Origin: Tumebacillus lacus
GTDB lineage: Bacteria; Bacillota; Bacilli; Tumebacillales; Tumebacillaceae
DNA length: 64,000 bases
Direction of reading: 5' to 3'
NCBI RefSeq assembly: GCF_026410385.1
Contig: NZ_JAPMLT010000010.1
Coordinates: 1-64,000, forward strand
Positions within the stretch are counted from its first letter, which is position 1. Each line of letters starts with the position of its first letter. The notes below the pieces were generated by a model. The model made no database searches. It was not told the origin of the DNA and worked only from the letters and a program-made list of their open reading frames with translations. Shown here one piece after another: positions 1-64,000 of this stretch. A program made the position numbers and the translations under genes.

Positions 1-195
1 GATACAGTGGCACATCATTCAGAGGCGTCCTTTTCCTTTTCTAGGATATGTACGGTGGTCATTATATCCGTCAATCTTTGGACAGGCAATAGCGTCAGCT
101 TTTGGGCATTTAGCATCGGCCGCAACAGTATCATAAAAGGGCAGAGGAACTACAGCCTAGTCACTCTGACATTTTAGAAGAGGATGATCTGTAGA
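1..195. other. Left edge, no gene assigned
   Basis: Two forward frames are open across most of this stretch: frame 1 from the window edge to a TAG at 172-174, and frame 2 to a TAA near 134. Either could be the tail of a gene that begins before the window, but neither shows a motif I recognise. A ribosome binding site for the next small gene lies near 177-186. Confidence 0.3.
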
Positions 196-360
196 ATGAA
201 AAAACGACTGCTCGGCCTCGTTGCGTTCGTACTCACAGTTTCTGTTCTGTATCACTTTGAAAATATCGCAGCAACGTTACCGGTCTTACCTGACAGCAAT
301 CAAACTCATGTAGCTGAGACAGTGCCGATTTTCCCGATTATCTCCCAAGGGAATGTATAG
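196..360 (+). CDS. Putative secreted signalling propeptide (Phr/NprX-like), 54 aa
   Basis: This small gene encodes 54 residues. The N-terminus is MKKR followed by a hydrophobic stretch of about 15 residues (LLGLVAFVLTVSVLY), as in a Sec signal peptide. A polar linker follows, and the C-terminus is VPIFPIISQGNV. This is the architecture of propeptides that are secreted, trimmed and re-imported to bind RRNPP-family TPR regulators (Phr, PapR, NprX). A GAAGAGGATG ribosome site lies about 10 bases upstream of the ATG. A terminator follows directly, and the HTH-TPR regulator gene begins 184 bases downstream on the same strand. Peptide genes usually lie downstream of their receptor, so the partner could instead lie before the window start. 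Function is inferred from layout and context; no sequence identity was tested. Confidence 0.6.
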   Translation: MKKRLLGLVAFVLTVSVLYHFENIAATLPVLPDSNQTHVAETVPIFPIISQGNV

Positions 361-373
361 CCTTGATCGATGC

Positions 374-406
374 AACCTCCCCACATAAGTTAGGGAGGTT
401 TTTTGT
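374..406 (+). terminator. Rho-independent terminator after the propeptide gene
   Basis: An inverted repeat AACCTCCC / GGGAGGTT with a short loop is followed by a run of Ts. It separates the propeptide gene from the regulator gene, so the two are probably transcribed separately. Confidence 0.85.
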
Positions 407-479
407 TTGTTTGATAAGTTGGAATATTTTAATCAATATTTGGCGGGGTAAATACCATCAATCACATAGTTATTAATTA

Positions 480-508
480 TTCAATTGTAACGACGATGCG
501 ATTACAAT
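480..508 (+). promoter_or_regulatory. Probable promoter with overlapping inverted-repeat operator
   Basis: A perfect 7-bp inverted repeat, ATTGTAA (484-490) and TTACAAT (502-508), is separated by 11 bases. Its right arm contains a TACAAT -10 box, and a weak TTCAAT -35 box lies 17 bases upstream at 480-485. A dyad overlapping the core promoter just upstream of an HTH regulator gene suggests autoregulation. The assignment of the binding protein is inferred. Confidence 0.45.
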
Positions 509-544
509 GGAGGCATGGGACTTGAATGAAGAAGGAGGATCTAA

Positions 545-1888
545 ATGGAAAGAGATTCAGGAAAGCCACGTCAAGGGAATATTCATGCAGATCAAGGAAT
601 GAGTTCCCTTGGTAAACGTCTCCGTGAACTTCGCCTCAAAAAAGGCCTGACACAGATTGAACTGGCTGAAGGACTTCTGACGCCCTCGATGATCAGTCAG
701 GTCGAATCGGACAAAGCTCGGCCCTCCTACGCTATGTTATGTGCGATTGCGGAACGCCTTGATGTTCCCGTGGAGAAGCTACTAGTCAATGTCGAGCTAA
801 ATATGGGACACGTCAGTTCGTACAAGATGGCAAAAGCGATGGTGGCTGCTAAACAGTACGCTTCTGCCATCACGCTGTTGCGCGAATTGCTCGATGCACC
901 GCGATCAACAGTCTCTACGACGGACATTCTCTATCATCTGGGGGAGTGCCTGTTACATACCGGAGACCTAGACGAGGCAGAGAAGACTTTCGCGCAGGTA
1001 CAGGAATATGCAGTGCTAAGAAACGATTCGCTTTTGGCGACCCGTACATTGCTCTACATTGGAATCATCGCCTTCGAGCGCAAGTTCTTCCAGATCGCTC
1101 AGTTTCATTTTGGTAAGGCACTCGATGAGAGCGAGAAAATTGCGGAGAAGGGAGGTTTCCTTCAAGCAGATATTCTCCATAAACTCGGCGAAGTGTCTCT
1201 CAAACTGGGACAAACCTCCAAAGCAACAGATTACTTTACGAGGGCAGCCGCATTGTACGAGGGGACGGACAACCTCTCAGAAATGGCAGATTCCTATCTG
1301 CAACTTGGAGTTTCCTATAAACAATTGGGCGATTTAGAACGAGCTACTGAGTACTCAGAACGCGCGCATTCGATTTATATAAGCCTGGATGAGTTACAAG
1401 GCACACTTCGGCTAGAAATCCAGACGGCGGCTCTATATGGAGTATCAGGGCGTGAAGACGATGCTGAACAAATTCTGATCTACACACTTTCAAAAGCGGA
1501 TCAGATGAAGGATCTGGAAATGCAAGGCATGGCCTATACTGAACTTGCACAGCTATATTTGAACAGAGTAGAACTGGAGAAGGCGGTCGAGCACTGCGAA
1601 AATGCATGTATGCTCTTGCCGGAGTTTCACGTCTATCATGCAAAGGCGAATCGAATCTTGGCTCGTGTCGCAGTCGAATCAAACAATATCGAAGAGGCAA
1701 GGCATAGGTTCCAAATGGCGGCGGATGGATTCAAGCGTGTGGATGAAGTCAGCGAATGGGATGATACGATGTTTGAGCTATCAAGGCTTTCTCTGCTAGA
1801 GGCAGATTATCAACATGTAATCGGGGTGCTGGAAGAGATTCGGGGTTATACGAGGCAAGTTATAGGTAAGATGGGGATTCGACTGTGA
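545..1888 (+). CDS. HTH-TPR transcriptional regulator (RRNPP / NprR-PlcR type)
   Basis: The protein has 447 residues. An XRE-type helix-turn-helix lies at about residues 22-77 (LGKRLRELRLKKGLTQIELA, then SMISQVES), followed by an array of tetratricopeptide helices from about 90 to 440 (repeats such as LYHLGECLLHTGDLDEAEK and SYLQLGVSYKQLGDLERA). This is the layout of cytoplasmic peptide-binding regulators of the RRNPP group, which bind DNA through the HTH and an imported oligopeptide through the TPR groove. The ATG is preceded by AAGGAGG at a good distance. A 54-aa secreted propeptide gene lies upstream and is the natural candidate ligand source. The gene has visibly lower G+C than the window's core genes, and its stop codon lies only about 8 bases before a decayed leuB remnant, which suggests acquisition by recombination. 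Confidence 0.85.
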   Translation: MERDSGKPRQGNIHADQGMSSLGKRLRELRLKKGLTQIELAEGLLTPSMISQVESDKARPSYAMLCAIAERLDVPVEKLLVNVELNMGHVSSYKMAKAMVAAKQYASAITLLRELLDAPRSTVSTTDILYHLGECLLHTGDLDEAEKTFAQVQEYAVLRNDSLLATRTLLYIGIIAFERKFFQIAQFHFGKALDESEKIAEKGGFLQADILHKLGEVSLKLGQTSKATDYFTRAAALYEGTDNLSEMADSYLQLGVSYKQLGDLERATEYSERAHSIYISLDELQGTLRLEIQTAALYGVSGREDDAEQILIYTLSKADQMKDLEMQGMAYTELAQLYLNRVELEKAVEHCENACMLLPEFHVYHAKANRILARVAVESNNIEEARHRFQMAADGFKRVDEVSEWDDTMFELSRLSLLEADYQHVIGVLEEIRGYTRQVIGKMGIRL

Positions 1889-1895
1889 GTAGGAG

Positions 1896-2642
<747 letters not shown>

Positions 2643-2658
2643 GAAAAACAGGAGAAAA

Positions 2659-2694
2659 GGGCCTTTCTGCAAATGAGCAGAAAGGCCCCTTTTT
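2659..2694 (+). terminator. Strong rho-independent terminator after the leuB remnant
   Basis: A 12-bp perfect stem GGGCCTTTCTGC / GCAGAAAGGCCC with a 6-base loop is followed by Ts. It has stayed intact although the gene before it is decayed, and probably marks the end of a former leu transcription unit. Confidence 0.9.
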
Positions 2695-3297
2695 GCCAGG
2701 TTTTCTTTTTAGGGTTACATTATGCAATAGTGTTTTGTGTGCGACAAGTGTTCATTTATGGTGAAAATCATAGGGGATATATTGTTTTTTGTTGTAGAAA
2801 AACTCACCATTTCCTTACTATCAACAGCAAGTTTCTTGATCGGTACAACTCCCACTCAATTAGCCACCACCTGCAGTCGAGTGGAGCAATTCCTATGATA
2901 CGGGAGGCTTTGAGCTTTTTCATCCGGATGTACTAAAGGCGGATGGTGATTTTGATGAATTCGAAGAACGAGCTACTGGTCGGTTAGTCTTATATCTGAA
3001 GACGGTAAGTTTTCGGAATGAATTTGTATGAGGTGGTCGGCACGTTTTACTTGGCGCGATCAGGTGTAAAAAATCAACTTACCGTCTAAACGAACGATAG
3101 GGATTTTTTGATTCGAACCCAGGCGAGACAGAACTGAAGATGGAATGTTATTGCCAACTCGTCCAATTCGCCTACGAATGTTATAATGTTTTGATGAGCG
3201 GGTTGTGAGCACGTTACGTTCCCTCTCCTTGTAACCCCATGCATTGTTTGCTAATGCGTTTTGAAACGAAAAATTAATCAAATAGGAGAAATGACAG
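2695..3297. other. Low-G+C intergenic stretch before the R-M operon
   Basis: About 600 bases without an intact gene. It contains a truncated reading frame at 2864-3031 (listed separately) and a TATAAT hexamer at 3182-3187 that could be the -10 box of the hsdM promoter, though I see no convincing -35 partner. The low G+C matches the R-M operon more than the surrounding genome. Confidence 0.5.
2864..3031 (+). pseudogene. Orphan C-terminal gene fragment, unknown family
   Basis: An open frame of 55 codons with no start codon ends at the TGA at 3029-3031. Its translation has normal protein composition (for example AVEWSNSYDTGGFELFHPDV and later FEERATGRLVLYLKTV), unlike a random frame. There is an in-frame stop just upstream at 2861-2863. 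It looks like the tail of a gene whose front was lost. I do not recognise the family. Confidence 0.35.
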
Positions 3298-5970
3298 TTG
3301 TCTAATGAAAAAATAACTCTATCCCAATTAGAAAGATTCCTCTTAAAGGCTGCTGATATCCTTAGGGGTAAGATGGATGCATCGGAGTTCAAGGAATTCA
3401 TCTTTGGCATGTTGTTCCTTAAGCGATTATCTGATGAATTTGATCGTAAGCGCGAACAACTTCGCAAGAAGGATTTCGCACATTTAAAAGATCAGCCGGA
3501 CCTCATCGAGGAACTACTTGAAGACAAAACATCCTACGGCGAGACCTTTTTCGTTCCTGTCCGTGCCCGCTGGCATGAATCATGGATTGACGAAAACGGT
3601 GAAAAAGTCCCGGCATTGAAGGATTTGAAACACGACATTGGCAATATGCTTAATAAAGCAATTGCTGCCGTAGAAGAAGAAAACGATGCTCTTGCCGGAG
3701 TACTCAAAAACAATATTGATTTCAACGCACTCAAAGGTAAGACTAAGATCCCTGACCAGAAATGGAAAGATCTGCTCGACCACTTCAACCAGCCCGGTTT
3801 CGTACTGATCAATGATAATTTCGAGTTCCCCGATCTGCTTGGTGCGGCTTATGAATATTTGATCAAGTTTTTTGCGGATAGTGCTGGCAAGAAAGGCGGC
3901 GAATTCTACACTCCTGCAGAAGTAGTGCGCTTGCTGGTGCAGATCACCAAGCCGGAAGCGGGTCACGAAATCTACGACCCCACCGTTGGTTCAGGTGGCT
4001 TTCTCATTCAGGCCCACCAATATGTGGAGGAACAAGGGCAAGACCCGAACGATCTGGCCCTCTTTGGTCAGGACTCAAACGGAACAGTGTGGTCGATATG
4101 TAACATGAACATGATCCTTCACAACATCAATCGTTTCACCATTGAGAATGGGGATACCCTAGAAGATCCCTTGATTTTGGATAATGGCCAAGTTCGTAAA
4201 TTCGACCGTGTTTTAGCCAACCCACCCTTCTCGCAGAACTATAGTCGCGCCAACATGAAATTCTCAAATCGCTTCCGTGAGTGGTGCCTAGAAACTGGAA
4301 AAAAGGCAGACTTAATGTTTGTGCAGCATATGTTGGCCAGCCTCAAGCCACATGGCCACATGGCAACTGTCATGCCCCACGGTGTGCTTTTTCGGGGTGG
4401 TAAAGAGAAACTGATTCGCGAGATCTTGATCAACGATGATGTTATTGAGGCTATTATCAGTCTGCCGCCCGGTCTATTCTATGGTACTGGTATCCCCGCT
4501 TGTGTGATTGTAGCCAATAAAAACAAGCCGGACACACTGCGCGACAAGGTGCTGTTTATCAATGCCGATCGCGAATTTGCAGAAGGCAAGGCGCAGAACA
4601 AGTTGCGCCCTGAAGACATTGAAAAGATTGACCATGTCTTCACATACAAACGGGAGATTCCCAAATATAGCCGTCTAGTCTGCAAGAAAGAGATTGTGGA
4701 AGAACACGATTACAACCTCAACATTCGCCGTTATGTGGACAATACTCCTGATCCGGAACCAGAGGATGTGCAGGCACATCTGACTGGCGGCATTCCAGAA
4801 GGCGAAATTATCGCTCGTGCTAATGACTTTGCCCGCTTCGGGATTCGACCTGACACGCTTTTTACACCCCAGCGTCCGGGCTATCTAGCCTTTGACGAGT
4901 GTATTACTGCCAGATCCGTTATTAAGTCTCGATTGGAAAATGACAAAGCGCTCCAGCAGGCATTCACCGAACACATTTGTGCTTTGGAGACTTGGTGGGC
5001 AGTGGCTCGTGAAGTCTTTGCCGGATTACATGATGGCAAGAAGTTGCCAGAAGTCCGACACGAATTACTCACCACGTTGAAGGTTAAATTGGTCCCTTTG
5101 CATGTGCTGGATGAGTTCAAGAGCGCGGGAGTGTTTGTAAACTGGTGGCAACAGATCCGTTACGACCTCAAAACTATCACCTCCACCGGTTGGCACCATA
5201 GCCTGATTCCTGACGACTACCTTGTTTCGGAGTTCTTTCAGGCTGAGGCTGACGAGATAGAAATGTTGGAGACGCAGATTAGTCAACTGCAGAGTGAACT
5301 AGCCGAAGCGGTAGAAAAAGCACAGGAAGTTGTTGCCTATGAGCCGGAAGAGGATGAAATCGTCACTGCGGCTGCTATTAAGAAAGCCCTCAGTGAATTG
5401 ATTGCCGATCTCAAGGGAAGTGAAGGCGATACGGCTCGTAAGGAACTGAAAAACCTCCAAGCCCAAGAGAAGGCTATCACCGCGTTCGAGAAACGTATTA
5501 AGGAAACTAAGGTTGCGTTGAAAACCAAAACCGACGAACTGGCTCTCAAGCTCAAGATAAAAAGAATAGGCGGTGACGAGTTCAAGGCTGAAAGCAAAGA
5601 ACTGATTCGCCAGGTTGATGTCCAACTGGCTGAACTGGATTCCACTAACAAGGATGAGAAGAAGAGGTTTTCCAGCCTAACGAAGGACAAAGTCACCCTC
5701 GAAGTTAGACTCGCTAAAACTGATGGCTTACTTAGTGCTATTGGTGACCAACTCACCGAAGAAGAAGCCCGTCAACTGATACTGAAAAAACTTTATTACA
5801 TGTCTCGTCGCGAACTATACCGCTATCTCAACTCAGAGAAGCGTGAGTTGATTCAGGTGATGGAAAACCTTTGGGACAAATATGCTGTCTCCAGTCGCGA
5901 ACTAGAACGCCAACGGAGTAAGACCTTGGAGACGTTGGAAGGCTTTTTGAGGGGGTTGAGTTATGTCTAA
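3298..5970 (+). CDS. hsdM: Type I restriction-modification DNA methyltransferase subunit
   Basis: This 890-aa protein is the modification subunit of a type I R-M enzyme. It methylates adenine in the recognition sequence, using S-adenosylmethionine, in complex with HsdS. An HsdM N-terminal helical domain (residues 1-150) precedes the N6-adenine methylase core, with SAM-binding motif DPTVGSGGF near residue 228 and catalytic motif NPPF near 307. [15 protein letters not shown] just before motif I is typical of HsdM. Beyond about residue 480 there is a long extension, strongly charged and coiled-coil-like between about 650 and 830; usual HsdM proteins are about 500-550 aa. The start is a TTG behind AGGAGAA; the nearby ATG is out of frame and hits a stop. 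The last 8 bases overlap hsdS. Confidence 0.95.
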
Positions 5971-7267
5971 GAACTCAGTGCCATTCAATCATCCTTGGGG
6001 AGAGGATTTAATAGGGAATCTTGGAAGTATTACTGTAGGTGGAACTCCGCGAACTTCTGTTGAAAAGTACTGGGATGGCGATGTGCCTTGGATGGCTTCT
6101 GGTGATGTGAAGTTAAAGAAAGTTACCGATGTGCCCGGAAGGATAACGGAGCTAGGTCTGAGACATTCCAATGCGTCAATAGTTGATTCTCCAACAGTTG
6201 CAATTGGACTGGCTGGGCAAGGGAGAACGCGTGGAACTGTGGCGCTAGTATTGTGCAGGTTATGCACAAATCAATCTGTGGCATTAATCAAAAGTGATCC
6301 TGAGGTTCTTGATACACGCTACCTGTTTTACAACTTAGAGTTTCGATATGAGGAGTTGCGCTCTCGTTCCTCGGGCGGAGGACGTGCAGGGTTAACAAAG
6401 CAAATTTTGGAGCAGATCCCTATTCCTTTACCAGCTCTTTCCGAGCAAAAGAAAATCGCTGAGGTTCTTTCAACGGTTGATCAGGCGATTGAGGAGACGG
6501 AGACATCGATAGCCAAGCAGCACCGCATAAAAACTGGTCTAATGCAGGACCTCCTTACCCGCGGAATAGATGAGCACGGTAATTTACGCTCCGAGAAGAC
6601 CCACCAATTTGAAGATTCTCCCCTGGGCAGGGTTCCGGTAGAGTGGGAGGTAAGGCCACTCGATGATCTTTTGGTTGAGAAGCGGTATGGTATTTCAACG
6701 AGTCTTAGTGAGGAACCTGAGGGAGTTCCGGTATTGCGAATGAATAACCTAGTCTATGGTGAGGTTGATTATTCCAATTTGAAATATTCTCGGCGAAGAG
6801 ATGCGTTGAGTCTCACCCTTAATGATGGTGATGTTTTATTTAATAGAACTAATAGTATTGATTACGTAGGGAGGACGGGCATATACCGTCATTCTGGCCG
6901 GAGTGTTTCTTTTGCTTCCTATCTTGTACGTCTTGTAACTGATAGTGATAAGCTTTGTGCTGGATACTTAAACGTTTGGCTTAATGATGTGTCTAACCAA
7001 ATTAGGGTGAAGCAATTGGCTACTATTGGTGTTCAACAGGCGAATGTTAATCCGACTAATTTGGGCATGCTTTTGATTTCGTTACCTAGAACTGTTACTG
7101 AGCAAAAGAAAATAATCGATCACATTGCTTCAGTTTCACAAAGTATTCACGCCGCTGATAAGAGCTTGCAAAAACTCCGCTCCCTCAAAACCGCTCTCAT
7201 GCAAGATCTGCTCACTGGTAAGAAACGTGTCATGCCCCTACTGAACGACACGGAGGTGACGGTCTAA
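5963..7267 (+). CDS. hsdS: Type I restriction-modification specificity subunit
   Basis: HsdS (434 aa) carries the DNA-sequence recognition of the type I enzyme. Two target recognition domains (about residues 10-150 and 220-380) are each followed by a conserved helical spacer with the same motif: [20 protein letters not shown] near 160 and [20 protein letters not shown] near 375. Each spacer ends in a K(T/A)GLMQDLLT-like segment. These paired spacers set the distance between the two half-sites of the bipartite recognition sequence. The ATG overlaps the hsdM stop by 8 bases and the stop overlaps the hsdR ATG by one base, so all three are translationally coupled. TRDs are the most variable part of such systems, so the target sequence cannot be predicted. 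Confidence 0.95.
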
Positions 7268-10200
7268 TGAGACGTGACAAAATCTCTGAGCATAACAATA
7301 TCGACGAACGCAAATACGTAGAGAAGCCCTTACTGGATCAACTTGCGGGACTGGGTTGGGAGGTCATCGACCTTGACAGCAAACAGCATCCAGAGGCTAG
7401 CCACCGTCAGAGCTTTACTGAGGTGGTGATGCTACCAGTCTTACGCGATCAACTCAAGGTTATCAACCCCTGGTTGGAAGACGATCAAGTGGAAGAAGTA
7501 ATCAAACAGCTCACCGCCAACTTCTCTGGTACTAGCTTGATCAATAATAACCGTCATGTGTTTAATTTGTTGCTGGAGAACACGAGTGTCAGTGAGAACC
7601 GTCGGACAGGTGAGAAAAGCCCGACAGTACGTTTTGTGGACTTCACGCGCCAGGGGCGGGAAAGCAACCACAACCGCTTTATCGCTGTTTGCCAGTTCAA
7701 GGTGCGCATCTTGGGAACTGAACATCATATCATTCCGGACATAGTACTATTCCTAAACGGTCTGCCCATAGTGGTGATTGAGTGCAAATCACCCAAGGTG
7801 AAAGATGCTATTCCGGAAGCTATTGAACAGCTACTCCGTTACAGCGAACAACGAGATGTCAAGGGTGAAGGTAGCGTACCACTGTTTTATTACAATCAGT
7901 TCGTCATCGTCACATGCAGAAACGAGGCTAAGTTTGGTACCATCACCACCCATAGCGTTAAACACTTCTACCGTTGGGCTGATCCATATCCCCGCACGGT
8001 AGACGATCTGGAGCACGGCAGCAGCGGTCCTAACGATCAGCAACGATTGGTTGCCGGGATGTTAGATCGGGACAATCTGCTGGATCTCATCCGTACATTC
8101 ACACTGTTCTCTACGAATGACAAGGGCGAGACCATTAAAGTCGTAGGCCGCTATCAGCAGTTCCGCGCTGTCAAGCTGGCGGTTAAACGCCTCTTAACAG
8201 GTCAAAGCCCGCGCGAACGTAGCGGTATCATCTGGCACACGCAAGGCTCAGGCAAATCGTTAACCATGATGTTTATGGTGCGCGAGATGTATCGTCATGC
8301 TGAACTGTCTCACTGGAAAGTTGTCTTTGTTACCGACCGTACCCAACTGGAAGGCCAGTTGGCTGAGACTAGCCAGACCATCGGCATTACTGTTAAGGTA
8401 GCCGACAGTATCAGGAATCTGAAAGAACTTCTGCGTTCGAACTCCTCAGATCTAGTAATGGCGATGATTCATAAGTTTCGCGAAACTGACTTGACTGAGA
8501 CCTTCCCAGAGCTGAATCCAAGTCCGCACATTCTGGTGATGACCGACGAGGCGCATCGCTCTCAATACGCAATGCTGGGAGCCAACCTAGATAAAGGTAT
8601 TCCTAACGCTACCCGTATCGGCTATACGGGTACGCCCATCGAAAAGACTGAGAAGTTCTTCGGCGAGTACATTGATAAATACACTATGCGTCAAGCCATC
8701 GAGGACGGCGTGACTCTGGAGATTGTGTATGAAGGCCGCACCCACAATGCTGAGGTGGCTGACCAAGCGGGGATGGACACAAAATTTGCGGATGTGTTTA
8801 GCGAGTATAACCTTCAGCAACGCTTGGAGATTCTTGGCTACGGATCACGCGATGCTTATCTGGAAGCTGAGTCTACTATTGCAGCAAAGGCAAAAGACAT
8901 GGTGAAGCACTACCTAACCCATGTGTTCCCCAATGCCTATAAAGCACAAGTGGTCGCAACTTCCCGTGAAGCGGCGGTACGCTATAAGAAACACATCGAC
9001 GTGGCCTTGGCGGATGTCATAGTAGATCTTGAAAAAGACAACCCGAGGAAGCTAGATCTTGACATGCTCAAGAAATTGAAGTCGGACGTTATCATTTCCA
9101 GCAAAAGCAACGACCTTCCGCACCTTAAACATTACACGGACAAGTCTAAGCATGAGGCCAGTATTAAGAGTTTCAAGATGGCTTTCGATGCAGAGGAGAA
9201 GGGTGTCACTGGAAACATCGGTATCGTGATCGTCAACAGTATGTTGCTGACTGGTTTTGATGCGCCTGTAGAACAGGTCATGTACCTTGACAAGGTCATC
9301 GTCGCCCACAATCTCCTTCAGGCGATCGCGCGTGTGAATCGCGTTGGTGGGGCATCCAAGGATAAGGGCTTTGTGGTAGATTATGTAGGCATCGGATATC
9401 ACTTGAAAAAGGCAATCGATACCTATGACGAGCGGGAACAAAAAGAGGTGATCGACACACTCAGTTTCCCAGAGGACGAACTGTGTGAACTTATCTCTAA
9501 CCATGCGACTATCACGGAATTGTTCAACAAGCAAGGATTGACAGATTTGACCGATCACGATGCGTTCTTCGACCTGTTCTATGATGAAGACGTGCGTTTT
9601 CAATTTATGTTGGCTTTCAAAAAGTTGACCAGATGTATGAATCTGGTCTTCCCCGCCCGGCAAGCCTTAGACTACGTGGCCGACTACCAGGCCCTCACAG
9701 AAATTAATGTATTGGCGGGAAAGCATTTCCGCGACGAACGCTTGAGTATGAAAGGCATCCCGCCCAAACTACGCAGCATTACAGACGAATATCTCACATC
9801 AAAAGGAATTGAGATTAAGGTCAAACCGATCTCGATCCTCGATGAAGATTTTCAAAAAGAGGTAGGCAAAAGAAAACGAACCAAGACAAAAGCGGCGGAA
9901 GTAGAGCACGCAATTCGCCACCACCTCGAAGTTGAACTCGACGATGACCCTGACCTACAAGCCTCTTTTTCTGGAGCACTGGATATGATTTTTGAAGAAT
10001 TCCGTGACAACTGGACGAAGATTTACGAAGAATTGGAGAAACTGCGGGAGCGTATCATAAACTCCAGTAACGAACCGACTTACGGGCTACACCGGAAGAA
10101 GCAAATGCCGCTGTTCCGGAGTCTAAAACGCGAGGTATTTGGTGATAAGGATCTCGATGAGGACGAAGTCTCTTTGCTCGTAAATTTGACCCAGCAGATC

Positions 10201-10407
10201 TTTTTACTCGTGGAGCGTGAACTGAAACTGACTGGATTTTGGGAAAGTAGTTCCGCCCGAAACAAATTGAAAGGAGATCTTCAAAAGATTTTGGTGGCTC
10301 GGGAATTTTTTACACTTCCCGGTTTAATCAATAATCGTGCACATATTATCAGCCGGATTATGGAAATCGCCGAGAAGAACAATGACATCATTCTCCATGC
10401 GGAGTGA
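7267..10407 (+). CDS. hsdR: Type I restriction endonuclease / translocase subunit
   Basis: HsdR (1046 aa) translocates DNA with ATP and cleaves unmethylated DNA away from the recognition site. The N-terminal nuclease domain shows the PD-(D/E)xK signature, with PDIV at about 157-160 and IECKSPK at about 171-177. The SF2 helicase core has Walker A (TQGSGKS, about 325-331) and the DEAH box (MTDEAHRSQY, near 428); VNSMLLTGFDAP and QAIARVNR later in the protein fit motifs V and VI. The C-terminal region (about 750-1046) is the helical HsdM-interaction part. The length is normal for the family and no frameshift is visible, so the system appears intact. Confidence 0.95.
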   Translation: MRRDKISEHNNIDERKYVEKPLLDQLAGLGWEVIDLDSKQHPEASHRQSFTEVVMLPVLRDQLKVINPWLEDDQVEEVIKQLTANFSGTSLINNNRHVFNLLLENTSVSENRRTGEKSPTVRFVDFTRQGRESNHNRFIAVCQFKVRILGTEHHIIPDIVLFLNGLPIVVIECKSPKVKDAIPEAIEQLLRYSEQRDVKGEGSVPLFYYNQFVIVTCRNEAKFGTITTHSVKHFYRWADPYPRTVDDLEHGSSGPNDQQRLVAGMLDRDNLLDLIRTFTLFSTNDKGETIKVVGRYQQFRAVKLAVKRLLTGQSPRERSGIIWHTQGSGKSLTMMFMVREMYRHAELSHWKVVFVTDRTQLEGQLAETSQTIGITVKVADSIRNLKELLRSNSSDLVMAMIHKFRETDLTETFPELNPSPHILVMTDEAHRSQYAMLGANLDKGIPNATRIGYTGTPIEKTEKFFGEYIDKYTMRQAIEDGVTLEIVYEGRTHNAEVADQAGMDTKFADVFSEYNLQQRLEILGYGSRDAYLEAESTIAAKAKDMVKHYLTHVFPNAYKAQVVATSREAAVRYKKHIDVALADVIVDLEKDNPRKLDLDMLKKLKSDVIISSKSNDLPHLKHYTDKSKHEASIKSFKMAFDAEEKGVTGNIGIVIVNSMLLTGFDAPVEQVMYLDKVIVAHNLLQAIARVNRVGGASKDKGFVVDYVGIGYHLKKAIDTYDEREQKEVIDTLSFPEDELCELISNHATITELFNKQGLTDLTDHDAFFDLFYDEDVRFQFMLAFKKLTRCMNLVFPARQALDYVADYQALTEINVLAGKHFRDERLSMKGIPPKLRSITDEYLTSKGIEIKVKPISILDEDFQKEVGKRKRTKTKAAEVEHAIRHHLEVELDDDPDLQASFSGALDMIFEEFRDNWTKIYEELEKLRERIINSSNEPTYGLHRKKQMPLFRSLKREVFGDKDLDEDEVSLLVNLTQQIFLLVERELKLTGFWESSSARNKLKGDLQKILVAREFFTLPGLINNRAHIISRIMEIAEKNNDIILHAE

Positions 10408-11096
10408 TTACGATGCAACTAAGATATACAATAAACAGATCCGCTAAAAGGCGAAAACTGACTATCACCGTTGAGCGTGACCGCAGTGTTGTCGTACATG
10501 CACCGGATGGTATATCTGACGAAAAAATTGAACAGATAGTGTCGTCAAAGCGCCAATGGATTTATGAGAAATTGAATCACCCTCAAAAATATCAAAACCT
10601 GCCTCATGCTCCAGGGAAGGAACTCGTCAGCGGTGAATCTGCATTCTATTTGGGGCGACAATACCGTCTTGAGATCGTTAAAACGGGTCTTTCAGAGATT
10701 CAGTTTTCCCATCGTTTTCTTATCCCGGATATGCAGGCGGCAAAACAAACGGATGCTTTACGGGAATGGTATATCGGTAAAGCTAAAGAAAAGATTGTTC
10801 CACGGGTGAAGCATCACGCCAGCCAACTCGGTGTCGATGTTGCAAAGGTCAAGATTGTCGACAACCGCTTCCGTTGGGGTTCCTGTACCATGAATGATAA
10901 CGTCAACTTTAACTGGCGGCTTATAAAAGCGCCGATGTTTGTCATTGATTATGTTATCGTTCATGAACTGGCACACCTTATCGAAAACAACCACACACCT
11001 AGGTTCTGGAACATCGTTCGTGCACAAGCTCCGACAATGGAGAAGGCGAAGACATGGTTGAAAGAAAATGGGCAACTGTTGGAACAGATGCTATGA
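10404..11096 (+). CDS. YgjP/SprT-like zinc metallopeptidase linked to R-M operon
   Basis: A 230-aa protein of the YgjP-type (DUF45, M48/WLM-like) metal-dependent hydrolases. The zinc signature HELAHLIENNH lies near residue 190, with the preceding family motif RWGSC near 155. The role of this family is poorly known; members are often found as an extra gene in type I R-M operons. Its start (GTG at 10404, or ATG at 10413) overlaps or nearly touches the hsdR stop, so it is very likely the fourth gene of this operon. A strong terminator follows. A function in R-M subunit turnover or quality control is possible but is inference. Confidence 0.85.
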   Translation: MITMQLRYTINRSAKRRKLTITVERDRSVVVHAPDGISDEKIEQIVSSKRQWIYEKLNHPQKYQNLPHAPGKELVSGESAFYLGRQYRLEIVKTGLSEIQFSHRFLIPDMQAAKQTDALREWYIGKAKEKIVPRVKHHASQLGVDVAKVKIVDNRFRWGSCTMNDNVNFNWRLIKAPMFVIDYVIVHELAHLIENNHTPRFWNIVRAQAPTMEKAKTWLKENGQLLEQML

Positions 11097-11106
11097 TACC
11101 GCACAG

Positions 11107-11139
11107 AAAAGGGACGGGTTCTTTTGAACCGTCCCTTTT
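11107..11139. terminator. Bidirectional terminator between R-M and cytochrome operons
   Basis: A long perfect stem, AAAAGGGACGGGTTC paired with GAACCGTCCCTTTT around a 4-base loop, lies between two convergent units and has A/T tracts on both sides. It can serve both. Confidence 0.9.
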
Positions 11140-11145
11140 CACTAC

Positions 11146-11622
11146 CTACCTCACCAACACCGAATCCGCTCCATAATCCCTGAACAACTGCCCAACCAAA
11201 TCCCGATTCCCCTCATTCACCTCTGCCGACAGCAAAATCTTCCCTTGCTCCACCTGATCGTGAAAATGCTGCGCATTCGGCGGCGAGATCCCGATGTCCA
11301 CCAACGCACCGACCATCCCTCCGCTCCACGTGCCATAGGCGGCACCGGCCAGCGGTCCCAGCGTGACGAGCAGATACCCGGCGGTCGGGTAAAACGCCGT
11401 CGCCATCGCGGCCGACAGCCCCAGCACGCCGCCTATCGCAGCCCCGATCAGCGTCCCGTCGACGATATTATCCGTCTCTCTCTGCTCCGTCGTATACTCC
11501 GGCAACTGATCCGCTTTTGTCACCACCGAGATCTTATCGTGCGTCACATACCGCCCGAGCTCGCTGACGAGGGTGCGGGCGGCTTCTTGCGTTTCAAACA
11601 ATCCGAAGACGTGTTGTGCCAT
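11146..11622 (-). CDS. YflT-like general stress protein with glycine-rich segment
   Basis: The 158-aa product starts with a domain resembling the heat/general stress YflT domain (HVFGLFETQEAARTLVSELG, then KISVVTKAD). A glycine/alanine-rich hydrophobic segment at about 58-110 (GAAIGGVLGLSAAMATAF, GPLAGAAYGTWSGGMVGALV) resembles a glycine zipper and could insert into or associate with the membrane. It lies 11 bases after ccoP in the same direction and may be the last gene of that transcription unit. Precise function unknown. Confidence 0.75.
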   Translation of the reverse strand: MAQHVFGLFETQEAARTLVSELGRYVTHDKISVVTKADQLPEYTTEQRETDNIVDGTLIGAAIGGVLGLSAAMATAFYPTAGYLLVTLGPLAGAAYGTWSGGMVGALVDIGISPPNAQHFHDQVEQGKILLSAEVNEGNRDLVGQLFRDYGADSVLVR

Positions 11623-11633
11623 CCTCTTTCACC

Positions 11634-12179
11634 TCACTTCAGCGTCTTGAGATACAGGGCGATCGATTCGATCTGGTTTTCGTTCAGGCCGAGCGCCGGC
11701 GGGGCGGGCATGCCTTTGTCCGGGCGGCCGTTGTGCAGGATGTTGATCAGGCCTTCGTCGCCGAGGCGTGCGTGGACGCCGGCCATGCCCGGGCCGATCT
11801 TGCGTTCGGCGGTGACGTTGTGACAGCCGGCGCAGGAGGCGCCGAACACCTCCGCTCCCGCTTCGACGGTCGGTTCTGCGGCCGGGGATGCTTCCATCCG
11901 GTCGTCGACCGGTTTGGCTGCCAGCGCGTAGTACAACCCCCAGACCGCGAGGGCGGCGTAGACGAATTTCAAAAACTTAGGAACGCCGGCGTGACCCATT
12001 TTGATATCGGAGACGACGTCGTAGTGCCCTTTGTCTTGATGAGGTTCGACTTCTTCCGGTGTCATAAAGACTTCGGCTTGTTCGGTGGGCGCGGGGGTGG
12101 CGGGCGTCTGTTTCTCCGGGTCTTCCGAAAAATGGGACTCCGGGTTTGCCGGCTGTTTCGGGTCGCGGGTGTCCGACAT
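11634..12179 (-). CDS. ccoP: Membrane-anchored monoheme cytochrome c of cbb3 oxidase
   Basis: A 181-aa protein with a proline/glutamate-rich cytoplasmic N-terminus, one transmembrane helix (FLKFVYAALAVWGLYYAL, about 64-81) and a cytochrome c domain with CAGCH at about 112-116 and a possible axial methionine in KGMPAP near 151. It passes electrons to the oxidase subunit encoded upstream. Proteobacterial CcoP has two heme domains and about 300 residues; this one has only one CxxCH. It is the fourth gene of the operon ccoN-ccoO-ccoS-ccoP. Confidence 0.88.
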   Translation of the reverse strand: MSDTRDPKQPANPESHFSEDPEKQTPATPAPTEQAEVFMTPEEVEPHQDKGHYDVVSDIKMGHAGVPKFLKFVYAALAVWGLYYALAAKPVDDRMEASPAAEPTVEAGAEVFGASCAGCHNVTAERKIGPGMAGVHARLGDEGLINILHNGRPDKGMPAPPALGLNENQIESIALYLKTLK

Positions 12180-12203
12180 GTCGGGCTCCTCCTTTCGGCC
12201 GTG

Positions 12204-12344
12204 TTAGTCGTCTTGCAACATGCGGTATTTGACGCCTTCTGCGTCGTCGAACTGACCGGTCTTCCAGCACCAGAGCAGGACCATTCCCGCTCCGCCGGTC
12301 ATGCTCAGGCAGACACCGATCAGCATCCATGCGCCGATGGTCAT
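12204..12344 (-). CDS. ccoS: Small cbb3 oxidase assembly protein, CcoS-like (46 aa)
   Basis: A 46-aa reading frame fills the gap between ccoO and ccoP, with GGAGG upstream of its ATG. One transmembrane helix is followed by a short tail, WKTGQFDDAEGVKYRML, which strongly resembles the CcoS maturation protein tail (W-x-SGQFDD-x-EGP-x-YR). CcoS is needed for heme and copper insertion into cbb3 oxidases. Position, size and tail motif agree. CcoQ-type small subunits are the alternative. Confidence 0.8.
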   Translation of the reverse strand: MTIGAWMLIGVCLSMTGGAGMVLLWCWKTGQFDDAEGVKYRMLQDD

Positions 12345-12374
12345 CGCGTGTTCCTCCCTTGCTTCCTTCTTCTG

Positions 12375-12875
12375 TTAGTCTTTTGGAGCGGGCTTGAGAC
12401 TGAGCATGTAGGCCACGAGGTCGTCGCGGTCCTGCTGCGAGAGGTAGTCGTATTTCGGCATGATCGAGGCGGGTCCCCCGATCTTTTGCGGGTTGAGCAG
12501 GTGTTCATGCTGCCAGTCTGCGCTGTAGCGGGTGCCGACCCACGTCAGGTCCGGCCCCGTGCGCTGCGTCATGATCAGCGTCGGTTTGTCGTAGTAGTAG
12601 TCGCCCGGCACCGAGACCGGTCCCAGTTTGGAGTCGGCTCGGACCGGACGCACCGCTTGCGTGTGGCAGTAGTTGCAGCCTTCGCGGATGTAGACGTGGC
12701 GGCCTCGCGCCTCCGCCGAGTCGGTCGGGTAGTTTTTCAACTCGGCCGACTTGGTCGGCGTGACCACACTTTCGTCAAAGTAGGGCAACACGATGGTGCC
12801 CATCGTACCCACGAGGACCAAGAGGACCGCTCCAAACAGCAGAATACCGGGGCTTTTCTCCGCTTCATTCGCCAT
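12375..12875 (-). CDS. ccoO: cbb3 oxidase monoheme cytochrome c subunit II
   Basis: A 166-aa protein with an N-terminal membrane anchor (GILLFGAVLLVLVGTMGTIV, about 10-29) and a cytochrome c domain with heme motif CNYCH near residue 68, preceded by GRHVYIREG and followed by QAVRP, a typical CcoO neighbourhood. GPDLTWVGTRYSADW and PQKIGGPASIMPKYDYL are also characteristic, with the axial methionine probably in SIMPKY. It follows ccoN after 22 bases and is shorter than proteobacterial CcoO. Confidence 0.93.
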   Translation of the reverse strand: MANEAEKSPGILLFGAVLLVLVGTMGTIVLPYFDESVVTPTKSAELKNYPTDSAEARGRHVYIREGCNYCHTQAVRPVRADSKLGPVSVPGDYYYDKPTLIMTQRTGPDLTWVGTRYSADWQHEHLLNPQKIGGPASIMPKYDYLSQQDRDDLVAYMLSLKPAPKD

Positions 12876-12897
12876 GTCGCATCACCTCATTTTTTTC

Positions 12898-14328
12898 TTA
12901 TCGAGCGAGGAGCATCGGGTCTTCCGTCTGTTCGATCGGCTTGCCGCTTCGTGCCGATTTGATCAGGTTCCAGGCGAAGAAGATCTGGCCGAGGAACATC
13001 AGCGAGCCGCCGACGGCCCGTCCGATCAGGAAGACGTGGAGCGACTCCATCACCTGCAGGAACGAGGCTCCGAGCTGTTTGCCGTCCATCCACTCAAAGC
13101 CTTGGATGACCCCGGCCGTCCACATCGCAAAGCCGAAGATGACAAAGCCGAGCACCGACAGCCAATAATGCCAGTTCATCATCGCCCGCGAATAGAGATG
13201 GCGGCCGGTCAGACGGGGGAACATGTAGTAGATGCCCGAGAACAGCACCAGCGAAAATCCGCCGAACAAGGGCATGTGTGCGTGTCCCACCGTCCAGTAG
13301 GTATAGTGCAGGATGGCGTGCGGCCCCATCAACGCTTGGAACGGGCCTTGGATGCAGGCGAGGCCGTAGAACAGCGCACCGGTCATCAAAAATTTCAAGG
13401 AGACGTTTTCCGAGACTTTGTACCAGACCCCTTTCATCGTGCCGATGACGTTGGCGAGCACCGACCAGACCGGGATCAAGAGCAAGAGCGACGGAATGAT
13501 GCCCGCCTTCATCAGCCAGAGCGGGATCGGCCCGTTGATCAGATGATGCGGGCCGTTCCAGACGTAAAAGGCGGCGATGGTCCAAAAGCCGATCAAAGAC
13601 AGTTTGTGCGAATAGATCGGCCGGTCGACGAGCTTTGGCATCAGGTAGTAGAGCAGTCCGACGCCGACCGGGGTCAGCCAAAGACCGATGATGTTGTGCA
13701 TGTAGTAGTAATAATAGTTGGCCTGCGCCATGCCCGGTCCCATCCAGCCGGCCGGGATGTTGCCGACGATGTAGACGATCGCCAGGAAGGTGACCGACCC
13801 GAGCCAGTACCAGAGCGAGACGTAGAGCACGCGCTCTTTGCGGTTTTTCACTGTCATGAACAAGTTGGTCCAGAGCGAGGCGACGCAGATGACGACGCCG
13901 ATGTCAAACAGCAGCGGCATCTCCGCGTATTCGACGCCCGTCTGGTAGCCGGCTGCGATGGCCATCGCGCCGAACAGGTAGTTGAGCATCCAGTACACGG
14001 CGGTGAACATCCCCAGTTTTTCGCTCCACAGCTTGGTCTTGCACAGGGCGGGCACCCCGTACGTCATCGCGCCGAAAAAGGCGGATGTCATCCAGCCGAT
14101 GACGGCGGTGTTGACATGGACGGGGCGCAGTCTGCCGTAGGACAGATAGGTCTGCAAAAAGCGGTTTCCCGTCAAAAAATCAGGGTTGATCGACTTTAAA
14201 GCTACGATCAGCCCGAGCACCATGCTCAGCAAGAGCCAGAACACCGAAGTGTAGATCAGCATTTTGACCGTCGCGCTCGCATAGGGATCGCGTGCGGGAA
14301 CGTGTGTGGTGGCGGCGCTTTGTGCCAT
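12898..14328 (-). CDS. ccoN: cbb3-type cytochrome c oxidase catalytic subunit I
   Basis: The 476-aa heme-copper oxidase subunit reduces O2 at the heme b3-CuB centre. It is a polytopic membrane protein of about 12 helices. Metal-ligand histidines are visible: HVNTAVIGW near residue 70, HNIIGLW near 210, the CuB histidine pair in WNGPHHLING near 255, and VGHAHMPLFGGF near 345. The ATG at 14328 lies behind AAAGGAG. The frame stays open much further upstream, but that is only a shadow of the opposite-strand gene. First gene of a minus-strand operon with ccoO, ccoS and ccoP. High-affinity cbb3 oxidases are less common in Firmicutes than aa3-type enzymes and suggest microaerobic respiration. Confidence 0.95.
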   Translation of the reverse strand: MAQSAATTHVPARDPYASATVKMLIYTSVFWLLLSMVLGLIVALKSINPDFLTGNRFLQTYLSYGRLRPVHVNTAVIGWMTSAFFGAMTYGVPALCKTKLWSEKLGMFTAVYWMLNYLFGAMAIAAGYQTGVEYAEMPLLFDIGVVICVASLWTNLFMTVKNRKERVLYVSLWYWLGSVTFLAIVYIVGNIPAGWMGPGMAQANYYYYYMHNIIGLWLTPVGVGLLYYLMPKLVDRPIYSHKLSLIGFWTIAAFYVWNGPHHLINGPIPLWLMKAGIIPSLLLLIPVWSVLANVIGTMKGVWYKVSENVSLKFLMTGALFYGLACIQGPFQALMGPHAILHYTYWTVGHAHMPLFGGFSLVLFSGIYYMFPRLTGRHLYSRAMMNWHYWLSVLGFVIFGFAMWTAGVIQGFEWMDGKQLGASFLQVMESLHVFLIGRAVGGSLMFLGQIFFAWNLIKSARSGKPIEQTEDPMLLAR

Positions 14329-14523
14329 GGTTGAGTCTCCTTTCGGTTTTGGTGCTGCTTTCGTTCCGGGATGCGGTTCTTTTAAAATGTTCCCTATGGC
14401 GGGAGGGTTATGCACCGATGGCAGACGTTGTGCGGTTTGCCCAAGATGTACTGTGTCCTCGGTGCGCCGCATATGGTGTGTCAAGGAACAGTTCGTATCA
14501 CGGACGGAAGGGAGGCGGGGAGC

Positions 14524-15393
14524 ATGATCTATGCGTCGCGCTTTTTGCGGCTGGTCAGCCCCTATCTGCGCGGGCCGGATGTGACGTTTCTCCAAGAGCG
14601 GCTGCTCGAATCGGGCGTCTCCTACGAGACCCCGGACGGCGTGTTCGGCCCGATGACGGCCGAGGCGGTGCGGCGGTTTCAGGAGATGCACCAGTTGCAA
14701 CTGGACGGCGTGGTCGGGCCGCAGACGTGGTCGGCGCTCGGCGGTGCGGAATCGACCGGGGCCCTGACGGCGGAAAACGGCTCGGTGGCGGTGATGGCGA
14801 CCGGCGAGTATCGGCTCCAGATCGACACGGAGCGGTTTGTGCTCTATGTGTACAAATCGGCGCAACTCGTCAAAACGTACGGGATCGCAGTCGGCACGCC
14901 GCAGACGCCGACGCCGCTCGGAGACTGGAAGATCACGCAAAAGGCGCTAAATCCGGGCGGCCCGTTCGGCACGCGCTGGATGCGGCTGTCGATCCCGTTC
15001 GGCGGCTACGGCATCCACGGCACCGACAACCCGCACTCCATCGGCAAAGCGGTCTCGCACGGCTGCGTCCGGCTGCAAAACCGCGATGTCGAGGAACTGT
15101 ACGAGATGGTGCCGATCGGCACGATGGTGAAGGTGACCGGCCGCGTGCAAACGTCGCGCATCCTGCGCATCGGCGTGACCTACGGGGCGGATGTGGTGGA
15201 AGCGCAACGGATGCTTCAGGTGCTCGGCTATTACAAGGGCGATCTCGACGGGATGTACGGGCCGGCGACGGCGGCGGCCGTTCGCTCGTTTCAGGCGGAC
15301 AAAGACCTCGTTGTCGACGGAATCGTCGGCATGAATACGATTGAGAGTCTGCATATGCACTATGATGAAGCGCTCGGCACCCGGACGCCGTAG
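14524..15393 (+). CDS. L,D-transpeptidase with two peptidoglycan-binding domains
   Basis: A 289-aa protein with three parts: an N-terminal peptidoglycan-binding domain (about 15-70; GPMTAEAVRRFQEMHQL, GPQTWSALG), a YkuD L,D-transpeptidase domain (about 95-210), and a second peptidoglycan-binding domain (about 220-285; AQRMLQVLGYYKGDLDGMYG). The catalytic motif HGTDNPHSIGKAVSHGCVRL near residue 160 contains the nucleophilic cysteine. Such enzymes make 3-3 crosslinks or attach proteins to the wall. The chosen ATG follows GGAGGCGGGGAGC. No signal peptide is visible from this start or from upstream starts, which is odd for a wall enzyme unless it acts inside the mother cell on the spore cortex. 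Confidence 0.9.
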   Translation: MIYASRFLRLVSPYLRGPDVTFLQERLLESGVSYETPDGVFGPMTAEAVRRFQEMHQLQLDGVVGPQTWSALGGAESTGALTAENGSVAVMATGEYRLQIDTERFVLYVYKSAQLVKTYGIAVGTPQTPTPLGDWKITQKALNPGGPFGTRWMRLSIPFGGYGIHGTDNPHSIGKAVSHGCVRLQNRDVEELYEMVPIGTMVKVTGRVQTSRILRIGVTYGADVVEAQRMLQVLGYYKGDLDGMYGPATAAAVRSFQADKDLVVDGIVGMNTIESLHMHYDEALGTRTP

Positions 15394-15413
15394 TGCGTGG
15401 GCGAAACGAAAAA

Positions 15414-15450
15414 AACAGGCATCTGCCGTCACGGGGCAGGTGCCTGTTTT
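15414..15450. terminator. Terminator between convergent genes
   Basis: AACAGGCATCTGCC pairs with GGCAGGTGCCTGTT around a 7-base loop with a T tail. It lies between the L,D-transpeptidase and HD-GYP genes, which point at each other. Confidence 0.85.
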
Positions 15451-15451
15451 G

Positions 15452-16702
15452 TTAGGCTTCTTTTTGATGGAGACGTTCGAGGGCGATCAGAAAGGCGTCG
15501 ACGGCAGGCGACCAAAATTGGGTGCCGCTGCCTTGGCGCAGGATCTCCGCCGCCTGGTGCGGGGACAGCGCGTTGCGGTAGGCCCGGTTGCTCGTCATCG
15601 CGTCATACGCGTCGGCGACGGCTGTCAGTTTGGCGAACATCGGGATCTGGTCGTCGGTCAGGCCTTTGGGATAGCCGCGGCCGTCCGGGCGTTCGTGGTG
15701 GTAGAGCACGATCTCCAGCATCTGTTCACGCTCCGCTTCGGTGAGGACGGTGGAGTGCTGGTAGACGCGGCGTAGCAGTTCTTCGCCGATCACCGGATGC
15801 TGTTTCATGATGTCGTACTCTTCGGGGGTCAGTTTGCCCGGTTTGTTCAGCACACTGTCCGGGATGCCGATCTTGCCGATGTCGTGCAGCAGACCGCCGA
15901 GGTGGATGATCTCCAGATCGCGCGGTCCAAGGCCGAGACCTGCGGCGATCATCACCGCGTAGTCGGCGACGCGCTCGCTGTGACCGGCGGTGTAGGGATC
16001 GCGCTTTTCCAAGGAGGAGGCGAAGGCGAGCATCACCTGCTGATTGGCGTTGGCGAGCTGGGTGTTCAGCCCTTCGAGCTGCGTGAATTGCTTGCGTACG
16101 CGGATCGTCTGCCGGATGCCGACCGTCCGCCAGCGGAACAAGGAGATGATCGCGAGGATCAGCAGCCCGTGCGCCAGCGAGGCGAGCAGCGGGTCAGGCT
16201 CCAGAGCGGGCAGGTGCGTGGACAAGACCACATAAAAGATCAGGAAGGTCGAGTCCATCAGCGTGAAACGCAACAACTCCCGCTTCCACCCGGGCGTGCG
16301 CAAGGGCAGTTGGTAGAGAAACGAGGTGACGAGCACCGTCATCAATTGGGTGAGCACGACTGTGCCGGTCAGGATGGTGACGAGCGACAGCAGATGACCG
16401 GTGGGCAGCAAGTGTTGCAGGTAGGAATGGGTAAAGAGGATCATAAACGACTGATTGATCAGCACCAAAAGGTTGAGCGGGCGGTACGGTTGGCGTTTGC
16501 GCAGCCGCTCCACCGTATAGCAGACCAGATAGGCGGCGGTGGCAAACAACAGCATCGGCCAGTCGCCAAACTGGATGGCGGCGACCCACAGCAGGATGTG
16601 AGCGTCTTCGCGAAAGGCGGCCCGGTCGCCGATGGGTACGATGTACACTTGGTAGTACGCCACGTACGTCAGGATCGAAAATAAAAGGAAGTGGAGGATC
16701 AT
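15452..16702 (-). CDS. Membrane HD-GYP domain protein (probable cyclic-di-GMP hydrolase)
   Basis: A 416-aa protein with about six to seven N-terminal transmembrane helices (residues 1-190), a short coiled linker (about 200-225) and a C-terminal HD-GYP domain. Catalytic motifs are visible: HSERVADYAV near 243, LLHDIGKIGIPD near 270, HPVIGEELL near 300, and HHERPDGRGYP near 336. HD-GYP proteins hydrolyse cyclic di-GMP; the membrane part probably senses a signal. The ATG is preceded by AAGGAG. The gene appears monocistronic. Confidence 0.9.
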   Translation of the reverse strand: MILHFLLFSILTYVAYYQVYIVPIGDRAAFREDAHILLWVAAIQFGDWPMLLFATAAYLVCYTVERLRKRQPYRPLNLLVLINQSFMILFTHSYLQHLLPTGHLLSLVTILTGTVVLTQLMTVLVTSFLYQLPLRTPGWKRELLRFTLMDSTFLIFYVVLSTHLPALEPDPLLASLAHGLLILAIISLFRWRTVGIRQTIRVRKQFTQLEGLNTQLANANQQVMLAFASSLEKRDPYTAGHSERVADYAVMIAAGLGLGPRDLEIIHLGGLLHDIGKIGIPDSVLNKPGKLTPEEYDIMKQHPVIGEELLRRVYQHSTVLTEAEREQMLEIVLYHHERPDGRGYPKGLTDDQIPMFAKLTAVADAYDAMTSNRAYRNALSPHQAAEILRQGSGTQFWSPAVDAFLIALERLHQKEA

Positions 16703-16791
16703 AGCGTTCTCCTTATGACGTATATAAATGATCTTAAAAGTCAGAAAAGTACATCATTCATTTCGAGGCCTGTGAAACGTTTTCCTGCAAA

Positions 16792-16822
16792 AAAAGAACC
16801 ATCTGAAAATTTTTCAGATGGC
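16792..16822 (-). terminator. Terminator of the acuABC operon
   Basis: On the minus strand, GCCATCTGAAAA and TTTTCAGATGG form a stem followed by a T-rich run, directly after the acuC stop codon. Confidence 0.85.
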
Positions 16823-16824
16823 TT

Positions 16825-17988
16825 TTACAAAAACGGTGTGCCGTTCAACACGCGGCGCACGGTGATTTGGTTTTTTTCTTCGATCTCGGCACGGCGCGGG
16901 ATCGGCTCGAACAGATTCGGCGGATCGACGAACTGCGTCGGCAGCGGGTCGGGCGCATCGCCTTGCCAGCGGGCGATCCACTCCGGGGGCAGTGCTTCCG
17001 GCAATGGTCGGCCGAGCATCTCCGCCCAGAGCATCGTCCAGGCGCGGGGCACGACGCGCCAGATGTCGTAGCCGCCGCCGCCGACCGCCACATAGCGGCC
17101 GCCGCAGAGTTTGTGCGCGAGGCGGTGCGTCAGGCGCGGCATCTCGCGGTAGATGCGCGTGGTCGCACAGAGGTGGGTCAGCGGGTCGTAGCGGTGCGCG
17201 TCGCAGCCGTTCTGATGGATGATCAGGTCGGGGGCGAACGCGTCCAGCACCGGTTCGAGGATCGCGGTCAAGCTCTCCATCCACGACTCGTCCTCCGTAA
17301 ACGCTTCCAAAGGCACGTTGAGCGAGTAGCCGTAGCCGCGCCCTTCGCCGCGTTCGGTGATCTCGCCGGTGCCGGGATAGAGGTATTTGCCCGTCTCGTG
17401 AAAAGAGATCGTCAGCACGTCCGGGTCTTCGTAAAACATCCACTGCACGCCGTCGCCGTGGTGGGCGTCGGTGTCGATGTAGGCGATCCGCGCCCCTGCG
17501 TACTTTTTCTTGACGTGGGCGATGGCGACTGCGATGTCGTTGTACACGCAAAATCCGGACGCCTGTGCCCGGTGCGCGTGGTGCAGGCCGCCGGCGAGAT
17601 TGATCGCATGGTCGGCCTTGCCCGACATTACCAGTTCGGCCGCCTGCACGGTACCGCCGGCGACGAGTGCGGAGGCGTCGTGCATGCCGGGAAAGATCGG
17701 CGTGTCCTCTGTGCCGAGCCCCCACGGGGCATAGGAGTCCGGGTCGGCGTCCGGCAACGAGGCACGCTGCACCGCGTCCAAATAGCGCGAGTCGTGGACG
17801 GCGAGCAGTTGCTCCATCGTGGCGGGCACCGGCTCGATCAGCGGGACGCCGTCGAGCAGGCGCAAGGTGTGGATCAGGTCGAGCGTCATCTCCAGCCGCT
17901 TCGGGTTGAACGGATGATCTTCCGTAAATTTATAGCGGGTAAACGCGTCGCTGTAGACAAACGCGACTTTATCCTCTGCATGCCTCAC
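16825..17988 (-). CDS. acuC: Acetoin utilization deacetylase (class I HDAC-like)
   Basis: AcuC (387 aa) removes acetyl groups from acetyl-CoA synthetase (AcsA), re-activating it; it belongs to the zinc-dependent histone deacetylase superfamily. Metal and active-site motifs are visible: GGLHHAHRAQASGFC near 132-147, YIDTDAHHGDGVQ near 170-182, and the downstream NGCDAHRYDPLTHL. GGGGYD near 300 is also family-typical. The start is a GTG behind GAGGTG, the site overlapping the end of acuB. Third gene of acuABC, divergent from the target gene acsA. Confidence 0.95.
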   Translation of the reverse strand: MRHAEDKVAFVYSDAFTRYKFTEDHPFNPKRLEMTLDLIHTLRLLDGVPLIEPVPATMEQLLAVHDSRYLDAVQRASLPDADPDSYAPWGLGTEDTPIFPGMHDASALVAGGTVQAAELVMSGKADHAINLAGGLHHAHRAQASGFCVYNDIAVAIAHVKKKYAGARIAYIDTDAHHGDGVQWMFYEDPDVLTISFHETGKYLYPGTGEITERGEGRGYGYSLNVPLEAFTEDESWMESLTAILEPVLDAFAPDLIIHQNGCDAHRYDPLTHLCATTRIYREMPRLTHRLAHKLCGGRYVAVGGGGYDIWRVVPRAWTMLWAEMLGRPLPEALPPEWIARWQGDAPDPLPTQFVDPPNLFEPIPRRAEIEEKNQITVRRVLNGTPFL

Positions 17989-17991
17989 AGG

Positions 17992-18639
17992 CTACACCTC
18001 GCCTTGCGAAGACGCGCACGGATGGTGGATGACGGTGTACCCGGCGTTTTCAATGTCTTGCAGGAAGCGGCGCGGGTCCATCGTGCGAACGCGGAAGACG
18101 ATCCGCTTGCAGCCTGCGACCGGGCTTGGGAACACCATCACCGTCGAGGTGTTCATCCGGCGGGCGCGCAGCAGGTCGGCGATGTCGGCGAGCATGCCGG
18201 GGCGGTCGGGCACTTCGATCTCGACGCGCGAGGTGGGGGCGTTGACGCCCATCATCTCGACCAGCGTATGCAGGATGTCACGCTCCGAGATGATGCCGAC
18301 GAGACGGCCTTGCGAGACGACGGGCAGACAGCCGATGCGGTGACGGTGCATCTGAGCGGCCGCGTCCTCGACAAAGTCCAGCCGGTGGCAGGTGTGCACG
18401 TCCTTGACCATGATCTTGTCCACCAGCGTCTCTCGCAGCAGTTGGTCATCGCACGACTCCAGCGTCGAAGGCTTGGCGTCGCGCAGGTCGCGGTCGGAGA
18501 CAAGGCCGACGAGATAGCCGTCCCGGACGACCGGCATGTGACGCACGCGGTGCGCTTTGGAGATGTCGAGCGCGTCTTGCACCGACATCGACTGTGTCAG
18601 CGTGACGACGTTCTCGGTCATGATCGATTCTACGAGCAT
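17992..18639 (-). CDS. acuB: AcuB: tandem CBS domains plus ACT domain
   Basis: A 215-aa protein with two CBS domains (about 1-60, IMTENVVTLTQSMSVQDAL and GLVSDRDLRDA; and about 75-135, GIISERDILHTL) followed by an ACT-type domain (about 138-205, EVPDRPGMLADIADLLR). CBS pairs bind adenine nucleotides, suggesting that AcuB relays energy state to the AcuA/AcuC acetylation cycle, though its exact role is not settled. The ATG follows AGGAGGACC. It lies between acuA and acuC with short gaps. Confidence 0.93.
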   Translation of the reverse strand: MLVESIMTENVVTLTQSMSVQDALDISKAHRVRHMPVVRDGYLVGLVSDRDLRDAKPSTLESCDDQLLRETLVDKIMVKDVHTCHRLDFVEDAAAQMHRHRIGCLPVVSQGRLVGIISERDILHTLVEMMGVNAPTSRVEIEVPDRPGMLADIADLLRARRMNTSTVMVFPSPVAGCKRIVFRVRTMDPRRFLQDIENAGYTVIHHPCASSQGEV

Positions 18640-18671
18640 GTGGAGGTCCTCCTTTGTTTCTGGAACTGCCT

Positions 18672-19304
18672 CTAGAACAGGTGGCGCGTCTTAAAGCGCA
18701 CCCGGTTAAATCGCTCGACCGAGTCCATGCCGACCCGCGTGCCGATGCGCGCCATCAGCATGTTGGCCGGATGGCTGTTGATCTCCGGGTCGTCGGTGGC
18801 GTACGTTTCCATGCCGACGGAGCCCATCACTTTTTTCATCACTTCTTTGTATTCCCAAACAGACAGGCCGGTGCTGTCCAGATCCCAGTGCCAGTAGTAC
18901 TCGGTGGAGATGACGATATAGTCGTTCATCGCGTCGTCGAGGAAGGAGACTTGCAGCAGCGATTTGGCCACGCTGCCGCCGCGATAGGGAGCGGCGACCT
19001 CGATGGCGCCAAGCTCGATCAGATCTTCCATCTGAGCCTCGGCCCAGCGTTCCATCGGGTCGGGGTAGAGATAGGTGACATAGCCGACGATCAGGTCGCC
19101 GACGCGGGCGACGATGATGCGTCCTTCAGGCAGCCCGGCGATGCCGATCAACGCCTGTTGTTGCTTTTCCGGTTGGCGAAACGCCTTCAAGCCTTGATGA
19201 AACTCGCAGGCAGCCAAACGCTCCGGAGCGAACGGCCCTTCGATGGTCACGTCGCCTGCGGGCGTTGTGATCGTCTTGGTATAAAAAGTTTTCGGATGTT
19301 CCAA
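18672..19304 (-). CDS. acuA: Protein acetyltransferase AcuA (GNAT)
   Basis: AcuA (210 aa) acetylates the active-site lysine of acetyl-CoA synthetase and switches it off. The GNAT fold is seen in IVARVGDLIVGYVTYLYP (about 80-97) and the acetyl-CoA loop region AAPYRGGSVAKSLLQ (about 117-131). The start is a TTG behind a perfect GGAGGTGA. A TATAAT box on the minus strand (19335-19340) is a good -10 for this operon. It is transcribed divergently from acsA, so enzyme and regulator share a 150-bp control region. Confidence 0.94.
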   Translation of the reverse strand: MEHPKTFYTKTITTPAGDVTIEGPFAPERLAACEFHQGLKAFRQPEKQQQALIGIAGLPEGRIIVARVGDLIVGYVTYLYPDPMERWAEAQMEDLIELGAIEVAAPYRGGSVAKSLLQVSFLDDAMNDYIVISTEYYWHWDLDSTGLSVWEYKEVMKKVMGSVGMETYATDDPEINSHPANMLMARIGTRVGMDSVERFNRVRFKTRHLF

Positions 19305-19334
19305 ATGCGGCTCACCTCCGAGCGGACTGAATCC

Positions 19335-19340
19335 ATTATA
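19335..19340 (-). promoter_or_regulatory. -10 box of the acuABC promoter
   Basis: A perfect TATAAT on the minus strand lies about 30 bases upstream of the acuA start. A -35 element is not obvious, so activation or a weak promoter is likely. Confidence 0.5.
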
Positions 19341-19373
19341 TCCTAAATTTTAACGATTTTGCCCCCCACTGCG

Positions 19374-19403
19374 TTGTGGAGTTTGACAGAACTATGATAC
19401 AAT
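19374..19403 (+). promoter_or_regulatory. Probable acsA promoter
   Basis: TTGTGG (19374-19379) and TACAAT (19398-19403) are spaced by 18 bases and precede acsA. A TTGACA at 19383-19388 overlaps the spacer and could act with TAGAAT further down. Housekeeping sigma factor assignment is inferred. Confidence 0.45.
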
Positions 19404-19454
19404 GTTTTAGAATATTATGAAAAGCGGTAAGGCGAGCAAAGGAGGTAGTAAGGG

Positions 19455-21179
19455 ATGACTGAAAAAGCAACAGAACTCGTAGGCGTGCAAGCCGCCGAAT
19501 TCAATCTTAAAAATTATGACGAAGCGTATGCAAATTTTGACTGGAAAGAAGCGGAGACCTATTTCTCCTGGCACAAAACCGGTCAGGTCAATGCGGCCTA
19601 TGAAGCGATTGACCGACATGTTGACGAAGGTCGCGGCGAGCAGGTCGCACTCCGATACAGTGACGCCACCCGTGAAGAATCGTATACATTTGCGCAACTG
19701 AAAGCGCTCTCCAATAAATTTGGCAACGTCCTCCGCCAGTACGGCGTGAAAAAAGGCGACCGCGTCTTTATCTTCATGCCGCGCTCCCCGGAGCTGTATG
19801 CGGCGTTCCTTGGCGCGGTCAAGATCGGCGCCATCGTCGGCCCGCTGTTTGAAGCATTTATGGAAGGGGCTGTCCGCGACCGTCTGGAAGACTCCGGCGC
19901 TGTCGCCATCGTCACGACGCCAAAGCTCAAAGAGCGCGTGCCGGCCGGCGACCTGCCGGAGCTGAAGCACGTGTTCCTCGTCGGCGCGGAAGGCGAGCTG
20001 TCAGACAAAGAGATCGACTTTGACAAAGAGATGGCAGCAGCGAGCGACGCGCTCGACATCGAGTGGGTCGACCGGGAAGACGGCCTCGTCCTGCACTACA
20101 CGTCCGGCTCCACCGGCAAGCCGAAGGGCGTGCTGCACGTTCACAACGCGATGATCCAGCACTACATGACCGCGCTGTGGATTCTCGACCTGCGCGCGGG
20201 CGACATCTTCTGGTGCACCGCCGACCCGGGCTGGGTCACCGGCACCGCATACGGCATCTGGGGTCCGTGGCTGCACGGCGCGACCTCGGTCATTCGCGGC
20301 GGCCGTTTCACCCCGGACGACTGGTACGCGACGCTGGAAAAATTCAAAGTCACCGTGTGGTACTCCGCGCCGACCGCTTTCCGCATGCTGATGGGCGCGG
20401 GCGACGACCTTGTGAAAAAATACGACATCTCCTCTGTCCGCCATATCCTCTCCGTCGGCGAGCCGCTCAACGCGGAAGTCGTGCGCTGGGGTCTGAAAGT
20501 GTACGGGCAGCGCATCCATGACAACTGGTGGATGACGGAGACCGGCGGACAGATGATCTCCAACTATCCGTCGATGCCGATCAAGCCGGGCTCGATGGGT
20601 AAGCCGTTCCCGGGCATCTATGCGGCGATCGTCGACAACGAAGGCAACGAAGTGCCGCCGAACACGATGGGCAACCTGGCGATCCGCGCTCCGTGGCCGT
20701 CGATGATGCGCAAGATCTGGAACAACCCGGCCAAGTTTGAAGAGTATTTCGGCCTCAAGCCGTGGTATATCTCCGGCGACTCGGCGTACAAAGACGAAGA
20801 CGGCTACTTCTGGTTCCAAGGCCGCATCGACGATGTGATCAACACGTCCGGCGAGCGCGTCGGTCCGTTTGAAGTCGAGTCCAAACTGGTCGAGCATCCG
20901 GCCGTTGCGGAGGCGGGCGTCATCGGCAAGCCCGACCCGTTGCGCGGTGAGATCATCAAGGCGTTCGTCGCGCTGCGTGAAGGCTATCAGCCGTCTGACG
21001 AGCTGATCGAGGAGATCCGCGATTTCGTGAAGAAGGGCCTCGCTGCCCACGCTGCACCCCGCGAGATCGAGTTCCGCGACAAACTGCCGAAGACCCGCTC
21101 CGGCAAGATCATGCGCCGCGTGCTCAAATCGTGGGAACTGGGCCTGCCGACCGGCGACCTGTCCACGATGGAAGACTAG
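19455..21179 (+). CDS. acsA: Acetyl-CoA synthetase (AMP-forming)
   Basis: AcsA (574 aa) converts acetate, ATP and CoA to acetyl-CoA through acetyl-AMP. The adenylation P-loop YTSGSTGKPKG lies at about 215-225, TETGG near 360, and SGDSAYKDEDGYFWFQGR near 440-456. The C-terminal PKTRSGKIMRR near 549-559 contains the catalytic lysine that AcuA acetylates and AcuC deacetylates. The length matches the Bacillus enzyme and is shorter than proteobacterial Acs (about 650). The ATG follows AAAGGAGG. The divergent acuABC neighbours are its dedicated regulators. Confidence 0.96.
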   Translation: MTEKATELVGVQAAEFNLKNYDEAYANFDWKEAETYFSWHKTGQVNAAYEAIDRHVDEGRGEQVALRYSDATREESYTFAQLKALSNKFGNVLRQYGVKKGDRVFIFMPRSPELYAAFLGAVKIGAIVGPLFEAFMEGAVRDRLEDSGAVAIVTTPKLKERVPAGDLPELKHVFLVGAEGELSDKEIDFDKEMAAASDALDIEWVDREDGLVLHYTSGSTGKPKGVLHVHNAMIQHYMTALWILDLRAGDIFWCTADPGWVTGTAYGIWGPWLHGATSVIRGGRFTPDDWYATLEKFKVTVWYSAPTAFRMLMGAGDDLVKKYDISSVRHILSVGEPLNAEVVRWGLKVYGQRIHDNWWMTETGGQMISNYPSMPIKPGSMGKPFPGIYAAIVDNEGNEVPPNTMGNLAIRAPWPSMMRKIWNNPAKFEEYFGLKPWYISGDSAYKDEDGYFWFQGRIDDVINTSGERVGPFEVESKLVEHPAVAEAGVIGKPDPLRGEIIKAFVALREGYQPSDELIEEIRDFVKKGLAAHAAPREIEFRDKLPKTRSGKIMRRVLKSWELGLPTGDLSTMED

Positions 21180-21205
21180 TCTTTCCAACATCCCAGAACA
21201 TCAAG

Positions 21206-21246
21206 AAGCATCCCGCCTGCGAAGGCCGGGATGCTTTCTTTTTTTG
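21206..21246. terminator. Terminator between acsA and the SLH solute-binding gene
   Basis: AAGCATCCCG pairs with CGGGATGCTT and is followed by a T tract. It lies between two convergent genes and may serve both. Confidence 0.88.
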
Positions 21247-23346
21247 TCAGCGTTGAGCAGGGCCGAGCTCATAGCCGCCCGCCACGTTCAGGTCGAGGAA
21301 GGCGCGGTAGACGACCGTCGCCGCATCGGCGCGCATGGCGGTGGCGTTCGGATGGAAGGAGCCGTCCGGATAGCCGGTGATCGCGCCTGCGCTGCGCACA
21401 GCGCGGATCGCTTCTTTCGCCCAGTGTTCGCCGGTGTCGGTGAAGTGTGGCGTGCTGCCGGAGACCGAGTAGCGGTAGGCGTTGTTTAAAATCGTCGCCA
21501 TCTCGGCGCGGGTGATCGGCGCGTTGGGACGGAACACCCAGTTGCCGCTCACATCGCGGCTTCCTTGCACCAACCGGTGGGCGACGGCCGTTTCGACATA
21601 GGGCGCATACCACGCGTTGCCGTCCACGTCGGTAAACTGCGTGTCGGCCTGTTGCGCGGGCAGGCCGACCGATTTGATGATCATCTTCAGGAACTGCGCA
21701 CGCGTGACGTTGGCTCCGGGGGCAAACATTTCGCTGCCGACCCCGCCGACCACGTCGCGGTTGAGCAGTTTTTCAACCGGTGTTTGCGCATAGGTCGGGA
21801 TCTGATACGCGTCGTTGAAGGCATGGACCGTCTGCGCCGGCCGTGCGTATTCCTTCGACGTTTTCAGATCCCATGTGTTGCTCCACTCGGCGACGGCGAG
21901 GTCGACATACGGTTGCAAGGCCGTGAAATAGTCAAAGGAATACAGCGGGATCACGGCCGCCTCGTCGAGCAACAAACGCTCCGCATCGGCCAGTTTGACC
22001 ATGCGCAGCCCCTGATCCCGAGTCGTGTCGGCGTCTTTCATCAAGACGGTGAACAGCGGATTTTGGTCATAGCCCCGCTGTGGATAGCCCTGTTCATCGG
22101 TGCGGAACAGGTTCAGGTAGTTGGACGGGTCGTTGAAGTCGGGACTCCAGACCAACACGCTCAGTTCCGATTCGCCCGATGCGATCCGCTGGTAGATCTC
22201 GTCAAAGCTGCGGTCGACCACTTGGACGTCGATGCCGAGTTTGTCTTTCCAAAGTGCGGTCAGGTACTGGTACGACTCGGCCCGCTCTGTGTCGACGGTG
22301 AGTGTCGGCAGGGCGGACAGGCCGAGCTCCGAGAGCCCGACGGCCAGCTCCGATCTGGCTTGTTCGAGGTCGTAGCGGTTGGGCGTCTGATGCTCCAGAC
22401 GGAACTCGTTGTTTGTGCCGTAGATGCCGCGCGGGATCAGTCCGTGCATCGCTTGGTCGCCGTAGATGTCCTGATCGAAGGACAGCATCAGCGCACGGCG
22501 GATGTGCTTGTTGGCGAGCGGTCCGGTCTTGGTCTGGAGGTTGAGATACGTGATCCGGGACGACGGGATGTACAGCCAGTCCTCCTGCCCGAGAAACGGC
22601 GCGTGCGAGAAGGCGACGGCCGCTTCATCGAGCATCCCGCTCTGGTAATAGAGCGCGGACGATTGTGCATCGAGCGTGCGGTAGATCACGGCGCGTTTGT
22701 AGTGGACGTTCGCCGCGTCCCAGTAGCGGGTGTTTTTCGTCAGCACGACATAGTCTTTGGTGTATTCGGTCGCTTGAAACGGACCGCTGTACTGCGTGTG
22801 CCCGATGGTGCCGTACAGGTCGCCCTGGGCGGTTGCGTAGCTGCGTTTGATCGGGGTGATCGTGTCGTTGCCGAAGATGCGGATCAGATACTCGCCGGGA
22901 TGGGCGAACGTCGCCTGCACGGTGCTGTCATCGACGGCGGTCAGTGTTCGGATCTCCAGCGAGCGGACATACTCCGGCGGCTCGGCCGCTTGGAACCGCT
23001 CCCACGCGTAGACAAAGTCGTCGGCGATGATCGGCGTGCCGTCGCTGTAGGTCGTGTTGCGCAGGTGGAACGTGTAGGTCAGCCCGTCGGCCGACACGTC
23101 GTAACTGGCGGCGAGGCCCGGCATCACGCCGCCCGCTTTGTCATGAGGATTTTTTCGCATCAGCCCTTCCTGCGTGTTGTGCGTCAAAAAGTTGAGTGAG
23201 CCGGGCGTGAGCGGCAAAGAGCCGGACATCGTCAGACGGATCGTGTCCTGCTCCCCTTGGGCAAATGCCAAAGGGGGCGTTTGCAGAGTCTGAAAACAGA
23301 AGATGAGGGCAAGAAAGAGTGCAAGCCTTGATATCATGCGATTCAT
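21247..23346 (-). CDS. Extracellular peptide-binding protein fused to SLH domains
   Basis: A 699-aa secreted protein. Residues 1-29 form a signal peptide ending in AFAQG; the only nearby cysteine (LIFCFQ) is not in a lipobox. Residues about 35-510 are an ABC-type family 5 solute-binding protein (GLAASYDVSADGLTYTFHLR, YLNLQTKTGPLANKHIRRAL, VLVWSPDFNDPSNYLN), as in oligopeptide or nickel uptake. Residues about 525-690 contain three S-layer homology repeats (VTRAQFLKMIIKSVGL, ITRAEMATILNNAYRY, DGSFHPNATAMRADAATVVY). The protein is therefore probably held to secondary wall polymer by SLH domains instead of by a lipid anchor. No permease or ATPase gene is adjacent, so it may scavenge for, or have been recruited from, a transporter encoded elsewhere. 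Confidence 0.92.
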   Translation of the reverse strand: MNRMISRLALFLALIFCFQTLQTPPLAFAQGEQDTIRLTMSGSLPLTPGSLNFLTHNTQEGLMRKNPHDKAGGVMPGLAASYDVSADGLTYTFHLRNTTYSDGTPIIADDFVYAWERFQAAEPPEYVRSLEIRTLTAVDDSTVQATFAHPGEYLIRIFGNDTITPIKRSYATAQGDLYGTIGHTQYSGPFQATEYTKDYVVLTKNTRYWDAANVHYKRAVIYRTLDAQSSALYYQSGMLDEAAVAFSHAPFLGQEDWLYIPSSRITYLNLQTKTGPLANKHIRRALMLSFDQDIYGDQAMHGLIPRGIYGTNNEFRLEHQTPNRYDLEQARSELAVGLSELGLSALPTLTVDTERAESYQYLTALWKDKLGIDVQVVDRSFDEIYQRIASGESELSVLVWSPDFNDPSNYLNLFRTDEQGYPQRGYDQNPLFTVLMKDADTTRDQGLRMVKLADAERLLLDEAAVIPLYSFDYFTALQPYVDLAVAEWSNTWDLKTSKEYARPAQTVHAFNDAYQIPTYAQTPVEKLLNRDVVGGVGSEMFAPGANVTRAQFLKMIIKSVGLPAQQADTQFTDVDGNAWYAPYVETAVAHRLVQGSRDVSGNWVFRPNAPITRAEMATILNNAYRYSVSGSTPHFTDTGEHWAKEAIRAVRSAGAITGYPDGSFHPNATAMRADAATVVYRAFLDLNVAGGYELGPAQR

Positions 23347-23412
23347 GAGTGAGCTCCTTTGCGAGTCATTTCCTGTGAATTAATGTGTCCCTTGAACAAA
23401 AATGGATGCAAC

Positions 23413-23440
23413 AAAAAAGGCCCGGTGCTGGCACCGAACC
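23413..23440 (-). terminator. Terminator after the methyltransferase gene
   Basis: On the minus strand a stem GGTTCGGTGC / GCACCGGGCC with wobble pairs is followed by six Ts. Confidence 0.7.
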
Positions 23441-23451
23441 CAAAAAGCGGG

Positions 23452-24099
23452 CTATGCTTTTTTTTGCATCAGACCTTCGTACAGCGCTTTCGATTTCCGA
23501 TAGCGCTCGACCACTTTTTCCTCCAGCACGAGTTCTTCCCAGTCTGAGGCCGGAAACAGTCCGCGACAGGAATCTTCAGTAAAATAGCGGCGGCGGATGC
23601 CGTCTTGGACAAAGAAGTGTTGTTCCAAAAGATCTCCTTGTCCCGAGCCAAAGCTGTGATCGGACGTCGAGTTGACCCGAAACAGCAACAGGCCTTTCGG
23701 GCGGAGCAGCCGTTTGATCTCGTCGACGATCTCGCGCGTGGTCCGCTCATCAAAATAATGCAACGAGAGACTGGCCAGCACCAAGTCAAACGCATCGCTT
23801 GAAAAAGGGAACGGGTCGCGCGTGTTGTGCAGCAGCAGTTTGACAGCCGGAAGCCGCTCGCGGACGATGGAAAGCGCATTCATCGAAAAGTCGGTCGCCG
23901 TCACGTCAAATCCTTCCGCGGCCAAACATTCCGTATCAAATCCCGCCCCGCAGCCAATCTCTAATACGTGATGCACCATTTGACCGCGCAGCAACGGCAG
24001 GTACGGAGTCAGCCATTCTTGATCGGGAGCTGTCACTCGGAGCCCCTCCTGCCGCACGGTTTCAAACAATTCGTTCCAGAAAGCCAGATCAGCAGACAT
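23452..24099 (-). CDS. Class I SAM-dependent methyltransferase, substrate unknown
   Basis: A 215-aa protein. SAM-binding motif I is seen in VLEIGCGAGFDTECLA (about 46-61), motif II in FDVTATDFS, and motif IV in FDLVLASLSLHYFDE (about 101-115). This matches small-molecule or protein methyltransferases of the UbiE/Tellurite-resistance-like group. No neighbour indicates the substrate. It is divergent from pspA. Confidence 0.85.
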   Translation of the reverse strand: MSADLAFWNELFETVRQEGLRVTAPDQEWLTPYLPLLRGQMVHHVLEIGCGAGFDTECLAAEGFDVTATDFSMNALSIVRERLPAVKLLLHNTRDPFPFSSDAFDLVLASLSLHYFDERTTREIVDEIKRLLRPKGLLLFRVNSTSDHSFGSGQGDLLEQHFFVQDGIRRRYFTEDSCRGLFPASDWEELVLEEKVVERYRKSKALYEGLMQKKA

Positions 24100-24144
24100 A
24101 CCCTATCAACCCCATTCCCTACAAAAAGAAGTTCGAGACGAATC

Positions 24145-24170
24145 TGCAACCGAATCGGCGACCACTCGTA
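24145..24170 (+). promoter_or_regulatory. Candidate sigma-W-type promoter of pspA
   Basis: TGCAAC (24145-24150) and CGTA (24167-24170) are separated by exactly 16 bases, close to the ECF sigma-W consensus TGAAAC-N16-CGTA. Bacillus pspA is sigma-W controlled, so the match is in the expected place. One -35 base deviates. Confidence 0.55.
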
Positions 24171-24218
24171 TACAAAGGTACGAAAGGGTCGCTGACCCCA
24201 CTTGAGGAGGTAGAGACA

Positions 24219-24890
24219 ATGGCTCTGTTTAAACGACTTCGCGATCTCACCATGTCCAACATCAATGCGATGCTCGACAAGGCGGAAGACCCGGTCAAAA
24301 TGCTCGATCAATATCTGCGCGACATGGAGCAAGACATCCAAGACGCAGAGGTGGCGGTCGCCAAGCAGATCGCAATTGAAAAGAAGCTCAAACAACAGGT
24401 CGAAGAGGCGCAAGACCTCGTCGGCAAGCGGGAAGCACAAGCGATCCAAGCGCTGGAAGCGGGCAACGAAGACCTCGCGCGCCGCGCTCTGGTCGACAAG
24501 CGGGCCGTGGCGGAAAAAGCGGCCGACTACCAAGCCCAATATGAATCGGCCAAAGCATCGGCCGACAACCTGCGCGAACGCCTCGGTGAAATGAAGGATC
24601 AGTTTGGCCAGATGCGCAACAAGCGCGACACCCTCAAGGCGCGGGCGGAAGCGGCGAAGGCACAAAAGCAGATCAACCGAGCGATGACCGGATTTGGCGT
24701 CGACAACGCGGCGAAAGGCTTCCAGCGCATGGAGGACAAGGTGTTGCAACTCGAAGCGGAAGCGGAAGCATCCAATGAGATCCACGGCGGTTCCCGTTCG
24801 CTCGATGATGAGTTTAAGCAACTCCAAAAAAACAACACTTCGGCTGTCGACGCGGAATTGGAAGCGTTGAAAGCCAAACTCAATAAATAA
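24219..24890 (+). CDS. pspA: Phage-shock protein A / IM30 family protein
   Basis: A 223-aa, almost entirely alpha-helical, highly charged protein with the PspA/Vipp1 start (KRLRDLTMSNINAMLDKAEDP, with the membrane-binding first helix) and long coiled coils from 25 to 160. PspA assembles into ESCRT-III-like polymers that stabilise the cytoplasmic membrane under stress. The ATG follows GAGGAGG. A sigma-W-like promoter lies upstream, in line with envelope-stress induction. No pspB/C partners are present, as in Bacillus. Confidence 0.94.
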   Translation: MALFKRLRDLTMSNINAMLDKAEDPVKMLDQYLRDMEQDIQDAEVAVAKQIAIEKKLKQQVEEAQDLVGKREAQAIQALEAGNEDLARRALVDKRAVAEKAADYQAQYESAKASADNLRERLGEMKDQFGQMRNKRDTLKARAEAAKAQKQINRAMTGFGVDNAAKGFQRMEDKVLQLEAEAEASNEIHGGSRSLDDEFKQLQKNNTSAVDAELEALKAKLNK

Positions 24891-24913
24891 AGCCCGATTA
24901 CACGGCGGGTTTT
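24889..24913 (+). terminator. Short terminator after pspA
   Basis: AAGCCCG and CGGGTTTT form a short stem with a 9-base loop directly after the pspA stop codon. Confidence 0.6.
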
Positions 24914-25003
24914 AATAGATCCTCATAGGTGACTATGGGGATTTTACATTTGTCAGCATTTTCTTACTTGCTTACCTACTAGTTTATACAAATTTTCAAA
25001 AAA

Positions 25004-25037
25004 GAAAAAGCCCTGCGCGCACGCGGGGCTTTTTTTC
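25004..25037 (-). terminator. Strong terminator after the small minus-strand gene
   Basis: AAAAAGCCC...GGGCTTTTT with an inner GCG/CGC stem. It abuts the stop codon of the minus-strand gene at 25038 and has T runs on both strands. Confidence 0.85.
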
Positions 25038-25289
25038 TTACAGATCGGGGAGGTCAGCGTTTGGGGGATGGGCCAGTTTGTCGCTGAACGCCGGATTTTC
25101 GTCGAAGAAGCGGTGGTTGGTCTGTTGACCCGGCTCCCACGGCGAGGATTTGCCGAGCGGCTGGTCCAGAAAGACCGACGCCCCGTAGGGACCTTCCGGA
25201 AACTCTTCCGGGACGAGCGTGTTGTGGATCGATTGCACATACTCCAGTTCGCGATTGACGAACGGACGTTTTTTCGGCGTATCGGCCAT
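25038..25289 (-). CDS. Small conserved protein, DUF3905-like (83 aa)
   Basis: An 83-aa product with the segment VPEEFPEGPYGAS near 26-38, then LGKSSPWEPGQQ near 44-55 and a proline-rich tail. This pattern resembles a small Bacillales family of unknown function (DUF3905, as I recall it). The ATG at 25289 has an excellent site (GAGGAGGTG). The opposite strand is open here too but lacks a good start, so this strand is preferred. It is divergent from the SpoVAF-like gene, so a role in sporulation is possible but unproven. Confidence 0.7.
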   Translation of the reverse strand: MADTPKKRPFVNRELEYVQSIHNTLVPEEFPEGPYGASVFLDQPLGKSSPWEPGQQTNHRFFDENPAFSDKLAHPPNADLPDL

Positions 25290-25403
25290 TTTGGAAGACA
25301 CCTCCTCAATCTCGTCCCTAACATGCCCATGTTTGAAGGGCGGCATCCGTTGCGCATACTGGTGGAGGATGGGACTTATACCAAGCTTTGCAGGAGGTGG
25401 TCG

Positions 25404-26879
25404 TTGGTGCCGGAAGCGGTAAAGGCGGAGAAGCAACGGTTGTCCTCTCGCCTGCGCGACAACATCGAGAGACTGAACGGGGATCTGGGTGTTAAGAAGA
25501 GCTTTGACATGATCTGCCGGGAACTTCATTACGGCGGCAAAGATCTCGCCCTGTATTTCATCGACGGATTTGCCAAAGACGACATCATGAATCGGATCAT
25601 GGAACATCTGGCGGCTCTTGGCGACCAAGAGCTGACGGGCGATGTGCTGAAAAAGATGCTGGAGACGGAGATCGGCTATCTGGAGGTCGAACGGGTCGAC
25701 AATCTGGACGATCTGAAAGCGGCCGTGCTGTCCGGGCCGCTGGTCTTTGTGATCGACGGCGAGACGACGGCGATCGCCATCGATGCCCGCACTTATCCGG
25801 CGCGGGGACCGGCCGAGCCCGATCTGGAGCGGGTGGTGCGCGGCTCGCGGGACGGTTTTACGGAGACGCTGATCTTCAACACGGCTCTGACCCGTCGCCG
25901 TGTCCGCGACCAAGGGCTGCGCATGGAGTACGCACGCGTGGGCAAGCGTTCCAAAACGGACATCTGCATCGCCTACATCGAGGACATTGCCAATCACGAC
26001 CTCGTGGAACTGATCCGCAACAAGCTGGACGAGATCACCATCGACGGGCTGCCGATGGCGGAGAAAACCATCGAGGAGGTCGTGTTCGGCCACCACTGGA
26101 ATCCGTATCCGCTGGTGCGCTATACGGAGCGGCCGGACGTGGCGGCGGTGCATCTGCTGGAAGGGCATGTGCTCGTCTATGTGGACACGTCGCCGAGCGT
26201 GATGATCACGCCGACGACCTTCTTCCATCATGTACAGCACGCGGAGGAATTTCGCCAAAAGCCGATCATCGGCGCGTACGTGCGTTGGCTGCGCTTTATC
26301 GCCATCCTCTTTTCGATTCTGCTCAGCCCGCTGTGGCTGGCGCAGTCGATGAACCCGGAGTATATGCCGCAGATGTTCCATTTTGCCTTGCCTGATAAAT
26401 CGCTGGCCTTGGCGCTGGTCTGGCAGTTGTTGATCGCCGAGTTTGGCCTTGGACTGTTGAGGATGGCGGCGGTGCATACGCCGACACCGCTCGGAGCGGC
26501 ACTCGGCCTCGTGGCGGCGATGATGATCGGGTCGGTGGCGATTGAGGTCGGATTTTTCACCAACGAGGCGGTGCTGTTTACGTCGATCGCGGCAATCGGC
26601 ACGTTTGCCACACCGAGCTATGAATTGTCGCTGGCCAATCAGTTGGTGCGGCTTGCTCTGATCGCGATCACCGGCATCTTCGGTTTCTGGGGATTTGTCG
26701 TCGGCGTGGTGCTGTGGATCGTGTTGCTGGTGCGGACGCATTCGCTGAACACGTCCTATCTCTGGCCGTTGCTGCCGTTTAACGGCAAAGCTTTGCTGCA
26801 TGTGGTGTTTCGTCCGCCGGCCAATTGGGCGGCTAAGCGGCCTTCGTTTTTGAAGACGCAGGACAAAACGCGACGCTGA
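25404..26879 (+). CDS. spoVAF: SpoVAF / GerA-family spore membrane protein
   Basis: About 491 residues. The N-terminal hydrophilic half (RLRDNIERLNGDLGVKKSFD near 10-30, DLALYFIDGFAKDDIM near 42-57) and about five C-terminal transmembrane helices (from residue 295) match the GerA family. The segment VHTPTPLGAALGLVAAMMIG, then TIGTFATPSYELSLANQ-like residues, is closest to SpoVAF, the GerA homologue of the dipicolinic-acid channel operon. It acts in the inner spore membrane. The likely start is TTG at 25404 (or GTG at 25407) behind AGGAGGTGG, giving the family's usual length; upstream in-frame ATGs at 25323 and 25329 lack such a site. No other spoVA genes are adjacent, which is unusual. Confidence 0.85.
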   Translation: MVPEAVKAEKQRLSSRLRDNIERLNGDLGVKKSFDMICRELHYGGKDLALYFIDGFAKDDIMNRIMEHLAALGDQELTGDVLKKMLETEIGYLEVERVDNLDDLKAAVLSGPLVFVIDGETTAIAIDARTYPARGPAEPDLERVVRGSRDGFTETLIFNTALTRRRVRDQGLRMEYARVGKRSKTDICIAYIEDIANHDLVELIRNKLDEITIDGLPMAEKTIEEVVFGHHWNPYPLVRYTERPDVAAVHLLEGHVLVYVDTSPSVMITPTTFFHHVQHAEEFRQKPIIGAYVRWLRFIAILFSILLSPLWLAQSMNPEYMPQMFHFALPDKSLALALVWQLLIAEFGLGLLRMAAVHTPTPLGAALGLVAAMMIGSVAIEVGFFTNEAVLFTSIAAIGTFATPSYELSLANQLVRLALIAITGIFGFWGFVVGVVLWIVLLVRTHSLNTSYLWPLLPFNGKALLHVVFRPPANWAAKRPSFLKTQDKTRR

Positions 26880-26904
26880 GTGACTGCAGGGGAGGCATTT
26901 CGAA

Positions 26905-28149
26905 ATGGAACTGTCGGAACGAGTGTTGGAACAATATGAGCGCTATGTCAATCCGGGCATGGCGCGCCTGTTGCGCTTTATGGGTCTGGCGCAGGTGGAG
27001 GACGAGGCTCGGGGCAGCCGCGTGCGGGATACGGACGGCAAAACGTATCTCGACTGCATCGGCGGCTACGGCACGTTTTCGCTGGGGCATCGCCATCCGC
27101 GCGTCGTGGCGGCTGTCAACGCGCAACTGCAGCGGATGCCGATGAGCAGCAAGCTGCTGTTGAACCAGCCGATGGCCGATCTGGCGCAAAAGTTGGCGGA
27201 GATCACGCCGGGTGATCTCCAGTATTCTTTTTTCTGCAACAGCGGGACGGAGGCGGTGGAGGCGGCGTTGAAACTGGCGCGGCTGTCGACCGGTCGCACA
27301 AAGGTGATCGCGGCGTTGAATTCGTTTCACGGCAAGACGCTCGGCTCGCTGTCGGCGTCCGGCAAAGACCTGTACCGCGATCCGTTTCTGCCGCTGCTCG
27401 ACAGGTTTGTGCATGTGCCGTTCGGAGATGCGGAGAGGATCGCCGGGCTGGTCGATGACGACACGGCGGCGGTGATCCTCGAACCGATCCAAGGCGAGGG
27501 CGGCATCATCGTGCCGCCGGACGGGTACCTGCGCCGCGTCCGCGAGATCTGCGACGCGAACGGGGCGTTGCTGATCCTCGATGAGGTGCAGACGGGGCTG
27601 GGGCGGACGGGGAAAGTGTTCGCCTGTCAGCATGAAGAGGTGGTGCCGGACATCCTCTGCCTCGCCAAGGCACTCGGCGGCGGCGTGATGCCGCTCGGGG
27701 CTGTGATCGCGCGTCCGCATCTGTACGCCGCGTATGAAGCGGCGCCGCTCCTGCACACGTCGACGTTCGGCGGCAATCCGCTGGCGTGTGCGGCGGGACT
27801 GGCGACGCTGCAGGTGCTGACGGAGGAACGGCTGGACGAGCAGGCCGCGTGGAAGGGTGAGTATCTGCTCGCCAAACTGCACGACTTGCAGACGCGCTAT
27901 CCGGGCGCGATCCGTGAGGTGCGCGGGCGCGGTCTGATGATCGGTATGGAGTTTGCCACCGATGAACTGGGCGGCCTGATCCTCAGCGAGTGGATCGCGG
28001 GCGGCGTGCTGACGGCGTTTGCGTTGAACAACATGAGCGTGACCCGGATCGAGCCGCCGCTGAACATTGAGCGGCATGAGTTGGATCAGATCGTGGACGT
28101 GCTGGAGGCGGCGTTGCAGAGCGGGTTGTCGCAGGTGCAGATATCGTAG
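26905..28149 (+). CDS. Class III PLP-dependent aminotransferase
   Basis: A 414-aa fold-type I aminotransferase of the ornithine/putrescine subgroup. Cofactor-binding features are visible: FFCNSGTEAVEAALKLAR near 110-127, the aspartate of LLILDEVQTGLGRTG near 220-234, and the Schiff-base lysine in CLAKALGGGVMPLG near 252-265. STFGGNPLACAAG follows near 290. The ATG follows GGGGAGG. The two downstream genes are closely packed (gap of a few bases, then an 8-base overlap), so an operon is likely. The partner acyl-reductase-like enzyme suggests that the amino acceptor might be a fatty aldehyde; that is inference. Putrescine aminotransferase is the conservative alternative. Confidence 0.88.
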   Translation: MELSERVLEQYERYVNPGMARLLRFMGLAQVEDEARGSRVRDTDGKTYLDCIGGYGTFSLGHRHPRVVAAVNAQLQRMPMSSKLLLNQPMADLAQKLAEITPGDLQYSFFCNSGTEAVEAALKLARLSTGRTKVIAALNSFHGKTLGSLSASGKDLYRDPFLPLLDRFVHVPFGDAERIAGLVDDDTAAVILEPIQGEGGIIVPPDGYLRRVREICDANGALLILDEVQTGLGRTGKVFACQHEEVVPDILCLAKALGGGVMPLGAVIARPHLYAAYEAAPLLHTSTFGGNPLACAAGLATLQVLTEERLDEQAAWKGEYLLAKLHDLQTRYPGAIREVRGRGLMIGMEFATDELGGLILSEWIAGGVLTAFALNNMSVTRIEPPLNIERHELDQIVDVLEAALQSGLSQVQIS

Positions 28150-28154
28150 AAGGG

Positions 28155-28628
28155 GTGAGTGGATTGCCCAATGTGGAGGTAAGCGAGACGATGCGTGGCG
28201 ACCGCCATCGCGTCTATGAACTGATCGCCGACATGGAGTCGTATCCGCGCTTCATGCCGTCTTTGCATCGCGTCGAGGTGCTGGAACGCGGTGAAGACTG
28301 GACGGTGACGGCGTGGGACACGTCGATCAACGGCATGCGTTTTCGCTGGCAGGAGCGCGATGTGTTTGACCGGGAGAACTGGCGGATCGGGTATTCCCAG
28401 GTCGCCGGGGATCTGAAGCGGTTTGAGGGCGAGTGGCGGGTGGAAGAGACGGCAGGGGAGGTCAAGGTGACGCTGGTCGTCGATTTTGACTTTGGCGTGC
28501 CGATGCTTCAGGCGTTGCTCAACCCGGTGGCCGCGCTGAAACTGCGCCAGAACGGCGAGTCGATGCTGCGCGCGCTGAAGTCGCGCTGCGAAGGAACGGG
28601 CGAAGCGGGGGCGCCGGATCATGGATAG
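28155..28628 (+). CDS. SRPBCC / START-like (COQ10-type) protein
   Basis: A 157-aa protein resembling the polyketide-cyclase/COQ10 START-like fold, a hydrophobic-ligand-binding cavity. Motifs: HRVYELIADMESYPRFMPSL near 17-36 and WRIGYSQVAGDLKRFEGEW near 77-95. It could carry or shape a lipid-like intermediate. Start is GTG at 28155, or TTG at 28164, the latter with better spacing from AGGGGTGA. It sits between the aminotransferase and acyl-reductase-like genes and overlaps the latter by 8 bases. Confidence 0.8.
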   Translation: MSGLPNVEVSETMRGDRHRVYELIADMESYPRFMPSLHRVEVLERGEDWTVTAWDTSINGMRFRWQERDVFDRENWRIGYSQVAGDLKRFEGEWRVEETAGEVKVTLVVDFDFGVPMLQALLNPVAALKLRQNGESMLRALKSRCEGTGEAGAPDHG

Positions 28629-29757
28629 AAAGTACGGCGGAGAGCGAGAAAAGTTTGCGTTTTTGATCCATCCGTTCGACGCGGGGGATGTGACGAGAAA
28701 ATTTGCGTTTACACGCCGCTGGTCGCCCGATCTGGTCGAGAGTTTTCTCAAGCACGCCCCGCCGATTCTCTGCGAGCACATGACTGGTCTGCGCGGACAA
28801 GGGGCGGAGGCGGAGGGCTGGCTGGTCGCGACGCCGCTGACGTCGCGGCAGATGCTCTCGTTGCCGACGTCGACCGTGCTGAAGAAAATCATCGCCGCCG
28901 GTCACAAAGCGCAGCGGCACGGGGCGAAGATCCTCGGCCTTGGCGCGCTGACGTCGGTGGTCGGCGATGCCGGGATCACCGTGGCGCGGTCGCTGCGCAT
29001 CCCGGTGACGACCGGCAACTCGTACACGGTGGCGACGGCGATCCAAGCGACGTACCAAGCGGCGTCGCTGATGGGCATCGACCTGAAAAAAGCCCGCCTT
29101 GTCGTGATCGGCGCGACCGGGTCGATCGGCGTGGTCTGTGCCCGGCTGATGGCTCCGTCCGTCGGGCAGGTCACGCTGGTCGCCCGCGATGAAGCGCGGC
29201 TGGAGAACACCGCCCATCTGATCTATTCCGAGTCGTCGGTGCTCTGCGACATCGACACCGACCCGCGCCGGGCCGTCCGGCAGGCGGACATCGTGATCGC
29301 CGCCTCGGGCAGCGCGGAAGAACTGCTCCAGCCGGAAGACCTCAAGACCGGCTCGGTGGTCTGCGATGTGGCCCGCCCCCGCGACGTGGCCAAGGCGGCC
29401 GCCGAACTGCGCGACGATGTGCTGGTGATCGAAGGTGGGCTGGTGCAGGTGCCGGGCGGCTGGCAGGGCGACTTTTCCTTCGGGCTGCCCAAAGGGGTCG
29501 TCTATGCCTGCATGGCGGAGACGATGCTGCTGGCTCTCGAACGACGCTTTGAATGCTTTACGCTCGGTCGCTCGATCCAAGTCGAGCAGGTGCGGGAGAT
29601 CGATCGCCTCGCGCAAAAGCACGGATTTCAACTGGCGTCTTTCCGCAGTTTTGAGCGGCCGTTGTCAAACGACCAGGTGCAAGCGATCAAAAAGCGCGCA
29701 GAGCAACAGCTCGCCAAGCAAAAAACGGCAGTCGATGCGAAGCCGATCCTGTTGTAA
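28621..29757 (+). CDS. Acyl-ACP reductase-like NAD(P)-binding enzyme
   Basis: A 378-aa protein with a Rossmann motif VVIGATGSIGVVCARL near 160-175. Several segments line up by eye with cyanobacterial long-chain acyl-ACP reductase: AGHKAQRHGAKILGLGALTS near 91-110, TTGNSYTVATAI near 126-137, YACMAETMLLALERRF near 297-312, and LGRSIQVEQVREIDRLAQKH near 317-336. That enzyme reduces fatty acyl-ACP to aldehyde. The N-terminal region differs. An automatic annotation could also call it shikimate/quinate dehydrogenase-like because of the nucleotide-binding fold. Last gene of the three-gene operon; a terminator follows. Confidence 0.72.
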   Translation: MDRKYGGEREKFAFLIHPFDAGDVTRKFAFTRRWSPDLVESFLKHAPPILCEHMTGLRGQGAEAEGWLVATPLTSRQMLSLPTSTVLKKIIAAGHKAQRHGAKILGLGALTSVVGDAGITVARSLRIPVTTGNSYTVATAIQATYQAASLMGIDLKKARLVVIGATGSIGVVCARLMAPSVGQVTLVARDEARLENTAHLIYSESSVLCDIDTDPRRAVRQADIVIAASGSAEELLQPEDLKTGSVVCDVARPRDVAKAAAELRDDVLVIEGGLVQVPGGWQGDFSFGLPKGVVYACMAETMLLALERRFECFTLGRSIQVEQVREIDRLAQKHGFQLASFRSFERPLSNDQVQAIKKRAEQQLAKQKTAVDAKPILL

Positions 29758-29762
29758 AAAAG

Positions 29763-29796
29763 GTCCCTGCCAGGCGATTGGCAGGGACACTTTTTA
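29763..29796. terminator. Terminator between convergent genes
   Basis: A perfect 10-bp stem GTCCCTGCCA / TGGCAGGGAC with a 6-base loop and flanking A and T runs. It separates the acyl-reductase-like gene from hsp20. Confidence 0.9.
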
Positions 29797-29814
29797 TAAC
29801 AGGGTGTGCAGGAT

Positions 29815-30237
29815 TCAAATCTGAAAATCGACCTGAATGCGCTGACCTTGGATCTGTGTGTTCTTTTTCATCTTCACGGTCAACAAGCCGTTGCGGTAGC
29901 TCGCTTCGACAACCTCCGGGTCGACCGCGACCGGCAAAGGCACACTGCGAGAAAACGGGCCGTAGTATCGCTCCGTGTGAAACAGATGAAGCTCCCCGTC
30001 TTCCCACTCGTCCTTGTCCACCTTGCCGCTGATCGTGATCATGTTTTCCTGCACGTGGATATGCAGATCGTCTTGGCTTTTGATGCCCGGCACTTCGGCG
30101 GTGACGAGGATGTCGGCGTCCGTCTGGCGCACCTCGACGGGCGGGGTGAGGTGCAGATAGGGCGCGACTTTGTGCAGCAGCGGCACCATCTGGTGATCGT
30201 AGAAGTGACGCATCGTTTGCAAGGGTTCGAAATTCAT
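29815..30237 (-). CDS. Small heat-shock protein, Hsp20/alpha-crystallin family
   Basis: A 140-aa ATP-independent holdase. The alpha-crystallin domain runs from about residue 35 to 130 (VRQTDADILVTAEVPGIKSQ, then YRNGLLTVKMKKN, close to the family GVLTV motif). The ATG lies behind GAGGAGG. The open frame upstream of this start is a shadow of the thioredoxin region. It is divergent from trxA, so two stress-protective genes share one control region. Confidence 0.94.
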   Translation of the reverse strand: MNFEPLQTMRHFYDHQMVPLLHKVAPYLHLTPPVEVRQTDADILVTAEVPGIKSQDDLHIHVQENMITISGKVDKDEWEDGELHLFHTERYYGPFSRSVPLPVAVDPEVVEASYRNGLLTVKMKKNTQIQGQRIQVDFQI

Positions 30238-30324
30238 GGCCGTTCCTCCTCTTCTTTCCTGATCTGACGACGGTCGGTGGCAACGGGCGTATTTCGCACA
30301 TATATAGTATGGGAGGGGATCACG

Positions 30325-30639
30325 ATGGCGATACAGACGGCGACAGACGCCAATTTTAACGAGTTGATCAAATCGGGGACGGTGCTGGTTGATTTTTGGG
30401 CGGCGTGGTGCGGCCCCTGCCGGATGCTGGGCCCCGTACTCGAAGACATCGATCAAAAGACGGCCGGACGGCTGAAGATCGTCAAGCTGAACGTCGACAA
30501 GCACGGTGACATCGCGGGCCGCTACCGCATCATGAGCCTGCCGACGATGATCTTGTTCAAGGACGGGGTCGAGGCGGAAAAAATCATTGGCTATCAATCC
30601 AAAAAGGCGCTGCTGGAATTGATTCAACCTCATCTGTAG
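30325..30639 (+). CDS. trxA: Thioredoxin
   Basis: A 104-aa cytoplasmic thioredoxin with the canonical active site WAAWCGPCRM at about 27-36 and the cis-proline loop SLPTMILFKDG near 71-81. It reduces protein disulfides. The ATG at 30325 follows GGGAGGGG; the upstream in-frame ATG would add residues not seen in the family. It is divergent from hsp20. Confidence 0.95.
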   Translation: MAIQTATDANFNELIKSGTVLVDFWAAWCGPCRMLGPVLEDIDQKTAGRLKIVKLNVDKHGDIAGRYRIMSLPTMILFKDGVEAEKIIGYQSKKALLELIQPHL

Positions 30640-30656
30640 GCTGACAAGAATGAAAA

Positions 30657-30695
30657 CAAACTCCCGTCGGTGCATCCGCACTGAAGGGAGTTTTT
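30657..30695 (+). terminator. Possible terminator/attenuator after trxA
   Basis: AACTCCC and GGGAGTTTTT form a stem around an internal GTGCATCCGCAC hairpin, with a T run. The right arm also supplies the ribosome site of the next gene, so folding would both end transcription and mask that site. Confidence 0.6.
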
Positions 30696-30699
30696 GGAG

Positions 30700-31110
30700 A
30701 TGGAAAAAGTGCAAACTGAGGTCATGGCCTCGTGTCCGGCGGCCGGTCTTGCTGCGTACTTCCTCAAAATGAAAACCAGTGCCCGCACTCCGCTCAAAGC
30801 TGTGCCGATCCATGCGCTGTGGGTATCGCCGTCGTCGCGTTGCTCCAACCATTTCTTCATCGAGATGAGTAAGAAACTGGACGAACTGGGCGCAAACGAT
30901 CCGTATTTCACCGTTCATGTGGAAGCGGACGAGCACCACTCGATCCTCGGTCTCGACCACCTCGAACCGATCACCGACGCGCACTACCAGGAAGTCGTCA
31001 TCCGCAAAGCGCTGGAGGGAATTTCCCTGTGGGCGTTCATGCTCAACTCCTGGATCGGTGTCAACCGGATGCCGCAATTCGACCTGAACGGCGAACTGAT
31101 CGCCGAGTAA
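30700..31110 (+). CDS. Short protein resembling half of a heme-oxygenase-like fold enzyme
   Basis: A 136-aa helical protein. Segments such as FTVHVEADEHHSILGLDHL near 71-89 recall the metal-binding helix of iron-containing redox enzymes with a heme-oxygenase-like fold, but those enzymes are about 200-250 aa and carry a second metal helix in the N-terminal half that is missing here. The ATG lies behind AGGGAG; an in-frame stop at 30682 rules out a longer start. It could be a truncated gene or a distinct small family. Function not assigned. Confidence 0.6.
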   Translation: MEKVQTEVMASCPAAGLAAYFLKMKTSARTPLKAVPIHALWVSPSSRCSNHFFIEMSKKLDELGANDPYFTVHVEADEHHSILGLDHLEPITDAHYQEVVIRKALEGISLWAFMLNSWIGVNRMPQFDLNGELIAE

Positions 31111-31121
31111 TCGATCCGTAC

Positions 31122-31170
31122 TGCAACGCTCCGGCCCGGAATCATCATCCGATGCGGGGGCGTTTTTTTT
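31122..31170 (+). terminator. Terminator before uvrC
   Basis: AACGCTCC...GGGGGCGTT with an interrupted inner stem CCCG/CGGG is followed by eight Ts. Confidence 0.7.
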
Positions 31171-31221
31171 GTGCTACAATGGGTCATATCCTTGCTCTTT
31201 TTTAGAAAGCGGGTGAGAACG

Positions 31222-33018
31222 TTGACCCAGAAAGACCAGATCCGGGAGAAACTCAAACTCCTGCCCGACAAGCCGGGCGTCTACCTGATGAAAAATGCAG
31301 ACGGCGAGATCATCTACGTCGGCAAAGCAAAAGTGCTGAAAAACCGCGTGCGCTCGTATTTTACCGGATCGCATGACGGCAAAACGCAACTTTTGGTCGC
31401 CAACATCGCCGATTTTGAATATATCGTCACCAATTCGGTCGTGGAAGCGTTGGTGCTCGAATGCAACATGATCAAAGAGCACAAGCCCCACTACAACATC
31501 TCCTTGCGCGATGACAAGCAGTACCCGTACATCAAGATCACGGGCGACGAGCACCCGCGCCTCGAGATCGTGCGCCGCATCCAAAAGGACAAAGGCAAAT
31601 ACTTCGGCCCCTACCCGAACGCGCAGGCGGCCAGCGAGACGAAAAAGCTGCTCGACCGGCTGTATCCGCTGCGCAAATGCAAGACGCTGAAAGACAAGGT
31701 GTGCCTGTACTACCACATCGACCAATGCGCCGCTCCCTGCGAATATGAAGTCGCGCCGGAGACGTATCAGGCGATGATCAAAGAGATCACCAAATTTCTT
31801 AACGGCGGTCACAACGAGATCGTCAAAAACCTTGAAGAGCAGATGCTCCAAGAGGCGGAACAACTCAACTTTGAACGCGCCAAAGAGCTGCGCGACCAGA
31901 TTCACAACATCGAACGCGTGATGGAAAAGCAAAAGGTGGCGTTGACCGACACGGTCGACCGCGACATCTTCGGCTATTACGCGGACAAAGGATACATGTG
32001 CGTGCAGGTGTTTTACATGCGCGGCGGCAAACTGATCGAGCGCGATCTCGATATTTTTCACCATCACGGCGAGGAGATCGACGATTTCCTGTCGTACGCG
32101 GCCCAGTTCTATTTTGACAATCCGGACGTGCCCAAAGAAGTGCTGATCCCCCGCGAAGGGGAAGGCACCGAGGTGCTGGAGGAGTGGCTGGCGTCGCAGA
32201 AGAGAGGCGTCAAACTGATCTTCCCGCACCGGGGACCGAAAAAGCAGCTCGTCGACATGGCGAACGAAAACGCCCGCATCGCGCTGGAGGAGCGCTTCCG
32301 GCTGATGGAGCGCGATGAGACGCGCACGCTGGGCGCGATCGAACAGCTCGGCGCCGTGCTCGGCATCCCGGCCCCGCGCCGCATCGAGGCGTTCGACAAC
32401 TCGAACATTCAAGGCGTGGACGCGGTGGCGGCGATGGTCGTCTTTGAAGACGGCAAGCCGAACAAAAAGGAATACCGCAAATACAAGATCAAGACGGTGG
32501 AAGGCCCGGACGACTATGCGTCGATGCGCGAAGTGGTGCGCCGCCGCTACACCCGGATGCTCAAAGAGGGGACGGCGATGCCCGACCTCGTCGTCGTCGA
32601 CGGCGGCAAGGGGCATATCAACGCGGTGATCGACGTGATGGAAAACGAACTGTCGCTCGACATTCCGATCTGCGGTCTCGCCAAAGATGACCGCCACCGC
32701 ACGTCGCAGTTGTTCCTCGGCGACGATCCGGTCCCGATCCCCATCGAGCGCACGTCGCAGGCGTTCTATCTGCTCACCCGCGTGCAGGAGGAAGTCCATC
32801 GTTTTGCGATCACCTTCCACCGCCAGACGCACGGCAAGCAGGCGTTCAAATCGATCCTCGACGACATCCCCGGCGTGGGCGAAAAGCGGCGTAAGATGCT
32901 GCTCAAACACTTCGGCTCCATCGATGCGATGAAAGAAGCGGGCGTTGAAGAGTACCGCAAAGTCGGCATCGGCGATAAATTGGCCCGGGAGATCCTGGCT
33001 TTTTTGAAGCAGGCTTGA
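31222..33018 (+). CDS. uvrC: Excinuclease ABC subunit C
   Basis: UvrC (598 aa) makes the dual incisions in nucleotide excision repair with UvrA/UvrB. Order of domains: GIY-YIG nuclease (about 15-95; [20 protein letters not shown]), UvrB-interacting UVR motif (about 200-235), the RNase H-like endonuclease domain (about 370-540; [31 protein letters not shown]) and a C-terminal helix-hairpin-helix ([20 protein letters not shown]). The start chosen is a TTG behind GGGTGAG, giving the usual length; the frame is open slightly further upstream but without a site. Confidence 0.96.
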
Positions 33019-33043
33019 CGAAGCGGCGAATTCAAGCTATACT
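33015..33043 (+). promoter_or_regulatory. lysC promoter (sigma-A type)
   Basis: TTGACG (33015-33020) and TATACT (33038-33043) are 17 bases apart. The -35 box overlaps the uvrC stop codon. It drives the lysine-riboswitch leader and lysC. Confidence 0.75.
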
Positions 33044-33094
33044 GACTCCAATCTTTCAAATTAATAAAATGTTGTTACAAAAACTCATCTCTTA

Positions 33095-33290
33095 ATCGAG
33101 GTGAGACGAGGCGCGACACATCATCAGTACTGCCACGGAGAGCCCGGAGCTTGACGATCTGGCGGAAAAGGGATGTTCGCCGAAGTCTGGATCACACCGG
33201 GTGATATCAGGCTGGGTCTGCATCGAACAGGTGCAGGACTGTCACAGCAGGAGCCCCATTCCTGTTGTGGAGAACTTCTCACGCCGGGGA
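33095..33290 (+). ncRNA. Lysine riboswitch (L-box)
   Basis: The leader of lysC carries the conserved L-box landmarks in order: GGTGAGA then GAGGCGCGA near 33110, AGTA near 33127, GGCGGAAAAGGGATG with TTCGCCGAAG near 33160-33185, AGGCTGGGTCTGCA near 33210, and a closing TCTCACGCC near 33277 that pairs with the opening GGTGAGA as stem P1. Lysine binding to this family promotes termination of the downstream aspartokinase gene. Expected output: lysC off when lysine is plentiful. Confidence 0.92.
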
Positions 33291-33318
33291 AAGAGAGAGG
33301 GTTTATCACGCGACTGCA

Positions 33319-33360
33319 AACAGCCGTGAGAGGGAAACCTTTCATAGGCTGTTTTTTATT
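33319..33360 (+). terminator. Riboswitch-controlled terminator before lysC
   Basis: An outer stem ACAGCC / GGCTGT encloses an inner stem TGAGAGG-GAAA-CCTTTCA and is followed by TTTTTTATTTT. It is the expression platform of the lysine riboswitch. Confidence 0.85.
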
Positions 33361-33412
33361 TTCGCGGCCCTTCTCATCCGGTATAAACCAGACATGATGG
33401 GAGTGGAAGAAC

Positions 33413-34663
33413 GTGGCATTGATTGTCCAAAAATTCGGCGGCTCTTCGGTCGCCAACGTCGAACGTATTCGCCGCGTCGCAAAGCGTGTCTGTGACACGG
33501 TGGCAGCAGGCAATCAGGTGGTCGTGGTCGTCTCCGCGATGGGTGACACCACCGACGATCTGATCGAACTGGCTCGTCAGTTGGCTCCCAATCCGACCGC
33601 CCGCGAGATGGATATGCTGGTCACGACCGGCGAACAGGTGTCGATCGCGCTGCTGGCGATGGCGATTCAGGCCCAAGGCGTGCCGAGCATCTCTTTCACC
33701 GGCGGTCTCGCGGGCATCCGCACCGAGCCGATTCACGGCAAAGCGCGGATCACCGACATCGACCCGCGCCGGATCTGCGCCGAGCTGGCGGACGGCAAAG
33801 TGGTGATCGTCGCCGGGTTCCAAGGTGCGAGCGACGACGGGTCGATCACGACGCTCGGACGGGGCGGTTCCGACACGACGGCGGTCGCGCTGGCGGCTGC
33901 GCTCAAGGCGGACGTCTGCGAGATCTTCACCGATGTCGACGGCGTGTACACCACCGATCCGCGCGTGGTCAAAGCGGCGCAAAAAATCGAAAGCATCTCC
34001 TACAACGAGATGCTCGAACTGGCCAATCTGGGCGCCGGCGTGCTGCACCCCCGCGCTGTTGAATTTGCCAAGCAGTACAATGTCACGTTGATGGTGCGCT
34101 CCAGTTTCAACCTGAACACCGGAACTCTCGTCGAGGAGGAAGCCAAGATGGAACAAGGAAGAATCGTGCGCGGGATCGCGCATGACACGAACGTAGTCAA
34201 AGTCGCGCTGGTCGGGGTCAAGAGCCGGATCGGCAATCTGCACCGCATCTTCCAACAGCTCGCGGAGCAATCGGTCAACGTCGACATCATCGTCACGTCT
34301 GTCGTGCATGACGAGTGCTCCGACATCTCCTTCACCGTCACCGAGGATGACTGTGAAACGGCGATCAAAGTGTTGGAAGGGATTGTCGCCGATTTTGGCA
34401 ACCCGGACATCGCCGTGGAAGACAACCTGGCGAAAGTGTCGATCGTCGGCGCAGGCATGATCTCCAACCCCGGCGTAGCTGCGCAGATGTTCGGCGCGCT
34501 GGCCGATGCGGGCATCTCGATCAAGATGGTCTCCACCTCGGAGATCAAAGTCTCCTGCGTCGTCGACCGCGAGCAGGCCCACCGCGCGGTGCAAGTGCTA
34601 CACAGCGAGTTTGGTCTCGATGCGGTGGAAGAAGCGATTGTGGCCGGTCTGAACGGCGAGTAA
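33413..34663 (+). CDS. lysC: Aspartate kinase (lysine-responsive type), alpha subunit
   Basis: Aspartokinase (416 aa) phosphorylates aspartate, the first step to lysine, methionine, threonine and diaminopimelate. The kinase domain starts with VQKFGGSSVAN (residues 4-14) and contains TLGRGGSDTTAVALAAAL near 145-162; two ACT domains (about 265-410) bind the effector. The start is a GTG behind GGGAGTGG. It is controlled by the upstream lysine riboswitch. An internal in-frame start at 34148 can produce a separate beta subunit of the C-terminal regulatory part. Confidence 0.96.
   Translation: MALIVQKFGGSSVANVERIRRVAKRVCDTVAAGNQVVVVVSAMGDTTDDLIELARQLAPNPTAREMDMLVTTGEQVSIALLAMAIQAQGVPSISFTGGLAGIRTEPIHGKARITDIDPRRICAELADGKVVIVAGFQGASDDGSITTLGRGGSDTTAVALAAALKADVCEIFTDVDGVYTTDPRVVKAAQKIESISYNEMLELANLGAGVLHPRAVEFAKQYNVTLMVRSSFNLNTGTLVEEEAKMEQGRIVRGIAHDTNVVKVALVGVKSRIGNLHRIFQQLAEQSVNVDIIVTSVVHDECSDISFTVTEDDCETAIKVLEGIVADFGNPDIAVEDNLAKVSIVGAGMISNPGVAAQMFGALADAGISIKMVSTSEIKVSCVVDREQAHRAVQVLHSEFGLDAVEEAIVAGLNGE
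34148..34663 (+). CDS. lysC: Internal start: aspartate kinase beta subunit
   Basis: Within lysC, codon 246 is an ATG preceded by GAGGAGG at 8 bases, a stronger ribosome site than that of the full-length gene. Bacillus subtilis aspartokinase II is known to be made of alpha and in-frame beta chains that begin at nearly the same codon. The 171-residue product would consist of the ACT domains only and form the alpha2-beta2 enzyme. Seen: the start and its site. Inferred: actual translation. Confidence 0.75.
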   Translation: MEQGRIVRGIAHDTNVVKVALVGVKSRIGNLHRIFQQLAEQSVNVDIIVTSVVHDECSDISFTVTEDDCETAIKVLEGIVADFGNPDIAVEDNLAKVSIVGAGMISNPGVAAQMFGALADAGISIKMVSTSEIKVSCVVDREQAHRAVQVLHSEFGLDAVEEAIVAGLNGE

Positions 34664-34683
34664 ACGGCAAAGCAGATCGGCTC

Positions 34684-34713
34684 TTGACAGAGCAAATTTT
34701 GCCATGATATGAT
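34684..34713 (+). promoter_or_regulatory. metX-hom promoter (sigma-A type)
   Basis: TTGACA (34684-34689), an 18-base spacer and TATGAT (34708-34713) lie just after lysC and before the SAM riboswitch. Confidence 0.75.
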
Positions 34714-34757
34714 TCCTCTCAAGGATTTCAACTGAATATGTCATGCAATGACAACAA

Positions 34758-34893
34758 CTCTTATCAAGAGTGGCGGAGGGACTGGCCCGATGAAGCCCGG
34801 CAACCTCGTTTGCTTTGTGAATCCACACGGATTCCGCAGCAAGCGAAGAGGTGCTAATTCCAGCAGACTTGTATTTGGTCTGGAAGATAAGAG
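34758..34893 (+). ncRNA. SAM-I riboswitch (S-box)
   Basis: The S-box core is clear: CTCTTATCAAGAG at the 5' end, GGAGGGACTGGCCCGATGAA, AGCCCGGCAACC, then GGTGCTAATTCC and GATAAGAG, which closes P1 with the opening CTCTTATC. SAM binding allows the following terminator to form and shuts off metX-hom. Consensus match is nearly complete. Confidence 0.96.
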
Positions 34894-34915
34894 GCGGACA
34901 CCTTTGATATGTTGT

Positions 34916-34952
34916 GCCCCCTCTTTCATGTATGTGAAAGTGGGGGCTTTTT
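34916..34952 (+). terminator. S-box-controlled terminator before metX
   Basis: GCCCCCTCTTTCA and TGAAAGTGGGGGC form a long stem followed by Ts, between the SAM riboswitch and the metX start. Confidence 0.9.
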
Positions 34953-34995
34953 GTATCTGTCAGGTGTTTGTCTCCGGGAAAGGCAGGGAGAACGA

Positions 34996-36129
34996 GTGAA
35001 CCACACAGCAACTTGGGATGAGACAGCGATTTGGAGTGGGCGGCAGACCCTCGCGCTTGGCCGTGTGCAACTGGAGGCGGGGGAGACATTGCCGGAGGTG
35101 GAAGTGGCGTATGAGACGTTTGGCCGGCTCAACGCGGCGAAAGACAATGCGGTGCTGATCTGCCACGCGCTGACCGGCGATGCGCACGCAGGGGGACCGA
35201 CGGAGGAGCCGGGCTGGTGGCAGCCGCTGATCGGGCCGGGCAAGGCGCTCGACCCGGAGCGGTGGTACATCATCTGCTCAAACGTGCTCGGCGGCTGCAA
35301 CGGCACCACCGGGCCGCAGTCGCCCGATCCGGCGCAGGACGGCCGCCCCTACGGCAGCCGCTTTCCGCTGATCACGATCCGCGACATGGTGAACGTGCAG
35401 CGACAGTTGGTCGACGCGCTTTGCATCGGCGAACTGGCGTTGGTGCTGGGCGGCTCGATGGGCGGGCTGCAGGTGATCGAGTGGGCGGTGAGCTACCCGG
35501 AGCGGGTGCGGGCCTGTATCCCGATGGCCGCGTCGGGGCAACTGTCCGCGCTGGCCATCGCCTACAACGAGGCGATGCGCTCCGCCATCGAAAGCGACCC
35601 GGCGTTTGCCGGCGGCGACTACTACGGCACGGCGGGGCCGGTCAACGGCCTCGCGCTGGCACGCAAGATCGGCATGATCACCTATCGTTCGTTCTCTCTG
35701 TTTCAATCCCGTTTCGGTCATGAGACGTCGGCGGCCGACGCGCCGCTCGGACACACCAAATTTCAGATCGAAACCTACCTCGACCATCAAGGAGCCAAAC
35801 TGGTCAACCGCTTTGACGCCAACTCCTATCTGCGCTTGATAAGGGCGATGGACCTGCACGACATCGGGCGGGGGCGCGGCGGAGTGGAGGCGGCGATCCA
35901 ACGCATTCAGAGCGATCTGCTCTGGGTCGGCATCGATTCGGACCGACTCTATCCGGCGGAAGAGCAGCGGGCGTGGGCGGAGCGTATCCTTGCGCAGGGC
36001 AAGCGGGCCCTGTACCGCGAGATCGCCTCGGAGCACGGGCACGACGCGTTCCTGCTGGAGTTTGACCAGATCAATGACATCATCATCGACTTTGTGGGTC
36101 GAGTGGAGGGAAACACAGATGGCAGATAA
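34996..36129 (+). CDS. metX: Homoserine O-acetyltransferase
   Basis: MetX (377 aa) activates homoserine for methionine synthesis; it is an alpha/beta-hydrolase-fold enzyme. AVLICHALTGDAHAGG near 48-63 and the nucleophile elbow GGSMGGLQVIEWAV near 150-163 are visible, as is GHTKFQIETYLDHQG near 250. The start is GTG behind CAGGGAG, after the S-box terminator. It overlaps hom by 11 bases. Specificity for acetyl versus succinyl donors cannot be settled by eye; Firmicute members are usually acetyltransferases, and Bacillus often uses MetA instead. Confidence 0.94.
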   Translation: MNHTATWDETAIWSGRQTLALGRVQLEAGETLPEVEVAYETFGRLNAAKDNAVLICHALTGDAHAGGPTEEPGWWQPLIGPGKALDPERWYIICSNVLGGCNGTTGPQSPDPAQDGRPYGSRFPLITIRDMVNVQRQLVDALCIGELALVLGGSMGGLQVIEWAVSYPERVRACIPMAASGQLSALAIAYNEAMRSAIESDPAFAGGDYYGTAGPVNGLALARKIGMITYRSFSLFQSRFGHETSAADAPLGHTKFQIETYLDHQGAKLVNRFDANSYLRLIRAMDLHDIGRGRGGVEAAIQRIQSDLLWVGIDSDRLYPAEEQRAWAERILAQGKRALYREIASEHGHDAFLLEFDQINDIIIDFVGRVEGNTDGR

Positions 36130-37504
36130 AAAACAACAACTCATCAAGATCGGACTGCTGGGGCTGGGAACGGTCGGCGGCGGCGTGTACAAGACGATTC
36201 TGAACAATTTTGACGTGATCCGTACCCGCACCGGATGCGAGGTGACCGTCAGCCGAGTCCTCGTGCGCGATCTGGAGAAGGAACGGCAGCTCGATGTGGA
36301 CGGCAGCCTGCTGACCTTGGAGCCGGAGGATCTGATCGGCGATGCGTCGATCGACATCTTTATTGAAGTGATGGGCGGAATCGAACCGGCCAAAACGATC
36401 ATTCTCGATGTGCTGCGCTCCGGCCGCCATGTGATCACCGCCAACAAGGAATTGCTCGCCAAGCATGGGGCGGAACTGTTGGAAGTGGCGGAGGAGAACG
36501 GCGTCCACTTGCTGTTTGAAGCCAGCGTGGCGGGCGGCATCCCGATCATCCGTTTGCTGCAGGGGTATCTGACCGCCAATCGCGTGGACGGCATTTCCGG
36601 CATCCTGAACGGCACCTGCAACTACATCCTGACCAAGATGGCGAAAACGGGACGCGACTACAGCGAGATCCTCGAAGAAGCGAAGCTGCTCGGCTATGCG
36701 GAGGCCGACCCGACGTCGGACGTCGAAGGCTACGATGCCGCCTACAAACTGGCGATCCTCGCCAACCTTGCCTATGACGTGCAGGTGGAAACCGCGAACA
36801 TTGAGCGGCAAGGCATCTCGCAGCTCAGCTCGGCAGACGTGAAAGCGGCCAAGCGGCTCGGCTACACGATCAAACTGGTCGGGGCGGCTGCCAAAGAGCA
36901 GGAAGGGGTGCGGTTGTCGGTGCGTCCGCGCCTGTTGCCGGACGACCACCCGCTGGCCCGCGTCGACGACGTGTTCAATGCCGTGACGGTGCAGGCGGAC
37001 GTGGTCGGCGACCTGACCTTCATCGGCCGGGGAGCGGGCGAGCTGCCGACAGCGAGTGCGGTCGTCGAGGATCTGACGGCACTGCTGACAGGCGGCGATG
37101 CGATTCGGCGTCCGAGTTGGCACCGTCGCTTGGAAGAGAGCGCAAGCGGGGCGGAGGGCGGCGAACCGGGCGGTCTGTACCTGTCGGCGGCGTTCGACGA
37201 GCGGGAGTGTACCGAGCGTGCCGAGCGCTTGGAGGCGGCGTTGTTCACGCAGGGCGGGTTTGTCGCCAAAAGCGAGCGGCTGCCGCTTGGCGACGGCAAG
37301 ATCTTGCAATCGTGGCTGTTAGGCGGCGTATCGGAAACACAGGTGCGGCAGGAGTGGCAGAAACAGGTGCAAAACGCCCCGCAAGCTCCTACGCTGCTGT
37401 TCTTGCCGGTTGAAGGTCCACTGGAACCGGGTGTAGAATGGATAGCAACAACAGGTAGTTCGTATCACGAAAGGAATTGGACGCTCGATTCGCAAGTCCT
37501 CTGA
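36119..37504 (+). CDS. hom: Homoserine dehydrogenase
   Basis: Hom (461 aa) reduces aspartate semialdehyde to homoserine. The NAD(P) motif is GLLGLGTVGGGVY (about 12-24); the catalytic region includes GILNGTCNYILTKM near 162-175 and EAKLLGYAEADPTSDVEGYD near 185-204. A C-terminal part of about 120 residues corresponds to the regulatory ACT-containing region but looks divergent, with a long extension. The ATG is behind GTGGAGGG, inside the end of metX, so translation is coupled. Both genes lie under the SAM riboswitch, which puts homoserine supply under methionine control here. Confidence 0.95.
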   Translation: MADKKQQLIKIGLLGLGTVGGGVYKTILNNFDVIRTRTGCEVTVSRVLVRDLEKERQLDVDGSLLTLEPEDLIGDASIDIFIEVMGGIEPAKTIILDVLRSGRHVITANKELLAKHGAELLEVAEENGVHLLFEASVAGGIPIIRLLQGYLTANRVDGISGILNGTCNYILTKMAKTGRDYSEILEEAKLLGYAEADPTSDVEGYDAAYKLAILANLAYDVQVETANIERQGISQLSSADVKAAKRLGYTIKLVGAAAKEQEGVRLSVRPRLLPDDHPLARVDDVFNAVTVQADVVGDLTFIGRGAGELPTASAVVEDLTALLTGGDAIRRPSWHRRLEESASGAEGGEPGGLYLSAAFDERECTERAERLEAALFTQGGFVAKSERLPLGDGKILQSWLLGGVSETQVRQEWQKQVQNAPQAPTLLFLPVEGPLEPGVEWIATTGSSYHERNWTLDSQVL

Positions 37505-37520
37505 CACAGGGCGAGGCACG

Positions 37521-37557
37521 GGGGTCATGCGAACCGCGCGCATGACCTCTTGTTTTT
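37521..37557 (+). terminator. Terminator after hom
   Basis: GGTCATGCG and CGCATGACC form a 9-bp stem, followed by TCTTGTTTTT. Confidence 0.85.
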
Positions 37558-37645
37558 GCCCGGAGATGGTTATACTAGAAAGGAAGGCCACTCTTTGCGA
37601 ATTTTGCGTCTATTCAAGTCGTAAGCTGTCGTCTTTGACAGTTTC

Positions 37646-37675
37646 TTGACATTACTTCTACCAAAACAGTACAAT
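37646..37675 (+). promoter_or_regulatory. sdhCAB promoter (sigma-A type)
   Basis: TTGACA (37646-37651), an 18-base spacer and TACAAT (37670-37675) lie about 190 bases upstream of sdhC. Confidence 0.8.
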
Positions 37676-37864
37676 TTAAAAGGCATTGACTAGACCGCCT
37701 TTGGTGGCGCGGTGGCGTCAGACGGTCGCGGCACAAAAGGGGGCGCGTATATCGAGGTATTTTCCTGCGCGTGGCGGTATGTGACAATTTGCACGTGACA
37801 AATCTCACCTGCCCGATTTAGTTGAAAATGCTGTGTTGTTCATTTCCGGAAGGAGGTTCGAACC

Positions 37865-38482
37865 GTGGCGAACAATCAAGTGAGCCGAGAGTTTCTGTTC
37901 CGTCGGATGCACTCCCTGCTCGGCGTCATCCCGGTAACCCTGTTCCTGTTTATTCACCTGTTCACCAACTCGAGTGCGACCCTTGGTGAGAGCGCGTTCA
38001 ACGAGCGCGTTGAATTCTTGGAGACTTTGCCTTTCTTGCCTTTCATTGAGTTCTTCTTCATCTTCTTGCCGCTCTTGTATCATGGCGTATACGGCATGTA
38101 TGTGGCGTACACGTCCGGCTACAACGCAGGCAAGTACTCGTGGGGCCGCAACGTCTTCTTCGTCCTGCAGCGCACCACCGGTGTCTTCACGTTCATCTTC
38201 GTGATCTGGCATCTGTGGACCACCCGCTTCAGCGGCAACACTCCGAACTTCGACATGGTCACCCAGGTCGTGGACAGCCCGTTCGGGTACTGGTTCATGA
38301 TCATCGGCACCGTGGCGGCAGTCTTCCACTTGGCAAACGGCCTGTGGGGCTTCTTCATCCACTGGGGCATCACTGTCGGCCCGCGCGCTCAACGCGTATC
38401 CGCTTACGCAATGATGGGTCTGTTCCTGGTCCTGTCCGCAGTCGGCGTCGCGGCGCTGAACGCGTTCTACGCAGCGGTGTAG
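37865..38482 (+). CDS. sdhC: Succinate dehydrogenase cytochrome b558 subunit
   Basis: SdhC (205 aa) is the membrane anchor with two hemes b. It has five transmembrane helices (about 20-35, 55-80, 92-112, 135-160, 175-200) and candidate heme-ligand histidines at FIHLFT, LYHGVYG, IWHLWTTRF and VFHLANGLWG. This is the Bacillus-type single anchor subunit passing electrons to menaquinone. The start is GTG behind GGAAGGAGG. First gene of sdhCAB. Confidence 0.95.
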   Translation: MANNQVSREFLFRRMHSLLGVIPVTLFLFIHLFTNSSATLGESAFNERVEFLETLPFLPFIEFFFIFLPLLYHGVYGMYVAYTSGYNAGKYSWGRNVFFVLQRTTGVFTFIFVIWHLWTTRFSGNTPNFDMVTQVVDSPFGYWFMIIGTVAAVFHLANGLWGFFIHWGITVGPRAQRVSAYAMMGLFLVLSAVGVAALNAFYAAV

Positions 38483-38528
38483 GTTTCAGTCTGACAACAG
38501 CCTTACAGCCTTAGAGGGAGGAAACGCA

Positions 38529-40301
38529 ATGAGCAACCAACGTATTATCGTCGTCGGCGGCGGTTTGGCAGGTTTGATGGCGACCATCAAAGCTTGCGAA
38601 GCCGGCATCCCGGTCGACCTGTTCTCTTTAGTACCTGTTAAGCGTTCCCACTCTGTGTGCGCACAGGGCGGGATCAACGGCGCCGTCAACACCAAGGGCG
38701 AGGGCGACTCCCCGTGGGAACACTTTGACGACTCCGTATACGGCGGCGACTTCCTCGCGAACCAACCGCCGGTCAAGGCGATGTGCGAAGCAGCGCCTGG
38801 CATCATCCATCTGCTCGACCGCATGGGTGTCATGTTCAACCGCACCCCGGAAGGTCTGCTCGACTTCCGCCGCTTTGGCGGCACCAAACATCACCGCACC
38901 GCTTTTGCAGGCGCGACCACCGGCCAGCAGTTGCTGTACGCGCTCGACGAGCAAGTGCGCCGTTTCGAATCGGCAGGCCTCGTGCAAAAGTACGAAGGCT
39001 GGGACTTCCTCTCGGCGATCCTCGACGATGAAGGCGTTTGCCGCGGCATCACCGCGCAAGACCTGCGCTCGATGGAAGTGCACGCATTCGCAGCGGACGC
39101 TGTGATCATGGCGACCGGCGGCCCGGGCCTCGTGTTCGGCCGTTCCACCAACTCGATCATCAACACCGGTACCGCAGCATCCGCTCTGTACCAACAAGGT
39201 GTCAAATATGCAAACGGTGAGTTCATCCAGATCCACCCGACCGCGATCCCGGGCGACGACAAGCTGCGCCTGATGTCCGAGTCGGCTCGCGGCGAAGGTG
39301 GCCGCGTCTGGACGTACAAAGACGGCAAACCGTGGTACTTCCTTGAGGAAAAATACCCGGCATACGGCAACCTCGTGCCGCGCGACATCGCGACCCGCGA
39401 GATCTTCCACGTCTGCGTCGACCTCGGCCTTGGCATCAACGGCGAGAACATGGTCTACCTCGACGTGTCTCACATCCCGAAAGAAAAGCTCGACGTCAAG
39501 CTCGGCGGCATCATGGAGATCTATGAGAAGTTTGCCGGCGACGACCCGCGCAAAGTCCCGATGAAGATCTTCCCGGCTGTCCACTACTCGATGGGCGGCA
39601 TGTGGGTTGACTTTGTCGACGACGGCAAGACTCGCTACAACCAGATGACCAACATCCGCGGCCTTTTCGCAGCGGGCGAGTGCGAGTACCAGTACCACGG
39701 TGCAAACCGTCTGGGCGCAAACTCCTTGCTCTCCGCGATCTTCGGCGGCATGGTCACCGGTCCGTCCGCGGTCCGCTACATCAAGGGCCTCGACAAGTCC
39801 GCGTCTGACGTTGACAAGTCGGTCTTTGACACCGAGCGCAAAAAGCAGGAACAAAAATACGAGTCGATCCTCAAGATGGAGGGCACGGAAAACCCGTACC
39901 AGATCCACCGCGAACTCGGCCAGTGGATGACCGACAACGTCACCGTCGTCCGCTACAACGACCGTCTGAAGAAGACGGACGAGAAGATCCAAGAGCTGAT
40001 GGAGCGTTGGAAGCGCATCAACATGTCCGACAAATCCAAGTGGGAGAACATGATGGCTCCGTTCACCCGCCAGCTGTGGAACATGCTCGAACTGTCCCGT
40101 GTCATCACCTTGTCGGCTCTCGACCGCGACGAGTCCCGCGGCGCGCACTACAAGCCGGACTTCCCGGAACGCGACGATGAGAAGTATCTGAAGACCACCA
40201 TCGCCACCTTCACGGCGAACGGTCCGCAGATTTCGTACGAAGATGTCGACACCTCTCTGATCCCGCCGCGCAAACGCGACTACTCGAAAGATAAGTCCTA
40301 A
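38529..40301 (+). CDS. sdhA: Succinate dehydrogenase flavoprotein subunit
   Basis: SdhA (590 aa) oxidises succinate to fumarate with covalently bound FAD. The dinucleotide motif VVGGGLAGLMATI is at 6-18, the flavinylated histidine in KRSHSVCAQGGINGA near 40, FGGTKHHRTAFAG near 115, the catalytic region ESARGEGGRVW near 255, and GLFAAGECEYQYHGANRLG near 380. The ATG is behind GAGGGAGG. It is the second gene of the operon. Confidence 0.97.
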   Translation: MSNQRIIVVGGGLAGLMATIKACEAGIPVDLFSLVPVKRSHSVCAQGGINGAVNTKGEGDSPWEHFDDSVYGGDFLANQPPVKAMCEAAPGIIHLLDRMGVMFNRTPEGLLDFRRFGGTKHHRTAFAGATTGQQLLYALDEQVRRFESAGLVQKYEGWDFLSAILDDEGVCRGITAQDLRSMEVHAFAADAVIMATGGPGLVFGRSTNSIINTGTAASALYQQGVKYANGEFIQIHPTAIPGDDKLRLMSESARGEGGRVWTYKDGKPWYFLEEKYPAYGNLVPRDIATREIFHVCVDLGLGINGENMVYLDVSHIPKEKLDVKLGGIMEIYEKFAGDDPRKVPMKIFPAVHYSMGGMWVDFVDDGKTRYNQMTNIRGLFAAGECEYQYHGANRLGANSLLSAIFGGMVTGPSAVRYIKGLDKSASDVDKSVFDTERKKQEQKYESILKMEGTENPYQIHRELGQWMTDNVTVVRYNDRLKKTDEKIQELMERWKRINMSDKSKWENMMAPFTRQLWNMLELSRVITLSALDRDESRGAHYKPDFPERDDEKYLKTTIATFTANGPQISYEDVDTSLIPPRKRDYSKDKS

Positions 40302-40326
40302 GAGCTAGAGAAAGGAGGAGACAGTC

Positions 40327-41076
40327 ATGAGTCAAAAAGAGATCCATCTGATCATCGAACGCCAAGACCATACGGATTCGGCTGCATACACGCAGGAGTT
40401 TAAGATCCCGTATCGTCCGAACATGAACGTTATCGCGTGCTTGATGGAGATCCAGCGCAACCCGACCGACAAAGACGGCAAAGGCACGTCCCCGGTCTGC
40501 TGGGAATCCAACTGCTTGGAGGAGGTTTGCGGCGCTTGCATGATGGTCATCAACGGCAAGCCGCGCCAAGCGTGCTCTGCTCTGATCGACCAGCTTGAGC
40601 AACCGATCCGTCTCAAGCCGGCACGCACCTTCCCCGTCGTTCGCGACCTCGTCATCGACCGCAGCCGCATGTTCAAAGCGCTGCAAAAGGTCAAGGCATG
40701 GGTGCCGATCGACGGTACCTACGACCTCGGTCCTGGCCCGCGCATGGCAGAACGCGACCGTCAGTGGGCGTATGAACTGTCCAAGTGCTTCACCTGCGGC
40801 GCGTGCGTCGAGGCATGCCCGAACGTCAACGAGCGCACCAAGTTCATCGGTCCGTTCGCGATCTCGCAGGTGCGCCTGTTCAACACGCACCCGACCGGTG
40901 AGATGCACAAGGAAGACCGTCTCGAGTCCCTGATGGGCGAAGGCGGCATCCACGAGTGCGGCAACTCGCAAAACTGCGTGCAGGTCTGCCCGAAAGGCAT
41001 TCCGCTCACCACGTCGATCGCCGCAATGAACGGCGCGGTCAACCGCCACGCGATCGCTTCTTGGTTGAAGCGCTAA
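40327..41076 (+). CDS. sdhB: Succinate dehydrogenase iron-sulfur subunit
   Basis: SdhB (249 aa) carries three Fe-S clusters between SdhA and SdhC. The [2Fe-2S] cysteines are in SPVCWESNCLEEVCGACMM (about 57-75) with a fourth at PRQAC; the [4Fe-4S] and [3Fe-4S] ligands are in CFTCGACVEACPN (about 156-168) and NCVQVCPKG (about 218-226). The ATG is behind AAAGGAGG. A terminator follows at 41096. Confidence 0.96.
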   Translation: MSQKEIHLIIERQDHTDSAAYTQEFKIPYRPNMNVIACLMEIQRNPTDKDGKGTSPVCWESNCLEEVCGACMMVINGKPRQACSALIDQLEQPIRLKPARTFPVVRDLVIDRSRMFKALQKVKAWVPIDGTYDLGPGPRMAERDRQWAYELSKCFTCGACVEACPNVNERTKFIGPFAISQVRLFNTHPTGEMHKEDRLESLMGEGGIHECGNSQNCVQVCPKGIPLTTSIAAMNGAVNRHAIASWLKR

Positions 41077-41095
41077 TACGTGATCAGCTTTTCCG

Positions 41096-41130
41096 AAAAG
41101 ACTGTCCGACCTCTCGGACAGTCTTTTTTC
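41096..41130 (+). terminator. Terminator of sdhCAB
   Basis: A perfect stem AAAAGACTGTCCG / CGGACAGTCTTTT with a 5-base loop and T run. Confidence 0.93.
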
Positions 41131-41227
41131 ATTTCTTAATAAATGACAGACAGGAAAAAAGTCATCTCTTGTCGAATATGATCGCTACGTTTATTATAAA
41201 AAAATTATTGGTAAGGGGATGAGTCAC

Positions 41228-41686
41228 GTGCATGGTCAGATCATCGTTCCATTCGTCGAGTCGGCGCAACAAGTGCTCCAGATGATGACTGCGAATCATT
41301 GGGTGCCGGGTGACGTCGTGCAGGCGACCCCCGATCTGCATGATCATCATGTTTGGATTCGCATCGATTTGAAAGGTGAAATAGATGGGCAGGTCGCATT
41401 TGGCCTGTCGCCAAGCGTTGCGCTGAAGATCGCCTCGGCGATGATGGGCGGATTTGAGCTGAGCGCATTTGACGAGATGAGCCAGAGTGCGGTGGCCGAG
41501 CTGGCGAACATGATATCCGGCAACGCTTGTTCGCAGATCGCCTCCAGCGGCGTCCACATCGACATCACACCGCCGCAGGTGCAGGTGGGCGAGCAGATCG
41601 TTCAGCCGGTGTCCGAGCTGGCGTACGCGGTGCCGCTCGAGTTGCAGGAACTGGGTATTCTCGAAATCAAACTGCTCATCGCCTGA
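41228..41686 (+). CDS. CheX-like chemotaxis phosphatase-family protein
   Basis: About 152 residues, matching the CheC/CheX fold: PFVESAQQVLQMMTAN near 5-20, ALKIASAMMGGF near 66-77, and the phosphatase signature ELANMISGNA near 90-99, which contains the E-x-x-N pair that removes phosphate from CheY-P. The single signature (CheX-type) is present. The start is probably GTG at 41228, which has proper spacing from AAGGGGATG; ATG at 41219 would be too close to it. No chemotaxis genes are nearby, so it is an orphan, possibly acting on another response regulator. Confidence 0.82.
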   Translation: MHGQIIVPFVESAQQVLQMMTANHWVPGDVVQATPDLHDHHVWIRIDLKGEIDGQVAFGLSPSVALKIASAMMGGFELSAFDEMSQSAVAELANMISGNACSQIASSGVHIDITPPQVQVGEQIVQPVSELAYAVPLELQELGILEIKLLIA

Positions 41687-41806
41687 TCTGGTACACGCAC
41701 CATCCGACCAACCTTCGTATACGATACGTTGAGACGACAAACGGGAGGTTGACACCTGCCTGGAACAGCGTATAGGGATAACGCCTATTTCCTCGTCCCA
41801 CCTCGC

Positions 41807-41834
41807 ACCAACCCCTGACAAGACTCATAAGATA
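41807..41834 (+). promoter_or_regulatory. Candidate sigma-K promoter of gerE
   Basis: ACC (41807-41809) and CATAAGATA (41826-41834) are 16 bases apart, matching the sigma-K pattern (AC at -35, CATAnnnTA at -10). Bacillus subtilis gerE is transcribed by sigma-K, so this is where such a promoter is expected. Confidence 0.65.
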
Positions 41835-41890
41835 ACCTGACTGGTATCCCTGGACCTTGTATTCATGACCCGAGCAAGGAGGGATCGAGA

Positions 41891-42118
41891 GTGACAGCGG
41901 GAAAGGACACACGAGGAAAATCGCTACTGACCACCCGTGAGCGCGAAGTGTTTGAATTGCTCGTCCAAGACAAGACCACGAAAGAGATCGCCGAAAAGCT
42001 GTTTATCAGCGAAAAGACGGTCCGCAACCACGTGAGCAACGTCATGAAAAAGCTCAACGTCAAAGGACGTTCGCAAGCTGTGGTCGAATTGGTACGGCTC
42101 GGCGAGATTCAAATCTAA
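41891..42118 (+). CDS. gerE: Sporulation regulator GerE (LuxR-type HTH)
   Basis: A 75-aa protein made of a single LuxR/FixJ-type helix-turn-helix: LTTREREVFELLVQDKTTKE (13-32), then EKLFISEKTVRNHVSNVMKK. It is nearly identical by eye to Bacillus GerE, which acts in the mother cell late in sporulation to activate and repress coat genes. The start is GTG behind AAGGAGGG. A sigma-K-like promoter lies about 60 bases upstream. Confidence 0.96.
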   Translation: MTAGKDTRGKSLLTTREREVFELLVQDKTTKEIAEKLFISEKTVRNHVSNVMKKLNVKGRSQAVVELVRLGEIQI

Positions 42119-42132
42119 ACGCTCCCCCGTCC

Positions 42133-42165
42133 GACTGTTGGGCCGTGCGCCCAACAGTCTTTTTT
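42133..42165 (+). terminator. Terminator after gerE
   Basis: A perfect 11-bp stem GACTGTTGGGC / GCCCAACAGTC with a 5-base loop and six Ts. Confidence 0.93.
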
Positions 42166-42218
42166 CTGACCGACTCGCACCTGGATTCAAATTTTATTAT
42201 GCATGTAAATGGGGTTGA

Positions 42219-42248
42219 TTGACCAAATGGTCAGGCCAGTGCTACAAT
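42219..42248 (+). promoter_or_regulatory. marR promoter with overlapping palindrome
   Basis: TTGACC (42219-42224), an 18-base spacer and TACAAT (42243-42248). The -35 box lies inside an inverted repeat TGACC-AAAT-GGTCA (42220-42233), a likely operator for the MarR-type protein encoded next, giving autorepression. Confidence 0.6.
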
Positions 42249-42279
42249 AGCGGTGATCGTTGCACTCAGGAGGTAGCAC

Positions 42280-42723
42280 ATGACCCAACCCTTGCTTCAT
42301 TCGGATCACGTCGAGGAACTCGAACTGTTGTTGCGCTTAATCGCCAAGGAAGTGCGGCGCAAAGGGCGCGAGATCTTGAACGACTTTTCGATCACCCCCC
42401 CTCAATTTGATGCCCTCAACTATCTGTGGGAGTTTGGCGACTTGACAATCGGAGAGTTGAGCAACAAACTCTACCTCGCCTACAGCACCACGACCGATCT
42501 CGTGGACCGCATGGAACGCAACGATTTGTGTGAACGGGTGCGCGACAAAAACGACCGCCGCGTCGTTCGATTGCATATGAAAGAAAAAGGCCGCGACCTG
42601 ATTCAACGCGTGTTGATCGTGCGCCGCGAATACCTCGCGAAAGCACTGGTCCATGTCCCGGCAGCCGACCTTGAGGTACTTGCAGGTTCGCTGAAGGAAA
42701 TCTATACTCATATCAGTGATTGA
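42280..42723 (+). CDS. MarR-family transcriptional regulator (YsmB-like)
   Basis: A 147-aa winged-helix regulator: SITPPQFDALNYLWEFGDLT near 38-57, recognition helix LSNKLYLAYSTTTDLVDRME near 62-81, and wing RVRDKNDRRVVRLHMKEKG near 87-105. The ATG is behind AGGAGG. Its place between gerE and racE equals that of ysmB in Bacillus subtilis. Ligand and targets unknown; a dyad overlapping its own promoter suggests autoregulation. Confidence 0.92.
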   Translation: MTQPLLHSDHVEELELLLRLIAKEVRRKGREILNDFSITPPQFDALNYLWEFGDLTIGELSNKLYLAYSTTTDLVDRMERNDLCERVRDKNDRRVVRLHMKEKGRDLIQRVLIVRREYLAKALVHVPAADLEVLAGSLKEIYTHISD

Positions 42724-42816
42724 AAAAGAGAGCGTATCCGCGGCTGGTGTTCCGGCGATGGAGCGCTTTTCTTTTTTACAGAATAGTTGAACAGAATGTA
42801 TCTGTGGAGAGGAACG

Positions 42817-43638
42817 ATGAGCATGGCTTCCCGTAAACCGATCGGGGTGTTGGATTCTGGGTTTGGAGGTTTGACTGTCGTTGGCGAACTGATCCGCCAA
42901 CTGCCTCAGGAAAATATCATCTATGTCGGCGACAATCAGCGCTGCCCGTACGGCAGCCGCGATCCGGAGGAAGTGCGCCGCTTTTTGTTTGAAATCATGG
43001 ACTTTTTGGTGGAGCAGGATGTGAAGATGATCATCATCGCCTGCAACACCGCCACCGCAGCCGGGCTGGAGGCGGCCCATCAGCGCTACTCCGTGCCGGT
43101 GATCGGCGTGATCACGCCGGGCAGCCGGGCGGCGATCTCCGCGACCAAAAGCGGGCGCGTCGGCGTGATCGGCACCGATGTGACGATCCAAAGCGACGCG
43201 TACCGTCGCGAGATGCACCGCATCAACCCGCGCCTGGACGTCGTCAACCGGGCCTGTCCGCCGTTCGTCCGCCTCGTCGAAGAAGACATCGCCGAGTCGG
43301 AGGAAGCGCGGGAGATGATCGCTACCTATCTGCAACCGATGCAAAAAGAGAACATCGACACGCTGATCCTCGGTTGCACGCACTATCCGTTGCTCGCTCC
43401 GATGATCGGCGGCGTGATGGGCGAGTCGGTGCAGTTGATCAATTCGGCAGAGGAGACCGCCCGCGAGGCCAGTACCGTGCTGTCGGTGATCCACAAACTG
43501 TCCGATCAAAACCCGCACCCCGACTATCAATTTTACACAACGGGCGATCCAGAATGGTTTGCCGCGGTCGGCAGCCGCTGGCTGAAGCGGCCGATCCGCG
43601 TCGACAGCGTGACGCTCGGGGACTCGGACACCGTCTAG
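42817..43638 (+). CDS. racE: Glutamate racemase
   Basis: Glutamate racemase (273 aa) makes D-glutamate for peptidoglycan. The two catalytic cysteines are in IIACNTATAA (near residue 75) and LILGCTHYPLLAP (near 188), and the N-terminal IGVLDSGFGGLTVV carries the active-site aspartate and serine. The ATG at 42817 follows GGAGAGGAACG. Also known as murI. Confidence 0.96.
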   Translation: MSMASRKPIGVLDSGFGGLTVVGELIRQLPQENIIYVGDNQRCPYGSRDPEEVRRFLFEIMDFLVEQDVKMIIIACNTATAAGLEAAHQRYSVPVIGVITPGSRAAISATKSGRVGVIGTDVTIQSDAYRREMHRINPRLDVVNRACPPFVRLVEEDIAESEEAREMIATYLQPMQKENIDTLILGCTHYPLLAPMIGGVMGESVQLINSAEETAREASTVLSVIHKLSDQNPHPDYQFYTTGDPEWFAAVGSRWLKRPIRVDSVTLGDSDTV

Positions 43639-43717
43639 GACAAAATACAAGCATATCTCCGCTAAGGGCTCGTATACATGTAGTAAGAAAACCCCTTTAG
43701 TGGAGGAGGACGAAACG

Positions 43718-44725
43718 ATGCGTAAGAAAAATCTCGCGTTGGTCGGTGTCCTCGCGGTGTCCCTTCTGGCGACAGGTTGCTCCCTCACTCCGGAAAAAAC
43801 CTCCAGCCCGACCGGTCCGTCGCAAGGCGCAAAACAAGGTGAACAAGCTGAAAATGTGATGCCGACGACGGTCTACGCGGTAAACCAAAACGGTTTTGTC
43901 GTACCGCTGAACATCAAGATCGGCAAAACGGAAGGTGTGGCCAAAGCCACGCTTCAACATATGATCAAAGCAGGCGCAGGCGATGCGGCGCTGACCGGCA
44001 CCGGGCTCACCAACGTGCTGCCCAAAGGCACCGAGATCCGCGGTCTCGTCATCGACAAAGGGATGGCTCGCGTTGATTTCTCCAAAGAAGTACTGGATTA
44101 CAAAACGGCTGAGGAAGAGCGCGCCATCGTCGACGCGGTGGTCTGGACGCTGACTTCGCTGCCCAATGTCGACAAAGTCCAACTGCTCTTCGACGGCCAT
44201 GTCAAGCCGACGATGAAGATGGGTACGCCGGTCGCCGATCCGATCTCCCGGGAGAGCGGGATCAACCTGCAGGTGCAGTCGGAAGTCAACCCGACCAACG
44301 CGACCAAGCTTACCCTGTATTTTGAAGGGGCAAACGACAAGGGCAACTTCAACTACCTCGTGCCGGTCACCCGCATCGTGCCGAATGTCAAAGATCAGAA
44401 CATGGTCGACCTGACGCTGGCCGAACTGGCAAAAGGACCGAACGCAGCCGGTCTTGATCCGGTGGTGATGCCGACGATGAAGCCGCTCAAGACCGACATC
44501 AAGGAAAAGACGGCGACGCTGGACTTTGGCGACGATTTCCAAGCGGCGACCTCGACCACGGCCGGAGCGAGCATGATCCACTCCATCGTGCTGTCGGTGG
44601 CGGCCAACTCGGAGGTCGAGCAGATCCAGTTTACCGTCAACGGCCAGATGCCCGGGCTGACCGACGGCTTTGACCTGACCAAGCCGGTCGCGGTGCCGAA
44701 AGTGGTCAACGAGCAACAGTTGTAA
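43718..44725 (+). CDS. gerM: Germination/sporulation lipoprotein GerM
   Basis: A 335-aa lipoprotein: signal peptide MRKKNLALVGVLAVSLLATG followed by the lipobox cysteine at 21, a low-complexity linker rich in Ser/Pro/Gln, and two GerMN domains (about 60-180 and 200-325; compare ALTGTGLTNVLPKGTEI with NAAGLDPVVMPTMKPL). GerM is needed for proper sporulation and germination in Bacillus and acts at the spore envelope. The ATG is behind GGAGGAGG. Confidence 0.94.
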   Translation: MRKKNLALVGVLAVSLLATGCSLTPEKTSSPTGPSQGAKQGEQAENVMPTTVYAVNQNGFVVPLNIKIGKTEGVAKATLQHMIKAGAGDAALTGTGLTNVLPKGTEIRGLVIDKGMARVDFSKEVLDYKTAEEERAIVDAVVWTLTSLPNVDKVQLLFDGHVKPTMKMGTPVADPISRESGINLQVQSEVNPTNATKLTLYFEGANDKGNFNYLVPVTRIVPNVKDQNMVDLTLAELAKGPNAAGLDPVVMPTMKPLKTDIKEKTATLDFGDDFQAATSTTAGASMIHSIVLSVAANSEVEQIQFTVNGQMPGLTDGFDLTKPVAVPKVVNEQQL

Positions 44726-44737
44726 ACAGGGAGCTGG

Positions 44738-44768
44738 GAACGGGGTCTTGGCCCCGTTCTTTTATTTT
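44738..44768 (+). terminator. Terminator after gerM
   Basis: GAACGGGG and CCCCGTTC form a stem with a 6-base loop, followed by TTTTATTTT. Confidence 0.88.
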
Positions 44769-44769
44769 C

Positions 44770-44800
44770 TTGACAACAAACTCGATTTTCAGGTTATCCT
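44770..44800 (+). promoter_or_regulatory. Probable rph promoter
   Basis: TTGACA (44770-44775) and TATCCT (44795-44800), spaced by 19 bases, directly after the gerM terminator and upstream of rph-rdgB. Confidence 0.5.
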
Positions 44801-44859
44801 AACAGAGTGTTGTTTTGGATTTGGAACTTTGGAATGGGATCGAAGGGGAGGACTTACGA

Positions 44860-45621
44860 ATGCGGATTGACGGGAGAAAACCGAACGAAACGCGTGAGAT
44901 CAGCATTGAACGGCATTATATCAAGCACGCGGAGGGCTCGGTGCTGATCTCGGTCGGCGATACGAAAGTGATTTGCACCGTGACGGTGGAGGACAAAGTG
45001 CCGCCGTTCCTGCGCAACTCCGGGACCGGCTGGATCACCGCCGAATACGGCATGCTGCCTCGCTCGACCGGCACGCGCAACCAGCGTGAGGCGACGCGCG
45101 GCAAGGTGGGCGGACGGACGATGGAGATCCAGAGGCTGATCGGCCGCGCGTTGCGCTCGGTGGTCGATCTGAAGGCACTCGGCGAAAAGACGCTGTGGAT
45201 CGACTGCGACGTGATTCAGGCGGACGGCGGCACGCGCACCGCTTCGATCACCGGCGCGTTTGTGGCGTTGGTGGACGCGTTGTATGCGCGGATGCGGGAC
45301 GGTGCCTTGTCGACGATGCCGGTCACCGACTTTTTGGCGGCGACATCGGTCGGCGTAGTGGGCGGAACGCCGGTGCTCGACCTGCGCTATGAAGAGGACT
45401 CTTCGGCGAAGGTGGACATGAACATCGTGATGACCGGAGCCGGCAAATTTGTCGAGCTGCAAGGCACGGGCGAGGATGAGCCGTTCTCGATGGAAGAGCT
45501 GAACGAACTGATCGCGCTCGGCAAACACGGTGTGGAGTATTTGATCAGCAAGCAAAAAGAAGCGCTCGGCGAGATCGCCAACTTGATCACCGACAAGGCG
45601 AACGCGACGACCGGCGCGTAA
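44860..45621 (+). CDS. rph: Ribonuclease PH
   Basis: RNase PH (253 aa) trims the 3' ends of tRNA precursors by phosphorolysis. Motifs: [16 protein letters not shown] (2-17), [20 protein letters not shown] near 55-74, [15 protein letters not shown] near 89-103, and [20 protein letters not shown] near 119-138. The ATG follows GGGGAGGAC; the open frame continues upstream without a better site. rdgB and a phosphodiesterase gene follow in the same direction, as in Bacillus. Confidence 0.96.
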
Positions 45622-45668
45622 AGGGATACATAGGAGTCACGGAGGTTGAAGGGATCATGGAGGAACGG

Positions 45669-46274
45669 ATGAGGATAAAACTCCTGCTGGCGACCCGAAA
45701 TCCTGGCAAGGTGCGGGAGATCGCGGCCTTTTTCGCGGAGCTCGGCTGGGAAGTCGAGCCGGTGCCGGCCGACGCGCCGGAAGTGGTGGAGGACCGGGAC
45801 ACATTTGCCGGCAATGCGGCCAAAAAGGCGGAGGAGATCGCCGCCTTTTACAACGGTCCGGCTTTGGCGGATGATTCAGGGCTGGAAGTCGATGCGCTGG
45901 AAGGGCGTCCGGGCGTCTATTCGGCGCGCTTTGCAGGTGAAAACGCGACCGATGCGGACAACAACCGCAAACTGCTGGAAGAACTGAGTGGGCTGTGGCC
46001 GGACGATCATCCGACCGCGCGGTTTGTTTCGGCGATCGCGCTGGCACGACCGGGGCAGGAGACGCTGGTGTCGTTTGGCACGCTGGAAGGCGTGATCACG
46101 CGGGAAGCGCGGGGGAGCAACGGATTTGGCTACGACCCGCACTTCGAAGTGGAACGATCGGGCCGGACGCTGGCCGAGATGTCGGTCGAAGAGAAAAACC
46201 GCATCTCCCACCGGGCCAAAGCGCTCCGCAGCATGGTCGACATGCTCCGAATGGAACAGGATCAGCAGGCATGA
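45669..46274 (+). CDS. rdgB: XTP/dITP pyrophosphatase (RdgB/HAM1)
   Basis: A 201-aa nucleotide-sanitising enzyme that hydrolyses inosine and xanthosine triphosphates. LLATRNPGKVREI (5-17), FAGNAAKKAEEIA near 41-53, DDSGLEVDALEGRPGVYSAR near 64-83 and GSNGFGYDPHFEV near 147-159 are typical. The start at 45669 has GGAGG 8 bases upstream; an ATG at 45657 would add four residues. The stop overlaps the next gene by four bases (ATGA). Confidence 0.95.
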   Translation: MRIKLLLATRNPGKVREIAAFFAELGWEVEPVPADAPEVVEDRDTFAGNAAKKAEEIAAFYNGPALADDSGLEVDALEGRPGVYSARFAGENATDADNNRKLLEELSGLWPDDHPTARFVSAIALARPGQETLVSFGTLEGVITREARGSNGFGYDPHFEVERSGRTLAEMSVEEKNRISHRAKALRSMVDMLRMEQDQQA

Positions 46275-46825
46275 CAGCCGACGTGCTGCGGATCTTGATC
46301 GTCAGCGACACGCACGGGCGCACCGACCGCTTGGAAAAAGTGCTTGCCAAGGCTCCGGCGTACGAGTGGCTGATCCACGCGGGCGATCATGCCGCCGATG
46401 ATTGGGACGATATCGCCGCCAACGTCCGGGAAGCGGGCTGCACGCTCCTCAACGTCTGCGGCAACTGCGACGCGACCGGCAGCGCGGATGTCGAGCGGAC
46501 TTTTGACGCGCTCGGCGTGCCCGGCCTCATTCTGCACGGGCATACGATGCAGGTGAAGACTTCGCCGCTGCCGTTGTTTTACCGGGCCAGAGAGGCGGGC
46601 GCGAAGTGGGTCGTCTACGGACACACGCACATGCCGACCCTGTACGTCGAGGAAGACATCGTCTTTCTCAACCCCGGCTCGCTGTCGTATCCGCGCGGCT
46701 ATACGGAGCCTACGTATGCGCATGTGGAGATGCGGCGGACTTTGGCTGGCGTGGAAGCGGTATTTTGTTTCTATACGCTCGGCGGCATGCCGATTTCGGC
46801 GTTTGACCTGACACATCGTTTTTAG
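46271..46825 (+). CDS. Metallophosphoesterase, YfcE/MJ0936 family
   Basis: A 184-aa calcineurin-like phosphodiesterase. Metal-ligand motifs in order: IVSDTHG (9-15), HAGDHA (36-41), VCGNCD (62-67), LHGHTM (87-92) and YGHTHMP (113-119). It corresponds in position to ysnB of Bacillus subtilis. The substrate in the cell is not known. Its ATG overlaps the rdgB stop, so translation is coupled. Confidence 0.93.
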   Translation: MTADVLRILIVSDTHGRTDRLEKVLAKAPAYEWLIHAGDHAADDWDDIAANVREAGCTLLNVCGNCDATGSADVERTFDALGVPGLILHGHTMQVKTSPLPLFYRAREAGAKWVVYGHTHMPTLYVEEDIVFLNPGSLSYPRGYTEPTYAHVEMRRTLAGVEAVFCFYTLGGMPISAFDLTHRF

Positions 46826-46837
46826 TACCATAGGTGG

Positions 46838-46870
46838 TGAAGAGACCGCTGTACGAGCGGCGGTCTTCTT
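46838..46870 (+). terminator. Terminator after the phosphodiesterase gene
   Basis: GAAGAGACCGC and GCGGCGGTCTTC form a stem with one bulge, followed by TTTC. Confidence 0.7.
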
Positions 46871-46894
46871 TCTCATCATTTTTTGAAATCACGC

Positions 46895-46923
46895 TTGACG
46901 ATGAGATACGCATCTGATATACT
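46895..46923 (+). promoter_or_regulatory. tRNA cluster promoter
   Basis: TTGACG (46895-46900), 17 bases, TATACT (46918-46923), about 45 bases before the first tRNA. Confidence 0.8.
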
Positions 46924-46967
46924 GATGATCGTCGCCGAGAGAACAGACGACAGGCACGAAACAACGT

Positions 46968-47041
46968 GCGGGTGTAGTTCAATGGTAGAACTCCAGCCTT
47001 CCAAGCTGGTCGCGTGGGTTCGATTCCCATCACCCGCTCCA
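46968..47041 (+). tRNA. tRNA-Gly (anticodon TCC)
   Basis: Cloverleaf with acceptor GCGGGTG / CACCCGC, anticodon stem CCAGC / GCTGG around loop CTTCCAA, T arm TGGGTTCGATTCCCA, discriminator T and encoded CCA. Confidence 0.97.
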
Positions 47042-47046
47042 TATTT

Positions 47047-47123
<77 letters not shown>

Positions 47124-47136
47124 TTTTTACTCCTAT

Positions 47137-47213
47137 GGCGGTCGTGGCGAAGTGGTTAACGCATCGGATTGTGGCTCCGACACTCGAGGGTTCGATTCCC
47201 TTCGATCGCCCCA
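47137..47213 (+). tRNA. tRNA-His (anticodon GTG)
   Basis: Anticodon stem TCGGA / TCCGA around loop TTGTGGC. The acceptor is GCGGTCG / CGATCGC with an additional 5' G (position -1) opposite discriminator C, the identity feature of tRNA-His, and encoded CCA. Confidence 0.96.
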
Positions 47214-47237
47214 TTTTTCAAAATCAACCCAAAACGT

Positions 47238-47312
47238 TGGGGAGTCGCCAAGCGGTAAGGCAACGGACTTTGACTCCGTCATGCGAAGGTTCGATCCCTT
47301 CCTCCCCAGCCA
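47238..47312 (+). tRNA. tRNA-Gln (anticodon TTG)
   Basis: Acceptor TGGGGAG / CTCCCCA, anticodon stem ACGGA / TCCGT around loop CTTTGAC, T arm GAAGGTTCGATCCCTTC, discriminator G and encoded CCA. Confidence 0.96.
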
Positions 47313-47327
47313 AACAGCTTCGACAGA

Positions 47328-47360
47328 AAAACCCTCGCGATTGATTCGCGGGGGTTTTTT
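47328..47360 (+). terminator. Terminator of the tRNA cluster
   Basis: AACCCTCGCGA and TTCGCGGGGGTT form a stem followed by six Ts. Confidence 0.88.
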
Positions 47361-47365
47361 GATGT

Positions 47366-47393
47366 TTGAAACTGTGCCCGTTTGTGTTATAAT
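47366..47393 (+). promoter_or_regulatory. tig promoter (sigma-A type)
   Basis: TTGAAA (47366-47371), 16 bases, perfect TATAAT (47388-47393), about 90 bases before tig. Confidence 0.7.
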
Positions 47394-47483
47394 GTGGTGG
47401 TCTATATTTTGAAAATAACGTGGACAAGCCACGAACTACATAGGTCGAGCTTTCCGCACCAGCAAGTAAGGAGGACTATTAAA

Positions 47484-48788
47484 ATGGCAGTTGCAGTTAA
47501 GAAATGGGAAAAAATAGAGAAGAACGTTGGCGTCCTGGAGTTCGAGGTAGGCGTCGAAGAAGTCAACCAATCGCTTGACGCGGCCTTCAAAAAAGTCGTG
47601 AAAGACGTTTCCATGCCGGGCTTCCGCAAAGGCAAAGTGCCGCGTGCGATCTTCGAAAACCGCTACGGCGTCGAGGTATTATATCAAGACGCGCTGGACA
47701 TCCTGTTATCGGCAGCCTATCCGGAAGCCGTTCGCGAAGCGGACGTCATCCCGGTCGACCGTCCGTCCATCGACGTGGTCGAGTTCGGCAAAGACCAAGC
47801 AGCTCTGATCAAGGCGACGATCACCGTCAAGCCGGAAGTCGAGTTGGGCGAATACAAAGGCATCTCCGTCGAGAAGAAAGACTTCTCCGTCGCGGCTGAC
47901 CAAGTCGAAGAAGAGCTGAAAAACCTGCAAAAGTCCCACGCGGAGATCGTTATCGCGGAAGAGGGCACTGCGGTTGAAAACGGCGACACCGTCGTCATGG
48001 ACTTCAAAGGTTTCGTCAATGGCGAAGCGTTCGAAGGCGGCGAAGCGGACAACTACCAGCTCGAGATCGGTTCCGGCATGTTCATCCCGGGCTTCGAAGA
48101 GCAACTCGTCGGCCTGAAAAAGGGCGAAGAGAAAGACATCACCGTCAACTTCCCGGAAGAGTACCACGTGAAGACCCTCGCAGGTCAACCGGCTACCTTC
48201 CAAATCAAACTGCATGACATCAAGCGCAAGCAACTGCCGGTTCTCGACGACGAGTTCGCGAAGGACATCTCCGAATTCAACACGCTGGACGAATTGAAAG
48301 CAGACATCGAGAATAAACTCAAGGAAAAAGCAGACGCAGACGCGAAGAACTACTTCGAAGAAGCTGTGATCTCCAAAGCTGTCGAGAACGCTACCGTGGA
48401 AATCCCGGACGCGATGATCGAAAACGAGATCGAAGTCCTGCTGAACGACTTCAAACAACGCTTGCAAATGCAAGGCATCCCGTTTGACGCGTACATCCAG
48501 TTCACCGGCACCGACGAGTCTTCCCTGAAGGGCGAGTTCCGCGCTCAAGCGGAAACCCGCGTTCGCACCGGCCTCGTGCTGGAAGCGATCACCGAAAAAG
48601 AAGGTCTGGAAGCTTCCGAAGGCGAAGTAAACGCAGAGCTGGAAAAAATCGCAGAATCCGCGAAGCTCGACGTGGACCGCGTCAAAGCGATCCTCGAAGC
48701 TCGCGACCCGGGCCTGTCCAACCTGCTGGCAGACATCAAGACCCGCAAGACGGTCGAACTGTTGGTAGAATCTGCTAAGGCTGAGTAA
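47484..48788 (+). CDS. tig: Trigger factor
   Basis: Trigger factor (434 aa) is the ribosome-bound chaperone and prolyl isomerase for nascent chains. The ribosome-docking signature GFRKGKVPRAI is near 45-55 in the N-terminal domain, the FKBP-type PPIase domain runs from about 160 to 245 (NGDTVVMDFKGFVNGEAFEG), and the C-terminal helical domain follows (FAKDISEFNTLDELKADIE). The ATG at 47484 lies behind AAGGAGGA. clpP and clpX follow downstream, the classical order. Confidence 0.96.
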   Translation: MAVAVKKWEKIEKNVGVLEFEVGVEEVNQSLDAAFKKVVKDVSMPGFRKGKVPRAIFENRYGVEVLYQDALDILLSAAYPEAVREADVIPVDRPSIDVVEFGKDQAALIKATITVKPEVELGEYKGISVEKKDFSVAADQVEEELKNLQKSHAEIVIAEEGTAVENGDTVVMDFKGFVNGEAFEGGEADNYQLEIGSGMFIPGFEEQLVGLKKGEEKDITVNFPEEYHVKTLAGQPATFQIKLHDIKRKQLPVLDDEFAKDISEFNTLDELKADIENKLKEKADADAKNYFEEAVISKAVENATVEIPDAMIENEIEVLLNDFKQRLQMQGIPFDAYIQFTGTDESSLKGEFRAQAETRVRTGLVLEAITEKEGLEASEGEVNAELEKIAESAKLDVDRVKAILEARDPGLSNLLADIKTRKTVELLVESAKAE

Positions 48789-48849
48789 TTTCCAGCCCCG
48801 GCATTTTGTGATACACTAACATACAGCATCACCCCATATGCGGAATCAA

Positions 48850-48882
48850 ACAAGGCACTTTTCATAAAGTGCCTTGTTTTTC
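48850..48882 (+). terminator. Terminator between tig and clpP
   Basis: CAAGGCACTTT and AAAGTGCCTTG form a perfect 11-bp stem with a short loop and five Ts. Confidence 0.92.
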
Positions 48883-48948
48883 CAAAAATACATAGTATGT
48901 GGCTTTCCATCAGGAGCTTTTCATCCAGGAGCAGAGGAGGAGAAGAGA

Positions 48949-49539
48949 TTGAATCTGGTACCGATGGTAATCGAGCAGACCAGCCTCGGCGAGCGGAGCT
49001 ATGACATCTACTCGCGGCTGCTGAAAGACCGCATCATCTTCATCGGCTCTGCGATTGATGACTATGTGGCCAACTCCGTGATCGCCCAGCTGCTGTTTTT
49101 GGCAGCCGATGACCCGGAGAAGGACATTCACATGTACATCAACTCCCCGGGTGGCAGCGTCACGGCCGGCATGGCGATCTTTGACACGATGAACTTCATC
49201 AAGCCCGACGTGTCGACGATCTGCATCGGCATGGCGGCGAGCATGGGCGCGTTTCTGTTGACCGCAGGTAAAAAAGGCAAGCGGTACTGCTTGCCGAACA
49301 GTGAAGTCATGATCCACCAACCTCTTGGAGGCGTGAGCGGACAAGCGGAAGTGATCCGCATCCACGCTGAGTTGATCTTGAAGACAAGAGATCGCTTGAA
49401 CCGCATCATGGCTGACCGCACCGGACAGCCATTGGAAGTGATTGAGAAAGATACGGATCGCGACAACTACATGACCGCGGAACAAGCGCAAGCATACGGG
49501 CTGATCGATCAGGTCATCTCGCGAACTGATTTGATGTAA
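48949..49539 (+). CDS. clpP: ATP-dependent Clp protease proteolytic subunit
   Basis: ClpP (196 aa) forms the tetradecameric serine protease chamber that works with ClpX and other ATPases. The catalytic serine is in [14 protein letters not shown] near 95-108, the histidine in [12 protein letters not shown] near 117-128, and the aspartate in [14 protein letters not shown] near 170. The start is TTG behind GAGGAGG, giving the normal family length. clpX follows after 13 bases. Confidence 0.96.
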
Positions 49540-49552
49540 AGGGGGGAATCCG

Positions 49553-50803
49553 ATGTTCAAATTCAACGACGATAAAGGCCAACTCAAATGCTCCTTCTGT
49601 GGCAAGACCCAGGATCAAGTACGCAAATTGGTGGCCGGCCCGGGTGTTTATATCTGCGATGAATGCATCGAACTCTGCAACGAAATCGTTGAGGAGGAAC
49701 TCGGCGAAGAAGAATTCGAAATGAAGGATGTCCCGAAACCTCGGGAGATCCGTGACATTCTCGATCAATATGTCATCGGACAAGACGCGTCGAAAAAAGC
49801 GCTGGCCGTGGCGGTCTACAACCACTACAAGCGCATCAACACGCCGTCGAAAACCGATGAGGTGGAACTCTCCAAATCGAACATCCTGCTGATCGGTCCG
49901 ACCGGTTCCGGCAAGACGCTGCTCGCGCAGACGCTTGCTCGCATCCTGAACGTGCCGTTCGCCATCGCCGACGCGACCTCGCTGACCGAGGCCGGCTACG
50001 TCGGGGAGGACGTCGAGAACGTGTTGCTCCGTCTGATCCAGGCGGCCGACTACGATGTGGAGAAAGCCCAAAAAGGCATCATCTACATCGACGAAATCGA
50101 CAAGATCGCCCGCAAGTCGGAAAACCCGTCGATCACGCGCGACGTGTCCGGCGAAGGCGTGCAACAGGCGCTCTTGAAGATCCTCGAAGGCACCACCGCT
50201 TCCGTCCCGCCGCAAGGGGGCCGCAAGCATCCGCATCAGGAGTTCATCCAGATCGACACCAAGGACATCCTTTTCATCTGCGGCGGTGCGTTTGACGGCA
50301 TGGAATCGATCATCAAGCGCCGTCTCGGCGAAAAGGTGATCGGCTTCAACCAAGCCCAGCAAAAGGTCGAAGAGAAAGAGTTCCTCTTCTCCCGCCTGAT
50401 GCCGGAAGACCTGCAGCGCTACGGCCTGATCCCGGAGTTTGTCGGCCGTCTGCCGGTCCTGACCGCGCTGGAGCCGCTCGACATCGAGGCGCTCAAGCGC
50501 ATCTTGACCGAGCCGAAAAATGCCATCGTGAAGCAGTACCAACGTCTGCTCCAGATGGACAGCATCGACCTCGAATTTACCGACGAAGCGCTGGAAGAGA
50601 TCGCAGCAGAAGCGATCAAGCGCAAAACCGGTGCCCGCGGCCTGCGTGCGATCATCGAATCGACGATGCTCGAAGTGATGTTCGACCTGCCGTCCCGCGA
50701 CGAGATCGAAAAATGCGTCATCACCCCGGAAGCGGTACGCGGCGAAAAAGGCCCGGACCTCGTCTTGGCAGATGGCTCCACGAAACAGGAAGAACCGGCA
50801 TAA
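49553..50803 (+). CDS. clpX: Clp protease ATP-binding subunit ClpX
   Basis: ClpX (416 aa) unfolds substrates for ClpP. The N-terminal zinc-binding domain has CSFCGK and CDECIELC (about 11-40). Walker A is [12 protein letters not shown] (about 115-126), Walker [11 protein letters not shown] (about 178-187), the ClpP-binding loop contains IGF (near 265), and sensor II is in [12 protein letters not shown] (near 362). The ATG is behind AGGGGGG. A terminator overlaps its stop codon. Confidence 0.97.
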
Positions 50804-50818
50804 GCCGGTTCTTTTTTG
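50788..50818 (+). terminator. Terminator overlapping the clpX end
   Basis: AAGAACCGGC and GCCGGTTCTT enclose the clpX stop codon in the loop and are followed by Ts. Confidence 0.9.
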
Positions 50819-50830
50819 TATTCTGAATAG

Positions 50831-50861
50831 GTTTATACAAGTGCTTCCAGCGGACATACTA
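50831..50861 (+). promoter_or_regulatory. Candidate forespore (sigma-F/sigma-G) promoter of lonB
   Basis: GTTTA (50831-50835) and GGACATACTA (50852-50861) are 16 bases apart. The -10 part matches the sigma-F pattern at nine of ten positions and also contains CATACTA, a sigma-G-like element. Bacillus subtilis lonB is a forespore gene, which fits. Confidence 0.6.
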
Positions 50862-50908
50862 TTCACATCCAAAGCGCGAACGTGAAGGATGAGGAGGTAT
50901 TGCCTGTG

Positions 50909-52594
50909 ATGAGTTTCACTACGATTCTCAGTCTGGTGCAAGTGTTTTTTGCCGTCGTAATCGGCCTGTATTTCTGGAACCAACTGCGCTCCCAATCAAA
51001 CAACCGCTCGGCCATCGAGGCCGAGTCGCGAAAAGAGCTGGAAAAACTGCGCAAGATGCGGGCGATCTCGCTCACCGAGCCGCTGGCTGAAAAGACGCGT
51101 CCGTCCAAGTTTGAAGAGATCGTCGGGCAAGCGGACGGTCTGCGGGCGTTGCGTGCCGCGCTGTGCGGTCCCAATCCGCAGCACGTCATCGTCTACGGCC
51201 CGCCTGGCGTAGGCAAGACGGCAGCGGCCCGCCTCGTGCTCAGCGAGGCCAAAAAGATCTCGATCTCGCCGTTTTCCAAAGACGCCAAATTTATCGAACT
51301 CGACGCCACCACCGCACGCTTTGACGAGCGGGGCATCGCCGACCCGCTGATCGGCTCTGTGCATGATCCGATCTACCAAGGGGCCGGAGCGATGGGCATG
51401 GCGGGCATTCCGCAGCCCAAGCCCGGTGCCGTGACAAAAGCGCACGGCGGGGTGCTGTTCATCGACGAGATCGGCGAACTGCATCCGATTCAGATGAACA
51501 AACTGCTCAAAGTGCTGGAGGATCGCAAAGTCTTCTTGGAAAGCGCCTACTATTCTTCGGAAGACAATCAAGTTCCGAGCCACATCCACGACATTTTCCA
51601 AAACGGCTTGCCGGCCGACTTCCGGCTGATCGGCGCGACGACGCGCACGCCCGATGAGATCCCGCCGGCGATCCGCTCCCGCTGCGTGGAGATCTTCTTC
51701 CGCGCGCTGAAGCCCGATGAGATCCAATCGATCGTCCGCACGGCTGCGAAAAAAATCCTGTTTGACATCGAGGACGGCGCGGTCGAGACGATTGCCCGCT
51801 ACGCCACCAACGGCCGGGAAGCGGTCAACGTGGTGCAGACAGCCGCCGGGATCGCGCTCGGTGAAACGCGCAAAAACATCCGCACCTCCGACGTGGAGTG
51901 GGTGATCAACTCCAGCCAGATCTCGCCCCGCCCGGAACGCCGGGTGCCGGAGCTGCCGCAGGTTGGATTTGTCAACGGGCTGGCGGTGTACGGTCCGAAC
52001 ATGGGCATGCTGCTCGAGATCGAGGTGACGGCGACAAAAGCGATGCCAGGCCTTGGCTCGATCAACATCACCGGTGTCGTCGAGGAAGAGCAGACCAACG
52101 GCGGTGCACGCAGCACGCGGCGCAAATCGATGGCGAAAGGCTCGGTCGAAAACGTGATGACCGTGCTGCGCCGCACGATGGATGTCGATCCCCGCGACTA
52201 CGACCTGCACGTCAACTTCCCCGGCGGCATCCCGGTGGACGGTCCGTCGGCCGGCATCACGATGGCGACGGCGATCTACTCGGCGATCAAAGGCATCCCG
52301 GTCGACAATCGCCTTGCCATGACCGGCGAAGTGTCGATCCGCGGGTTCGTCAAACCGATCGGCGGCGTCGTCGCCAAAGTCGAAGCGGCCAAGCAGGCCG
52401 GAGCGACGCGAGTGATCATCCCGAAAGACAACTGGCAGGACCTCTTCAAATCGATGCCCGACATCGAGGTGATCGCGGTCGAGCGCATCGAAGAGGTGCT
52501 GAACGCGTCCCTCGCGCCGCAGCCGGAACCGGAGTCTTCCTCCGTGCCGGCACCGGCGACCGGACTGCTTAGCGCGTCTCCGCTCAATCTGTAA
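50909..52594 (+). CDS. lonB: Forespore-type ATP-dependent protease LonB
   Basis: About 561 aa. An N-terminal membrane-associated helix (ILSLVQVFFAVVIGLYFW, about 6-23) is followed by an AAA+ domain with Walker A GPPGVGKTAAA near 100 and Walker B GVLFIDEIGEL near 182, and a C-terminal Lon-type serine protease domain with PVDGPSAGITMATAIYS near 445 (catalytic serine) and the lysine of KPIGGVVAKVEAAKQAG near 485. It lacks the long N-terminal substrate domain of LonA. The start is ATG 50909 or GTG 50906, both behind AGGAGGT. A sigma-F-like promoter lies upstream. Confidence 0.94.
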   Translation: MSFTTILSLVQVFFAVVIGLYFWNQLRSQSNNRSAIEAESRKELEKLRKMRAISLTEPLAEKTRPSKFEEIVGQADGLRALRAALCGPNPQHVIVYGPPGVGKTAAARLVLSEAKKISISPFSKDAKFIELDATTARFDERGIADPLIGSVHDPIYQGAGAMGMAGIPQPKPGAVTKAHGGVLFIDEIGELHPIQMNKLLKVLEDRKVFLESAYYSSEDNQVPSHIHDIFQNGLPADFRLIGATTRTPDEIPPAIRSRCVEIFFRALKPDEIQSIVRTAAKKILFDIEDGAVETIARYATNGREAVNVVQTAAGIALGETRKNIRTSDVEWVINSSQISPRPERRVPELPQVGFVNGLAVYGPNMGMLLEIEVTATKAMPGLGSINITGVVEEEQTNGGARSTRRKSMAKGSVENVMTVLRRTMDVDPRDYDLHVNFPGGIPVDGPSAGITMATAIYSAIKGIPVDNRLAMTGEVSIRGFVKPIGGVVAKVEAAKQAGATRVIIPKDNWQDLFKSMPDIEVIAVERIEEVLNASLAPQPEPESSSVPAPATGLLSASPLNL

Positions 52595-52610
52595 GTCCAC
52601 CCTCATACCG

Positions 52611-52645
52611 AACAAAAGCAGGGAGCCGTTCTCCCTGCTTTTGTT
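52611..52645 (+). terminator. Terminator after lonB
   Basis: AACAAAAGCAGGGAG and CTCCCTGCTTTTGTT form a perfect long stem around a short loop. Confidence 0.93.
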
Positions 52646-52725
52646 CTGCTCTTCGGACGGTGTTTAAGGCGGGGCGACTTCGCATAGAATAAACGTGCTA
52701 TCCAATCCCTGTCACCGTCCCGTTT

Positions 52726-52764
52726 GGTCAAGATTAGACAAACAACAGGGGCTTACGGTACAAT
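52726..52764 (+). promoter_or_regulatory. lonA promoter with CtsR-like operator
   Basis: GGTCAAG-ATT-AGACAAA (52726-52742) matches the CtsR heptad repeat RGTCAAA-nan-RGTCAAA at about 12 of 14 heptad positions. It overlaps the -35 box TAGACA (52735-52740), which is 18 bases before TACAAT (52759-52764). CtsR represses clp and lon genes of many Bacillales until heat shock. Repressor identity is inferred. Confidence 0.6.
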
Positions 52765-52842
52765 GAAGGTCATACTGGTAGAAGGGTATTTTTACCTGAA
52801 CGATTTGCTACTCTTAGCTGCTGCGATTTGGAGGTGAATGCG

Positions 52843-55167
52843 ATGGGAATCAGTTCGAACAAACGCACGTTGCCGCTGTTGCCCTTGCGCGGTTTGCTGG
52901 TCTACCCGACGATGGTGTTGCATTTGGACGTTGGGCGTGACAAATCGGTACGCGCTCTGGAAAAGGCGATGGTCGGCGAAAACCTGATCCTCCTCGTATC
53001 CCAGATTGAAACACACGTTGACGACCCGGAGCCGGAAGATATCTTCCGCATGGGCACGATTGCCCGCGTCAAGCAAATGCTCAAGCTGCCAAACGGTACG
53101 TTGCGCGTGCTGGTCGAAGGGTTGAACCGGGCTTCCATACTGAACTACCTGGATACGGACGACGATCATTTTACCGTCGAGGTCGAAGAGATCCTCGAAG
53201 AGGAAGAGCACGACGCTGAGGTCGACGCCTTGATGCGCGCCGTGTTGCACCAGTTTGAACAGTATATCAAGATCTCGAAAAAGATCACCCAAGAGACGCT
53301 GGCTTCCGTCACCGATATCGACGATCCGGGCCGTCTCGCCGACGCCATCGCGTCGCACCTGACCTTGAAGATCAAGGACAAACAGGACATCCTCGAAGCG
53401 GTCGACGTCAAAGATCGCTTGGAGCGTCTGCTCAAGATCCTCTCGGATGAGCGCGAAGTGTTGGAACTGGAGCGCAAGATCAACCAGCGCGTTCGCAAAC
53501 AGATGGAGAAGACGCAGAAGGAATACTATCTGCGCGAACAGATGAAGGCGATCCAAAAGGAACTCGGCGACAAAGAAGGCCGCGCCGGTGAAGCGGACGA
53601 ACTTCGCGAACTGCTCGAGAAGAAAAATCCGCCGGATGAAGTCCGCGCCAAAGTCGAGAAGGAGATCGACCGCCTCGAAAAGATGCCCGCCACTTCGGCG
53701 GAAGGCTCGGTCATCCGCACGTATATCGACTGGCTGCTCCAGATCCCGTACAACGAGGCAGCCGAGGAGAACATCGACATCCAACGCGCCGAACAAGTGT
53801 TGGAAGAAGAGCACTACGGCTTGGAAAAGATCAAAGAGCGCATCCTCGAATATCTCGCGGTGCAAAAGTTGGTCGGCCGCCTGAAAGGACCGATCCTCTG
53901 CTTGGTCGGACCGCCGGGCGTCGGCAAAACGTCGCTGGCCCGCTCCATCGCCACCGCGCTCGGCCGCAAGTTTGTCCGTGTGTCGCTGGGCGGCGTGCGT
54001 GACGAAGCGGAGATTCGCGGACACCGCCGTACATATGTCGGAGCGATGCCGGGACGCATCATCCAAGGGATGAAGCAGGCTGGCGAAGTCAACCCGCTGT
54101 TCTTGCTCGACGAGATCGACAAGATGACCAACGATTTCCGCGGCGATCCGTCTTCCGCGCTGCTCGAAGTACTCGATCCGGAGCAGAACAACACGTTCAG
54201 CGACCATTACATCGAGATGCCGTACGACCTGTCGAAGGTGATGTTCATCACCACCGCCAACGTGCTGCACAACATCCCGCAGCCGTTGATGGACCGGATG
54301 GAAGTGATCCACCTCTCCGGCTACACGGAGCTGGAGAAACTGCATATTGTCAAAAACCACCTGCTCAAGAAGCAGATGGAAAACCACGGCCTCAAATCGG
54401 AGCAGATGCAGATCAGCGACGAAGCGATCTACACCGTCATCCGCGGCTACACTCGCGAGGCGGGCGTCCGCAACTTGGAGCGTCAGATCGGTGCCATCGC
54501 CCGCAAGACGGCAAAGCAGATCGTATCGGGCGAAGCGGAGTCGGTGGAAGTCACGCCGGAGAAGGTCAAGGAGTTCCTCGGCGGCGAACGGTTCCGCCAC
54601 GGCCTCGCCGAAAAGGAAAACCAAGTTGGCGTCGTGACCGGCCTCGCGTGGACAGCCGTCGGCGGCGACACGCTGTCGATTGAAGCGGCGACCTACCCTG
54701 GCAAAGGCAAGCTCTCCCTGACCGGGCAGCTCGGCGACGTGATGAAAGAATCGGCGCAGGCGGCGTTTACCTACATCCGCACCCGCACCGAGACGCTTGG
54801 GATCGACCCGGCACAGCTTGAGACGCGCGACATCCATCTGCATATCCCGGAAGGCGCGATCCCGAAAGACGGTCCGTCGGCCGGCATCTCGATGTGCACC
54901 GCGCTCGCTTCCGTCCTGTCCGGCATTCCGGTCTCCAAAGACATCGCGATGACCGGCGAGATCACCTTGCGCGGCCACGTGTTGCCGATTGGCGGCGTCA
55001 AAGAAAAGACGATGAGCGCCCATCGCGCCGGGATCAAGAAAGTCCTGTTGCCCATCGACAACAAAAAGGACATCGAGGATATCCCGGAATCGGTTCGCGA
55101 CGAGCTGGAGATCGTGCTCGTCGAACATATGGACCAGGTGTTAGAACACGCATTGGTGAGGGACTAA
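52843..55167 (+). CDS. lonA: ATP-dependent protease Lon (LonA)
   Basis: LonA (774 aa) is the cytoplasmic AAA+ protease for misfolded and regulatory proteins. The N-terminal LON substrate domain (about 5-200, LPLLPLRGLLVYPTMVLHLD) is followed by a coiled coil (about 200-300), the AAA+ module with Walker A GPPGVGKTSLARSIA near 352 and Walker B LFLLDEIDKM near 422, and a protease domain with catalytic serine in PKDGPSAGISMCTALAS near 674 and lysine in PIGGVKEKTMSAHRAG near 716. The ATG follows GGAGGTGAATGCG. ysxC follows 7 bases later. Confidence 0.97.
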   Translation: MGISSNKRTLPLLPLRGLLVYPTMVLHLDVGRDKSVRALEKAMVGENLILLVSQIETHVDDPEPEDIFRMGTIARVKQMLKLPNGTLRVLVEGLNRASILNYLDTDDDHFTVEVEEILEEEEHDAEVDALMRAVLHQFEQYIKISKKITQETLASVTDIDDPGRLADAIASHLTLKIKDKQDILEAVDVKDRLERLLKILSDEREVLELERKINQRVRKQMEKTQKEYYLREQMKAIQKELGDKEGRAGEADELRELLEKKNPPDEVRAKVEKEIDRLEKMPATSAEGSVIRTYIDWLLQIPYNEAAEENIDIQRAEQVLEEEHYGLEKIKERILEYLAVQKLVGRLKGPILCLVGPPGVGKTSLARSIATALGRKFVRVSLGGVRDEAEIRGHRRTYVGAMPGRIIQGMKQAGEVNPLFLLDEIDKMTNDFRGDPSSALLEVLDPEQNNTFSDHYIEMPYDLSKVMFITTANVLHNIPQPLMDRMEVIHLSGYTELEKLHIVKNHLLKKQMENHGLKSEQMQISDEAIYTVIRGYTREAGVRNLERQIGAIARKTAKQIVSGEAESVEVTPEKVKEFLGGERFRHGLAEKENQVGVVTGLAWTAVGGDTLSIEAATYPGKGKLSLTGQLGDVMKESAQAAFTYIRTRTETLGIDPAQLETRDIHLHIPEGAIPKDGPSAGISMCTALASVLSGIPVSKDIAMTGEITLRGHVLPIGGVKEKTMSAHRAGIKKVLLPIDNKKDIEDIPESVRDELEIVLVEHMDQVLEHALVRD

Positions 55168-55174
55168 ACAACTT

Positions 55175-55786
55175 ATGATTATCAAAGACGCAAAGTTTAT
55201 CATCAGCGCAGTCAAGCCGCATCAATACCCGGAAGGCGATCTCCCCGAGATCGCCCTCGCCGGGCGTTCGAACGTCGGCAAATCGTCGCTGATCAACCGA
55301 CTGCTCGGCCGCCGCAACTTGGCCCGCACCTCGGGCACGCCGGGCAAGACGCAACAGCTCAACTACTACCTGATCAACGAAGACCTCTACTTTGTCGACC
55401 TGCCCGGCTACGGCTTTGCCCGCGTACCGAAGGACGTCAAGGCGCAATGGGGCAAGATGATCGGCGGCTACCTCGACAACCGGGAGAACCTCAAACTGTC
55501 GCTCCAGTTGATCGACATCCGCCACGCTCCTTCCAAAGAGGACGTGGAGATGTACCAGTATTTCGCCCATTACAACCGCCCCCATGCGATCATCGCCACC
55601 AAGGCGGACAAGATCGCCCGCGGTCAATACCAAAAGCATCTCAAGGTGATCCGCGAGACGCTGCAGGTGCTCCCGAACACGCCGATGATCATCACCTCGG
55701 CCGACTCCGGCCTCGGTCGTCAGGAAGTCTGGAATCTGATCGCCAAGTACACAGGATTTGAAGAGATCGTCCCCCCCTCTCTGTAA
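55175..55786 (+). CDS. ysxC: Ribosome biogenesis GTPase YsxC/EngB
   Basis: A 203-aa essential GTPase for late 50S subunit assembly. G1 is GRSNVGKSSLINRLLG near 30-45, G3 is DLPGYGFA near 74-81, G4 is ATKADKIARG near 142-151, and G5 SSADSGLG-like (ITSADSGLGRQE) near 173-184. It lies 7 bases after lonA, the usual lonA-ysxC pairing. A terminator overlaps its end. Confidence 0.96.
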   Translation: MIIKDAKFIISAVKPHQYPEGDLPEIALAGRSNVGKSSLINRLLGRRNLARTSGTPGKTQQLNYYLINEDLYFVDLPGYGFARVPKDVKAQWGKMIGGYLDNRENLKLSLQLIDIRHAPSKEDVEMYQYFAHYNRPHAIIATKADKIARGQYQKHLKVIRETLQVLPNTPMIITSADSGLGRQEVWNLIAKYTGFEEIVPPSL

Positions 55787-55803
55787 AGAGCAGGGGTTTT
55801 TTA
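55770..55803 (+). terminator. Terminator after ysxC
   Basis: CCCCTCT and AGCAGGGG pair around the stop codon, followed by TTTTTTATT. Confidence 0.8.
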
Positions 55804-55886
55804 TTTCCAAAAAAGTTTGAAGGGATCTTCGTGCGGCTTCCGTCTATAGGGGCAAAGGGACTGAACAGAGAGGATGAAGAAATCGC

Positions 55887-56762
55887 ATGAAACCGAACAA
55901 AGGATGGGGCATCGCGCTGATCGTGCTGGGGCTGGTGGTGTTTACCGGGGCGCTGATCGATCTGCTGAACCCGGTGGAATATGTCAAAAACAAAGCATCG
56001 GAGATCGTCGGCTTTCCGCTGGAAGGCATCGACTGGGACGATGAGAACGCAGTTCGGGAAGAAGGCACGCTGACAGTCGAATTGGAAGGCATCGAGACGT
56101 TGCGACTGGAAAACCCGGCCGGCCGCATCCGGATCAACGGGGACAGCAACGCCAAGGCGGTCACCGTCCACTATACAAAGAAAATCAGCGGTTTCTCCGC
56201 CGGAGACGGCAAAGAGCGTCTCGCCAAAGACATCAAGATCGACGTCAACCGCAGCGGCAACATGCAGCGCATCAAGACGGAGGTACAAAACGGCATCTTC
56301 GCGGGCGGGCGCAGTATGCACGTCGACTATGAGATCATCGTGCCGCCGTCGCTGCAGATCGAAGTCGACAACAAGGCGGGCGAAGTGACGACGGCCGGGC
56401 TGTTGTCAGCCGTGAAGATCAACAACAACGCCGGACGCGTCGAAGTGGACGGCTTCAAGGGCAAACTGGATGTCAACGTCAATGCCGGTGAGATCTCCGC
56501 TCGCGGCGGCACGGAGATCAAAGCGATCGACCTCTCCGCCAACATGGGCAAAGTCGAAGTGGCGATCCCGGAAGGCACCAATCTGAAAGTCGATGCCCGC
56601 ACAAACGTCGGCCAGATCGAAAACGAACTGGGTATCGGCGAAGAGTCGAGAAACGGGCTCAACCGCGAGCTGCGCGGCCAGACCGGAACCGGCAACGACG
56701 GTTCGATCACCTTGCGCACAAACACGGGCGAGATCAAGCTGAACAATGAATTGGGCAGATGA
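55887..56762 (+). CDS. DUF4097-type putative adhesin / membrane protein
   Basis: A 291-aa protein with one N-terminal transmembrane helix (GWGIALIVLGLVVFTGALID, about 6-25) and an extracellular-type beta-helix-like domain (about 70-285). The domain has repeating short strands with Asn/Gly turns (KINNNAGRVEVDGFKGKLDV, NVNAGEISARGGTEI, LRTNTGEIKLNN), typical of DUF4097. Such proteins are linked to membrane or envelope stress modules with PspC-like partners, none of which is present here. Monocistronic with its own terminator. Confidence 0.85.
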   Translation: MKPNKGWGIALIVLGLVVFTGALIDLLNPVEYVKNKASEIVGFPLEGIDWDDENAVREEGTLTVELEGIETLRLENPAGRIRINGDSNAKAVTVHYTKKISGFSAGDGKERLAKDIKIDVNRSGNMQRIKTEVQNGIFAGGRSMHVDYEIIVPPSLQIEVDNKAGEVTTAGLLSAVKINNNAGRVEVDGFKGKLDVNVNAGEISARGGTEIKAIDLSANMGKVEVAIPEGTNLKVDARTNVGQIENELGIGEESRNGLNRELRGQTGTGNDGSITLRTNTGEIKLNNELGR

Positions 56763-56799
56763 AAAAAGACCGGGGTCTCTGCGGCCCTCGGTCTTTTTT
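56762..56799 (+). terminator. Terminator after the DUF4097 gene
   Basis: AAAAAAGACCG and CGGTCTTTTTT form a stem with an inner GGG/CCC part. Confidence 0.85.
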
Positions 56800-56863
56800 A
56801 TGTTGTGGATTTCGATGGTGGAATTTATTTTTGAAATATTTTTATTCGCAGGAAGGAATTACT

Positions 56864-56929
56864 ATGTTTCGTGAAGAATTAATTCGATTTATAAAACACA
56901 CAAAGATACTGAGTGGTGAAAAGAGATGA
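56864..56929 (+). CDS. 21-codon leader ORF coupled to the redox operon
   Basis: A short frame of 21 residues (MFREELIRFI, then KHTKILSGEKR) has AGGAAGG upstream of its ATG. Its TGA overlaps the ATG of the next gene in the ATGA arrangement, which normally signals translational coupling. It lies in a strongly A+T-rich stretch. It could be a leader peptide or the remnant of a gene; I see no cysteines and no similarity to the Cys-rich peptides downstream. Confidence 0.35.
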   Translation: MFREELIRFIKHTKILSGEKR

Positions 56930-57444
56930 TTTGGACGACTCTGTTCACGGTTGGTTGTGTCGCCGCGATGATCGCTGTGTATCGCGCCTATCTCCCATTT
57001 CGGGATGAGATCAGAAAGTTGCCGCCAGCGGCTGGATCGAACGGTCTGCCCCATCCGTTGCTCGGTGCCAGCCTCAAGACGGCGGTCGATCTGCCTGAGG
57101 GTGTGCTGGGTCGTGCGGCGGTCGTGCAGTTCGCGGCTCCGACTTGCCCCAAGTGCCATGAGGAGATGATGTTCTTGGAGAAAGCCTACAAGGAGCATCC
57201 GTTCCCGTACGTGTGTCTGTATGAAGTGGATGAGAAGACCGACGAGCGACTCGTCCGGGAGTTTGTCGCCGAGTTTGGCCATCTGAACGTGATGCCGCTT
57301 CCTGTCGGCACGGCCCGCAAGATGGGGGTCAACATGACACCGCTCGTGATGATGATCGATGCGGACGGCATCGTGCGGCGGGTCGAGTTTCGACTGAAGA
57401 AGATGTTGGAGTGGATGCCCAAAGCCGAGAGGAGGGCAGGATGA
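56926..57444 (+). CDS. Membrane-anchored thioredoxin-fold protein (MauD/TlpA-like) 1
   Basis: A 172-aa protein with an N-terminal membrane helix (WTTLFTVGCVAAMIAVYRAY, 3-22) and an extracytoplasmic thioredoxin-like domain. The redox motif CPKC is in QFAAPTCPKCHEEMMFLEKA near 66-85, and the cis-proline region is MGVNMTPLVMMIDADG near 128-143. MauD-like proteins work with MauE in disulfide chemistry outside the membrane. The next gene (MauE-like) overlaps by ATGA. It opens the putative Cys-rich peptide operon. Sequence similarity to the other two thioredoxin-fold proteins here is low outside the motif. Confidence 0.8.
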   Translation: MIWTTLFTVGCVAAMIAVYRAYLPFRDEIRKLPPAAGSNGLPHPLLGASLKTAVDLPEGVLGRAAVVQFAAPTCPKCHEEMMFLEKAYKEHPFPYVCLYEVDEKTDERLVREFVAEFGHLNVMPLPVGTARKMGVNMTPLVMMIDADGIVRRVEFRLKKMLEWMPKAERRAG

Positions 57445-58019
57445 TGGATGATCTGGCGGTATGGTTTCGCTTGGTCCTCGCCTGTATGTTCCTGTCGACC
57501 GCCTGGTCGAAGCACAAGACGATGGCCGAGCACATCGGCATCGTGCGCGACTATCAGATCTTGCCTGCACGCTTGACCGAGCCGTTCGCAAAAGCGGAGA
57601 CGTACGTGGAGTTGTTGCTTGGCGTACTGCTGTTGCTGGGGCTTTTCCAACCGCTTGCCGCTGTCGGCTGTGCGGGGATGCTCGCCCTGTACTCGATCGC
57701 CATCGCGATCAATCTGCGGCGCGGACGACTTGAGATGTCGTGCGGCTGCGGCGGTGTGGCCGGTCAGCATTCAATCTCGTGGAAACTGGTCGCTCGCAAC
57801 GCGGTCTTGGCAGCTGCAGCGGTGTGGGTCTGCATCGCGAACGTGCCGCTCGGGACGACAGATGCGCTGCTCGGCGGTGCTGCATGGGGCGAAGTGTTCG
57901 GCCTGAGATGGGCGGCCATGCTCGGGATCACAGTCGCGACGATGATGGCGTGGACGATCGGCAACGAGCTGGCTTCGTTGCGCCAAGAGTTCCGAACGCT
58001 GCTGGAGGGGAAGTCCTGA
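57441..58019 (+). CDS. MauE/DoxX-family redox-associated membrane protein
   Basis: A 192-aa protein with four to five transmembrane helices (about 6-20, 50-85, 110-130, 145-165). The conserved motif CGCGG lies near residue 98 in LEMSCGCGGVAGQHSISWKL, typical of MauE, a membrane partner of MauD in methylamine dehydrogenase maturation that, like DsbB or VKOR, is thought to move electrons between thioredoxin-fold proteins and the quinone pool. The ATG overlaps the previous stop. No methylamine dehydrogenase genes are present, so another Cys-rich substrate is expected; the peptides directly downstream fit. Confidence 0.85.
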   Translation: MMDDLAVWFRLVLACMFLSTAWSKHKTMAEHIGIVRDYQILPARLTEPFAKAETYVELLLGVLLLLGLFQPLAAVGCAGMLALYSIAIAINLRRGRLEMSCGCGGVAGQHSISWKLVARNAVLAAAAVWVCIANVPLGTTDALLGGAAWGEVFGLRWAAMLGITVATMMAWTIGNELASLRQEFRTLLEGKS

Positions 58020-58020
58020 T

Positions 58021-58563
58021 ATGAGTACTTGGATGATTGTATCGAACGTTTTGTTATGGTGTGTGCTCTTGGTTCAGATGATTTTGTTTTTCGCGGTGAC
58101 ACGGTCGGTGTCGGAGATGGTCAAGCGATTTCAGATGTCAACACCGGGAGGAAGCAATCTGAGCGACAAGTCGATCGTACTCGGGCAGAAAGCCCCGCTG
58201 TTCAGCGAGCAAGATCAGCGGGGAGAGATCGTGACGCTGCGCCGGGATGCGGATCATCGCACCTTGCTCTTGTTCACGCTGGACACGTGTGTCGCCTGTC
58301 AAAAGTTGATCCCGGAACTGCCGCAACTGCTGAAGGACGAGCCGAACTTGCGCCTGATCGCGATTGCGCAGGAGGACTTGGCCGCACCGGACAAACAAGT
58401 GCCGCCCGGCGTTTCCTTGATTCGCTGCAACTGGTTGATGGAACAGTATGAAATCAAACAAACGCCCTATTATGTGCTGATCGACCAAGACGGTCGCATC
58501 GCCGACATGGGCGCGGCGGTCAAGATCCGCGAGATCGCCGGATTGCTGGACAAAACGGCTTGA
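58021..58563 (+). CDS. Membrane-anchored thioredoxin-fold protein (MauD-like) 2
   Basis: A 180-aa protein: N-terminal helix (VSNVLLWCVLLVQMILFFAV, 7-26), short linker, then a redoxin domain (LGQKAPLFSEQDQRGEIVTL near 53-72) with the CxxC motif in FTLDTCVACQKLIPEL near 83-98 and cis-proline loop IKQTPYYVLIDQDGR near 145-159. Begins one base after the MauE-like gene's stop region. The first Cys-rich peptide gene starts 16 bases downstream, its ribosome site overlapping this gene's end. Confidence 0.85.
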   Translation: MSTWMIVSNVLLWCVLLVQMILFFAVTRSVSEMVKRFQMSTPGGSNLSDKSIVLGQKAPLFSEQDQRGEIVTLRRDADHRTLLLFTLDTCVACQKLIPELPQLLKDEPNLRLIAIAQEDLAAPDKQVPPGVSLIRCNWLMEQYEIKQTPYYVLIDQDGRIADMGAAVKIREIAGLLDKTA

Positions 58564-58579
58564 GAGGAGGTGATCAATC

Positions 58580-58738
58580 ATGATGCAACAACTGATGAAA
58601 ATGTTGGGCTTGTCCGTTCAAGAACAAGTGCAAGCGGAGGGGGACTGGTCTTGCGTTCAGTCCGATCGATGCCCGGACTTAGGCGAAAATACGTATTGCA
58701 ACTACCATGTTTGCGACACGTACAACGAGTGCTGCTAA
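58580..58738 (+). CDS. Cys-rich peptide precursor 1 (52 aa)
   Basis: A 52-residue product with leader MMQQLMKMLGLSVQEQVQAE and a C-terminal part with six cysteines (positions 25, 31, 40, 45, 51, 52), spacing C-x5-C-x8-C-x4-C-x5-CC, ending in Cys-Cys. The core is acidic and polar (net negative), which is unusual for a membrane-active bacteriocin. There is no Sec signal peptide and no Gly-Gly cleavage motif. A perfect GGAGGTGATC ribosome site precedes the ATG. It directly follows the MauE and MauD-like genes, so disulfide formation is expected. Function (bacteriocin, signal, other) unknown. Confidence 0.75.
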   Translation: MMQQLMKMLGLSVQEQVQAEGDWSCVQSDRCPDLGENTYCNYHVCDTYNECC

Positions 58739-58767
58739 CATCATTCAAATTGAGGAGATGATCTGTC

Positions 58768-58929
58768 ATGTTGAACCAATTGATGAAGATGCTCGGCGTG
58801 TCTGAGTCGGACATCAAACCGGAGTACACCTACTACGCTTGTGAAATTCATGCTGCTTGCGACCTCAACTTGACTGAGTTTGAATGCACCGAAGGCGGCG
58901 GTTGCCGCCGCACCGGCTTGTGCTGCTAG
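58768..58929 (+). CDS. Cys-rich peptide precursor 2 (53 aa)
   Basis: A 53-residue paralogue of precursor 1. The leader MLNQLMKMLGVSESDIKPE shares L-M-K-M-L-G at the same position, and the core has six cysteines at 25, 31, 40, 46, 52, 53 (C-x5-C-x8-C-x5-C-x5-CC), again ending in Cys-Cys. Conserved spacing with divergent residues between the cysteines is the mark of a disulfide-framed peptide family. TGAGGAGATGATC is the ribosome site. It lies 29 bases after precursor 1. Confidence 0.75.
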   Translation: MLNQLMKMLGVSESDIKPEYTYYACEIHAACDLNLTEFECTEGGGCRRTGLCC

Positions 58930-58961
58930 TTTCATTCGTACCAAGTAGATGATTCGTCATG

Positions 58962-59054
58962 ATGTACCCCAGAACGGAGTACACCTACTACATCTGCCAC
59001 GGTGACGCTTGCGAAGGGTACGGCGTTTGCAACAGCACCGGCAATTGCTGCTAA
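58962..59054 (+). pseudogene. Leaderless Cys-rich peptide copy (30 aa)
   Basis: An ATG frame of 30 residues ends in the same Cys-Cys and starts its core with EYTYYIC, closely matching EYTYYAC of precursor 2. The bases before the ATG also match those before precursor 2 (compare GATGATCTGTCATG with GATGATTCGTCATG). The leader segment with L-M-K-M-L-G is missing, the core is shorter with five cysteines (12, 17, 23, 29, 30), and the GGAG of the ribosome site has decayed. This looks like a duplicated copy that lost its leader. It may be inactive, or act as a leader-independent peptide. Confidence 0.55.
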
Positions 59055-59075
59055 AGTCGCGGATGACAGGCGGCG

Positions 59076-59100
59076 GACTGTTGGAGACGCTCCGGCAGTC
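59076..59100 (+). other. Conserved RNA hairpin R1 downstream of the peptide genes
   Basis: GACTGTTGG and CCGGCAGTC form a 9-bp stem (with G-T pairs) around the loop AGACGCT. An almost identical hairpin lies at 61087-61112 behind precursor 4. No T run follows here, so it may be an mRNA stability or attenuation element rather than a terminator. Confidence 0.6.
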
Positions 59101-59142
59101 TGCTTCCGTGTCAGGATCACGGTCACAGAAAGGAGCCTGGAT

Positions 59143-59691
59143 ATGGAGCAAGCATTGACTCTCTCTCAGTTTGGTTTGTGGGTGTTTGCGTTGGTGCAGT
59201 TTGTCCTGTACGGTGTGTTTTTGCGCTCCATCGGCAGGTTTCTCAAGCAAATGCGCCTGAAACAGCCGACGGTGCAGCGGGTATCCTTGACCATCGGCCA
59301 GACGGCACCGGCGTTCCGGGGTGTCGATCAACTCGGTCGCACGGTGGAGTTCGGAACTGCGCACGGTCAGCCTGTGCTGATGCTGTTCATCCTGCACACC
59401 TGTCAGATCTGCCATTCGATCGTGCCCCGTCTGCACGAAGTGCGGGCGCGATATCCGGAGATGCAACTGATCGTGATCGCCTCGGAAGAAGGCGAAGGAG
59501 AAGACGGGAACATCCCCGATGAGGTATCATTCATCCGCTCCAATTCGATTCGCAAAGAGTATTTTGTCACCTATGTGCCGGCAATGGTCATGCTCAGTCG
59601 CGACCGCCGCGTGCTGGGCACCCATCGTGCGACGAGCATCGGCGATTTTGAAGCTCGTTTGGAGTCGTATACAAAGACTGCCGGGATCTAG
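59143..59691 (+). CDS. Membrane-anchored thioredoxin-fold protein (MauD-like) 3
   Basis: A 182-aa protein with an N-terminal membrane helix (FGLWVFALVQFVLYGVFL, 9-26) and a redoxin domain starting at IGQTAPAFRGVDQLGRTVEF near 48-67. CxxC is in FILHTCQICHSIVPRLHEV near 82-100, and the cis-proline loop is VTYVPAMVMLSRDRR near 146-160. It is most like protein 2 in layout (LGQKAPLF / IGQTAPAF). The ATG is behind AAAGGAGCC. It follows the precursor genes and hairpin R1, so peptide genes are flanked by redox genes on both sides. Confidence 0.83.
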   Translation: MEQALTLSQFGLWVFALVQFVLYGVFLRSIGRFLKQMRLKQPTVQRVSLTIGQTAPAFRGVDQLGRTVEFGTAHGQPVLMLFILHTCQICHSIVPRLHEVRARYPEMQLIVIASEEGEGEDGNIPDEVSFIRSNSIRKEYFVTYVPAMVMLSRDRRVLGTHRATSIGDFEARLESYTKTAGI

Positions 59692-59713
59692 TTCCGGCGG
59701 TGTTGATCATAGC

Positions 59714-59748
59714 AAAAAGACCGTGAGTCGAACGCTCACGGTCTTTTT
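59714..59748. terminator. Bidirectional terminator between redox gene and eamA
   Basis: AAAAGACCGTGAG and CTCACGGTCTTTT form a perfect stem with a short loop, between two convergent genes. Confidence 0.92.
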
Positions 59749-60669
59749 TCAGGTGGCGGCTTCTGCGTGCGGCTCCGAGTCCTGTCCGCCGCCTAGTTCA
59801 GCGAACAGCATGCCGCCGAGGATCAGCAGGCAGCCGAAAACTTGCGCTGCTGTCAGCCGGTCGCCTGCGACGAGAAATCCGGTCGCCGCCGCGAACACAG
59901 GCTCCGTGGCAAAGATCAGGGCCGTGCGCGTCGGCGAGGTGAATTTCTGGAATTGATTTTGCGCCACGAAGGCGAAGGCGGTGGCGATCACCGAGCAGAT
60001 CAACAGCGCGGAGAGCACCCAAGCGTCGAGCAGCACCTGCGGCGACCACGCGGTGGTGTAGTCTTCGAACAGAAACGCGCCGATGGCGTTGAACACCCCG
60101 GTGGCGAGGATCTGGATCAACGCGAACGGCATCGCGTGAAAGCGCACCGTATAGCGGCCGACCAGCGTGATGTGCATGCCGTAAGACAGCGCGCAGCAGA
60201 AAACCAGCAGGTCGCCGACGTTGATCGACAGGTCCCGGTTCAAGGAGAGCAGCCCGAGACCGACGGTGGCGATGGCGACGCCGAGCAGGGCTTTTTTCTT
60301 GAGCGGGTGCTTGAGCAGCCACAAGGAGAGGAACGGCACGAGCACGACGGACAGCCCGGTGATAAACCCGGCCTTTGACGCGGTGGTGAACATAAGCCCG
60401 AATGTCTGGAACGCATAGCCGGCAAACAGCCAAAAGCCAAGCCACGTCCCAGCCAGCCAGATCTCCTTGCTCATCCCTTTGAAGGTGTGGCGGAAAAAGG
60501 CCGCCATGAACAGAGCGAGCACCAACCCGCCCAGCAAAAAACGGACAGCGAGAAACGTGAACGGCGGCATCGTGTCGATCGCTTCTTTGACCAAGACAAA
60601 TGTCGCGCCCCACGTAAACGTGACCCCGAGCAAAATGAGGTCGGCCAAGTAGGATTTTTTCATGTTCAT
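59749..60669 (-). CDS. EamA/DMT-family transporter
   Basis: A 306-aa permease with ten transmembrane helices and two EamA repeats (ILLGVTFTWGATFVLVKEAI near 9-28 and FCCALSYGMHITLVGRYTV near 158-176). The family exports amino acids, metabolites or drugs. The start is ATG 60669 or 60663, with only a weak ribosome site. It is the sole minus-strand gene inside the Cys-rich peptide region. It might provide export or immunity, or may simply separate two halves of the locus. Confidence 0.88.
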   Translation of the reverse strand: MNMKKSYLADLILLGVTFTWGATFVLVKEAIDTMPPFTFLAVRFLLGGLVLALFMAAFFRHTFKGMSKEIWLAGTWLGFWLFAGYAFQTFGLMFTTASKAGFITGLSVVLVPFLSLWLLKHPLKKKALLGVAIATVGLGLLSLNRDLSINVGDLLVFCCALSYGMHITLVGRYTVRFHAMPFALIQILATGVFNAIGAFLFEDYTTAWSPQVLLDAWVLSALLICSVIATAFAFVAQNQFQKFTSPTRTALIFATEPVFAAATGFLVAGDRLTAAQVFGCLLILGGMLFAELGGGQDSEPHAEAAT

Positions 60670-60711
60670 ACTTCTTACAATAGCCAGAGAGATCCGTTCC
60701 GTCAATGTTGT

Positions 60712-60864
60712 GTGAATCGTTTTGTTAGAAACGAGAGGGACTATCGAACTGCTGATTATATTTTTGAATTGTTAGAGGGTGTTACGGGTGGAATGCAGAA
60801 TTGTTATTATATTGCAATTGGGATCGTAACAAACAGCGTGTCATCTGTTGGGGGCTGCTGCTAA
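60712..60864 (+). pseudogene. Degenerate Cys-Cys-ending peptide frame
   Basis: A frame ending GGCC-stop, as the Cys-rich precursors do, can be read back to a GTG at 60712 (50 residues, similar in length to the others) or to an internal ATG (23 residues). It includes FELLEGVTGGMQNCYYIAIG and SVGGCC. Only the last two cysteines and one other in the core are present, the L-M-K-M-L-G leader is absent, and no good ribosome site precedes the GTG. It may be a decayed family member, or a different peptide with a Gly-Gly leader end. Low confidence as a gene. Confidence 0.3.
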
Positions 60865-60912
60865 ACTGTCGAATTTTTTCGTGAAATATTCCCCGAGGAG
60901 TTGTTCGAGTTG

Positions 60913-61062
60913 ATGAATCTACTGATGAAAATGCTGGGCGTGAGTGCAAAAGAGCAAGCGGAGCCGGAAGTGATCTGGGAGTGCTATCCGGGCAACGTCT
61001 GTGAATACGAACTCATGTTGTGTCGTGACAGGGAATGTATGTCTTATGGAGAGTGCTGCTAA
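60913..61062 (+). CDS. Cys-rich peptide precursor 4 (49 aa)
   Basis: A 49-residue family member: leader MNLLMKMLGVSAKEQAEPEV, then six cysteines at 24, 30, 37, 42, 48, 49 (C-x5-C-x6-C-x4-C-x5-CC), ending in Cys-Cys. The leader keeps L-M-K-M-L-G-V-S, shared with precursor 2 although they lie 2 kb apart. GAGGAG lies upstream of the ATG (spacing 12; a TTG at 60910 is the alternative). Hairpin R2 and then an ABC exporter gene follow on the same strand, so the exporter is the natural transporter for this family. Confidence 0.72.
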   Translation: MNLLMKMLGVSAKEQAEPEVIWECYPGNVCEYELMLCRDRECMSYGECC

Positions 61063-61086
61063 CGGCACGACTGGCAGTATCATGCA

Positions 61087-61131
61087 GACTGTTGGGGGAC
61101 GCTCCAGCGGTCTACTTCCTTTCTTTTTTCT
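61087..61131 (+). terminator. Conserved hairpin R2 with T-rich tail
   Basis: GACTGTTGG and CCAGCGGTC form a 9-bp stem around loop GGGACGCT, followed within a few bases by a T/C-rich run (to 61131). It corresponds to R1 at 59076-59100. It lies between a highly expressed-type peptide gene and the exporter gene and could be a leaky terminator setting their ratio. Confidence 0.6.
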
Positions 61132-61157
61132 AATGCTCTGACTGGCAGGTGAAAGAC

Positions 61158-62936
61158 GTGAAAAGCAACGAATTGACCCAAGCGGTCCGCTACATCTGGC
61201 AGGGGCACCGCACCTGGGTGATCTGCACGGCGGTGCTGAGCCTGATGCTCGGGCTGACCCCGGCTGTGCATCTGTGGGTGGCCAAGGAACTGGTCAACGA
61301 AGTCGCGGCTCTGCTCAACGGCGGCGGCGACTACAGCGGAGCGTTTCAATTGCTCGTCGTGCAGTTTCTCGTGCTGTTGCTGGCCTCTCTGCTGACAAAG
61401 GCGCAGGAGTTGCTCGACAAGCGAACAGAACTGCATCTGGATCACGACCTGCAGCGGGCCGTCATGGAAAAGACGACGACTGTGCCGCTCGAACTGTATG
61501 ACCGACCCGATTTTCAACATGCGATCGAACGCGTCCACGGCGGGCAGGCCCACCGTTTTCTCACGCCGATCAAACAGTCGATGGATATCGTCCGCCAACT
61601 GACCACCTTGATCTCGTTCCTCTTTTATCTGCTCAGCGTCCATTGGACGCTCGCTCTGGTCAGCGTCGTGGCGGCGTTCCCGCTGTTGCTCGTGCTCGCT
61701 CGATTTGGCAACAAACGTTTTTCCCTGATGATGTTTCAAACACCGCTGGCTCGGGAAGCCCGCTACCTGCAACACCTGATGGTGAAGCGCGAATCGGCGA
61801 AGGAAGTCCGCCTGTTCCAACTGCGCGACTTTCTGCTCGGCGTTTGGTCAGACCGCTTTCGGCGCAATCAAGAGGAGACCTATCGCTTGTTTAAACGGGA
61901 AAAAGGCACGCTGGTGCTGACAGATGCTCTGACCGCCTTTTTCTACGTGGGAGCAGCCGGATTGATCATCTGGGTGGCGCGCGCGGCGACGATCACCATC
62001 GGCGATTTTGTCGCGCTCGGTCAGGCGGTGCAAGGCACGCAGAGCGCGATCAACCAGATCGCGGGTCAGATCGCGAGGTTGTATGAGTCGAGGCTGTATC
62101 TGCGCGACTATTTTCGCTTTCTGGACGACTCGGTGTATGAGAGCCGAGTGGATCGGGGAACAAAGTCCTTCCCGGCTCCGCTGCAGGCGGGTATCTCGGT
62201 TGAGCGCGTCTCCTTCCGCTATCCGGGCAGCGAACGGCCTGCGCTGCAGGACGTCTCCTTGCAGATCCAGCCAGGCGAGCGGATCGCCATCGTCGGCGAC
62301 AACGGCTCTGGCAAAACGACGCTGGTCAAATGTCTGATGGGCCTCTATCAAGTGCAGACCGGGTGCATTCGCGTCGACGGCGTGCCGATGCAGGACATCG
62401 CGGAGGAGCAGTTGTTCCACAACATCACCGTCATCTTCCAAGACTTCATGCGCTACGACTTCACGGTGCGGCAAAACATCACCATCGGCCAGTTGGAAGC
62501 GGCAGCCGACAAAGAGCGGCTGGAGACTGTGGCGGCGAACGCGGGCGTCGAGTCGTTTGTCGCCCGCTTTGCGCAGGGCTACGACACGCACCTCGGCCGC
62601 AGTTTCCAAGAGGGGGAGGATCTCTCCGGCGGACAATGGCAAAAGATCGCGCTGGCACGCGCGCTGTTTTCCGAAGGGCAGCTGCTGATCCTCGATGAGC
62701 CGACGGCGGCGCTCGACCCGAAGGCGGAGATGGAGGTGTTCGAGCATTTCGATCACCTGACGCGGGGCAAGACGGCCGTATTCATCTCGCATCGGATGGC
62801 GGCCGCCCGGATGGCCGACCGGATCATCGTGATGCGGGACGGTCAGATCTGCGAGATGGGCACGCACGAGCAGTTGATCGCTCTGGAAGGCGAATACAAG
62901 CGCATGTACACGATGCAGGCGCAGTGGTACCGCTAG
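61158..62936 (+). CDS. ABC exporter (membrane domain fused to ATPase)
   Basis: About 592 aa. Six transmembrane helices in the first 320 residues are followed by an ATPase with Walker A GDNGSGKTTLVKC near 378, signature LSGGQWQKIALARAL near 492, Walker B LLILDEPTAALD near 514, and H-loop FISHRM near 547. The layout matches exporters of lantibiotics and other peptides. It has no N-terminal C39 peptidase, so the leader must be removed by another enzyme or retained. The start is probably GTG at 61158 behind AGGTGA; GTG 61149 lies inside that site. It lies 95 bases after precursor 4. Confidence 0.9.
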   Translation: MKSNELTQAVRYIWQGHRTWVICTAVLSLMLGLTPAVHLWVAKELVNEVAALLNGGGDYSGAFQLLVVQFLVLLLASLLTKAQELLDKRTELHLDHDLQRAVMEKTTTVPLELYDRPDFQHAIERVHGGQAHRFLTPIKQSMDIVRQLTTLISFLFYLLSVHWTLALVSVVAAFPLLLVLARFGNKRFSLMMFQTPLAREARYLQHLMVKRESAKEVRLFQLRDFLLGVWSDRFRRNQEETYRLFKREKGTLVLTDALTAFFYVGAAGLIIWVARAATITIGDFVALGQAVQGTQSAINQIAGQIARLYESRLYLRDYFRFLDDSVYESRVDRGTKSFPAPLQAGISVERVSFRYPGSERPALQDVSLQIQPGERIAIVGDNGSGKTTLVKCLMGLYQVQTGCIRVDGVPMQDIAEEQLFHNITVIFQDFMRYDFTVRQNITIGQLEAAADKERLETVAANAGVESFVARFAQGYDTHLGRSFQEGEDLSGGQWQKIALARALFSEGQLLILDEPTAALDPKAEMEVFEHFDHLTRGKTAVFISHRMAAARMADRIIVMRDGQICEMGTHEQLIALEGEYKRMYTMQAQWYR

Positions 62937-62949
62937 CACTGAGCAGTAC

Positions 62950-62990
62950 GCAAAGACAGCCTGGCTGAAGAAGAGCCCGGCTGTCTTTTA
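62950..62990. terminator. Bidirectional terminator after the ABC exporter
   Basis: AAGACAGCCTGG and CCCGGCTGTCTT pair with a central loop and a T run, between convergent genes. Confidence 0.85.
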
Positions 62991-62995
62991 TCTAT

Positions 62996-63817
62996 TTAGT
63001 CGCGCCACTTGAGGGTGCGTTTTTCAAAATAGGCAACCAGGTGATACATCGCCGTCGAGACGATCAAGATCACGAACAGAGCCAGCATGACCAGCGTCAG
63101 ATTGAACACTTGGAACCCGTAGATGATCAGGTAGCCGAGGCCGGACTGAGCCACGAGAAATTCGCCGACGATCACGCCGATCCACGCGAGGCCGACGTTG
63201 ACTTTCAAAGTCGAGAGGATCGTCGGCAGGGCGGCGGGGAAGACGACTTTTTGGAACACCTGCCAGGTCGAGCCGCCGAACGTGCGCACCAGACGGATCA
63301 TGTTGGCGTCGACATCGCGGAAGGCGGTGTAGACGACGATGGTCGTGATCACGACGGAGACGGCGAGTGCCATCATGATGATCGACAGGTAGCCTTGCCC
63401 GAAGGCGACGAGGAAGATCGGACCGAGCGCCACTTTCGGCATCGAGTTGAAGATGACGATATACGGGTCGAGCACGCGGGCGAGAAACGGCGAGGCCCAG
63501 ATCAGGACGGCGACGAGCGTGCCGGCCGCCGTGCCGAGCAGAAAGCCGATCAGCGTCTCCGTGACGGTGATGCCGGTGTGATAGAGCAACTGTCCGTCGG
63601 CGAGCATCGTCAAGCCTTGCGCCCAGACTTTCGAAGGCTGTGAGAAGATGAAAGCGTTGACAAAGCCTTGTCTTGCGCCGATCTCCCAGAGACCGATGAA
63701 GAGCACGAAGATCGCCGCTTGCGTCAGAAAGACGCCGAGGCCAGTCAAGCGTTTTTTCTTGAGAAACTGTCCGTGGTCGGGGGTTTTGGCCCCTCTCGTC
63801 CAGAAATTAGTATTCAT
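62996..63817 (-). CDS. ABC importer permease (taurine/nitrate/sulfonate type)
   Basis: A 273-aa BPD-type permease with six transmembrane helices. The EAA-like loop that contacts the ATPase is in IRLVRTFGGSTWQVFQKVV near 181-199, followed by FPAALPTILSTLKVNVGLAW. SMPKVALGPIFLVAFGQG near 131-148 is typical of SsuC/TauC/ThiX-like proteins. The substrate cannot be inferred. Its ATG overlaps the end of the upstream ATPase gene. Confidence 0.92.
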   Translation of the reverse strand: MNTNFWTRGAKTPDHGQFLKKKRLTGLGVFLTQAAIFVLFIGLWEIGARQGFVNAFIFSQPSKVWAQGLTMLADGQLLYHTGITVTETLIGFLLGTAAGTLVAVLIWASPFLARVLDPYIVIFNSMPKVALGPIFLVAFGQGYLSIIMMALAVSVVITTIVVYTAFRDVDANMIRLVRTFGGSTWQVFQKVVFPAALPTILSTLKVNVGLAWIGVIVGEFLVAQSGLGYLIIYGFQVFNLTLVMLALFVILIVSTAMYHLVAYFEKRTLKWRD

Positions 63818-64000
63818 TTTGCAGATCCCCCCAGATCACGCGGAACAGGCTGTGAAATTCGGCCGATTCGCGGGCTTCGAGCGGCGAGAGGGCGCGCACG
63901 TCGTCCGGCACAACCAGCTCCCGTTTGATCGTGCCGGGGTTTTTCCCCATCACGAACACGCGGTCGCACATCGCGATCGCTTCACCAAGGTCGTGGGTGA
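63807..64000 (-). CDS. ABC importer ATP-binding protein, C-terminal part (runs off window)
   Basis: The last 63 or so residues of an SsuB/TauB-type ATPase. The H-loop THDLGEAIAMCDRVFVMG lies at the window edge, followed by the family's C-terminal tail ending FRVIWGDLQNEY. The TAA at 63807-63809 overlaps the permease start, so the two are translationally coupled. The Walker motifs lie beyond the window. Confidence 0.9.
   Translation of the reverse strand, partial: THDLGEAIAMCDRVFVMGKNPGTIKRELVVPDDVRALSPLEARESAEFHSLFRVIWGDLQNEY

What the first reader, a model, noticed from the sequence alone, without database searches (positions are those of the whole stretch)
56926..62936. Candidate undescribed disulfide-rich peptide system: MauD/MauE-type redox proteins, Cys-rich peptides and ABC exporter
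Seen: one MauE-like membrane protein, three membrane-anchored CxxC thioredoxin-fold proteins, three intact short Cys-rich ORFs (plus two degenerate ones), and a peptide-type ABC exporter, within 6 kb and nearly all on one strand. Established: MauD and MauE are needed to mature a multi-disulfide protein (methylamine dehydrogenase small subunit), and sublancin-type bacteriocins carry dedicated thiol-disulfide genes. Inferred: the locus makes, oxidatively folds and exports a family of three-disulfide ribosomal peptides. The combination of MauE, several MauD-like proteins and this precursor family is not one I recognise. No radical SAM, LanM or other modification enzyme is visible, so disulfides would be the main modification.
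Basis: partly seen in the sequence, partly recalled or inferred. Interest (0 to 1): 0.93.

Follow-up and report, generated by a model that had tools for sequence, protein, structure and literature searches.

The report
Exported disulfide-peptide cassette with MauE/MauD
A relative of the bacterium Tumebacillus carries a small gene set, found again in other spore-formers, that seems to make tiny cysteine-rich peptides, handle their sulfur bonds with membrane-bound redox proteins and pump them out, probably as antimicrobials; it offers a clean way to find out what the puzzling MauE and MauD proteins do.

Summary
Window 56926-62936 carries one MauE, three CxxC thioredoxin-fold proteins with one N-terminal membrane span each, three intact six-Cys ORFs of 49-53 aa with a shared leader, one leaderless copy, and an ABC exporter without a peptidase domain. 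It is a conserved cassette: 32 MauE loci in 25 of 398 sampled genomes of the class; an exporter gene at 30 of 32 and a Cys-rich small ORF at 29 of 32. The peptides are under purifying selection, with an even Cys number in 24 of 25 clusters (two degenerate-looking 5-Cys copies left out). Pfam and NCBIfam do not know them. Three of three congeners lack the cassette; it flanks a core EamA gene. Twist: one in-frame TrxA-exporter fusion, and the charge pattern of 52 of 53 redox proteins and of MauE, suggest that the redox cysteines face the cytoplasm, not the outside. Prior art: decRiPPter proposed MauE/MauD RiPPs in Streptomyces (PMC7794033), and siamycin-type lasso clusters carry DoxX plus thioredoxin (PMC9266682). 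Verdict: a real, largely undescribed variant of disulfide-type exported peptides; product and activity unshown.

The parts
56926..57444 (+). TrxA-like: N-terminal TM, thioredoxin/redoxin domain with CPKC
   Evidence: Pfam Redoxin 31.3 bits. Profile A10 gives E<1e-20 in 16 places, 12 of them rows of the profile itself; TrxA-like genes of other cassettes (such as G275, G249) score about 1e-12, like generic thioredoxins
57441..58019 (+). MauE: DoxX-fold membrane protein with SCGCGG loop; overlaps the TrxA stop
   Evidence: PF07291 93.1 bits; SCGCGG invariant in 11 of 11 aligned MauEs (the scan had used this motif for some); AlphaFold pLDDT 86.8
58021..58563 (+). MauD-like 1: N-terminal TM, CVAC
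   Evidence: TIGR02661 61.2 bits, below its 188.6 cut-off
58580..58738 (+). Precursor P1, 52 aa, 6 Cys, leader MMQQLMKMLGLS, ends CC
   Evidence: homologs
58768..58929 (+). Precursor P2, 53 aa, 6 Cys, leader MLNQLMKMLGVS, ends CC
58959..59054 (+). P2-like copy without leader: 31 aa, 5 Cys
59143..59691 (+). MauD-like 2: N-terminal TM, CQIC
   Evidence: TIGR02661 33.2 bits, below cut-off
60913..61062 (+). Precursor P3, 49-53 aa depending on start (60901/60910/60913), 6 Cys, ends CC
61149..62936 (+). ABC exporter (TMD+NBD, no C39 peptidase); start may be 61158 by comparison with L070
   Evidence: ABC_tran 115.9 bits; 76.6% identical to the exporter of L070
59749..60672 (-). NOT part of the system: EamA transporter, core gene that splits the cassette
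   Evidence: present between DUF4097 and ssuC in 3 of 3 congeners that lack the cassette

Best explanation
An accessory, bacteriocin-like cassette that makes small ribosomal peptides locked by two to four disulfides. P1-P3 are made with a short amphipathic leader (shown: sequence and selection; leader role inferred). The leader or the fold takes the peptide to the dedicated ABC exporter (inferred). TrxA and the two MauD-like proteins act on the peptide's thiols, and MauE, a DoxX-fold membrane protein with an invariant CGC loop, re-oxidises them, probably passing electrons to quinone (inferred; quinone link recalled from DoxD). Most likely the relay works on the cytoplasmic face, coupled to export: one relative has TrxA fused in frame to the front of the exporter, where a cytoplasmic position fits best. 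The product is most likely an antimicrobial or another competition peptide. Confidence by layer: dedicated Cys-peptide cassette 0.85; disulfides as the main modification 0.75; antimicrobial role 0.55; cytoplasmic-face relay 0.45 (lowered from 0.5 on checking, because the outward 'controls' have no known topology and true MauD shows the same charge pattern).
For: Exporter gene at 30 of 32 loci and Cys-rich small ORF at 29 of 32; without the 8 loci that were rows of the MauE profile, 23 of 24 and 21 of 24. Enrichment near versus far. Even Cys count in 24 of 25 clusters and dN/dS below 0.6. TrxA-ABC fusion of 795 aa in Tumebacillus avium, CGLC at residue 78, exporter homology from about residue 199. 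More K/R behind than before the N-terminal TM in 52 of 53 TrxA/MauD proteins, start codons chosen by script. MauE: 118 K/R in loops 1, 3 (CGC) and the C-terminus against 13 at the N-terminus and in loops 2 and 4, over 11 sequences. Absent from 3 of 3 congeners; several loci per genome (G013 four, G012 three); ABC permease genes directly behind it in Brevibacillus, as immunity would be.
Against: No peptide, disulfide or activity has been observed. Positive-inside is a prediction. The two thioredoxins with the opposite pattern are a contrast, not a control of known topology. Paracoccus and Cupriavidus MauD show the same pattern as the cassette proteins; if MauD is periplasmic as usually assigned, the rule misleads here. 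Only one fusion was seen among 16 strong TrxA matches. The cytosol is reducing. In lasso clusters, knock-outs of the DoxX/Trx genes still gave disulfides (PMC9266682). No leader protease or immunity gene was recognised in the window cassette. Three of 32 loci showed no precursor (G302 with complete flanks; G203 and G391 cut by contig ends), nor did Longirhabdus L025. One homologous precursor has 7 Cys, and two degenerate-looking copies left out of the count have 5.
Confidence: 0.45

Rival explanations
1. Outside oxidative folding: reduced peptide is exported, and TrxA/MauD domains outside the membrane, recharged by MauE, form the disulfides there, as DsbA/DsbB or BdbCD do.
For: Disulfides normally form outside; MauD/MauE are assigned to a periplasmic enzyme (recalled; PMC7794033 section 7 says MauE was speculated to form its disulfides), and Paracoccus MauD has the same charge pattern as the cassette proteins, so the pattern may not mean inside. 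Same gene evidence as above.
Against: Charge pattern of 52 of 53 proteins, MauE loop charges and the TrxA-ABC fusion. Paracoccus MauA starts with a twin-arginine type leader (RRSVIG; Tat reading mine), which fits folding before export.
Confidence: 0.33
2. Reductive or proofreading relay: the CxxC proteins keep precursor thiols reduced, or reshuffle wrong disulfides, before or during export, and oxidation is spontaneous.
For: Predicted cytoplasmic placement; lasso knock-outs kept their disulfides but lost export or yield (PMC9266682 passages); TrxA-exporter fusion.
Against: Three CxxC proteins plus a membrane partner are more than reduction in an already reducing cytosol should need.
Confidence: 0.15
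3. Metal-binding or signalling peptide: the Cys-rich product binds metal (as in bufferin loci with HvfX, a DoxX relative) or is a quorum signal.
For: Weak NCBIfam hit of MauE to HvfX, 22.0 bits against a cut-off of 80; HTH+TPR regulators beside two homologous cassettes (L026, L091).
Against: No MNIO/HvfB-like enzyme among the ten window proteins scanned with Pfam; mostly even Cys number; HvfX below cut-off.
Confidence: 0.1
4. Incidental: the redox genes serve another substrate (methylamine dehydrogenase, cytochrome c) and the small ORFs are chance.
For: MauE and MauD are named for methylamine dehydrogenase.
Against: Recurrence and enrichment, purifying selection, no light chain above cut-off in 25 of 25 genomes.
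Confidence: 0.03

Closest known systems
decRiPPter candidate MauE/MauD RiPP families of Streptomyces (Kloosterman et al. 2020, PMC7794033)
   Same: mauE (3 families), mauD (1), Cys-rich predicted precursor, prediction that the genes modify it
   Different: Streptomyces, at least 8 Cys, a prediction only in the section read; the TrxA-ABC-MauE-MauD cassette and this leader are not mentioned in that section
Siamycin-type class I lasso clusters (sviE/F, mslE/F, humE/F; PMC9266682, PMC7168211, passages read)
   Same: DoxX-family membrane protein plus CxxC thioredoxin beside a Cys-containing exported peptide
   Different: Lasso cyclase and peptidase genes are present there and not here; knock-outs there did not abolish disulfides
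MauE/MauD of methylamine dehydrogenase maturation (Paracoccus, L111)
   Same: MauE-MauD gene pair next to a multi-Cys substrate gene (Cys content recalled); same charge pattern of MauD
   Different: No ABC exporter or small peptide among the nine annotated genes there; substrate is an enzyme subunit with a twin-arginine type leader
Bacteriocins with dedicated thiol-disulfide proteins (sublancin, recalled and cited in PMC9266682; bactofencin A thioredoxin, PMC7616364 passage)
   Same: Ribosomal peptide, exporter and redox helper in one cluster
   Different: MauE not known to me there; no glycosyltransferase or C39 peptidase exporter here

Membership tests
MauE family (Pfam PF07291) | Profile score above the gathering cut-off | tested here: met
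   93.1 bits against 27
MauD equivalog (TIGR02661) | Profile score above the curated cut-off | tested here: not met
   61.2 and 33.2 bits against 188.6: MauD-like only
Methylamine dehydrogenase maturation system | Light chain (PF02975) in the genome | tested here: not met
   0 of 25 cassette genomes above cut-off; one weak hit (G156) with stops; 0 of 14 control genomes rang, so no positive control
Double-glycine bacteriocin with C39 peptidase exporter | C39 domain on the exporter and GG leader end | tested here: not met
   No C39 hit at E<=1; no GG before the Cys-rich part of P1-P3
Class I lasso peptide (siamycin type) | Asn-synthase cyclase and transglutaminase-like peptidase in the cluster | tested here: not met
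   Neither among the ten window proteins scanned
Glycocin (sublancin type) | Glycosyltransferase in the cluster | tested here: not met
   None among the ten window proteins scanned
Bufferin maturation (HvfX) | HvfX profile NF050144 above cut-off | tested here: not met
   22.0 bits against 80
decRiPPter MauE RiPP candidates | MauE beside a Cys-rich predicted precursor (>=8 Cys in that paper) | tested here: inconclusive
   MauE and precursor present; window peptides have 6 Cys, some homologs 8; Streptomyces precursors not compared
Disulfide-containing peptide | Observed disulfides in the product | not testable with these tools
   Needs mass spectrometry
VKOR/DsbB-type quinone thiol oxidase fold (for MauE) | Structural match standing clear of unrelated bundles | tested here: inconclusive
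   VKOR rows at Z 5.3-6.0, tied with unrelated bundles; the match clear of the rest is NACHO/TMEM35A, Z 12.0, 2.6 A over 116 residues, still within the range the tool warns of for helical bundles

The most novel reading that the evidence does not exclude
MauE and MauD-like proteins form an inside-out thiol oxidase: a quinone-linked membrane relay whose cysteines face the cytoplasm, making disulfides there before export. In Bacilli it feeds disulfide-locked peptides straight to an ABC exporter, and in methylotrophs the same relay would fold the multi-disulfide methylamine dehydrogenase small subunit before it leaves through the Tat pathway.
Probability: 0.25. Interest if true: 0.88.

Novelty: new variant of a known kind. 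Interest (0 to 1): 0.66.

Why it matters
What MauE, MauD and the DoxX family do chemically is unsettled: PMC7794033 calls the function of MauD unclear, and PMC9266682 calls the function of DoxX enzymes ambiguous and reports knock-outs that left disulfides intact. Here MauE belongs to a short cassette with tiny substrates and no other modification enzyme recognised, so its job can be tested directly. The cassette was found in 25 of 398 sampled genomes of the class, yet none of the 13 precursors scanned matched a Pfam or NCBIfam family convincingly, so a family of probable antimicrobial peptides is being missed. If the relay faces inward, it changes the view of where bacteria can make disulfides.

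Tried and rejected
The third DNA match of P1, in contig C22 (L003), lies among unrelated-looking genes. The MauE/thioredoxin pair beside CotJ-like genes (CotJ recognised by eye) in the window's genome and in G002 (L006, L005) was set aside as another system; its surroundings were listed only for ORFs of 60 aa and more. First genome-contig scan with MauD1 found nothing. PDB by sequence: nothing significant for the precursors (A3, best E 4.9; L021, best E 1.3), so kinship with solved bacteriocins was not found. Foldseek gave no MauE match at E<=0.001. AlphaFold of P1 was poor (pLDDT 58.6, one hairpin 38-47) and was not used. Horizontal transfer by identity was considered and dropped: EngB is 84% identical to G013, more than the exporter at 76.6%. 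EamA as immunity gene was dropped. TrxA as a cassette-specific family was dropped on checking. Longirhabdus (L025) has TrxA-ABC-MauE-MauD but no precursor found; the contig ends 1.1 kb upstream. G302 (L080) has complete flanks and no precursor. L032-L035 were fetched and not annotated. Rows dropped before counts: the leaderless window copy and a fourth copy in L087 (4285-4443), both with 5 Cys, are not among the 39 peptides; with them the parity count would be at worst 24 of 27. Filter hits that overlap cassette genes or lack the pattern were set aside by eye. In one search two of the 30 positive loci (L080, L082) look spurious; L025, L083, L085, L089 and L091 failed the strict rule, though L083, L089 and L091 have precursors by hand. 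Literature: ten searches in an open-access library without most subscription journals; two searches listed 25 of 113 and 20 of 963 papers, mostly name matches. PMC7794033 was the one listed paper I took to join MauE with RiPP precursors; other papers that hold the word MauE (such as PMC6429109) were not opened. PMC9867215 and PMC7616364 were searched for passages on laterosporulin and gave no cluster like this one.
Full report
What is there. Between the core genes engB/DUF4097 and an ssuC-like transporter, the window holds TrxA-like (56926-57444), MauE (57441-58019), MauD-like 1 (58021-58563), two six-Cys ORFs (58580-58738, 58768-58929), a leaderless copy (58959-59054) and MauD-like 2 (59143-59691). 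Beyond the minus-strand EamA gene follow a third six-Cys ORF (60913-61062) and an ABC exporter (61149-62936). Spacing is tight: TrxA and MauE overlap, one base separates MauE from MauD1, and 16 bases lie between MauD1 and P1, with a good ribosome site in front of P1 and P2. The three precursors share M..LMKMLG(L/V)S and end in CC.

Is it more than chance. With one MauE profile (A6, 11 sequences), 398 genomes of the class gave 32 loci in 25 genomes at E<=1e-20; 8 of the 32 were rows of the profile. A phylum-wide sample of 398 gave two genomes at E<=1e-15, both in the same class, one of them the window's own. The flanks were read. By my count an exporter gene lies in 30 of 32 loci: not in G013:C5, and G391 is cut by the contig end; G203's gene is cut by the contig start and G053's lies in two frames, both counted; in the window it is 3 kb from MauE. 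A Cys-rich small ORF was identified in 29 of 32: none at G302, and G391 and G203 are cut. Without the profile's own rows it is 23 of 24 and 21 of 24. Identification by hand used a filter of at least 4 Cys, or 3 with the leader pattern. A blind rule on 35 loci (28-110 aa, >=4 Cys, CxC or CC near the end) found one near the cassette in 30 of 35, at 0.64 per kb near against 0.11 per kb far. At the far rate about 6 of 35 would be expected (my arithmetic), two of the 30 look spurious, and near and far lengths are not counted in quite the same way. A separate scan of contigs of 84,980 species, by two peptide patterns of a four-sequence MauE alignment, gave 17 loci: eight cassettes (Tumebacillus avium three, Brevibacillus borstelensis, B. 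formosus, a Paenibacillaceae MAG, Fictibacillus, and Longirhabdus, the last without a precursor), one lasso cluster, and eight under proteobacterial titles, of which I annotated four. A Priestia megaterium plasmid carries a cassette too.

Are the ORFs genes. Among 39 peptides there are 25 clusters at 60% identity; 24 of 25 first members have an even number of Cys (4, 6 or 8), one has 7. The filter did not look at parity, but clusters are related, and two degenerate-looking 5-Cys copies (window 58959-59054, L087 4285-4443) were left out, so a coin-toss probability (about 8e-7, my arithmetic) overstates it. Nei-Gojobori dN/dS is 0.05-0.52 in the 13 of 15 pairs where dS was finite; in two it was saturated. 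Window pairs give 0.28-0.48 with high dS. Neither Pfam nor NCBIfam knows the three window precursors or, bar one meaningless weak hit, ten homologs. In the Priestia record the gene is a 'hypothetical protein'.

Accessory nature. In 3 of 3 congeners the order is lon-engB-DUF4097-EamA-ssuC-ssuB without the cassette. In the window the cassette lies on both sides of EamA, so EamA is host and the cassette came in or was rearranged around it. The closest relative, L070 in another genus (exporter 76.6%, MauE 71.7% identical), has all parts in one run without EamA. Transfer cannot be inferred from identity, because EngB is 84% identical to the same genome. Genomes G013 and G012 hold four and three loci, and L084 and L087 hold several precursor copies, as is usual for competition peptides.

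How it may work. The redox proteins each have one N-terminal TM and a CxxC thioredoxin domain. Three signs say inward. First, at one T. avium locus (L023 5599-7986) TrxA is fused in frame to the exporter: 795 aa, CGLC at 78, exporter homology from about residue 199. In ABC exporters of this type the stretch before the first TM is cytoplasmic (established knowledge), so the thioredoxin domain should be too. Only one fusion was seen among 16 strong TrxA matches. Second, in 52 of 53 TrxA/MauD proteins there are more Lys/Arg behind the TM than before it (starts chosen by script, several rows close orthologs); the exception is a protein without a convincing TM. By net charge it is 46 of 53. Two thioredoxins beside CotJ-like genes show the opposite (11 before, 0-2 behind), but their topology is not known either. 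Third, MauE, modelled at pLDDT 86.8 with five long helices, has 118 Lys/Arg in loop 1, loop 3 (which bears CGC) and the C-terminus and 13 on the other side, over 11 sequences. True MauD of Paracoccus and Cupriavidus has the same pattern (0 before, 2 behind). That cuts both ways: either the rule fails for this family, or MauD also faces inward, which would suit Paracoccus MauA with its twin-arginine type leader (the Tat reading is mine). I favour a relay on the cytoplasmic face, coupled to export, at about 0.45; outside folding stands at 0.33. These odds were moved slightly (from 0.5 and 0.3) when the controls were re-read. The MauE fold is nearest to NACHO/TMEM35A (Z 12.0, 2.6 A, 116 residues); VKOR rows at Z 5.3-6.0 do not stand out.

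Product. Peptides mostly end in CC or CxC, have 4-8 Cys and vary greatly in between. Some homologs lack a leader altogether and start MKYVPC (L087, L089), so the leader is not always needed. No leader protease was recognised in the cassette. Behind MauD in B. borstelensis follow an ABC ATPase and a 1400-aa FtsX permease with an M1-peptidase-like part, as immunity or processing genes might. Antimicrobial action is thus likely but unproven; HTH+TPR regulators beside two cassettes leave signalling open.

Known or new. decRiPPter (PMC7794033, section 7 read) already proposed MauE, and once MauD, as RiPP modifiers in Streptomyces, with precursors of at least 8 Cys. Siamycin-type lasso clusters carry DoxX and thioredoxin genes, and knock-outs there kept the disulfides (PMC9266682 and PMC7168211, passages read). 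A Bacillus lasso cluster with MauE and a MauD-like gene found here (L030) shows the pair travels between peptide classes. I found no paper on the Bacilli cassette in ten searches of an open-access library. I file it as a new variant of a known kind.

Noticed in passing
L030 7968-13584 (Bacillus sp. NTK074B): Lasso-type cluster (Transglut_core3 peptidase, Asn_synthase cyclase, YTAPTLIKIG leader, ABC) with MauE and a CxxC thioredoxin beside it and a precursor with 4 Cys in its last 21 residues; PMC7168211 says two-disulfide lasso peptides come from Streptomyces only.
   Followed up: partly
L023 5599-7986 (Tumebacillus avium): In-frame fusion of TrxA and ABC exporter, 795 aa.
   Followed up: yes
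L087 44-602, L089 4276-4449 and 10074-10241: Cassette peptides without any leader (start MKYVPC), in several copies.
   Followed up: partly
L021 9469-14359: ABC ATPase and 1400-aa FtsX permease with a Peptidase_M1-like part right behind the cassette; similar-sized pairs at L073 and L082, at L074 the large permease (these three not scanned with Pfam).
   Followed up: partly
L006 1486-2395 (minus), L005 951-1902: MauE plus a thioredoxin of opposite charge pattern beside CotJ-like genes in the window's genome and a congener: a second MauE system, function unknown.
   Followed up: no
L111 3646-4212 (Paracoccus denitrificans mauA): Methylamine dehydrogenase small subunit starts with a twin-arginine type leader, which would suit folding and disulfide formation before export.
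   Followed up: no
L026 3855-5135 (minus), L091 9687-10964: HTH+TPR regulators (quorum-type architecture) beside the cassette.
   Followed up: no
L073 5281-7111 (G053): Exporter homology lies in two reading frames, so the gene may be broken or misread.
   Followed up: no
L017 11104-15958 (Priestia megaterium plasmid): Three TIR-domain genes a few kb from the cassette; on a second plasmid (NZ_CP069398) MauE and the MauD-like gene lie about 13 kb apart.
   Followed up: no
   Followed up: yes
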